A DNA stretch of 64,000 nucleotides from Ascaris suum (Eukaryota > Nematoda > Chromadorea > Rhabditida > Ascarididae): positions 7,192,001 through 7,256,000 of the forward strand of contig CM024181.1 in assembly GCA_013433145.1 (NCBI GenBank), in the 5' to 3' direction. This document shows positions 1 through 64,000 of the stretch, in pieces. Made by a program: the position numbers and the translations under genes. Below the pieces are notes generated by a model that searched no databases, was not told the DNA's origin, and saw nothing but the letters and a program-made list of their open reading frames with translations. Position 1 is the stretch's first letter. Each line of letters starts with the position of its first letter.

Positions 1-509
1 CTCATCACATGATATCATTACTGTATAATTATACAGTATAATTCATATTAATTAATACGGTATAATCCACATTGAAAATGGCCACAAAAAAAACGAACAA
101 AGTATTTTTTCATAAACGAAGAAAATATATTCTATTCATCCAGATAGGAATGATATCGCCTTAACTTCTATAGCTATGCCATCATCATGTTTGATAAAAT
201 AGTGACATATGTAGGCATTTTTTTTTTTCATTTTAGATGCTAGTAAACTTGCTTCACCGAAACGCGACAACCATCGACTATGTACTTGCCTCATCTCATT
301 AATGAGATTAATGGTCACTGCAAAAAGCTTTAAGAACACTTTAGAATTCACGGTACTCAAGCACGTTCCTGCTAAGGGCTAATAATCTTCCCTCATCAAT
401 AGAAGCTGCCAATCCACATAGCATGACCATCGCTGTAAAAGTTTTGAAAGTGCTGAGCGATTACGATGGTTATGCTTTCTGTCGCTGTCAATATTGTCGA
501 ATATTTCAG

Positions 510-3500
510 GGAAAAATCCTCAGCGACGAGTCACTTAATCCATACAAGAATAAGGTGAATTTTCGTAAATATTTACGTTTGTTCATAGTTTCTTAGCGAA
601 TAAACTTGAGATAAATAGAACTATTAATCAAAAAAAAGCTTCCTTTTAACTGAAAAACTGGGTTGTAGAAGAAAGATAATATTCACTAATTGATTGTACG
701 ACGTTCCCAAGTAGAGTGGAGTTATTATTGAGTCTTTTCATTACCAATAGAGAATGAATTTTACCCGAAATTGATCCATGAGATCATAGCATTCATTTTA
801 GAAGTGGTTTAAAAGAATCTAATTATTTTCCATTATTCCGTTCAATGGGAATTTTTTGCCCAACATTTAGAATTGGAGCACTTAAGCTTGAACAATGATC
901 GTAAAAATGCCAAGGCTTTTTCTATCGTCCTGTAGTAGAGTCTCGATCTGTCGCTTCAATGACTTACGAAAATTGAATTTCGCATGCGAAGTAGTCGAAT
1001 CTCAAGCGAATATGTTTGCAATTACTGCATCACACTCAGCCTAATTTGCATATTTAGATGTTGTGAGACGTGAATATTCGTATGGAAGAATTATTAAAGC
1101 TCACCTTCCGAGTAGATGATAAAAATGCGTTGAAGTCGCATACTCTTTCGCTAACTATCATGTAAATTACGCATCTTTGATATATCTTGCAATGGTAAAA
1201 CTTTTGACATATTCAAAAAGTGATTAACTCTATGCAAAAAGGTCAATCAAACGCTATAAAATTTATTAAACGATAAAATAAATAATAATACTAGTAAATT
1301 ACATTAGAAAAGGATGTGAGCATGCAATACGGCTGGAGAATATTCGTAAATATAATTTATTTTCGCATGCGAACTTTTTGTCGGCTATTAAAAAATTGGA
1401 AGTTCGAATCGGCGCAAAAGTGGCGCTTTCGTTCATGTTTCTCAATCTCTAGTGAACATTTTCAGCGAGAAGATAAACCGAGCATTAGCACTTCATCGCC
1501 AAATCCATACAAACATAAATCAAAGGTAAAATGTGCATATATTTGATACAATCCAATAGTATGTCATAAATTATTTTCGTTCTAAAGAAGTAATTGTCGT
1601 CAGGTTATCGTTGTTAGCGATATTATAAGGCATCGAAACATTGCTCTAAAGGCTCATTTAAATTGATGCTTATTAAGAAAATTTCAAGAAACGATATGGT
1701 TCTGAACCAAATATATTTAGCTTTCCAATCCAAGGTGTAACCACTTAGACCATGTTCATCGTCCATATCCACTGAACCTCATCAATAACGCATTAAAGGT
1801 TTATGTTTGTTCTTCAAGAACTTGAAATGATTACATACTTCGAAGGCATTCAGGCGTGAAATGGTTGATCGTTTTTGATCCTTTGCGAATGTCATCATCT
1901 TTTGATTTTTTGGTCTTTTTTAAGAGAGAGGGGGGGAAGCGGGAAAGACGGGGAATTTTGCGTTCATTCTACTTGTGGCAAAAAGAAATTAAAAACGAAA
2001 AGAATTATTTTTAGTGGGTATATGCTCCAATAGACGTATCGGTGCCGGATGTAAACAACTACAACATCCAGGTATTTTAATATTCAAATTTTTATAGAAG
2101 CTGAAATTTCTCAAAATTGCATCGAAATAGAAAATGCATAATCGTATAAATTTGCAAATAACTTTGCATATTTATAATTTTTGTCATATCAGAAGCCGAA
2201 AATCGCATTTTTTTTTTTTGTCTCCCATGAGGATCTAATTCTATGATTAAAATCATAGACTTCAAGTGATAAATTGATAATCTCTAAACGAGTGTGATAG
2301 GTAATACCTTCGTCTGTTATAAGAACCGATTTCTCTTCATCTGTCTTATACATCTAGTCGTTTCTCTTCTCGTGAAAGATTTTTCGACCTTTATAAGCGA
2401 ATTTTTGGTTATTTGAAACGACTATTGTTTTCATCATTATTCCCCCGCCTATGAACGCGTAATTTTTGTGAGTTCTACCTGTTGTATCGACATCATCTCA
2501 AGTGAACGCTCTATGTGGAAGTATTTTTTTCTGTTCTCTCTGGTCCCGAAACTTTCAACTTCAGCAAACTTTCAGCCCAACTTTCTGCATAAAAGCAAAC
2601 CTCAGTAGGTAATGCTAGGCGATATTTCCTAGAGAATTGCGCACTTAACAGATCACTCCACTTTTCGGTCAGGTTATGCACTGATGAGAAGAAATCTGTA
2701 GGGTGCGGTCGATAATTTCGGCAATGCGACCAACGACTGGACCCGCGATCAACAGGCGATGGAGATGCGTGCAAACCAACTGAGAGAGTGGCAAATCCAG
2801 CAACAGCAACAACAACAGCTCCAACAACAACAACAATTCCAGCAACAACAACAACAGCTCCAGCAACAACAACAACAACAACAACAAATGATGCAACTTC
2901 AGGCACAGCAACAAGCGCTTCAGCACCTCAACCAACAAGAGCAAATGCAGTTGCAGAATGCGCTTATGCAGCAACAAATGCATCAATCACAATTTCCAAT
3001 CGGTTTCAATCCTAATGCGCAAAACTTTCCCTCACAAAACATCGACTTCAACAACAACATCAGCAACAATCCTCGCTTTAGCAATAATTATCCAAACCTT
3101 GGCAAAAATGCACCGAATCATCCTCTCAATCACCCAAGTTTCATTGGCAACAGTCCCAATTCCTTCAACAATGGCCCAAATTTCGGAGCTCGTTTCACAG
3201 CGAATGGCCCATTCGTCCGCACCGGTGGCCCTAATTTCAGTAACAGCAAGGATTTTATTGGCCCCAATCAGGTATGCATTGATTTTGTCATATTTTTGGA
3301 TTATACTGTTCCGGGAAATTGAGCAGAGAAATTATTAACACATGAAGCGAAGATTCATATATTTGAAACTTTCGAATTGCCTATTTCTATCTTCTTCGAC
3401 CATGTGGACGTTCAAATACAACTATATTCAAAATCCTTTTGAAAGAAGCCGATTTATGAGTGAGAACAGCTTCTTGGATGGTTCGGTATTAGTGTGGATT

Positions 3501-5256
3501 CGCGATAATAGAAATAATTGTAGACAGTAGTAATAGTAATAATAGTAGTAATAGTAAACATTTATGTAATAATAGTAGAAAGATGAATATAATTTCAGAT
3601 GTCTATGCCAAATCCAGGACAATTCCCACCAAATATGCAAATGCAAATGCGCTTCCCACCAAATATGCTCAATAACTTTAATGGACCACCTGTATGTTGT
3701 ATACATTTCAAGAAGTAAATTAGGAAATTTCCTGGGCGCTTATTTATTATACCTCAAAAATCTGCCGGTTATTACAAAAAAAAAAAATCCTTGCTTCGCC
3801 TATTTGGTAATTGCGGTTTAAAAAAAAAATCTCTTTATCTATTGTAAATGAATGATGAAACGATATGCCAGAATTATACACCGATATCTGTATAAAAAAA
3901 CCGTATCCAAAGGTACATTAATGAAGCAGGTAAGCAAAGGTATGGTCTAGGGTGAGCAAAGCCGAGGAAATAAAATCATTGTTTGTTGGTTTCTCCAAAT
4001 ATTCTTACTTCGACATTTCGAAGAGGTAACATTGAATTAAAGCTTTCGTTTCGAATAATTTTTGTCTATGTATATGCGTTTGCGGCGATGAATAATAGCA
4101 GAGATAGGAATTTTATAAGCAAATTATTGGATTTTAATTTAAAAAACGATTAGCTCAATAAGAAATACATGTGTTTGCGTAGTAAAACAAAGCAACTAAT
4201 TTACTGTATTCGAAGTAACTTACCCTTTGTTTGTCACATCTGAAGGTAGCTCTATTGTTTCGTTTTTTTTTTCCGGTTTGTTTAAATGCATCATTTCAAA
4301 TAACGAGTCTTTTTTTTTTGTTCACTCGGTATTGATTTAAAATTATATATTTAAAGAATAATTTCCCATCAAATTTCCTGAGGTAATTAAATTCGTTGCA
4401 AATAGTATTCTATCAGGAAAAGATAGAAAAAAAAACATGAATATTGGCTTTTATAGATGTTTATGATGCAAAATCCGAATCCAAATGGATTAGACATCAT
4501 CAACGATCCAATGCATCATATGAACGTAAGCGTTTTAGGAAATAACTTAGTCTATACTTTAGAAGCTCCAGTAGGATACGAAATTTACTGAAATAGAAAT
4601 GAGATAAAAGAATTACAACATGATTACAGTCATAGGATAGGGAGTTAAATGGCGCAACGATTCTCTCATAAATAAAACGACCTCCCTTCTCCTCACCCAT
4701 CCATCTCGCTCACCTGCTGTCCTTCCCCCCTCCTCCCCCCCCCCCCCATTCTTTCCCCTTCTCCTAGCCCATAATCCTGAAATTCTGTGGAACTCACAAC
4801 TTGCTGTTTTCATCATAAGCTGACCTTTTGAGAAACTCACATTATGTGTTTTTAAGTGGTTGATTTTTGCAATTTTTGAAATTTACAACTCCAGTCACCT
4901 ATTCAAAGATCTTTGAGCATCTTCCTAAGTTTTAAATACTGTTCAATTACGGCTAACTTCGTGAAATATCCTGAAAAGTTTCTCTATCACTTCAATTAAG
5001 AGGATAGGAGTTCCGTTTGCGTTACCTATTGCCACCTCCTGAGGTGCGTATCACAATTGCACCGTCCATAACTAGTAAGCGTAAATACTAGTTATCATCG
5101 AAGATTATTCCAAGGTATAGCTAGAGAATTGACATGATATAATGCAAGAGCATAACAGTGCTTCCGAACCTATATTATTCTAAAATAACATAAAAGGTGT
5201 TGATAATATCGCATTTGCAGCGTGAATTCGAGAACGGAGTACCTGTCCGCTTCTGA
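510..5256 (+). CDS. Gln/Asn-rich prion-like protein, multi-exon (5' end outside or unresolved)
   Basis: I join exons 510-554 (least sure), 1466-1525, 2015-2071, 2702-3271, 3599-3691, 4457-4525 and 5221-5256. Every junction is phase 0, acceptors are TTTCAG, TTTTAG, CTGTAG, ATAG or TTGCAG, and donors start with GT. The stop is at 5254-5256 and an AATAAA lies 61 nt downstream. The 570-nt exon 2702-3271 encodes poly-Gln tracts and then a low-complexity Asn/Pro/Phe/Gly-rich stretch. Later exons are Met/Pro/Asn-rich, and the protein ends ENGVPVRF. Exons 510-554 and 1466-1525 both contain an NPYK motif. No catalytic domain is visible. Composition is that of prion-like Q/N-rich proteins, often transcription or RNA-granule factors, but the function is not recognised. 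The start codon was not found and may lie upstream of the window. Confidence 0.7.
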
Positions 5257-5316
5257 GAGCAGTCAAGCTGAACGCTGATGTGATTAAACTTCACTGAAGC
5301 ATTGTTGTGATTGTGT

Positions 5317-5322
5317 AATAAA
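5317..5322 (+). terminator. Poly(A) signal AATAAA of the Q/N-rich gene
   Basis: A canonical AATAAA lies 61 nt after the TGA at 5254-5256, in an A+T-rich 3' UTR. This supports 5221-5256 as the last exon. Confidence 0.6.
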
Positions 5323-5873
5323 ATATAATAATTTAAAAGACTATTTGTAATCAATGCCTTATAGTTGAGAAAGCATTATTGATAGACGAGTAATTTTGTG
5401 GTTGAATTATTTATTACACTATAATCTTAACGCTTAAGGTAGTGATATAGATTATGCAAATTACTTATGTATATATTAATTTAAAATAAGCTATATTAAA
5501 TCTATAAACATATATTATTGATTCATTCAATGAATATAACGGAAACGAGTTAATAAAGTTGGGGGAAAAAACGACTTTCATATGAAATTATTGTTCTTCC
5601 CATTCATGTTGTATTTTTTTTTCACAAATGAGCCCGAAGTAAATAGAAAAATTGCCGTGTCTTTTGAAAGATAAGAATCGTGCTATACCGTGTTGGCCTC
5701 ATCAACTATTTCCGGTCAAGAAAATAATAAACTATTTGATGGGGAAATATTTCACATTAATGTACTGCTGAGTTGAGAGTGTTTCTGGGTAAGTTTATAC
5801 AAGCGCAATTTAACGTGTCCCGAGCATTGAAACCATTGCGCAAAGTGCAATTGCACAACAGATTGTTGGTGAC

Positions 5874-6285
5874 ATGGGACGAATATATGTGGGAAAGTGT
5901 TTGACTATTTGTAAACTTGATTTGGTTTTAGGAATGTACAGCTCAGAACTGGCCACATTTGCCACAAACACCAAGTGCATTCCGGAGTCGTTAGTGCAGG
6001 TATTTCGAATTTTAATAGACGCTGGCTTAATAGACGATTTTTTTTTCAAGTTATACTTGTTAGCTTGTTGATGACTTGATCAAAAAAACGCGAACAATTG
6101 CCAGAAGGCACATTTGCAATGAAGAATCAGACAGCATAACTTACAAGGAACTTACAAGGTATAAGTTAGATAGTTACGAGGATTGGAGCGATGCATTCAG
6201 CTTCATGAATGAAAATGAAGACGATGAGCAAATTTTAATCGTTTCAAATATCGACACTTTTGACATGCTTATTGCATATTTTTAG
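5874..6285 (+). CDS. Hypothetical protein, two exons, about 115 residues
   Basis: Exon 5874-5999 ends at donor GTATTT. Intron 6000-6063 (64 nt) ends at TTGTTAG, and exon 6064-6285 ends in TAG. Both sides are phase 0. The first exon reads MGRIYVGKC and ends IPESLVQ. The second starts LVDDLIKKTRT, has an acidic patch (NENEDDEQ) and ends FDMLIAYF. The frame stays open upstream to 5814 without an ATG, so 5874 is the only visible start, though an upstream exon is possible. I do not recognise the family. No signal peptide or clear membrane segment is visible. The neighbour upstream on the same strand ends about 0.6 kb away. Confidence 0.4.
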
Positions 6286-6453
6286 AAGCACATACAATTT
6301 AGCTGTCATTGGCAATTGCCATAAGACCTCCATCATTCAAACAATTTTCATCGTCCCTTTCTTGTTATTCCTAATTTTTCACTTTATTGAAATGATAAAA
6401 TATTTCAACGCTTTAAAAATTCATTTATCACTCAACAGCGCATGCATTTTAAA

Positions 6454-6582
<129 letters not shown>

Positions 6583-6589
6583 TTAAACC

Positions 6590-9470
6590 GTCTGAAGACA
6601 AGAGAAAATCATACGGAAAATGGAAGTGACATACTTCTAAAGAAATACTTTCATCGATTGGAGAAATTTGTCACTAATCAAAGATAATGTAATTTATTTT
6701 AATGTCTTTTAATGTCCAATACTTCCTATTCATTTTTTATGGTATTACTTTCAACTAATAGGAATGTCGAAAGTTTGAATGAGTGATATTTCCACTTAGA
6801 AAGAAATTGAATCATGAGGAAATAATATTTGAAAATTGATTAATTATTATTTATTTTTTTCATATAATCGATGATAAATTTGAAAAAAAAAATCAATTTA
6901 TTGATTTTTTTCGCATTCATTAATTTCGATTCTTTTTTTTCATCCGAAATTGCGACCTAATTGTAGCAAAGTGGAAATTTTATTTTTAAATAGAATTGCG
7001 GCCTAATTCTCAAGGGTATCCAATAAAAAGATTATTGCCATTTTTACCGAATAATGATATCAGGAATTAATATATAATAAAATTTGTTTATTGTTTTCTA
7101 GTTTATCTTATAGGTGTAATGAGATTAATTAATCCAATACTGTCTTGTAAAAATTTGCATATTGGTTTTCGATACATTCAAGTGTGAACGAAAACTATTA
7201 GCAATAATATTAATTTTTTTTTTTTGTAATAAGTAGATTTCAACGTATCAATTTAGTATTTTATCCTCTCATTTGAATCTCTAGAGACAAAATTTCTATG
7301 ATGCAATGACCGTCTCGTTGTTACAGACAAAATGAGTAGTAAGGTTCGATTCTGTCAATAAGGTGATCACTAGTTAAAAATTTATGACGGTCATTTACTA
7401 TGACATATTTTCGGACGATGATTTTCGGATCTCGCGTATTTGTCTTTCTCTTATACTTCTCTCCTTCGTTGTAGTCTCCTTTGTTCTTCTATGAACGAAA
7501 ATTACCTTTTCTTCCTTTCTTTTTTCATTTTCTTCTCTCTATGAAAGTGACTAGATGAGCAAATATGCAGGTACAATTACCTGAACCTATAGTCTCTTTG
7601 ATAGTTGTTATGAGTACCTGCATAGATATGTAATAGAAGATACTTCATGCAATTTAAGGTTAATTGTGCGAGGGAAAATATCTTCACGCTAAGCGAAATC
7701 TCTAGATTCTTATCTCGTTTCCGCCTATGAATGTTCATTTTTATGGGATTTATTTGAAACATTGCGTTTAGCAAGCAATTCATCGGGTATCATTTACCTA
7801 AATGGTTTGTAAATAATTCGTTTATATGTGTAAATGACCAATGTCCACTTATAAAATTAGGGTGCAATCGAAAAAAAAAAGCTGCATTTCTTGAGTTAGA
7901 GGTGACCAGTTTACGCGATTGAATTGTAAACAATACTCAGTTTTTTCTAATAAAAGTGATCCGTCTTTTACAACACTAAAATGATTGCGTTTAAAAAAAT
8001 AAAACATTCCAATGATTGATAGGGATATTCAAGAATATCGATTCACTCTTTAGACGCACTCTCATAACGATATTTCATTGATTAATGAGTGACGTTGAAT
8101 AGCGTAAATAACGAATTTTACCTCTTTATTGATTTTTCACGTTTATCTTGGCTAGTTTTTTCCATATTTAATTTGTTGATGATGATGAAAAAAAATTGAT
8201 ATATTTTAAACGAGTGAAATTTGCATACGTCTGCGTAAATTCATAGGCAAGAAAAAATCTCCTTAAGTGTTCATTAATGTTGAAATTTACATAGAGAAGT
8301 GAATTAAGGTGACTTTCATATATAATAATAATAATAATAGACGCGACATTTCTATTGAAAAGGAAATATAAGCCAAACTTAAAGTTGATGATACCATCAA
8401 ACATTGGCTAATCATCAAACACGGCATTTCATCCTCTCTTAATTGAGGTCGTCCGTAAATGCAATCTATGCATTAGTGAATAGAGGTAAACCAAATGAAC
8501 TTACGTATTTATATTTATATCCATTTATTTATTTATATTTATATTTATATTCATATATTTATTTATGTATATAGTTATTTGTAAAATGCATAATTTATGC
8601 ATATAAAGAAATCAATAATAAAATTTATTGATAAATTATTAAGCTAGATACTTAACAAATCGTACAATATATGTTCGCATTTGTTAATGCCAATTGAATA
8701 TGATCCATTAAAAAAAATCCATTGATATATAATACAGCAATGATTGAATTTTTTTTTCCGTGTATTGAAGTTCGCATATTAAACTATCACAAATTTCGAG
8801 TAAATTTCATTAGATGAATAAATTGCGGCAAATTCCGCTCAAATCGTATTCTTTTGATAGGAATCACATTGTAGTACCACAATTAGTCCAATACTGAGGC
8901 ATAACATTTCTCCTTGTTCTTCAAGGCAGAATGAGCATTGAAAAATGCAAATTAGTCAAAAAAATAGAAGGAATTATTTGTTATATATGTGGAATTTTTT
9001 GAAGGTTGGGGCTCCTTGAAAATGCAAAAACGTTACCTCCAAAAATAGAAAAAAAAGGTTTTTTTCATTTACTGTTTAATTTGCATAACATAACAATTAG
9101 AAATATGCGCAAAAATATGCTTATAAGTGAAAAATAATGCAAAAATCGATGATGGTCGTCGATTTAAGCTCAAATTAATTCAGAGCGTTAGAATGATGTC
9201 TCACCCATTTATTACGAAATTTAGACCATAGAAAGCTCATTACCGTTTTCTGATTCTCTCATCGTTTCATACGCAAATAATAGACATGCTGCGCTAAAGT
9301 TTTTTGCAGATGAAAAGATGAGAACGTAAATTGAGGAGAACATAACGATATCGTCAATGAAATAAAATCACATCATCCACAAATCAACAAATCCACGATT
9401 ATCTTGACCAGTTTATGGTGAAAGAAACTTAAAGTTACTTGGAAAGTTATGCGTCATCAATTGAGATAAT
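6590..9470. other. A+T-rich interval without supported gene
   Basis: I see only short open frames, homopolymer A/T runs and a TATTTA-rich patch near 8506-8570. No splice-consistent exon chain was found on either strand. Confidence 0.5.
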
Positions 9471-9476
9471 TTTCCC

Positions 9477-9728
9477 ATGACAACCATCATCATTGATCTA
9501 GCGCTAACCATCTACGTGGTCTATTTCGACCCTAGTCTGCAGGAGTCGATTCCGGAGTCTGCAGGTACGGATTTGAAAGCGAGAATGTAGAAAGCGAAAC
9601 GAAAATCTTTCGAACCATTGTTTGTACTGCAAGAAATTTTAATTTTATTCTCTTCAGCTTCTCCTAACAGGTCATTTCACGATCATTTGCGCACTCTTAT
9701 CGACCGCGGTTTCTTTGAAGCTCTCTGA
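9477..9728 (+). CDS. Possible small two-exon ORF (N-terminal hydrophobic segment)
   Basis: Exon 9477-9564 begins MTTIIIDLALTIYVVYFD and ends in phase 1 at donor GTACGG. Exon 9658-9728 follows acceptor TCTCTTCAG and in that phase reads SPNRSFHDHLRTLIDRGF to a TGA, giving about 52 residues. The hydrophobic start could be a membrane anchor or signal. Doubt is high: other frames of exon 2 and the opposite strand (9672-9908) are also open, so this may be part of a larger, possibly broken, membrane-protein gene. Confidence 0.25.
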
Positions 9729-9731
9729 TGA

Positions 9732-10160
9732 GTAAGACGTCGATCGTACGTCAATATGTTTGCTGTTCGCAACAGCCGTCAATCTCGCACCATACTCTAT
9801 GCAGTGAATTTTCCACCAGAACCGTATATGCTTGTGCGTATGGCTGCTGGAGTCTTTAGCGTTGTTCTCGTCTTTTTGCATATAAAAGAATCGGAATAGA
9901 CAATTCATCTTTCTCTTCCATGAAAATGCTCTTGGTTTTACTGCTATTTCCAGAGATTTTCATCTATGAGATCCGATCGACCTTCTGGTGGATGGAAGCC
10001 GATCCAGCCCTCTCGCAGATTTTTTTGTTCCATATTTTTCGTGTTTCATGGCTTCTTTCTTATTAAATCTATCGGAGAATATAATGTGAGTGTTTTGGTA
10101 GTTCTTTTACGAAAATTAGGGGCCTTTCCACTTATGAGAAGATCAGGATGGGAGGCATGA
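9732..10160 (+). other. Overlapping open hydrophobic frames, possibly a decayed membrane-protein gene
   Basis: Three plus-strand frames each give membrane-like stretches: MLVRMAAGVFSVVLVF near 9830-9880, MKMLLVLLLFPEIFIYE from 9920, and FFLIKSIGEYN before a GTGAGT donor at 10085. They are offset by single bases from one another. Either one gene has lost its frame, or T-rich DNA is producing hydrophobic noise. I could not build one model. Confidence 0.25.
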
Positions 10161-10810
10161 CCTTTTCATGTGCGAAACATTCAGAGATTGCAGTGCAATA
10201 TTTTCCATGAAAATGTAAGGCCAGCCCTCTTCACGTTCTCACGTAAAGGTCACGATACGGTATAGAAGCGACAGGTTGGATTCTTCCTTTGAATTTGTAC
10301 ATCGAAATTCTTTTGTTGTGCATATCGGAATATAGATGTCCGTTCGGTTTTTCGTCTTCAAGCTTAATGATGTCTAAGAGTAAGAGGTGAAGCGTTTATC
10401 ATAGCTAAGACCCATTTGCTTCCTGCTGATTGGTGTGAATTAAATTGATAAAATATATAGTAATCTCACAATTATAATTAAATGCTATATCAGGTCGAAT
10501 CTTTATTCGCAAATTATAATTTAGATATGGAATATTATAGATTCTTCTCTTCTGCAATCGTGAATTGCAATGAAAATGTTTATCGATTGCATTGACAATA
10601 ATTGATTACAACTCAAAGAAAAAACAATAGTAAGATCATTTCTACTCGAAAAAATTGCAATAGAAAAATTATTTGCAACGTTGCAATTAAGAATTCAATT
10701 GCAATATTATTATATTAAATTCGATTTCATTAGCTTAGAAGTTTCTTTTTGCACAAAAAAAATTTCAATATTTAATTTGAAACTTTATGAGAATCTTATT
10801 GAATTTTGCA

Positions 10811-10841
10811 AAATAAATAAATAAACAAATAAATAAACAAA

Positions 10842-10892
<51 letters not shown>

Positions 10893-10930
10893 ACAAATAG
10901 TAATAAATAAATAAACAAATAAGTAAATAA
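10811..10930. repeat. (TAAA)n tetranucleotide array with TAAACAAA variants
   Basis: About 110 bp of AAAT/AAAC tetramers read directly from the sequence. Confidence 0.85.
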
Positions 10931-11397
10931 CAACGATCATTATTTTAGATTTCATTTATTTTCGTCTTTTAAAAACTTTCAATGCTTCGAGAGATTTATC
11001 GAATGCTATAAAGTTTATTACTATGATCGAAAAAATTGTCTATTGGAAATAATCGCCAATTGTGGCAACATTTATCGGTTTATTTTTATTCAAAACTCAG
11101 TAGAGTTTCATTTCAATATTTCAATCAATAATTGTTATATTTAACTCATAATTCGCTATCGTTTTTTGCCTAATTCCGTCAAATAATTGCCGAAAATTAT
11201 TGCATTTAACGGCAAATAAAATTTCTCTGATTGACGTTTGCAAAATTTTTTCGTTAATAACTCTTTAAAGATTTAAAATTTCTGCATTAATCAACTAATT
11301 TAGAGTTTTTTTTTTGATTGCGTAAATTTTTATATTATTATTGCAATAAATATTTATTCTTGAAAAAAAATTCTTTTTTTGGAATTTTTATATGCAG

Positions 11398-11518
<121 letters not shown>

Positions 11519-11960
11519 AATTTTATTTTTATTTTTTAATATGTAGAATGCATGTTAATGGAGTAGAAATAGAGATAAAAAGAAAAAAACAAGAGAAAAA
11601 TCAGTTTTTTTTCCCAAAGATGTTTCATCATAGGATCATAATAAAGAGATTCATAACTCTTGTTGTTTCCTTTGGTTTTCCTCGTCTACTACAAAATGAT
11701 GAAAATATGCTAGAAAAATCGCCAATATATGAAAAAAAAGAGATTAATTGTGTACAATTGAAAATGATTCAGTTACCTAGACAAATCATTCATAAAAAAG
11801 TCGTTTATTTGTGTGACCGACCGGGCGTAAAATGCGCATAAATTTTCTCTTTAAATATCGTTAGCTAATTTTCGAATTAATACATGAATGCAAAGTGTGA
11901 ATGAGAAAATCAAATTATAATAAGCATAAAATTTAAAAAATTTCATCACTGCAAGTTTTT

Positions 11961-11980
11961 CCCCCCCCCCCCCCCCCCCC
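11961..11980. repeat. C20 homopolymer
   Basis: Twenty consecutive C on the plus strand. This is rare in such an A+T-rich sequence and a likely length-error site. Confidence 0.9.
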
Positions 11981-12374
11981 GAATTGACAGCCCGACAAAG
12001 AGATACCCATATAATACGTCAGCACAAATAAGAAGTGGACATAGCCGCATTTTTGAAAGATATAGTATTTTATGAAAGCGCATTCTAAAAAAATGGAAAA
12101 ACACACTAGAGAGGGGATCGCATGATATAGTACTCCTCTATGCTGATCGACCGCTTTCAAAAATTATCAAAAATTTTAAAAAAATAAAGTAAAATATGTA
12201 AAACAGCGCTCTCTTACTCTAAATGATAGATATTTAGTATTTTCAGCTCAAAAATCAATTGAAAAAAAAAAGACGGAAAATTTGACAAATATATTCTCAA
12301 CTATAGAGTGACCAGCAAATCAAATTTTAAGTTTAATTTTTAAACATTGTCTAAAAATTTGCATATATCTATTT

Positions 12375-12440
12375 ATTACGAGCAACATGCAAAATACGAG
12401 CAACATGCAAAATACGAGCAACATGCGAGCAACATGCAAA
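12375..12440. repeat. 18-bp tandem repeat, about 3.5 copies
   Basis: The unit ACGAGCAACATGCAAAAT repeats, the last copy partial. Read in frame it would give YEQHAK repeats, but no gene context supports translation. Confidence 0.8.
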
Positions 12441-13238
12441 AAAAAACGAACCTTATACAAGCGGTTTGCAGAAATGATCAGTTCCGTAGAATGATCATTG
12501 CATTATTGCGATGTTTTTTTTTTAATTTATTGACATTTTATGAGAATGTTTGGCCTCATGTGTTGGTATAATAATAAGAATATCGTCATGCATCATGTCA
12601 ACGCATCGATGCGCTTTCACATTTTCTCCTATAAATATAAATTAACGTATATCATCATCACAATATAAATAGATGATATGATACGATATATTTTCCTATG
12701 GCGAAAAAAAAAAGTTTTTTTTTTTTTTAATCTCTAATTTTCCTCTTTCCTTCGTTGATTTTATCGGATCAACGATTTTCTATTGAATCGGTCATACTCA
12801 TTCTTATATCTAACTAACTCGTTGCTCAAATGAATTTTATTTTTTTCCTTCTCTTTTTTTTTTGTCCAACTTTATTGTTTCTTCAATTTGTTTTTGATAT
12901 TACTTCCACTTTCGATTAATGTAAAATGCAGCAAATCAGTAATGCAACACCTATTTCATTTGAATGTTTTTCTTCCTGTTCTTCTTGTTTCGTGACTATT
13001 GACGTCATAGGACACTGTGATGCATTAAAAATATGTGCCAAAGAATATTGTTGCTGTAGACGACTACAGCAGCAGAACTCATACGATGAGATGTTTACGC
13101 CTTGAGACATTTGCGCCATTCCTGCAATAATACAGCGCATGGCCACATAACAGTGGTTGCTTTTATAGCTATTTCTTGCATACAAGCATATTCGATAGGC
13201 GAAGAATATATATAATCTTGTAACGGAAATATTTTCTT

Positions 13239-13248
13239 TTATTTCTAG
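13239..13248 (+). promoter_or_regulatory. Splice acceptor, possibly trans-splice site, of the PTB gene
   Basis: A T-rich tract ends in CTAG at 13245-13248, 15 nt before the ATG at 13264. In nematodes acceptors this close to the start codon commonly receive a spliced leader. It could equally be an internal acceptor, because the frame is open upstream of the ATG within the exon. Confidence 0.35.
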
Positions 13249-13263
13249 AAACCAAGGAAAAAT

Positions 13264-18297
<5,034 letters not shown>

Positions 18298-18423
18298 TTG
18301 AATTTTTGCGTATTTGCATATTTGAATATTTGCATATTTCATTCAATTGTTTATCATTTATCTATCATAAATCTATTCATTAATTATTTTTCTTCTTTTC
18401 ATCTTTTATGCAAAATGTAAGAA

Positions 18424-18429
18424 AATAAA
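18424..18429 (+). terminator. Poly(A) signal AATAAA of the PTB gene
   Basis: AATAAA lies 127 nt after the TGA at 18295-18297, consistent with this being the last exon. Confidence 0.5.
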
Positions 18430-18899
18430 ATTTACCATTTTCTTGTTTCGATATGTAAACGTTCTGTTTTCAATAATCGATTTTTTTTTTTTTTTTGCTT
18501 CATTTATTAAAGAACGATTGAGATCGTCACTTACCGAGATTATTTCGAGCATTAGAATTTGTTCTTATAATCGGAGGATCTAATACATATACTCATATAT
18601 TTCAATGCAATAAGGATGATATACTTCTCGAATACTCTATAGGAAATCCATTAAATTTTTTTTCGATTCATTAATTCATTAAGCATACATTTGTTTCATT
18701 GAATATTTCAATAACACGATACAACACCTATAATATATAAAATCAATTAAAATATAATTACGAAATAATATAAATCATAAGGTGCGTTAAATTCATGTGC
18801 ATTTTGAAATAGTCCAAATTTTCTATATTTGTTGAAATATAAATCACATCTTCGATTAACCAACTTGCATACCTCTAAGGGAATATCAACAAATATCAC

Positions 18900-19180
18900 A
18901 GATGCTGATAAATGCTAAATATGGAGCAATTTCATTTCGTAAATATATATCATTATACATCTTTAGCGATTTTTTTTTTCTAATTCTCAATTTCTTTTTT
19001 TTCGTTTCCACAAATATCTATCATATTCTTTTTAGATTCTCATTTTCCCGGGAACTCGCTTTTTTTTTTTTTTTTGAAAAAGCTTAAATACTGTAAAATC
19101 TCATATGCTATAGCTAGTAATTACGATAAGTAATTTCCTTTTCAATATTATTTATCAATTTCGTAATTAAATAGCAGAAA
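18900..19180 (-). pseudogene. Decayed left copy of the first exon of the right-hand gene (31646-31815)
   Basis: Read on the minus strand this segment aligns with 31630-31870: it shares the ...TTGCAG acceptor area, the AGCTATAG block, TTCCCGGGAA and the TATCATTATGCATC-like block. The open frame is lost. A run of T (A on the minus strand) replaces codons, and the donor GTGAGA of the right copy reads ATGAGA here. It lies just downstream of the PTB gene and continues the left arm outward. Confidence 0.65.
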
Positions 19181-21074
19181 ATGTTGATTAAAATGTCGTA
19201 GTGGTACTCACTTGCGCTGCAAGAAACAAACAATTTAAATACTTGAAGCATGGTTCTTGACCTTCTGCTTTGAGATGAATGGTTATTTCTTCGTGTCTCC
19301 TTCAAGTTAGTTCAGGAAATAGTTAAGGTTGTGGATCATTGGCCGCGTGGATTCCTTCATCTTCTTGGGTTACTCTTTTTTCAAAAATATTAGCAATGGT
19401 TGGTTGGATCGTTGGATTTACTATGGTTGTGCCATGTGCATTTGTTCGTAGCGGCTATGCCTACTTTTAGGTTCGCTTGTGGTTACAAATATTGGCTTGT
19501 ATCCGTTTATCACACAAGAAAATACACTTCAAGGATCTTTGGGGCAAGGAAAAAAGTGGGTTGTGAATCGATGTTGCAGCGTTATTTATCTGCTTAACGG
19601 GACTCAAATCAGGATGCAGTATTCGTCAACACTGGAAGGGGTATTCCTCATACTGCAGCGCCGCCGTCTTCGGATAGAAAGGGGGACAAGCGTGAGGGGG
19701 ATCAGCGAATCACCGACAGTTAGAGGATCATTGAATGGCTAAAGGCACTAGAAATGCGATTTGTTCATCCGGTTCCTTGTTTTGCACTTAAACGATTATA
19801 TCTTCGAATGACCATTTTAATGCGCTTGTTTGCTAGACTACGAAAAAAATTCGATTGCAGTGGAAGATTGCATCCTCCATCCCCCCCCTCCCCTCCGCCC
19901 CGTTCCCCTGTCCACCTGTCTCGTCCTGCACCCCCCCTCTCATCCCTACACCTCCTCCCCCGCTCTCCCTATGATGCGATTCTTTGAGACCGAGAATCCA
20001 GTAGAATACCGGTAGGTATGTCGCACCTCTCGATGTCGTTGTCGAACGTTGCGTATTTTACGTCTCCTTATGTTTGCGCCAAGATGGAGTTATACGCTAT
20101 CCCTTAGGGATGATCTCTCCTCTCCCCCCCCCCCCCTCCCTTCGGCGAACTCCGAGTGCTACGGTGTAGTAAGTCCCCCCCCCCCACATTCGCCGTAGTC
20201 TATTTTTGAAATATAAGAGCCGAAGAATTTATAGAATCAAATGGCGTTACAAATCATGAACGATAGTGCTATAAACTGTAAAACATTTTTGAAACCATAA
20301 CACCGAACTCGCCAGCACGTAGGATATTGTGGTTAATTCATAAGAATATAACAGATACTATGTTTAAAGAAAAATGGTTGTGTCGCATTAGCGAGATGAG
20401 CCCAAATACGGCTGCATGATAAAGATCGAGCGAGAAAACGCAGCCAGAACTCCCGTAGGAGCGAAAATAGCCTTGAACATGATCGTGATGACTTGTTTCT
20501 TGTGTTGCGAAGAAATTGGTTTTATGTTTTTTTAAAATTTATTTCGTTTGTCGCAGATTCTCTTCTGATAGTCTCGCTCGTCTTCGTTCATTCCTCGACG
20601 AATTTGACGCGAAGCTAACAACTTTAGACGTCGTGACCTTGATCCTGTACTGCAACGTTTCTGTTATGGGCGCTATATCTCTGCATTTTGTACTCGCTGA
20701 AATCATTCCCAAGACATCGTCATCTTTTACCTGATTTCATATGGCCAAGCTCAGTTCCCCACCATCCCTCCTCTCTCCTCTCCCTGCTGGGCTCGATCTC
20801 GGTTACCTCCTTGCACTCCAGATTGACACATTTGCAGTTTTTTCAGACATGTGCTCCAGTTCAACAGGCAGGCATTGCACGTCATAAATTTCACCTCCGT
20901 TTACTTTACAGCGAAGGATTTCTTTATTTTGTGAGTATCTGTATACTTCCCATTGTCCAGGAGAAAGGAAGTCTGACGCTCACAGTTCCGGCCTTGCCTC
21001 GTCGAATTTTTTGCCATATGTGGCTGAAAAATGGTCTGGTCCCCCTCGCAATGCGGTATTGTGTACTCTTGTAA

Positions 21075-24448
<3,374 letters not shown>

Positions 24449-24514
24449 CCTTCGCCCTAAGAAGAAGCATTACTGAACTCCAGGAAACCTATTTGCCTGA
24501 ATCATTTGCCATGC

Positions 24515-25757
24515 CTATGTGAAGTAATTCCTTTGGCGGTGATAAATTATTGTCATCTTTTTTGGTGATCGCATTCGTTGCAGATGAAATATGTCCTCCG
24601 GGATATGTCCATATGGAGTTGTGAGGTCAGCTAAGGAAACAAACAGGTTGTGTTCAGTTATGAAATCTCTCAGTCGCTGATAAGTTGAATTAAACGGAAT
24701 TACGATATTGCGGTTATCCCATTTATGGAGGCGCTCAAATACCGGCAGTGGACTATGTGTTTTGCGGTTTTCGATGTCAAACGTCCTAGCGCAGAGTTCT
24801 GAACAAAGGAAGTTGTTAAAGGAAACTCAGGCGAAGCTGCAGAAAATTTTGAGTGCTTCGCCGACAATAGCATAAAAGTGCGAGTTATCAAGTTTTGCAA
24901 GGTGATGCAACATCTCGAGGCGGGCACGTTTGAGACGGCAATTACCCACATTGCGGACCTGAAACTATAGGATGAGTGATGGCATCTGTTATAAGCTGTG
25001 TGGAGATATCCTTTGTGCAAGGAGTGCATAACATTTTATTGACTCCTGATTGCTATTTTTTCGCCACATAACATTGGGGGAGTGGGAGGAGGAGTTTAAG
25101 AGGAATCCTGGAAATGGCGGAAATTTTTGAAAGAGCTTTAGTTCCACTCAATTTCTTTCAGGTAACCTTTCCTTGAAGCTCATCTTTTGACCGTTATCGG
25201 TTTTTTTGCGCCCTTCACTAGATCTACAAGTGGTCTCATGAGATTATGCCTCATCATTGATGCCTTCTAGCAGTTTTGTTATCAATAGAAATGGGGGTTT
25301 CACTGCGATCACGGGGTTTTTGCTAAGTGTTTTTTCACTTTTGAAGGGAATCGAACAGCTCAAGTATTTACTGTCCATTGATACTTCGCATCGAGACGTC
25401 AATATGTGGTAATATGGTGGCAAAGTTGGCGGAATAGTGAATATGACTGTTCATGTTTGCCTACTTTTGTGGTTACCTTTAACCATTGCTGCAACCTGGG
25501 CATTGCGACCCGTGCTTACATCTGTTGACAAGTACTTCTCCTGAGGCGGTGAAAGTTAAGTGGGGGGGGGGGGGGTGGGGGTGGGCGGTGACAATTGGCG
25601 GTTCCTTGAAGCGTCTCTGTGAGGTTGTGTTCGAATGCAACACTGAAGGCGCTAGGATGACTTAGCTTTGGCCGAATTCCATTAGAATACCGCCAACGGT
25701 CGAGAAAGGTGTAGCAATGCGCATTTCCAGCCTTCAGAAGCAGATAAGCCAGTGCTC
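24515..25757 (-). pseudogene. Probable decayed protein-coding gene in the palindrome spacer
   Basis: After a TTTCAG acceptor (minus strand, exon right end 24958) a frame reads VRNVGNCRLKRARLEMLHHL to an in-frame TGA at 24827-24829. The same frame then stays open for 103 more codons (for example HKWDNRNIVIPFNSTYQRL) to TAG at 24515-24517. Upstream on the same strand are other open stretches: 25244-25378 (MDSKYLSCSIPFKSEK to TAA) and about 25585-25757 (LLKAGNAHCYTFLDRWRY). The stop codons suggest decay, but missed introns or sequence errors are possible. Its end overlaps the 3' end of the left L40 copy, and it lies 0.5 kb downstream of the right L40 gene on the same strand. The family is not recognised. 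Confidence 0.35.
25562..25584. repeat. Poly-G/GT tract in the spacer
   Basis: G14, T, G5, T and further G runs. On the minus strand it encodes a Pro run following the coding-like stretch above. Confidence 0.85.
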
Positions 25758-26245
25758 AGCTCATAGCGAGGTGCGGTGTCCACGCGTTTTGTTGTTAAAC
25801 AATACCGTCACCTGATTCCTCGGTTGTTTATGCGCTAATCTCTATAGAGCCTAAAAAAGTGGATAGGTATGTTATACCTCAACACGTCTGAGTATTATTT
25901 GAACATAAGATCTAATGTGTTGAAAGCTAGATGGGATCTATGAGCATTAGTGAATCTGAATCTCTTCACAAACATGGCGCTGGGTTCAGATCATGCCTAG
26001 GTATTCAAGAGTTGGGACCACTCCGGCCCCTAGTGTATTGATGCTTCGGTTTGGACCCAATCTCGCTTATGGATGAGATAACGTCAGTCGCCTGACGGAG
26101 GCACGAGTGATTTCGACCTCTCCTCATCGTCACCGTGGATGCGAAATAATATAAAATAACACGACAACAGTTTATCATCATCAAAGAGATTACTTCAAAG
26201 ACAGACATGGCAAATGATGCAGACAAACACGACGTTTCCTGAAGT

Positions 26246-29612
<3,367 letters not shown>

Positions 29613-31645
29613 TTACAAGAGTACACAATACCGCATTGCGAGGGGGACCAGACCATTTTTCAGCCACATATGGCAAAAAATTCGACGAGGCAAGGCCGGA
29701 ACTGTGAGCGTCAGACTTCCTTTCTCCTGGACAATGGGAAGTATACAGATACTCACAAAATAAAGAAATCCTTCGCTGTAAAGTAAACGGAGGTGAAATT
29801 TATGACGTGCAATGCCTGCCTGTTGAACTGGAGCACATGTCTGAAAAAATGCAAACGTGTCAATCTGGAGTGCAAGGAGGTAACCGAGATCGAGCCCAGC
29901 AGGGAGAGGAGAGAGGAGGGATGGTGGGGAACTGAGCTTGGCCATATGAAATCAGGTAAAGGACGACGATGTCTTGGGAATGATTTCAGCGAGTACAAAA
30001 TGCAGAGATATAGCGCCCATAACAGAAACGTTGCAGTACAGGATCAAGGTCACGACGTCTAAAGTTGTTAGCTTCGCGTCAAATTCGTCGAGGAATGAAC
30101 GAAGGCGAGCGAGACTATCAGAAGAGAATCTGCGACAAACGAAATAAATTTTAAAAAAACATAAAACCAAATTTCTTCGCAACACAAGAAACAAGTCATC
30201 ACAATCATGTTCAAGGCTATTTTCGCTCCTACGGGAGTTCTGGCTGCGTTTTCTCGCTCGATCTTTATCATGCAGCCGTATTTGGGCTCATCTCGCTAAT
30301 GCGACACAACCATTTTTCTTTAAACATAGTATCTGTTATATTCTTATGAATTAACCACAATATCCTACGTGCTGGCGAGTTCTTTGTTATGGTTTCAGAA
30401 AATGTTTTACAGTTTATAGCACTATCGTTCATGATTTGTAACGCCATTTGATTCTATGAATTCTTCGGCTCTTATATTTCAAAAATAGACTACGGCGAAT
30501 GTGGAGGGGGGGACTTACTACACCGTAGCACTCGGAGCTCGCCGAAGGGGGGGGGGGGGAGGGGGAGAGGAGAGATCATCCCTAAGGGATAGCGTATAAC
30601 TCCATCTTGGCGCAAACATAAGGAGACGTAAAATACGCAACGTTCAACAACGACATCGAGAGGTGCGACATACCTACCGGTATTCTACTGGATTCTCCGG
30701 TCTCAAAGAATCGCATCATAGGGAGAGCGGGGGAGGAGGTGTAGGGATGAGGGGGGGTGCAGGACGAGACAGGTGGACGGGGGAACGGGGCGGAGGGGAG
30801 GGGGGGGGATGGAGGATGCAATCTTCCACTGCAATCGAATTTTTTTCGTAGTCTAGCAAACAAGCGTATTAAAAATGGTCATTCGAAGATATAATGGTTT
30901 AAGTGCAAAACAAGGAACCGGAATGTGTGAGCTAGACATTTCACAAATGAACAAATCGCATTTCTAATGCCTTTAGCCATTCATTGATCCTCTATCTGTC
31001 GGTGATTCGCTGATCCCCCTCACGCTTGTCCCCCTTTCTATCCGAAGACGGCGGCGCTGCAGTATGAGGAATACCCCTTCCAGTATTGACGAATACTGCA
31101 TCCTGATTTGAGTCCCGTTAAGCAGATAAATAACGCTGCAACATCGATTCACAACCCATTTTTTTCCTTGCTCCAAAGATCCTTGAAGTGTATTTTCTTG
31201 TGCGGTAAACGGATACAAGCCAATATTTGTAACCACAAGCGAACCTAAAAGTAGGCATAGCCGCTACGAACAAATGCACATGGCACAATCATAGTAAATC
31301 CAACGATCCAACCAACCATTGCTAATATTTTTGAAAAAAGAGTAACCCAAGAAGCTGAAGGAATCCACGCGGCCAATGATCCACAACCTTAACTAGTTCC
31401 TGAACTAACCTGAAGGAGACACGAAGCGACAACCACCCACCTAGAATCAGAAAAAAATTCAACAAAACACAACACCTCATTTGCAACGAACCCTCCTAAC
31501 CTCAGGAGCCATCCCAAAGATGCAACGCACGTCGGCACTTGACCTACAACGTTAACTTCCGTTAATGGAGAGGTCTTTGTCGATTACGATCAATTCCTTT
31601 CAAGAGCCTATGAGGTCAGGCATTTAAATTGTTTGTTTATTGCAG

Positions 31646-33636
31646 CACAAATATATGCAGCTGTGATGTTTTCATTAACATTTTTTTTTCTAATTAGTAA
31701 CGTGTTTAATCAAAAATATTGGAAACGAAATTATTTGCCGTATTTGCTAGCTATAGAATCTGGATCCTATAGCGCTTTCAACTTCCCAGAAAAGGAGACG
31801 TATATTCCCGGGAAAGTGAGAATTTAGAATCGATGTATTAGATAAATATCGCTGAAGATGCATAATGATATTTATTTGCGATACGAAATTACTCGGGAAA
31901 AGATAAATACGATGGAATATATTTGTTTACCTATCACCTAAAAAACTATCACCTTTGAAGTGATCAAAGATTATTCTAAGAGAGCGAAAAAATGTTTTCA
32001 ATTCGATGATATTTTTATGCTCATGTTAGGATTTATTAATTCTTGAATTATTAACACTTGTTCGAGCGGTTTTCTATATTTCATTATCGGCTATCACTGT
32101 TTCAAGCGATTCGATTCTATCACTGATACTAACGCGCTAATAGATTTTATTTTATCATTGAGAGCTAGAAAAAAATAGCGAAAGGAAAAGAAGATTAAAA
32201 ATAGCGAAAATAAAGGTAGTAAAAGTAACTAAAAGTTAACAAGGTAAAATAAGGTAAATAATTAGTATATATATGCAAATTTTTTATTAATAATTACTAC
32301 TTGAATGAGCAATAGTTATCGTGATTCGGCAGTGGTAGGTTCTGACCGACGTGTAAAATCTATTGATGCTTATATAGTTATGAAAAATTCCACACAGCTG
32401 AGTACTCGTAAATGTTATCCATCAACTACCGCAAGTCGAAGGAAAAAATCGAAAAACCGGATTGACGGTTAAATACTCCTCAGCAATAGGCAATTCGAAG
32501 TTTTATGGATTGCATGATGGCCGCATGATTGTGGATTCTTGCATTCAACACTATCAACAATTTTACCTCACGTAATTCCTTGAGTCGTATTTATCCAACA
32601 CTAGAAATTCACCTCAGCTTAAAGGTTACCGTAGTTAAAACGATTTAATATTCCACGTAAATACCATATCGACTAGTTGAAGTAGTTAGCTTTATTCAGA
32701 GATTGTTTGAGTGGATATATATCGTTATGAATGCTCGACTTTGCTCATATAATGGAACGATGTTGAAAGAATTTGATTGTATAATATCAATTGTATTTGA
32801 GTTCTAATAAAGTGCTGCAAAAATATATATATAAACGATTAATTAAAAATAAAAGCGATTCACTTTCGTTAGAAAATATGCGTTTAATTTAAAGAAATTT
32901 TAATTATGTTTAATATTTGATATTTAATAAGTGAAGACATTATGCAAATTATATGCAATATTCTTTTATTAGGCATTTGATTATGAACGCTTTAAAATGC
33001 AACGATTTCCGATGCGTTCAAAGCGTTTTTTGATTAATGAAATATATCTCTAGCGTTATTATTGTGTACGATTGAATTTCTTTATATCGGAAATAATCTC
33101 GATTAATTGATTTTTTAATTTCTATCAAAACGATTTAATTAATAATTTTTAAATTCATTAACACTAAAAAAACGGACTTTATTAGGTGATAATAGATCAA
33201 ATGATACGATAATATGGCAAAAATAGTAGGGAAATTCATAATGAAAGCGATACGTTTTTGAATGATTCTCATCGTTAGAGATCGATAAAATGTTTGTTTT
33301 ATGTGAGCGCATATTAGATCCTTTAATTTCAATTATATATTATTAATGCAGAATTTTAGAAATTCTCAATTTCCATACTAAATACTTTCTTTTTTTAATG
33401 TTCATTTGTAGTTTATTTATAAATATGAAACAAAGTATGCTTAATCTCGAAAAATTTCATTACCTTGCATATATTTTGCTTTGTTTCACTTCTGCGACAG
33501 GATAGTTTATAAAAAGCTAATTGACACGATTAATGAGGAATCTGCGACAGGATATGAAAAGACAGGAGAGAGTAAACCCTCAGATGTCGGAATGCGCGAG
33601 AAATATTTTTCGACGGTATCAGATATTGAGCAGAAG
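31646..33636 (+). CDS. Unrecognised protein, at least four exons, one hydrophobic segment (partial model)
   Basis: Exon 31646-31815 follows TTATTGCAG, starts in phase 1 and ends at GTGAGA. It contains the hydrophobic stretch AAVMFSLTFFFLISNVF followed by a basic region, as in a single membrane span. Exon ?-32407 (open from an ATG at 32305, VKSIDAYIVMKNSTQLST) ends in phase 1 at GTAAAT. Exon 32484-32571 (IGNSKFYGLHDGRMIVD) ends in phase 2 at GTAATT. Exon 33501-33636 (IVYKKLIDTINEESATG to DIEQK) ends in phase 0 at GTAAAA. The last three join in frame. The link from 31815 (phase 0) to the exon ending at 32407 is not solved, so an exon is missing or two genes are involved. A decayed copy of the first exon lies in the left arm. 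Function unknown. Confidence 0.5.
31905..32300. repeat. Outer block of the inverted duplication, right side
   Basis: Inverted match to 15100-15520. Here it is directly adjacent to the 31.63-31.90 kb block, whereas on the left the two blocks are 3.3 kb apart. Confidence 0.75.
33491..33554. repeat. Duplicated 14-mer TCTGCGACAGGATA at a splice acceptor
   Basis: Copies lie at 33491-33504 and 33541-33554. The first provides the GCGACAG acceptor of the exon starting 33501. Use of the second would give an early stop in the modelled phase. Confidence 0.85.
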
Positions 33637-33639
33637 GTA

Positions 33640-36250
33640 AAATAAAAAATAATTTCAATTTTTTTTTTTTAGACGCATCTTTCCTCCTCATCGATTGTAA
33701 TGGTTTTAATTGCGATGATCGGTTTGAAAAATAAAATAAATGGGAAAACGCATTAGAAAAAAGTCGGCACGATGCGCGCTTTCTACATTCCACTAAATAA
33801 ATCACCTATTGTTTTCTTAACTAATAAGTGATAAATATTCACAATAGTTAGTCGATATTTTATTTTCTTATCATATTTGCATATGAACGTTTTAATTAAA
33901 AACTTTTTTTTTGGATGGGAACGGCGAATATAAACATTTCAAAATGCAAATGCAATTCAAGTGTTTGTAAAATCTACTAAAAATTTTAATACACTCTTTA
34001 ATGATGATGTCATTAATCGAAATGATCATTGCATCTGAAAATTTCTTTCAACGGTTGATGGTAGAATTTTGTTGAATTTCTCATTTATTCATAATTTCAC
34101 ACAAAAAAAAATTCGTCGATATATTTTTCGATTTAAACAATATAATACACTCTTATAGACATTAATAAATAATTTAAGATTTTTTTTTTTTTTTGCGGAA
34201 AATTTCCTCAAAAATTCGCTAATATCGCCGAAAATTTATGAAAATATTTATCTAATTGTTGTCTATCTTCTATGAGAAATTCTAAGAAATTTCTCGATCG
34301 ATGGATGGATATTCATAGCGTATAAGATTACAATTGATTCTAAATTTCATATATTTGCTAACTATATATGTGATTTCAAAACAACGCTTACAAGAAGATT
34401 AGAGGTATTTTTATTTCGAAAATCTTTCAAAATTTAATAGACTTATTTCAATCTAATTACAATTACAAATAAAGTGAATTACTATGAAGTAAATTTATTC
34501 ATTATGATGTTCATAGGTGCGGAAAAAAAATAACATTATTTATTCGCTAAAGTATTGTTATTTATGGAAAAAAAATTCAATGGAATCCATTTTTTTTTTG
34601 CCAATAATATCCATTTTGCACTTATCAATTGTTTAGTTAATCCTATAAAGCAATTTATTTGCATAAATCGGAGTTTTTCTCTTTTTTTTTTCGTCATCTT
34701 TGCTGACAGCTTTTCGTTGAGAGGAGGGGTGGCAGGGGGGGAGGGGGTGGGGTGGAAAAAAAAAACGAGGCGAGAATATATTGAAAAAAAAAAGTGCAGT
34801 TTATTCGAAAGCCTAGAAAAAAAAAAAACTGATGTGTCGAAAATATTGTGTAATGTTGAAGAAACGAAACATTTACAACGATATATTCGACAAGCTTTTA
34901 AAAAAAAATTTTCGCGATTTGCACGTATTCGTTATATATATATATATATATAAAATAAATTTTCGAATTATTTAATTCTTTTTTTTTTTTCTCACCTCTT
35001 ATTGATTTTTCGTTTTTTTTTTCATTCATTTCTATTAAAAGCTATTCAGAATTTAAATAAAAATTTTCATCATTTAAAATTGTCATCTTTTTTTTTTGAT
35101 GGATAATTTGATTAATAAAACGATTCTTTGATTATTTTGTAATAGATAGTGATACTATCAAGATATTACAGGTAAATGTATACTTGCACACACAGATATC
35201 GCTACCTATTTGAAAGATGAAGTACGTTGTCGAGTATTGTGACTAGATGATGGATCATTTTTTAAAAAATTACAAAAATGATGCAATAAACATTAAAATG
35301 CCAACATAAAATGGCTTAAACGCTTAACTCTAAGAGAGGGTGGCAAGAAAACCGGAAATACATAACTCTCACATTCCCGAATTGTAGAATAAACATTCTC
35401 AATTTTACCGGAAATTCGATAAGCAATTCAACTCTTATTGATTTATTTTATCGGAAATAATCTCCGTATTCGTATTTTTTAATAAATTAGTGAAAAAAAA
35501 AAAAACAAAAAAGATCTAAAAATGTAATTTTAATTGCGAATTTATGAGATTGTCTAAAGCTATTGCATTGACACTTCGACTGAAATATTCGAAAATTTGC
35601 CTTTTCTAGAAAACTTTATTGACAGTCGGACTATCATTTTCATGATTCATTCAAATTGTTAATGATGTGTTCTGTATGTGATTTCTAGCCTCTTAGCTTT
35701 GAATTGATAAAAGATTATAAATATTAGATGATATTTATTAAGGATAAATTGGATGAATCATCATTCTTTTGTTATTTCTATGATGATTTCCTTCAAGCAT
35801 TATTTCGGGAAACAATAAAAAAAAATCGATATGATTATCATATGGTTGATCCAATCGTTTCAATCAACGCTTAGCATTGATCATTTCGTATCGATTGATA
35901 GAGATTGATCAATGGCAAGTATTCAGATTAATAAAAATATTTATAGGAAAGTGTATATCGATGTTGTATTAGAAATTCGAATTAATTTTACTCTTTCGTC
36001 GAGTAAATTATTCACTGATCGAAATATTCGAATAATTTAAGCACTAAAAAAAAAAATTGTCTATATAATCTGATATTATCATGAGTCAATTAATCGAGAA
36101 ATATACCTCAACATATGATTTTAAATATTTGTGCAGCCGGTTAATCAATAATTGACACAGCTGCAAAAAACACACACATACACATCGTGCCAGTCTTTTT
36201 AAAATATATGAACCATTGAAAGATATGTACCATGATATTATTCAATAATT
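33640..36250. other. A+T-rich interval without supported gene
   Basis: Homopolymer-rich DNA with a G-rich patch near 34723-34755 and a short TA run at 34935-34952. A possible 26-nt exon (about 35146-35171, between TAG and GTAAAT) is too short to support. More exons of the 31.6 kb gene may be hidden here. Confidence 0.4.
33766..33783. repeat. Dispersed motif GGCACGATGCGCGCTTT
   Basis: Close relatives lie at 46619-46637, 57515-57533 and 58361-58374. See the finding on GCGC hairpins. Confidence 0.6.
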
Positions 36251-36254
36251 TGAT

Positions 36255-36710
36255 TTAATTGCTCACTCTTATGGATATGGGGAGGGGATAGGGGGTATAC
36301 GGGCTAGATGGAGGGGGGTATACGGAGATGAATAGTGACGTCGAGGAGTAGGCGGAGTGAAGTGTGTGTGGCGGTATGATGTGCAATCGACTACTCATTG
36401 CGATGGTCGATTGATGATGCAGACGCCTTCTCAATAAATAGAAACAGGTTTTCTCATTCGTCTCTACTTCCATCGTCTCAGTTTGCGCCAAATTTGTTAT
36501 GCACTATCGACTTCTTCACATCCAAAAACGTTTCTTCATTTATTTCTATCGTTTCATTAAATATTTCTTCGAATAAATGAAATGAAAATGTATTAAAAGC
36601 ATAAGAAAAATAAAAAATTATTGAGAGAATTTATATTAATAAAAAAAAAAAATTTTTTTTTAAAATTTCATTATAATCTTTAATTTAAAAAAAAATTTTT
36701 TTAAATTTAC

Positions 36711-36751
<41 letters not shown>

Positions 36752-37260
36752 TTTGTTATGCTAATTTATTTTTTTCTCTTTGTTGTTTTTTTTTGGAATT
36801 TAATTCATTTTTTTTAAATAAGTTATTTCGAATTTCAAATTTTAAAAAAAAAAAGAAAAATTTTCAATTTATTTGAATTTTTAACTAGAGAAATAATTTA
36901 TATTGTTGAGATTGAATGAATTTTCCTTTTTTTTTTTGAAAGATATTACACAATAATTAAAATCTTTTATTATGTTTTATTTTTATTGAATATTTTCTTA
37001 AATTATTTAATAAGAAATTAATTTTTTTCAAATTTCTATTCATCGATTTATTACAGTAAAATCGTTTCATTTTTCTTTTGGTTTTTTTTAAATTTAATTT
37101 AAATTTAAATTTTATTTTTATTTTTATATTTTTCTCATTCATTGCCCCAGCATATTTTCTAATTATTTCTGATCTAATTAGCGAAGAAATATTTTCATCA
37201 TTTTTTTTTTTGGATTTAGCGTTCTTCAAGATTATCTTTTGCTTGCTTATATAACGATGC
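36255..37260 (-). other. Coding-like fragments on the minus strand, unsupported model
   Basis: Minus-strand open stretches include NDENISSLIRSEIIRKYAG at about 37140-37200 and NEETFLDVKKSIVHNKFG at about 36485-36545. In-frame stops and an A+T-rich Lys/Asn background prevent a gene call. A TTTA array lies at 36716-36748. Confidence 0.2.
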
Positions 37261-37482
37261 TTGTCATTTTAATCCACATTGAAGATTTCATCGAAATTTA
37301 ACTGAAATATTGTGGCATTGAGTTGTCGTTAACGAAAATCCGCATTCATTTCTATCCTAATATGGCGCTTAAGTTATAATTTTTTATGGAGACTTTTTCC
37401 ACTTATTAGATCCTCCGGATATCAGTTGCCTGGTGCTCTCAGCACTCCTCCCAGATACAGCGAGGGAGAGGCGCAGCATTGG

Positions 37483-37501
37483 GGGGGGGGGGGGGGGGGG
37501 G
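37483..37501. repeat. Poly-G tract
   Basis: About 19 G followed by AGGGTGGGAGAGG. It is G-quadruplex capable. Confidence 0.85.
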
Positions 37502-38222
37502 AGGGTGGGAGAGGTGCTAGACGAGAAAACGAAGCATGGCTATTCAGCTATATGAAAGTTATTTGGAAATTTGCATATTACATTCGCTTGTCATCTCATT
37601 CCATGTTATCTCTTATTCCTGTCCTTTTTAATCGTTTCCGGTCAACTCCTCCACCCGTTCCTCTCTCCTTTCACCGTTCGCTGCTACGATTGAAACTTTC
37701 CGCTTGCTCGAAAATTCTTGATGCAGCGAATGTTTATTGGCATTATTCAAATCACATAAAATTTCCATATTGAAAATATTATCAAATTTCGTTAATTTGG
37801 AAAATGATAGAATTCAAATTGAGAAACGAGAAAATGCGCCAGAAGCGAGCACAATTTGCTTTTTTTTCTTTTTTTTTTCTAAGATAATAATTTTCTATTA
37901 TCAAGAGAGTTGAAAAAAAATTACTAGCAAAGTAATAAATATAATAAAATATTCAAATTTTTATTTTAATTTAATTCATTTTTCAATGAAAAAAATTTTC
38001 CACATTCCACATGCAAAAAAAAAAATTTTTTTTAAATTCTTTTTTTTTTCTCAATCAATTTAGAAAATTTGTTTTTATTTTTATTTTATGAATAGAAATA
38101 TTTCTTTATTTCAAAAGTTTACACTCATAGAAATGATTATTGCAAAATAGAAATTAAAATATTATTTAAATCGATAGAATAGTAATGAAAATATAATCCT
38201 TTCAATATGAAATTATGATTTA

Positions 38223-38331
<109 letters not shown>

Positions 38332-39390
38332 TATTCTATGATTTGCCTCTCTACTGATATACATGTAAACGATCAAAGGATAGAATATTAAATCTAATAA
38401 ATACATCATGATATATGATACGTAAATCTGAAGTAAAAGATGCTTAAAGCTATATTCTACTGGTTAAAGTTTGATATGTTTTCCCTACTAGTCAATTAGA
38501 GCGGAAATAAAAACAAAATGAAGTATTCGTATAATATTTTCGCATATGTTTTTTTTTCAACGGAGAATATATTCAAGCTCCCACTAAATACGATTGTGGA
38601 ATTACTTGTGACATTTGTTAATGCATAGATAATTTCGATTGTTCCGACTGTATTTATCGTTCGCTTAATCAGCGAATATAAATTTCTCGTTTGTTTGAAG
38701 TGCTAGAGATTCGTACCTGTTCAAGGTGTTTCGTCTCATAGCAAAATCATCTGTCGATGTAGAATGTTGAACCATCGGTGATGTAGACATTGTTGAGGTT
38801 GTTTGCGACTCATAATGATCATCTCAGTTCGGCGAAGCAATTCAAGCAAAATGCAGTCTTTAGTCTCCCTACAAAAAAAAAAAAAAAAAAAATTCCTCAG
38901 AATTATCATTTCTTTAGCTCAACTCTAATTGATTTTCCCCTCGTCGTTAATTCGCTTTTCATAAATTTTTCAATGATAATTCTAATTCGTTGTTGTTGGC
39001 GTTATTTTATTATCATAAATTCCTTATGCTAATATTGAAAGAGAATAACATAAGAGGCAATTTGTCCTTTTGCAATGATTTTCCAACGTATATTTTCACT
39101 TTTACTTCCATAATACCTGTAATCTTAAATAAAATATCGTTTTTCATTGCCTAAATATCACTTATTTAATTATTTATTTAATTAACCTTTTTTTGTGGCG
39201 AATTAATTCATAAATTCGCCGAATGTGTTATTAAAAAATAAATTAGCAAAGTGGGAAAATTTCACTTATATTCTCCTCATAAAAAGTAACAAATAAGCTT
39301 CTTTAAAGGAAAGAAGAGAAGGGGGGAGGGGGGGAGGGGAGGGACATTCTTCTGAATTGTTTCAAAACCCTTGAAGTCTTATAATGAAAT

Positions 39391-39648
39391 GAAGTGGATG
39401 CAAGCTTTTGTCGAAAGCGATGCGCATCTCTAGAAACAACCGCCTACGACGCTATTTTAAAGCCCTCATCAATGAATGCACCAAAAAAATCCCCTCCAAA
39501 AGGATGCACTTATGTTTATCACTTCCAACGAACTTGCAATTCGGAAATCGGCCAATCGATCGTAGATGTCGATTCATTTTTCCGGCCAATCGATTCAAAA
39601 ATCGATATTATCTATCAGATCTTTCTTCCGGCCTGTTTTTCTAATTAA
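39391..39648 (+). other. Open region in two plus-strand frames, less A+T-rich
   Basis: Frames starting at 39394 (84 codons) and 39408 (78 codons) are both open and overlap. A third frame reads NEMKWMQAFVESDAHL just before. Possibly an exon or a broken exon, but I cannot choose the frame. It is preceded by a purine run at 39317-39344. Confidence 0.25.
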
Positions 39649-40721
39649 ACGAGTTTGTAACCAATGACCACTTTGGTTAGTTCCAATTCGTACCGATAAT
39701 TATAACTGCATTCATATGTTATATGATTGAGATGTATAAAAAGATCACTGAATGTAAATAACTGAGTGTAAATATTATCTATTTGTCGTCAATTGTGGAT
39801 TAAATTTTAAATGAAATGAAATAATTTATTGATTTCCGGATTCGTAACCGGAAATTCAACTTAATCTTTTTATATATTTGATTGACCATATATGCTAATC
39901 GGAATTTCGAAATAATTTTAAATGCTCTAATTATTTGACTGGAATTCGGCATCATCAATTCCATAAAAATTATGTTATTTCATAGTTGAACTCTTACTTT
40001 TTTTTTTACTAAATAGGACGAGGTTCACACGATCGAGTAAGTCTTCAACTTGAAGAGTATCTTCCTTTGTAATTTCTTTGAAATTATGGTTTTTTGTTCC
40101 GTTTTGTTTTGTTTTTTTTCGCTGAGAATCAGAAGAAAAGTTGAAGAAAAGCGCTAAAAATTTGCAAACTAATTTAAAAGATATTTTTTTCATTGCGAAT
40201 GATTTTTCTTTGAAATTTTTTATTTGTATGATTTTTCCTCTCTTTTTTTTTGTCGCTCAAAATTGTTTTCCATTATGAAATCACTTCTAACTAATTCAAT
40301 TTTTCAATCGTTCCTAATTAAATGGAATCTCTCACTCTACATATCGTTGGCTTCTACCTGTTGAAATAATTAATAATTAAGGTTGTTGCTAAGAAAATAA
40401 TAATCAACCCCTATCTACCTATCATCATCTATTATTTTCAATAAAATAAAAAAAAAAATATTTCCACGTTAAAGATTATTTCTTATGGGTGTTTACATTG
40501 AATTATTTTTATAATGACTTTAATTTTCATAGAACATTCAAATATGCATAGATAAATTTTGATTGCTTTCCGAAAAAACTAATAATAATATGTCTGAAAT
40601 AACTCGTAATATATTGTTGCACATTTTTCTAACATCTATTCTTTCATTGATTTTTTTTTTAATTGCCAGTACTGATAGGGGGTGATAAATGAAAGAGAGA
40701 TAGGAAATTAATAAATTCAAA

Positions 40722-40727
40722 AAGAGA

Positions 40728-40790
<63 letters not shown>
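40722..40790. repeat. (GA)n microsatellite
   Basis: About 68 bp of GA dinucleotides on the plus strand. Confidence 0.95.
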
Positions 40791-40794
<4 letters not shown>

Positions 40795-41548
40795 AAGTGC
40801 TACGGAGAGTTTCAACGAGTTAACAATATTGTACCTATTCATAAGTATAGAACTTACTTTATATTTGCTTTTTTTTTGTTCCTTTATTCATCATTTCACC
40901 TCAACGAGACGTTATTCTTTTCTCACTAGAGAGTTTTCATTTCGTCGTTTATCAACTCACTTCCTCAATTTAATCTATCGCTAGCTAATTTCTTATGACA
41001 TTTTATATTAAAATATAAATTTTTATTAATCAATTTAATGTTCGTTATGTTTAAATTTTGAAGGTAATTTTTTTAAAAATATATATATTTTTTATATTTT
41101 CGACATTATTATTATATCCCCCGGGGGGGGGGGATAATTCTCTTATTAAAATACGACAAATAAATAAGTAGTTTTATTTGACTTTTTATTACTTACAATT
41201 GTATATGTGTATGTCTGTTTGTCTATTTCTTTATCCATGTCCATGTTTTTTTTTTTTTCGCCAGTAAATAGTTTTTAATTTATAATCATTCACTCGGGCT
41301 ATTAGTTCAGCTAACAATTAGGCTATTAGTTCAGCCAGTAAATAGTTTATTATTTGAACGTTTCATGAATTATATTCATAGACGATGATTTAATATGAGT
41401 TTATCTTTATCAATCATTACGATATCATCGACGTATTATTTCATTTGTCGTTTATTTTTCATCGTTTATTTATTTATTTATTTTTTTCTTTTGTTATCTT
41501 ATTTAAAATTTCCTATTAAAAAACATTTCTTTATAATTGTTTGAATGC

Positions 41549-41605
41549 TTTTTCCCTCCCCCCCCCTCCCCCCCCCTCCCCCCCTCCCCACCTCTCCTCT
41601 CCCTT
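41549..41605. repeat. Pyrimidine tract rich in C runs
   Basis: Several C6-C8 runs separated by T, ending CCTCTCCTCTCCC. i-motif/G4 capable and prone to length errors. Confidence 0.8.
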
Positions 41606-41814
41606 CTCAGATGATATAAATTAAATTTAGCACGGAAAAAAAGCTTACTTCATTAAGCTTATAAAAATCTAAATGAATAGAATGTTTTGAAAAAAATTTT
41701 GGCGATATGCATTGTTTCTTTTTTTTTTTTCATTCGTTAATTGTTGAAATAATTATTGAAATAAGCTAATAAACATAAATATAAATAGAAAATTTTGATA
41801 TCCTAGAGTTGCAA

Positions 41815-41937
41815 TTATCAAGTGATAAGCTTCATGCTTCACGTTGATGGAGGGGACTCCGAGAGCTAGCTGTTGACTTATCGACTGATAAGGTGATAAG
41901 ATTCTCTTTATATCTAAGCAAAGTCACTTTCGATAAG
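41815..41937. promoter_or_regulatory. Cluster of six GATA-factor sites
   Basis: Sites are TTATCA 41815-41820, TGATAAG 41823-41829, CTTATC 41877-41882, CTGATAAG 41885-41892, TGATAAG 41894-41900 and CGATAAG 41931-41937. In nematodes TGATAA is the binding site of ELT-type GATA factors that drive intestinal genes. The cluster ends 26 bp before an ATG at 41963, so it may be a promoter for a plus-strand gene. Confidence 0.45.
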
Positions 41938-41962
41938 AGAATAACAAATATTGAGGTAAAAG

Positions 41963-42145
41963 ATGAACTGGATAATCGTGAATAAGCAATTCAACTATTT
42001 TATCATTTCCGCAGCTTTCTGTAATGAAACCGGTCTTACAACGTCTAAGAGATTTTTGTTCTCCTCCGTGAGAAAAAAAAATTCATGCCCTTGGGCTATA
42101 CTATTATATGGACAGGTATCCGGCAATCCCTTTATCGCCCCTTGA
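41963..42145 (+). CDS. Candidate ORF behind the GATA cluster
   Basis: A 60-codon frame begins MNWIIVNKQFNYFIISAAF and has a donor-like CAG/GTATCC near its end (about 42115). The N-terminus is moderately hydrophobic. An alternative reading uses acceptor TTCCGCAG at 42014 and donor GTGAGA at 42068 (LSVMKPVLQRLRDF). Either or neither may be real; it is listed because of its position 26 bp after the GATA sites. Confidence 0.25.
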   Translation: MNWIIVNKQFNYFIISAAFCNETGLTTSKRFLFSSVRKKNSCPWAILLYGQVSGNPFIAP

Positions 42146-43514
42146 TTTGGCACTGAATCGGTCGAGTCATCCACTTGACAGCTGTGACAATCAAAGAAAG
42201 CATTGATTTGTAATAACTTTTCAGCATAGTGGTCGTTCCATCAACGGCCAAGTTAATCCAATTTGCATATATAAGAAAATTTCAGCCAAGCGGTTGGTGC
42301 CTGAATTCTTTAGGCTAGCCAAATATAATATAAATTCATTTGCATATCTCAATGGAATATATCCTATCTATTGGCTAATTATATGCATCAAATAATTGAG
42401 ACGTCGAAAAAACAAAAACCTATACGGATATTTTTACCTGCAACATTTGTTAATTGCTTTCATTTTCATTGTATTCGCTCTGATTTATAATTATTACTAT
42501 GCGTTTCGACATTAAACTTTGCAAAATAGATCGCTAAATTTTTTTTTTTTTGCAATTTTATTGTTTTTTGCAATTTTATAATTTTTAATCATTTTTATTT
42601 CTTGATAATTGTTCTATTCAATAATTTTTTTTTTCCCGTATCGTTGATTTTATTCTAGTATTTACTATAGGTAATATTTTAAAGATAAGGTAAATTAAGG
42701 TAACATAGCCTACCTGCAAAATATATAGGTGTTAGTCCTTAAACAACGTTGAATATATCAATTATCCTATCATAATACACTCTCATCAACCGTATTTACA
42801 AATGATATATAGTCATATGAAGCGATAGAAATGCGTCCTATTCACATTCAAATCTCTTCCGTCTCTATGATTAGAGTTTGTCGTCATAACTAAAAGGCTT
42901 TTTCGATTTACTCGCAATGGTCACCTCATCTCAAGATGAGGCCATCCTGTGCATTCCTCACATCTGTTACAGGTGTCCACATTAATTTCAGTGCAAATGT
43001 TTAATAAAAATCGCATCATCTTTTTGCAAAGATTAGAGCATAGATAATTTAAATCAATCTGGAAGTAAAATTTTCATCAATGTATAATGTAAAAAAATGA
43101 AATTCAATCTAATTCAACATTCATTATAGAAAAATATATGAAATTAGAAATTTTTTATAGGAATTTTCAGATGAAAAAATTTTTTTATTTTAGAGAAATT
43201 TCATCAAAAATTCTTCAAAAAAAAAAAAAAAAAAGAAAATTGATTTTCTCTATCAAAAAAAATCTAAAAATTTTTTTTCGATTAAAAAATCAAAAAATTA
43301 AAAAAAATTCTCTTCGATTAAAAAAAAAATTTGATTTTTCTTCTCAAAAAAAAAAAAAGAAAATTCGTAATTAATTTAAAGAGATTTAATCTCATAATTA
43401 TAACTTATAAATAGAATATATAAGAAGAAATTTTTATTCCACATATGAAAATCGTATCTGATCATCGTTGGCGGTCGTCGTTAATGGAACTAAAACGAAT
43501 GGAGGACACGTGTC

Positions 43515-43566
43515 TTAGCGTATGTGTGCGTGTGTGTGTGTGTGTGTGTATGCGTGTATGTGTATA
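43515..43566. repeat. (GT)n-rich stretch
   Basis: Imperfect GT/GC/TA dinucleotides after a GTATGT donor-like site at 43518. Confidence 0.6.
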
Positions 43567-43862
43567 TATACACATTCGAACCACACATCTGGCAACAATA
43601 CGCATCATTGCCGTATGCACTTATGTAAGCGTTCGATTGCTACTCTCTGCACAAAACGTTGTCCTTTTTCTTTGTCGTTAATTATTGCAAGATGTATTAA
43701 GCTTGAATTTACTTAAAGAAGATAAAGTTAACCTTCGAAGTTAATTTAATTCGATTAATTAACATTTGCACGTTCTAAGCTTTTGATTTATCAATAATTG
43801 ATTGCTAAATTGTTGTATAAATATATAAAGCAATAATGACTCCTGTTGTACTTTCTGCTATT

Positions 43863-43957
43863 TCATTTTCTATGTTTATGAAACACGTATCGGTAATCAT
43901 GGCTTTCGTAATCTCCATGACCTTTATGATGTCCATGACCTCCATGACCTCCATGAC
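43863..43957 (-). CDS. C-terminal exon of a Gly/His-rich peptide
   Basis: On the minus strand acceptor AATTCAG precedes 43957. The exon (phase 1) reads GHGGHGGHGHHKGHGDYESH if the split codon is Gly, then DYRYVFHKHRK and TGA at 43863-43865. Tandem GHG triplets followed by a basic end resemble small secreted Gly/His-rich peptides, including nematode antimicrobial-type peptides. The upstream exon with the start and signal peptide was not found in 44.0-48 kb. Other frames across the repeat read VMEVME and are judged shadows. Confidence 0.5.
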
Positions 43958-44415
43958 CTGAATTGAACAGTGTTTAACCGATCGGAACAATAATATAACG
44001 ATGATATCACATTTGCTAAAATTGAGAAGAATTTTATATATTCTAACGAAAAGGTTTTGTTCTTTTAAGGCTTTCCATGTGAAGCGCACTTATCCGATTA
44101 TCTTAAATAATCGTTCATCAAACGGAAAATATTTTAAATTAATCTCTAAAAAAAAAAATTTTTTTTTTTTACTTCTGCTTTCAAATTTCTTAAATATAAC
44201 TCTATAAAATGATAAAGTAAATTTTTCTTTTTTTTTTCTTCAAATTTTTGGTTTCAAATTTTTATTTGCAAAATTATCAAAATTTTTTTTTTTGCATCGA
44301 ATTTTTCTGAGGATCGAATTACGAAATTTGCAAATTATGAGAGTATTTTTCTATCAAAACTCAAGTCAAATTGTTTCATTAAATTCGCAAAAAAAAAAAG
44401 AAATCTTCGTAGATA

Positions 44416-44496
44416 TTTTGATGATTGCAAAAAAAAATTTTCATCTATTTTGCAATATTTTGATGATTGCAAAAAAATTTTCATCTATTTTGCAAT
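44416..44496. repeat. Tandem duplication of about 41 bp
   Basis: TTTTGATGATTGCAAAAA to CATCTATTTTGCAAT occurs twice back to back, differing by two A in the A run. Confidence 0.85.
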
Positions 44497-46599
44497 GATT
44501 TTTTGCATGAGATTTGCATAAGAGATTTGTGACATTATATGGATCTCATATCTATTTATGTTTTCTTCTCCGTATACCTTTCGCTGTCTATGTCCCACCT
44601 CATTGTAATATCCGCAATGCTAAGTATAACCCCTCGTCCCCTTTCCTCACTTCTTATCTAGCTGTGATTATACTATAATACAGTAATTAGCGAAAATATA
44701 ACACCATGCGGTATTATTGTCGAAAAAAAGTTCAATTTCATTGTTTGTTAATTTTGTAATTTATGTAACTAGTACTAGTTAATTAGCAAACTGTTTTTTT
44801 AACGTCGGCTTTTATTTATACGTTAGCGTTCGAATCGACATTATATGCGTCGTATATTAGGCCCCAAATTATACGACTTCATATCATTATATAAAACAAT
44901 GAGTCTCCTTTCATTTCATAGTGAAATTAGAAAATTGTATGGAGAATATCGCTATATGGATTTACTTACTTAATGAATCAATTATTGTGGGTAAATTTGC
45001 ATATTTATATAGTTGGGAATATCTCAAAGAAGGTGGGTGAACCAGTAAATTCATCTCATAAAAAATCCTTTTCCTTTAGTATTATCATCTAGATGATTTG
45101 TGCTTCCGTCAAATACGATAATATTTTATTCGTTTTTATTTTCATTTATATTCGTATAGCAAACTTAATTATACTTTCGATTTTTTTTTAAAAATATTTC
45201 CATCTTAATTTATAATAAAATATCAATAGGAAATAAACGTTCATGAATGATCAATTTTTATAAGCGTGACATTTTTGTATTGTATTAGAGCTTTTTTTTT
45301 GTGGTGATGTTGAGATAGAGATAGAAATGCAAAATTCTTTCTTTCAATGGGAGCGCTATCCCACTCAAGGGTCGTCTTGCTATATTGCAAGGAAAAAAGC
45401 TTATGACGCTGAACGATCAACGTATTCAAAGCAGTAATATTTGTTATTTAATATGATATTGGGATGTAGATATTTTACACGATGATTATGACATATCATC
45501 GATCTATTGACTGAATTGATTTTAGGAATGAAGGGGGGGGGGGAGGAGGTGGGGAAGGAAGGAGGAAGCGAATGCGAAAATGAGAGCCATGCCTTCGCTA
45601 AAACTTGTGATGCCTAATTTAAGCAATTTTGAAACTTTTTTTTTCATTTTCTATCTAATCCTTTCATAATTTCACTGAAAATGAACCATTTCTATATATG
45701 GCTTGTCTAAAATTAATTGGCCATAGTACTATTTGAAATATTTCTTCGACATTGGATTGCGCTCTATATTTTATTTTTACTATGTGATTACGATCGAAAG
45801 AACACTACAATAAATGCAATTTTTGCATGGTCTATTTGCCCCTGAGATGTGTTTCCACTCAGAGATCAATCTCCTTTCATTAATGATAGTTTTTTTTTCT
45901 CTCTGAAAAAAAAAAATCAAATTTTCATTGATTTTTTTTATTAGTAGTTTTTCAGTAATTATGGATAAGATATAAATTACTTAAGGGGTATATATTGAGG
46001 ATTTTATGCTTTTGCTTTACCTGTATTTAAAGCACACCTGAAATATTTATTATTCTCAAATGGTCGCATAAATCTATTTGAATCAATGATATATATACAC
46101 GATAGATATTTGAATATTGATATAACCTATACGTTTATTGATATGTAAATATAATGGAAATATTTTTCATAAGAAAGGTAAACATCTTTCATATTCGATT
46201 CATTCAGCAATTGAATAAATATTTTCGATAAATATGCCTACAATTTAGGCTTTACCTTGTTTCTTTTGTATTGATGGTATATTTGATGATTTTTTTTTTG
46301 TCCTAACGTCCTAGCAAAAAGTCGAAAAATCCTCATATTGGATATCATTCTGTTGTCATATTTCCTTATCATTTGATACAGTTTGAAATCTATCCAGGTG
46401 TACACACCTATTAATTAAAAAATCAATAATATTAGCATTAAAATTTTTTTTTTTTGACATCAGTGCATCAAAAATGATACAACATGCGAATGGCATACAA
46501 ATAATGCTTCATATGCGTTTGATAACGTTCCTGTTGCAATTAATTCATAATATCTACGCCGGTATATTAGTCCCATATGGAATGTAACCGCAAAGCAGG

Positions 46600-46637
46600 A
46601 AAAAGCGCCAGAATAGTTGGCACGATATGCGCTTTTT
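46600..46637. repeat. GCGC hairpin, dispersed family member
   Basis: AAAAAGCGC (46600-46608) and GCGCTTTTT (46629-46637) form a 9-bp inverted repeat around a loop of about 20 nt. Confidence 0.65.
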
Positions 46638-47229
46638 AGATTTTTGTTCATCAGAAAAACGAATATTACAAATTGCTAAAAATTTATAAAAATATAACGA
46701 TTAGTTTAGTTATTTTTTTACTTTATATTGCATAAAAAGCTCTCATTCATTAACTCAGAACAGTTGTAAAATGTAATTCAATCGATCGTGAAATATTTAT
46801 GCATTTTTAATTAGATTCTAATATTTTTATTTTTCTTGAAATATAATTCGTCAGCTTGAAATTTGCCATGAAAATCTTCAAAATTTCGCTCTCAGTTGAA
46901 AGAAATTTTTCGGATTTTTTTGGATTTTTATAACTTTTTACAAAAAAGTTTTACAATTTAGGCTTTCAAGTTTTATAACTTTTTATGATGGGGGAAAGTT
47001 TCTCCAAGAAAAAAAACCTTTATAATAATTCCCCTTAAATTTTAAGGAATAGGCACATCTAGTCAACGAAATACTTATAAACGAGAAAGTTTGATCATTT
47101 TTTGAGGTTTTCTTCGTGAGAGAAATCGTTTTTTTTTTTAAATCTTTTAAGCGAAGTATCTTTTGAGCCTTCTGCTTTTTTTTTAAATTGAATCTAGGCA
47201 CTCACTGGATTTGGGCCCTTATCAGCAGG

Positions 47230-47459
47230 TTATTCGTACTCTCCTAGCGTCAATTCTAGTTGGCCGATTTCGATTCGATATGAGGCGAGCGCATTTTGGT
47301 AATTAAGAAGGAGGGATTTCTCCAACTTCAAGAGGGAATGATGGAAAGCCGAAAGAAGAGAGTTAAAGTTTCTTATATCGCCTAATATTACAACGAGTAA
47401 TCGAACGCTCATATTATTTTTCTCGATTGATTTATTTCCCATTTGCATAAGCATCATAA
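47230..47459 (-). CDS. Candidate exon, unrecognised protein
   Basis: After acceptor TCGCTTAG the minus strand reads MGNKSIEKNNMSVRLLVVIL and then a Leu-rich amphipathic stretch (SLLLNYQNALASYRIEIGQ) to TAA at 47230-47232. A consensus donor GTGAGT lies about 25 nt past the stop in the same frame, which could mean decay. A further open minus-strand stretch, 47571-47740 (RLIAIFDFMNAILLHDNAL), may be the preceding exon, and 46460-46651 a later one. Confidence 0.3.
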
Positions 47460-48116
47460 CTAAGCGATCATTATATCATTTAACATTTTGAGGATATTAT
47501 TATTATTATTTAAATATCCTTATATATTATAATATATAATAGTATTTTATTTGTTGAAAATAACTATGATTTATTGAAGAAATTTCAAATTTTGAGAGGA
47601 TTTTTTAATCGTTTTCTTCTCTGCTAAGATTGTCACATATCGACTCAGCATTAGAGCGTTATCATGCAATAAAATTGCATTCATAAAATCAAAGATAGCG
47701 ATCAGTCGTTCCCTTTGTAACATTCCCTCAGAGAAAGAGAGGGGGAGGGGAGAGGGGGGAATAGCAAATATTTTTTTCATACTTTTTCACAGGGACGCTA
47801 AACACGTGAGTATAGATGACTAACAGGTAAGTATTTTTTCACTCCTTTTGACTGAAATATTTTCTCTTATGAAGACTTTCAGAGATTTCCAAAAAAAAAA
47901 AAAAATCCGCAAACTCCATAAGAAGAGAGATTTTTCGATATTTTTTATTTCAAAGAACGAAGTATAAAAAGCGTTGAAATTTTATAGACTAGAAATTCCA
48001 ACACTCAACATTTTAACTCTAATATGCTAAAAAAGGATATGCTATGCAATGATCATTTTAAGTAAATAATTTCAAATTTTAAGCCTCTTACAATTGTGCA
48101 CTTAACGATGCTATAA

Positions 48117-48234
48117 TAGTGTGTTATAATGTGTTATAATATGTTATAGTAATGTAAATATGCTATAATAATAATGTGTTATAATAGTGTGTTATAATAA
48201 TGTGTTATAATAATATGTTATAGTAATGTAAATT
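48117..48234. repeat. Degenerate TGTTATAATA tandem array
   Basis: Ten-to-twelve-base units. A larger unit ending TGTTATAGTAATGTAAAT appears twice. Confidence 0.8.
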
Positions 48235-48244
48235 AAACATAACA

Positions 48245-48945
48245 GTTTGCTATGAACCAAGATTTCTTAACGACTCCATCAGAGCATTTGCAATATTCCA
48301 CCAAACTAAACCTACGAATTAATCATTATATTTTCATGGAAATTAACCATACCTGACCATACCTGTCCTTTGAGAGTGACTTTTACGTGACACTATAAAT
48401 CAATACGGATACTTTCGGTCTATTTTTCTCCGCTTTTGATCATCAATCTCTTCTTTCAAATTTTATACGAATCTATCGAAAAGTCTTCGTTAAATCAATC
48501 GGCGAAGTAAAATGTAGCACTAACATCCGTCATATTTTATAGGGCATCCTTCTCCGTTAAATTTTATAGGGCATAATAGACAACCTATACTAGGACTAAG
48601 AACTATGGCCGAGTTTAATTCATTTCCACAAGGTGATTGATTGGTAAAACTCGATAGCGATGACGAACGCGATCGGCGCCTTTAACGCAAGCTCAATCAA
48701 CATCGTGCCCTTAAGCATTTATTAGGGGTAAATTCGCTCTATAGGCGAACAAAAAATTACAAATGTTCAATAAAATTTTGCACGAGCAAAAAAAAAATGA
48801 TTGCAATATCTAGATGGTATATGACATAAACGCAAAACGCAATGCTTTTGGCTTAAGTTTTTTTTTTCCTTAAATTGAAATTTCTTTGCGCTAAGCAACA
48901 ACTGATACGAAATTTCATAAACTCATTGCCGAATGTCATTATAAT
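48245..48945. other. A+T-rich interval without supported gene
   Basis: A less A+T-rich patch at 48600-48730 is open in several frames on both strands, but no splice-consistent model emerges. Confidence 0.4.
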
Positions 48946-48948
48946 TTT

Positions 48949-49030
48949 GCAATACCATAGCTTTTTTGCAATACCATCTACCATAGTTCTTTGCAATACC
49001 ATTTACCATAATTTTTTTTTTATTGCAATA
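48949..49030. repeat. Tandem TTTGCAATACCATCTACCAT-like units
   Basis: Three imperfect copies of TTTGCAATACCAT(CT)ACCATA. Confidence 0.75.
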
Positions 49031-49034
49031 TCTG

Positions 49035-50480
49035 AATTATGCAACCAATGATGCAACGTATTAAAATATATAGCTGAAATCATATTTCGATTGGAATTTG
49101 ATCCAATTATTGATTATTTTAAAGTTTTAATCGTAATTGAATTATAATTGATAATTTAAATTTCAATAATTTTATGCAAATATTATTAATTTTCAATAAT
49201 GGCGAATATTTTTTAAAATTCAACAATTCAAATTTCAGTTGAAGATTAATTGCGCTCATTAAATTGGAATCATTCCAGCAATGGGGTTTTTTTTTCATGA
49301 AGTTATCTCTTTGATGAATCGTTTCGTTATCGTTGTAGGAGTTTGATTAAATCTTGCTAAAAAAAAAAAAATTTGCATCGAAATATTAATAGAAGCAAAT
49401 TTTACGCATCATCATCAAATATCCGACTAATGCATTCGAATTTTTTTTTTTTTTTTTTCCTTTCATATCAAGCTATCCGCTAATCGGATTTTTTTTTTTT
49501 TTTTTTGCAATTCGCATAAAATTTTTACGATAGTCTTTAGAAAATTGTCGAAAATAGAAAAAAATTTTCAAAGTTTTCTATGTTTCAAGAATGTTGCACT
49601 TTTTTCTTTTTTAAAATGCGTTTTTTTTTTCTTGCATTATTTCGTAATCCGGTATAGCGGTGAAATTTCGCAATTTCCGGTTTCAGCAAACATCAATAGA
49701 AGCCGATTCTAAAATCGCCTCTATTAAAATAGATTCTAAATGAATTCTAGCATTTTGCTATTTTCTAAATCTTTTCATATTCAGTCATTTTTCGGTGAAT
49801 TTGGTGTTTTTTTTTTTGTTTTTTTGTTTTGTTTTTTGTTTCTCTTTTTTATTTTCTTTTTGAAATTATTGAAATGAATAATCACAATATATTTTCATCG
49901 TCGACAATATCAACAATAACAGATGTTTTCAATTATTTATTTAAATAAGTCCAACATAGTATAAAATATTCCCTAGAAAATTTGCATATTAATAGGTATA
50001 GCCAACGTATGCTTGTAAATTCTTTTTTTTTAATGCAAATATCATTAATTAAACATTTTTCTATTTATATTTATCGATAATTTTCTATGGATATCATTAA
50101 TTCGATCGATAAATTTCTCATTATTTTCTTATCTTTGAGATAAGAATTTTTTTTGTTGTTGAAAAATTTTTCATTATTTCCAGGTTGGTTTTTATCGTTT
50201 TCAAGTGTAAACGATCAAATCTTCAAAAACAACACGTTGAAAACATTTCAGAATTTTTTATTATTACTTAAACGATTCAGGTTGATTTACAATACAAAAG
50301 TTGAGTGAAGCTCTGCTGTTGGATTATCTCTGGAGCTCAAAGAGGTTACTTCTGGGTCATCCTCAATGTGCATTACTCATGCAGTATTTCAAAAGTATCG
50401 TTACTATGAAACATCGAATTGTAATATCGCAATAGCCTTCATTCGCTGAATAGTTGTATTTTATTGCTGTACCCACAACA
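49035..50480. other. A+T-rich interval without supported gene
   Basis: Dense in A and T homopolymers (several runs of 10-18), with no convincing exon. Confidence 0.5.
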
Positions 50481-50484
50481 TCGA

Positions 50485-50665
50485 TGCATTATTGCTAAAC
50501 GCAGAACGCCTAATTTTTCGTGTTATGCACGAAAGTCCGTGTTTTATAAATATGCACAGAACGTTTATGCTTTATTGTTTCACATAGAAAATCCATCTTT
50601 TATTGATCCGTGCAGAAAGTTCGCGTTACGTTGTTGTGCGCAGATTAAGCGAATAAAATTGTGCA
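50485..50665. repeat. Degenerate tandem repeat of about 28 bp
   Basis: Six to seven diverged units of the type GCACAGAACGTTTATGCTTT recur at roughly 25-30 bp spacing. A 69-codon frame (50464-50673) spans them but is probably a by-product. Confidence 0.55.
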
Positions 50666-51197
50666 ATTTCTAGTTTATTTGCGACATCGATCGCGCAATA
50701 CGTCGTCGGCTCCATCCGTTATCGTTCGTTTCTGTGCTAGCCAACCATCGACGCTTTCCTCGAGCGTCGACCAATCAGCTGACTTAATCGCTTTTCTGTG
50801 TTGCAAATCGGCGACGCACCTTTTTTTTTTCTTTGTTTTTCTTTGTTTATTTCTTAAATTGTTATGCCAGGTGGATACTTTTTTCTAGCAGTTAAAATAT
50901 TCTCTCATTAATCGACGCCTTATTTATACATTTGCTATTACAGTTCGATTCCTTTGTGCACATCTATAAAAAGATGCCGTTTTCACGTAATTTGGGCGAA
51001 TAGGAAATTAAAAGAATAACACGAGTGGACGGCACATTAACTGCATCATGAGCAGAGAAAATGGATTTGTTGGGTTGGGGAGCGGGGAAGGAGGACGAAT
51101 GGAAGGGAGCAGTGTTGCTAAATGTGATCTATCTGCAATCATTGACCTATTTTATTTTGCCGATTTAGTGTTTCTGAATAATGGATAGCACTTTCAA

Positions 51198-51353
<156 letters not shown>

Positions 51354-51369
51354 TTATTTATATTTATAT

Positions 51370-51528
51370 TTAAATTTTCGGTTCATTCGGATTGAAAAGT
51401 TTTTCTGAATGAATGTAAAGAAGAGCGGTCGTTTCGTTTGGCAGTGAAAGCAATTTCTCTCGCTCATCGCCATAGCGAAATTTCTTGGCAAAGAAGAGAT
51501 GCTTACGACCATTGCCATCCGCTTTATG
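51370..51528 (-). CDS. Candidate C-terminal coding fragment
   Basis: A minus-strand frame reads [20 protein letters not shown] then [20 protein letters not shown] and ends NPNEPKI with TAA at 51370-51372. No good acceptor sits at its start. A frame after ATTATGCAG just upstream is offset by one base, so a frameshift or missed intron is likely. The family is not recognised. Confidence 0.3.
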
Positions 51529-51870
51529 CAACAGTGACAATTATTTGTCTCGGTGTGACCGTCTGCATAATTTGATTTTCTCATTGATATTCTTCTTAGC
51601 GTCTTTATCATTAATTATTCATCAAAATTTCATTTGTCGATGTGAGATATTTAGTAAATCAAAAATTTGCATTTTTCAAAATTCAGCCATTGGGAATAAT
51701 TTTTTTTTTGGCGACTTTCCAATACTTTTTTTTTCCAATAGCTATAGACTAAACATCCGCCAATTATATTCAATTTTTTCGTTTATATTTTATTAAACCT
51801 AATTTGCAATTTAATTCATCAATTAAATTTGAAATATGAGCATTTCGATTTTTTTGATTCAAATTAGCAT

Positions 51871-51874
<4 letters not shown>

Positions 51875-51955
<81 letters not shown>

Positions 51956-51979
51956 GTCTGTCTGTCTGTCTCTCTCTCG
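51875..51979. repeat. (CT)n microsatellite with CTGT variants
   Basis: Long CT array ending in CTGTCTGTCTGTCTCTCTCTC. Confidence 0.95.
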
Positions 51980-51984
51980 AATCT

Positions 51985-53868
<1,884 letters not shown>

Positions 53869-54154
53869 CGCATGCTCCTATCAATCTTCATAACGTGTTT
53901 TCCCATCTTCTTGAGTTGCTGTAACATATATTCATATTTTACTATGTAATTCAGATTTCCTGTTAATTTCTTGTGGCTTCAATTCAAGGATTCATGTTAG
54001 GTTTAGAGGGAATTCGGTAGGTAATATTTTTTGCCCTGTTCAATATGTCGATTGTGTTGAAATGCGCAGAGGTACTCGCTGTTTCGTCCGAAGTGACAAA
54101 CGTTTGGCAGTCCATATGAGACCAGTAACCAGTTAACAAATCTGAAAACATCTC

Positions 54155-54313
54155 CGGTTGGTTGATGACACGGAAGACACCTGCAATTGATCGGCACTCC
54201 ATGAGCTGTTGCAAGTTGAATGACTGGCAGACACTTCAATGAACACATGTAGTTGGTTGATAAACCGGAAGACACACTTGCAGCTGGTTGATAAAACCGG
54301 TAGCGGAAGACAT
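54155..54313. repeat. Interspersed repeat with core GGTTGATRAACCGGAAGACA
   Basis: Three imperfect copies at about 54155-54182, 54251-54277 and 54282-54313. The region is less A+T-rich and is open in several minus-strand frames (53984-54324), one reading VFRFINQ/VFRVINQ repeats. It may be a repeat-containing exon. Confidence 0.6.
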
Positions 54314-54754
54314 TGCCTTTTCAATGATAATCAAACATCGCCTGATGGAAATTTCCATTACGTTCAGTTACATTCTCTATTGTCCTATGAAACGTTAACG
54401 TCTCCGGTAGATTTACATGTATCTACCAATCTTTAAAAATATTTCCATAGTTATTATTTCTAAAAATATGCATCATTTCCATAAGAGTGACCACTACCAC
54501 AACTGCAATGCTTTATGCCTGTTCACTTTTTTGCAAAGCAGTTGCATTTTGCAAGGAATTGTGCAATGAGTGGTATTGGAAGATTGCAATTGCCAATATA
54601 TGAAATCGAGAGATTTGTGCAAAGCAGAGCAGGACACCTAAAGGATAACAGTTATTCTATGGGGTTTTGTACATAGTAAGGGAGAGAGGAGGAAGGGGAC
54701 GAGAGAGATGTCGTGATGCTTGGCGGAGTCTCAGTAGTTATTTGCTCAGCTGCA

Positions 54755-54859
54755 TTATAGTATATAGTAAATTCGATTGTTGTTGTTATGAACGTCGGAA
54801 TGTGACGAATCAGACAATGATGTTTCTGTTAAGGTTTCATCTCTTTGAGCTTTAATCAT
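54755..54859 (-). CDS. Short ORF headed by a genomic SL1 sequence
   Basis: On the minus strand the SL1 copy (54890-54869) is followed by GTTTTTGCT and then ATG at 54859-54857. The ORF runs 34 codons (MIKAQRDETLTETSLSDSSH, an Asn run, stop 54755-54757). The layout is that of an SL1 trans-spliced mRNA, with leader plus a short 5' UTR before the start codon. No poly(A) tail or intron-exon proof is visible, and the product is unknown. It may be the 5' part of a retroposed or decayed transcript. Confidence 0.4.
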   Translation of the reverse strand: MIKAQRDETLTETSLSDSSHSDVHNNNNRIYYIL

Positions 54860-54868
54860 AGCAAAAAC

Positions 54869-54890
54869 CTCAAACTTGGGTAATTAAACC
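54869..54890 (-). other. Perfect 22-nt spliced leader SL1 sequence
   Basis: The reverse complement begins GGTTTAATTACCC and ends AAGTTTGAG, matching all 22 bases of nematode SL1. The next bases are GTTTTTGCTATG. No Sm-binding site (AATTTTTGG type) or SL RNA stem-loops follow, so this is not a normal SL RNA gene. Confidence 0.85.
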
Positions 54891-54928
54891 TTCGAATGGA
54901 GAGAATATTTACTCAAATGAAGTTGTAG

Positions 54929-55777
54929 AATTAAAAATGCTGTTAAAGTAATCAACTTTGCATCATTGTTCGATATCGTTAAAGAAGTGTTGTCATCGAT
55001 ACAGGCGTGTTCTCAGTTAGGTCTATATTTTCACCAACATCAAGATGATACAGGTATAGGGTGTGATCAACTCTAATCAATAAGATTGCGAAAGAGTGGC
55101 TGCAAACATAAATGGCATTAAAAAAAAGTCCATCAAACACAATACTGCTTTCGAATCATATAAACCTATTATTGCAACGATTCGTCATTGTTGGATGGTT
55201 TAGGTGAGTGGCATTGTGTTACTGCCAGTCTTCAATCGTGTTATTGCTGTTTTGCGAAATTCATTCGTTCGATCCGATTGTAAACAATTTGTTCTTGTTA
55301 GATGGTATGCTTTTATCTACATTCGGATAAGATCCTGAAATATGCCAAATTTGCTCGTCAGTCCGGTGTTCGGGACCATTATGCCGGTTCTAGTTAACGG
55401 AGGAGGTGGGGGAAGGTGGGGGGGGGGGGGGTGGGGTAAAGGAGAAGAAGTATGATTGGAAAGGAATTTAAAAAATTTTAGGGCGAAACAAGCGAGATAA
55501 TAGTTTAAATGAGGCAGTAAAAACTTTTCTCTTTTGATTCTATTATTTGCCTATGATATTTTCTATCAAGGTGAGGATATTCTTCACATTTTCTTTCTGT
55601 GCATCGAAACTTCAGATGATTATGACAGCTATGATGTTTGCTTGAAATCAGCTTTATCTCTGCGGAGATAAAGCTGCAAATTTTAGTTAACTCAATATCT
55701 GACGTTGTTGGTGCTCAAAGTATTAGCCTGCCTGATATTTGTTATAAGATAAATTCAATATCGTATTTTCATATTAA

Positions 55778-55865
<88 letters not shown>

Positions 55866-56544
55866 GGTTTACCATTCTAGTAGTTTAATATCAAGATCAT
55901 GTTAAAACCATGTTAACGACGTGATATAATGGATGAAAGCTGCATCCTATCATCAACCAGATAATGCTTGATAATAAGGTTTTATTCCACCTGATCGCAC
56001 CTGATCCTATTTTATACGTTTAACGAATTTTTAAATATCATCAAATATGCAAATCGAATTTTACTTTACAACTGCAGATTTGCAAAATCATTTAATTTTA
56101 TATTAAGATATTCCGTTGCTCTTTTCTTTTTTTTTCGAAGACCGCTTTATTGCCATACTCGATATGATTTGATAAAATGCTAAAAAAAAAGGCCGCACAA
56201 CTCATTCGTACAGCTATCTGGCGCGTATTTCCATTTATCAAAAATTTCACTGCTGCAAAATTTTGCATATTATTTCAATTATTTTTATTATCACTCCTAG
56301 TTCTATTATTATCAGTTAATATTACTATTATATGATTTTAATACACCTCAATTGTCTCATTGCAGATAGTTATTTAGTATTCATTGATGTGGAAATTCCG
56401 TCTTTGCCATTTAACAATAATTTCGAGTGGAAGTATGCAATTTCTAAGTATTGCCCACATTTACCTGTTTATCTATGTTTACCTGCTTATCTGATTCCTC
56501 TATTATTTACCTGTCGTTTGAAGGATGTATATGCAAATATCTAA
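54929..56544 (+). CDS. Possible plus-strand gene, two candidate exons
   Basis: Exon 54929-55053 follows TTGTAG and reads IKNAVKVINFASLFDIVKEV before donor GTATAG (phase 1). Exon 56366-56544 follows CATTGCAG in phase 1 and reads SYLVFIDVEIPSLPF, later LPVYLCLPAYLIPLLF, to TAA. The phases fit each other. The second has hydrophobic segments. A third, upstream candidate exon (54761-54833) conflicts with the SL1-headed ORF on the other strand, so the whole model is doubtful. Not recognised. Confidence 0.25.
55650..55675. other. Perfect 11-bp hairpin containing inverted GATA sites
   Basis: AGCTTTATCTC, loop TGCG, GAGATAAAGCT. The stem places two GATA motifs head to head. Confidence 0.7.
55780..55860. 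repeat. (TA)n microsatellite
   Basis: About 80 bp of TA. Confidence 0.95.
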
Positions 56545-57514
56545 AATCACAAATTACAAAATGTTTTGTTCAAAAAAATTTGTTTTCATTTTTTTTTCTT
56601 TCTAAACAGATTCGTATTTTATTTTATTAGCCGAGATGGGTTTATATTATTTAGCATACGGTCATTTCACAGCAAATCCATATTTCCAAATTTTCTTTTT
56701 TTTTGCCTTTATTTTTCAAGATAGAAGTGCTTTGAGGTTTTTTACTCTTAGTGTGAGGTAAATCTACAATTGTTGATGATTATATAGGTTTTCATCCACA
56801 AATAATTAAGCCGTCTATTGCTCCTTAAAGCTATATAATTGTGAGTGTTTCACGACAAAATAAATGGAGAGAAGAGGCAAATCGATGCTATATTTAATCG
56901 GATATAAATTTGAATAAATATTTGCATCTTGAAATGGCCGATATGTTAATCACTAATATTCGATTTCAGCGTGAAAAATTAAGGGTCTTAGACCCTATTG
57001 TAAAATTGAAATTTTGAATGTAATGAATTTTTCAAAAAATTTGTTGGTTTGGAATAAAAAAAAAAACAGAGCTTTCTATTTGAAAAAAAATTCATTGAAA
57101 TTTTTTATAAAGTAATTTCATTTAATGGCTAAATTCGTATAGAGATCTATAGGAAAAATATTAGTGGAGAAATTTTCTCTCTTATCGGAGTTAAAGATAG
57201 ATGGAAGAGGTCCACACTTCAACAACCCTTTTTAAACATATTAGCACCTGAACCGCTGAACCGTATATATTACCATAATCGTAAAATCATAGACCGATTA
57301 ACTAATAACTGAACCATATTCGGTTATAACTCCGACCACTAAAACCATAGAAGCGCTCTAATGCACGAAAAGAAGTGATGGAAAATATACTGCAAGTACA
57401 CTTTATTTGGTCTTATTAGAGTTGGTCCACATAGATCATTGTAAACGCTATGATTTAAAGTCCTACCGTTGTGCTTTGCGCTCGAACGTTGATGATTAAG
57501 TGCTGGTATGCTCA

Positions 57515-57533
57515 GGCGCGATATGCGCTTTTT
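57515..57533. repeat. Dispersed motif GGCGCGATATGCGCTTTTT
   Basis: Nearly identical to 46619-46637 and related to 33766-33783. Confidence 0.65.
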
Positions 57534-58334
57534 ATGAATCCCACTAATCAAATCAAATAATTCATAGTTGAGTACTCTCAACAAAACAATTCGCATAATA
57601 TTTAATAATCGGCTATACAAAATCTTTTTTTAACGCTGAAGATATTAGTTCGGATGAAATGAACGTAACGAAATAAGATAAAAGAATATTGCATTAATTT
57701 TATATGTCTATCATTGTCGTTTCATTAATCTCATAGTTGTCAATGAAATTTGCTAAGCATATATTTGATATAAGATAACGCAATATTGCACTTGTTTTGC
57801 AAATAACCACAAAAATGCAACATTGCAAATAACGTATAGCGATTACGAAAATTATTTGTGGAATTGCGAAACGATACCGCTAAAGGTGATTTCATTGTGC
57901 ATGATTAATGCTTGTGTTGCACTTGTGTTGGAACGATGTGATGCGAAATGTGATCAGCTAATATTTCACATTTGTTGCATTTATTTATTGCATTGCATAT
58001 TTCGTATTTGTTGCATTGCATAGATTTTTTTAGCAAAGTCAATCATGATAATATCATTTCTTCACAATTTTATATATGCGTATATTTATATGCCCATCTC
58101 TAACATTATCTAGCAATAACAGCTCCGGAGCTGAAAAAAATTATAGTAATGGAATTTGATGTGTATAATACACAACTTAAATTTTCTAAGCTTCTTTCTA
58201 TTCAAATGAATAAGATGCGAAATTAAATATGCAAATCTTTGCAACAATAGAGTGGGAAAACTTGTTGTTAAGCCTCAATGTTATTTTTCTTCAAAACTTT
58301 CATAAGCGAGTCAGCGGCGTTATTCACATTATCG

Positions 58335-58374
58335 CAAAAAGCGCATACCTTATCACTCTCTTGGCGCGCTTTTC
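58335..58374. repeat. GCGC hairpin, dispersed family member
   Basis: AAAAAGCGCAT is followed after about 15 nt by GGCGCGCTTTT, then CCATTTCTTTAAAT. A weaker relative lies at 56218-56238. Confidence 0.6.
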
Positions 58375-59740
58375 CATTTCTTTAAATTAATTTAAATGTA
58401 AAAACGCATCAATAAGATTGTTAGATTTTCGCTTTGTGCAAAATTTGCATATTACATATTTCAAAGCTGAAGAAAAAAAAAACACAACAAAGGGATTTTT
58501 ATTTCAAACAATAGAGATTTGAATAAAAAAATACTTGACGGTTATTAGTAAGGAGCATACATATAAACAGAATAAAATAAATGGAAATGCATAGCAAATG
58601 GTATTGTATGTGTTTTCACGTTCATGCTTATTAAATTAGTTGTTTCGATAATTGAATATCATGAATGTTTTTTCCGAATTGGCCGTTTGTGCTAAATTGC
58701 TAGGAAGCGTTCTTTTTTTCCGAATCTACCGATTGCTAAAATTGAGATCCGGCTGGCCGGAATGCAATCCGGCGATAGTGGAAATGTTTGCGCATTTTTG
58801 ACTGTACTTAAATACCCGTTTAAATTTTGACATCCTACGATGTAATTTAGTTATTTATAAGAAATATCGTAGCTCTAATTGCAATGATTTTCCAACTTTT
58901 TTTTTGCAAACTTTTTTCATTGTGGAAATGCAAATTTTTGCAGAGTTATTTCATCTACAGGCATTGTGTTTACATCATGCATCAATTAGTCGATATTAGC
59001 TAATGGAATATGATTCCTTTTGCGCTATCGAGAAGAAAAACTAACGAAAGCATTGAAAAATAAAAAGTATTCTCAAAATTGAATCAAATTACAGCAAACA
59101 AATATTATTCAAATCATTGGAATCTAGCTTTCGTTTTAACTAAATTTCATATGACAAAAGCGCCACGCCACTGACGAGTTATCTTCCGACATTTGCGCCT
59201 TGCTTTGCAATTTTATGTAAATGCTGATTGTGTATTGTATTGATTTAATACGACTAAATCTTATTTGCGGTCGCAAATTTAAAGCCATACGAATTGAACG
59301 ACCCTTCAGCGTTATACTCATGAGGAGTACTAAATTGACGTAGAGTTTATATTTGTCTAATAAAAATGCATCTATACGCACTTAGAAATTCTGATATATT
59401 TAACAGCACTTAGAAATTCTGATACTTTATAAAACTATATAGTTATGAATCATCGAAGAAATTGGAAAGTTTCCAAAAATTTAGCAAAAAAAATTGAATT
59501 TTTTTTTTGATTTTTAAAATATTGAAATATATAAATTTTTAATAATCATTTATACTCAATTTTTCATAATCATTTTTTTATATTTTTTATTTTATAAAAA
59601 ATTAAATAAATCGGGTTAAATTGTCGAATAATCCGCCATTAAAATTCGAGGATCGATCGATGTCGGCGCTAGCTATCGGCGATCATATCGCACTCTCATA
59701 TATATCGTATTATTGCCAATATATCGTCAAATCTCTCTAT

Positions 59741-60000
59741 ATATCGTCAATCCTATCCTCTCTATCCGAATATCGATATAGTCATATCGTCAATCCTATC
59801 CTCTCTATCCGAATATCGTCAATCCTATCCTCTCTATCCGAATATCGTCAATCCTATCCTCTCTATCCGAATATCGTCAATCCTATCCTCTCTATCCGAA
59901 TATCGTCAATCCTATCCTCTCTATCCGAATATCGAATATCGTCAATCCTATCCTCTCTATCCGAATATCGATCCTCGAATATCGTCAATCTATCCTCTCA
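59741..60000. repeat. Minisatellite, 29-bp unit, about eight copies
   Basis: The unit is TCGTCAATCC followed by TATCCTCTCTATCCGAATA. The inner copies are identical; the outer copies carry short insertions (CGATATAGTCATA, CGAATA, CGATCC). The 29-bp unit is open in all three plus frames, producing a 156-codon ORF (59621-60091) that cycles through SILSSLSEYR, IVNPILSIR and SYPLYPN. Confidence 0.9.
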
Positions 60001-60094
60001 ACCGAATATTCACAGATTTGACGATCTTGCAGCAGTATCGTTTACGTCTTCCTCTTCGCTTCATTATTTTTACCTCGATTTTTCACGCTAATAT

Positions 60095-61905
60095 TCCATT
60101 ATTAATTTATCTATAATATTTTTCTGCTTAAAGCAACCGGCTGTCAAATATTCAAAATATTTTGTTGCTCATTCATTGTAAAAGCCTTTAAGTCATAACA
60201 ATAGTCGCGCAAAAAGGCGCATTTGTCGTCGAAGCATTGTCGAAGGTGCATCTCTAGAGGTCACAAATTAGGGCGCAATTGTCCAACGCGCATATGTCAT
60301 TGTCTTAGTGCGATATTGCTGATTAGTTAGAAAATAACTTATGATTAGTAATAAATGTTGCAGTGAATATCAGAATAACTCAATATAAATCGGCAATGCA
60401 TTTCATTTATTTTTCTTCTTATCAATTACGAGTATATAAAACTATGTAAATCTTTCATATAATGTCATTGAAAGCAGACAATAATTGATCATATCAATGC
60501 GATGATTATGCTAAACGATATCATTTTTATAGGATATCATTTCTATTTTAAGCGATGATTATATCGTTATCAGTTTTAGTTTAGTGGAAGCCGACTATCA
60601 CGATGAAGGTGTGGTCTCGATGATATGAGGACGCCCACTCTTATTCGATTCGTTTTTATTGAATATAATATAAACTTTGATTACCTTTATAATAATAAGA
60701 AATTGTTACGATAGGAATTCTCTTATATTTGCATTGTTAGATCGTTCGGATATCCGGTGTTTTCTTTTTTTTTTTTTTTTTTTTAAATTCTTGTTTGTTT
60801 TTCATAAACGAATGAAGAACGAATGAGAAGGAGGAAAGAAGGAAGGTAAACAAGGAGGAAAGTCCTGGAAGGACTTAGAAAGAAATGGCTTAATGTTAAG
60901 TGCCAGAATATATCATAGTTTTACCGATATAATTGATTAAATGAATCAAACGATTCATTGATGAATAACATAACTCAAATTCTGTTATTCAATAGACCAC
61001 TTTATAATATGCAAGACGAATAAGGTTCATATTATATGAAAAAAAAAGACTGAATAAAAGAACATAAATTATAGGAATTTGAGATGAAAGATAATTAAAT
61101 AAGAGGCAGAAAACATCATTCATTTTCATTTTAGTCTTGAGAAGAAAAAAAAAATTTTTTTTTGATTAATTTTGGAATAAAATAATAAAATTAATTTCAG
61201 GAAAAAAATTTTTCGAATCGCAGATAAAAACCAAAAAAAAAAAAATCAAACGACTGATCTATCTCTTTAAATAGAAAATCTATAGGTGTTAAATTTTTTT
61301 TTTCAATGGCTTTTAGAGCTTTTTTTTTAAATCAATTAAAAAAAAATAAAAATTAAATCATTCAATGAAGATGCTATATTGTAAATTTTTCACTATAACA
61401 TTAATATTCGCATTTATTAATTTTTTATTGAGAATGATTTATGAGCAACTAATTATCTAAAATTTTTGATTTATTTTGGTTTTATAATTAAAATTTTTGT
61501 GTTTGAATATTTCAAATTTTTTTTTTTTGTAATTTGAATTTTTTTATGATTTAATTTTTGCGATTCAAAAAAAAATTTTTTTTTTGCTGTTTAAATTTTT
61601 TTATGGTTTATTGGTTTAATTTTTTTTTTTTAACGGTTTAATATTGATTAAATTTTTTTTTCTGATTTAATTATAATGGTTTAAACCTTTTTTTTTCACT
61701 TATTGATGTGCGCATTTTTACAGCACTAAATAGATAGCCAGCTATTGTATGCGTTTCATCGCAAACAGATGCATTTTCGATTGTTTTTTTTCCTCTTATT
61801 CAACTAAATCTATCGCCGGTTTTTCTATACCTCCGAAAAAATTGAAATTTTCTATATACAAATTCCAATTTTTCATTTTTCGTTTATTTTTATTTTATTA
61901 CTGAA
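60095..61905. other. A+T-rich interval without supported gene
   Basis: No exon supported. Homopolymer-rich from 61.1 kb on. Confidence 0.5.
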
Positions 61906-61910
61906 GTAAT

Positions 61911-61913
61911 AAA

Positions 61914-61945
<32 letters not shown>
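61911..61945. repeat. (ATA)n trinucleotide array
   Basis: About 11 ATA units. Confidence 0.9.
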
Positions 61946-61946
<1 letters not shown>

Positions 61947-62452
61947 GATTATGGAGAAGATATCAACAAATGTTGTGCATACATTTTAGGTGTTGTGCAT
62001 ATCTGAAGTTGGCTCTTTGTCGAATTATTTTCAACGAAAAACTCAAAAATCTACTATGATACGATTCGATAAACTTCGACTATAACCTATTGATAACTTC
62101 TAGAAGAGATTTTTCTTCATTTTCAAGATGCACACTAATGAAATGAATCAATTCTAGTTAGTGTAATTTGTATGAAGGATGTGCTTCAACGATAGAATTT
62201 CCCACTTGAAATGAGCCCAATTAGCGCATTCCCTTTCATTTCTAATCTAATATCGCTTCAAAAATTTTTCAATTGCTCTTATAATTTTATAGCGTTTATG
62301 CCGATGAATATATGCAAATATTTGCGAATTCATTTCACGCAAATTCTCTTTGAAGAATTTGAAAAAGAAAGTAAAATTTTTTTAAATTTTAGTATGCGAG
62401 AGGTCTTGCGAATGTGTTTACAGGAGGCATTATCGTACCTGGCTCCAGAGGA

Positions 62453-62640
62453 GGAAGGGGGGAGCTGAAGGAAGGGGGAGGGGGGAGGAGAGCTGAAGGA
62501 AGGGAGGAGAGGGGTGCGGGGAATCAAATTTTACAAGGAAAAAAAACCCATAGTGAAGGTGTTATAGCACAATTAGACTTCATCGATATTATTTCCCTCC
62601 CTCCCCCACCCCTCCTCCCATCCCTTCCCCCTCCCATCCA
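62453..62640. repeat. Homopurine tract followed by homopyrimidine tract
   Basis: 62453-62518 is a G/A-rich tract with two GAGCTGAAGGAAGGG units. 62597-62640 is a C/T-rich tract. The two can pair as a long imperfect hairpin or form triplex/G4 structures. Confidence 0.6.
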
Positions 62641-63124
62641 CCTTCAATTGGTGAACATTTGAGAATTAATTTCATTTCCTTTGGTCTTATTTCATATTTA
62701 ATTATGAATGCTGACATGTGGATATGAAACATTGTCTTAGCTGATCGGTTGCCATAACAACCTAACTTTCCAAGTTACCTCTTAGCACATATATCTATCG
62801 TCTTGTTGTTAATGCCATTTAGTTGAATAGTGCAAATTTGCTTGGTCGGTCAAATATGATGACCACTCGATCGCTGTCCACTTATGGTCATCGTTGGCTG
62901 ATTGTCTAAACATTCAAACCTCAATTGGACAATCTTCAATTCCAATAGAATAATTAAAAATAGATTTTTCTTTATGATTTTATGAATTTCCGTCTTGCAT
63001 TGATCGTAGGTTTTTCCAAGCCTTGCTTATGCGGCTGTACCTTCTGTGTGTCTCTGTGTCTGTGCATATGTATATGTGCATTTAACTGTATATGTCTTAA
63101 TTTATATCTGCGCCTATCGTGTGA

Positions 63125-63640
63125 CTCAAAGGGTACTGCTGTACCTGGGATAGCCAAATCATTGAGACAACTCGAATCGAGCCATACCTAAAATGCTTCA
63201 ATCACCAATAAACTTCAGCAACGCTTACTTTCGAAAATGCATGCCGGAAATGACGTTTTTCCAAAAAAAGAAAAAATTTTTTTTCCCTTGCAAAGAATGT
63301 TTTCAAATCATTCCAACCGATCAAATATATTTACCGCCTCGGAATATTCGAACTTACCAACATATTACATCGATGAGAGTTTCCTCATCTAATAACGTTC
63401 GAGTCGAATCGATTGCTAAAAATTTTGTCTATATTTTCGTCATTATTTGGAAGTATATTTGCTGGATCAGCTTACGGAGTTAAAATTTTTAAAAAAAAAT
63501 CAAAAAAGAAAGATAGTTTTCAATATTTTCATGCTCGAATACATTCATTGATGGAGTCAATTAGCAATTTGAACTCACAAAAGTGCTCCATTTTCGATTG
63601 CTCCAACCATATTTGCAATAAACAAGTTGTGATTAATTAA
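63125..63640 (+). other. Coding-like plus-strand stretch open in several frames
   Basis: One frame reads GTAVPGIAKSLRQLESSHT, an in-frame TAA at about 63189, then NASITNKLQQRLLSKMHAG onward to YYIDESFLI and stop at about 63400. A second frame (to 63640) reads SLFGSIFAGSAYGVKIF and ends NHICNKQVVIN. A third (63193-63483) overlaps both. It looks like an exon or gene with one stop and one shift, but the frames compete and no family is recognised. Confidence 0.3.
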
Positions 63641-64000
63641 ATTCGATGGCTACATTTATTTCATAGGAAGAGTTCGGTAAATTCAATTCCATTCCTATTG
63701 AACGTCTTTTTTTTTTTGAAGGAATTTTTGGCGCTTAAAGGTGTTTTTTTTTAAATCTTATTGTTGGCAATTAATGCTTATTTCAATTTTTATAATCGGT
63801 CGAGTTTATTCGAAAAAATGAGCTAATTGCTGAGCGGTCGGTCTTATATAGAAAAAAAAAAGCTAAAAAATTATTGATTGTTTGAATATTTTGGTACAAA
63901 AATTTTAAATCAATATTCACTGTAATTAATTCTTTAAATATACGAAATTTTAGGAAATATTAATTATCTAACGATTCTTTATGCGTTTATAACCGGTTGT

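Follow-up and report, generated by a model that had tools for sequence, protein, structure and literature searches.

The 22 nt SL1 leader has been described outside SL RNA genes in another nematode, Brugia malayi. A total of 316 SL1 matches were found there, of which 120 were termed 'integral' and 60 of these lie within 1 kb of Pao elements; the authors conclude that leaders had joined expressed Pao elements and were integrated with them (PMC7181701). In Caenorhabditis elegans, the LTR element Cer1 is reported to carry SL1 on a spliced mRNA (PMC3315495). The Mutator/Foldback element Tm1 of Meloidogyne is described as a nematode foldback with composite inverted repeats, and its transposase-bearing member has a predicted SL1 acceptor, UUUUCAG (PMC3169594).

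The Ascaris suum locus analysed here shares features with each of these. Like the integral copies of B. malayi, it is a 22 nt SL1 outside SL RNA genes that can be explained through leader-bearing transcripts; unlike those, it is attached to a non-coding repeat outside the Pao LTR families, and SL1-less relatives of this repeat have a splice acceptor at the junction (PMC7181701). The repeat family, defined in this analysis and termed F, resembles Tm1 in that some copies are foldbacks, but the likeness is one of description, and genomic SL1 goes unmentioned in the accessible parts of the Tm1 report (PMC3169594). Within the A. suum genome itself, three SL1-bearing LTR families (A, B and C) also contain an exact, dispersed SL1; in these, however, SL1 lies inside the LTR and no acceptor form occurs among the copies read, whereas the SL1 studied here lies at the 5′ edge of its repeat. 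The open-licence literature searched, which leaves out most subscription papers, yielded no account of a non-coding foldback family carrying SL1, nor of SL1 as a fixed component of Pao LTRs in Ascaris. Genomic SL1 as a class is already described; what appears to be new is the acceptor-matched non-coding family.

The window, i.e. the whole stretch of DNA analysed, comprises 64 kb of contig C19 (G000:C19:7192001–7256000), and the SL1 copy within it is locus L031. A sequence-only reading of this DNA had reported a full-length, mismatch-free SL1, and the leader is indeed present at 22/22 nt at 54869–54890 on the minus strand, the sole match in the window at up to three mismatches. Chance origin, which that reading considered very unlikely, was not reproduced in any of 100 dinucleotide shuffles. 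Homology among relatives starts at this SL1, and the repeat copy is bounded by it on the 5′ side. The two bases directly following it are GT, as in SL RNA genes, and 9 nt (GTTTTTGCT) separate it from an ATG at 54859 on the minus strand, as had been described. The non-coding F repeat body occupies 54742–54868 (minus strand), as delimited by DNA search, BLAST of copies and alignment with L032, and the same comparisons suggest a possible extension of homology to approximately 54706. An ORF of 34 aa (54755–54859, minus strand) lies within the body. The upstream flank (54891–55090, minus strand) is unrelated to the repeat arm: its best alignment score, 38, is below the mean of shuffled sequences (41.7) and is reached by 162 of 200 shuffles. 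By eye the window copy seemed to have a possible palindromic left arm, but the same test does not support one. Elsewhere in the window, G+C content is 42–45 % at 20001–32000 compared with 26–37 % in the remainder (2 kb steps), with a piece of a ubiquitin-L40e gene inside this block (27116–27493, minus strand), and a tandem array of about six copies of a 29-base unit is found at 59784–59970.

A genome search with the 401 bases around the site returned the site itself and ten other places. In all ten non-self matches homology starts at query position 103–112, SL1 starting at 111; the relative at C2:20854352, for instance, matches at 76 % over query positions 109–259. A second search, with 113 bases of a relative including SL1, gave 41 matches, many of them beginning downstream of SL1, and 20 of these regions were fetched. 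In F copies that lack SL1 an upstream segment, the outron, ends in '...gatgattttcag' or a near form exactly at the SL1 joining point; the outron thus ends at or near TTTTCAG and homology continues downstream from the junction base. Searching with the outron segment plus body gave 42 matches, from which 20 more regions were fetched. An alignment anchored at the junction was made of 50 F copies, of which 20 carry SL1, in some cases degenerate, and 30 carry the outron; it omits copies whose junction is unclear and near-duplicates of others (L072, L083, L091, L132, L133 and L139, for example), although two pairs of near-copies were retained. Of the 30 outron copies, 18 preserve the junction AG, and the remaining 12 have slightly altered versions of the motif (CAA, CAC or CGG, for example). 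In two copies, L013 and L087, an outron is followed by about 19 nt of body, after which come SL1 and the body again. The window copy matches the F body from immediately after the junction, and is an old, decayed, non-coding copy of this dispersed repeat rather than a gene. The single, unique event envisaged in the sequence-only reading is accordingly replaced by membership of a family.

On a tree of the F copies the SL1 state requires 15 changes; the mean after shuffling is 15.8 and 217 of 500 shuffles are as low, so that the state is unclustered. This tree is poorly resolved, with 4 of 47 inner branches well supported, and since the well-supported branches force at most one change of state, many independent SL1 additions are unproved. 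The window copy groups with L032, L037 and L038 (support 96/94) in a subclade consisting of SL1 forms. No SL1-less parent was found within these four copies, and so the acceptor match is drawn from the wider F family. Selection on SL1 was considered, given end branches of 0.28–0.49 against 0–2 SL1 mismatches in the window subclade, but the claim was dropped because the subclade copies came from SL1-containing queries, and SL1-form copies matched through the body with an SL1-free query (L034, L142, L147 and L078) have 0, 4, 4 and 4 mismatches of 22. This count leaves out L087, which has an exact SL1 and was matched by the SL1-free query through its outron, and two further matches of that query on C8 and C9. 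Searching for outer ends common to F copies gave a motif present in some copies and absent from the window copy, and did not establish the element termini. By eye, one F hairpin seemed to resemble a hammerhead ribozyme, an idea that was dropped.

Several origins that would make the site something other than a repeat copy can be weighed against these data. A retrogene, or the cis-encoded leader of a true protein-coding gene, is what the arrangement of SL1, 9 nt, ATG and a 34 aa ORF would suggest at face value. Of 50 F copies, 48 have an ATG within 20 bases of the start of the body, yet the frame it opens varies in length between 2 and at least 45 codons (measured from the first ATG of each copy, not always the homologous one). 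The 34 aa ORF is not conserved among these copies, so a coding role was rejected, no gene is supported, and the ORF is probably incidental. The intron-containing parent gene anticipated from the letters did not appear either, as the 11 matches to the 401-base query, self and ten F copies, include no coding parent. A coding origin, and with it the cis-encoded leader that had been offered as an option, is thus highly improbable. Even less credit can be given to a degenerate SL RNA gene or to cDNA contamination joined during assembly. An exact SL1 followed by GT is what an SL RNA gene would have, but the Rfam SL1 model (RF00198) scores 15.4 bits at the site against a gathering score of 75, in agreement with the earlier remark that SL RNA structures are missing, and no Rfam family reaches its gathering score anywhere in the window. 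Both of the two array units tested from the same genome score above the threshold (76.2 and 76.3 bits) and are located next to 5S rRNA; with real SL RNA genes sitting in 5S arrays, an SL RNA gene variant is ruled out. Contamination, which had been raised as an objection to the junction, fails because the same junction recurs in ten dispersed and diverged relatives.

The joining of SL1 exactly at the outron acceptor is a signature of trans-splicing, and because the junction coincides with the acceptor, an RNA step, trans-splicing of F, is strongly suggested by these comparisons. In the proposed sequence of events, F transcripts would have carried a nematode 3′ splice acceptor (TTTTCAG), the spliceosome would have exchanged the upstream outron for SL1, and the SL1-led RNA would have been reverse transcribed and returned to the genome, the window copy keeping one such 5′ end with SL1 foremost. 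This course of events we consider likely. A 5′ end at SL1 nucleotide 1, with the acceptor in the parent form, is found at the level of the F family, and SL1 nucleotide 1 beside an unrelated flank is as expected of a trans-spliced RNA copied back into DNA. For the copying into DNA and the insertion of the window copy itself we go no further than to infer them, since neither a target-site duplication nor an A tract was found. A shared flank word as long as that at the window copy occurs in 104 of 500 shuffles; the corresponding counts for the other free-ended copies are 438 (L032), 152 (L034), 500 (L037), 31 (L038) and 500 (L041). Likewise, the window copy has no A run, and a run of at least seven A 100–260 bases from SL1 is present in none of the six free-ended copies. 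The idea of a reverse-transcribed, trans-spliced mRNA therefore holds in part: SL1 most likely arrived on a trans-spliced RNA, as indicated by the acceptor at the joining point in SL1-less relatives and by the unrelated left flank, and a unique event, a coding gene and an intron-containing parent are unsupported.

Spread of SL1 as DNA is the main competing account, in which a transposase mobilised an SL1-bearing foldback, and the window copy represents half of such an element, its left arm having been lost. A foldback structure with inverted arms is seen in several F copies (L092, L129, L134, L036 and L039, for example), and 6 of the 13 SL1-form copies tested (L019, L033, L035, L036, L039 and L040) retain the left inverted arm, whole or in part, at scores reached by 0 of 200 shuffles. 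That the window subclade is made up of SL1 forms alone is also what such spread would give. However, it leaves the exchange of the outron for SL1 exactly at the acceptor unexplained, and arm homology is missing from the left flank of the window copy, which, with six others of the 13, has no detectable left arm and so lacks the long inverted arms of a foldback. We consider spread by DNA alone unlikely as the source of the SL1. Left arms in 6 of the 13 copies do imply that DNA rearrangement or transposition also shaped F, and trans-splicing followed by reverse transcription may have been accompanied, in copies with a left arm, by DNA-level rearrangement or hairpin cDNA synthesis.

The sequence-only reading had held SL RNA genes to be the sole place where SL1 is encoded, and had considered that a genomic copy such as this would be unusual in a nematode. 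Both statements are wrong for this genome, a 277.8 Mb assembly of 97 contigs in which an exact-match search found 251 copies of SL1 (170 forward, 81 reverse) and none of the reversed control; the second is also at odds with the B. malayi data (PMC7181701). The exact copies are followed by GT and A/C/T in 119 cases, GTGT in 59, A/C/T in 38, GTG and A/C/G in 28, and G and A/C/G in 7 (five dispersed on C4, C5, C9 and C13, two unplaced). Two SL RNA/5S arrays are both located on the contig of the window, C19. Among the 100 places listed of the 119 with GT and A/C/T, at least 28 fall in the array at 1.430–1.458 Mb and at least 61 in that at 5.856–5.921 Mb, which also takes one of the 38 A/C/T copies and switches strand at about 5.8805 Mb. 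The other 19 places of this class, the window copy among them, are unlisted. Array copies, spaced mostly at about 1.03–1.05 kb, thus number at least 90, and 141–161 of the 251 exact copies lie outside the arrays.

Flanks were compared for a set of 71 loci (L001–L071), reduced to 58 by removing 13 with identical 100-base context, which were partly one place fetched twice and partly other places. The set is non-random, being made up of the first 30 of the 251 copies, the window copy, the copies related to it, and 30 of the 38 A/C/T places. By homology spanning SL1, 17 loci belong to family A, 15 to C, 13 to F (a count that includes the window copy and ten relatives from its own search), 5 to B and 2 to D; two are junction cases (L023 and L062) and four have no kin. 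The latter (L005, L050, L051 and L061) have an exact SL1 and match no family in hand, and are possibly single retrocopies or other elements. The window copy groups with F and not with A–D, its SL1 is not flanked on both sides by LTR, and its DNA search returned F-like places alone.

In families A, B and C, SL1 lies within the LTR and has conserved flanks on both sides. Stretches between SL1-bearing LTRs encode DUF1758, Peptidase_A17 (the Pao peptidase) and RVT_1 on C4 (family B context), the same three on C7 (family A context), RVT_1 there being below the curated cut-off, and DUF1758 on C14 (family C), with Peptidase_A17 absent within the part read. Families A and B are Pao retrotransposons, and family C is probably Pao as well. 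The LTRs of the C4 element (L152, G000:C4:6726700–6729000; L153, 6733250–6735550) do not differ at any of 1123 aligned bases. Each contains an exact SL1 at aligned position 411, and a 5-base duplication, GATGC, was read by eye at the ends of the element, which is very young. LTR identity in the C14 element is 99.66 %. Among the first 100 listed places, all ten pairs of SL1 neighbours less than 12 kb apart are on the same strand, at spacings of 4.0–10.4 kb, seven of which are 6.5 or 7.3 kb. Additionally, 81 matches downstream of SL1 were listed (A 41, C 40), and 33 (A 16, C 17) were fetched, picked mainly for having no exact SL1 listed there. One of these has an exact SL1; in the other 32 the SL1 at this position is degenerate or lacks some of its bases, and is preceded by sequence typical of the family. 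The pattern indicates that SL1 is a fixed part of the LTR, decaying in old copies.

Families A and B are identical across SL1 (22/22) and align poorly elsewhere. Locus L023 (G000:C3:119018–122039) matches family A upstream of SL1 (84/95, 93/98, 48/48 and 46/48) and family B downstream (49/50, 49/50, 98/100 and 97/97), and looks like an LTR mosaic of the two joined at SL1. Locus L062 (G000:C13:3506100–3509122) is family A from SL1 nucleotide 1 onward, and its upstream flank matches no locus in hand. A broader and tentative suggestion, which we hold to be possible though not probable, is that the SL1 22-mer is a portable DNA module of mobile elements, present at F splice acceptors and fixed at one place in several Pao-type LTR families whose flanks otherwise differ; in these LTRs it may define the 5′ end of the RNA, acting as promoter and leader, and may serve as homology for switching between families during reverse transcription. 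In Ascaris, the 22 nt SL of the SL RNA gene is reportedly an internal promoter element, which makes the arrangement in the LTRs of interest.

If genomic SL1 marks RNAs that were trans-spliced and then copied into DNA, these copies would constitute a record of the trans-splicing of non-coding and mobile RNAs that can be read from the genome sequence itself. Given that SL1 is fixed in young Pao LTRs, a further question is whether retrotransposons encode the host leader and so obtain host-like transcription and translation without trans-splicing. As a practical warning, reads trapped by SL1 in A. suum may derive from genome-encoded SL1.
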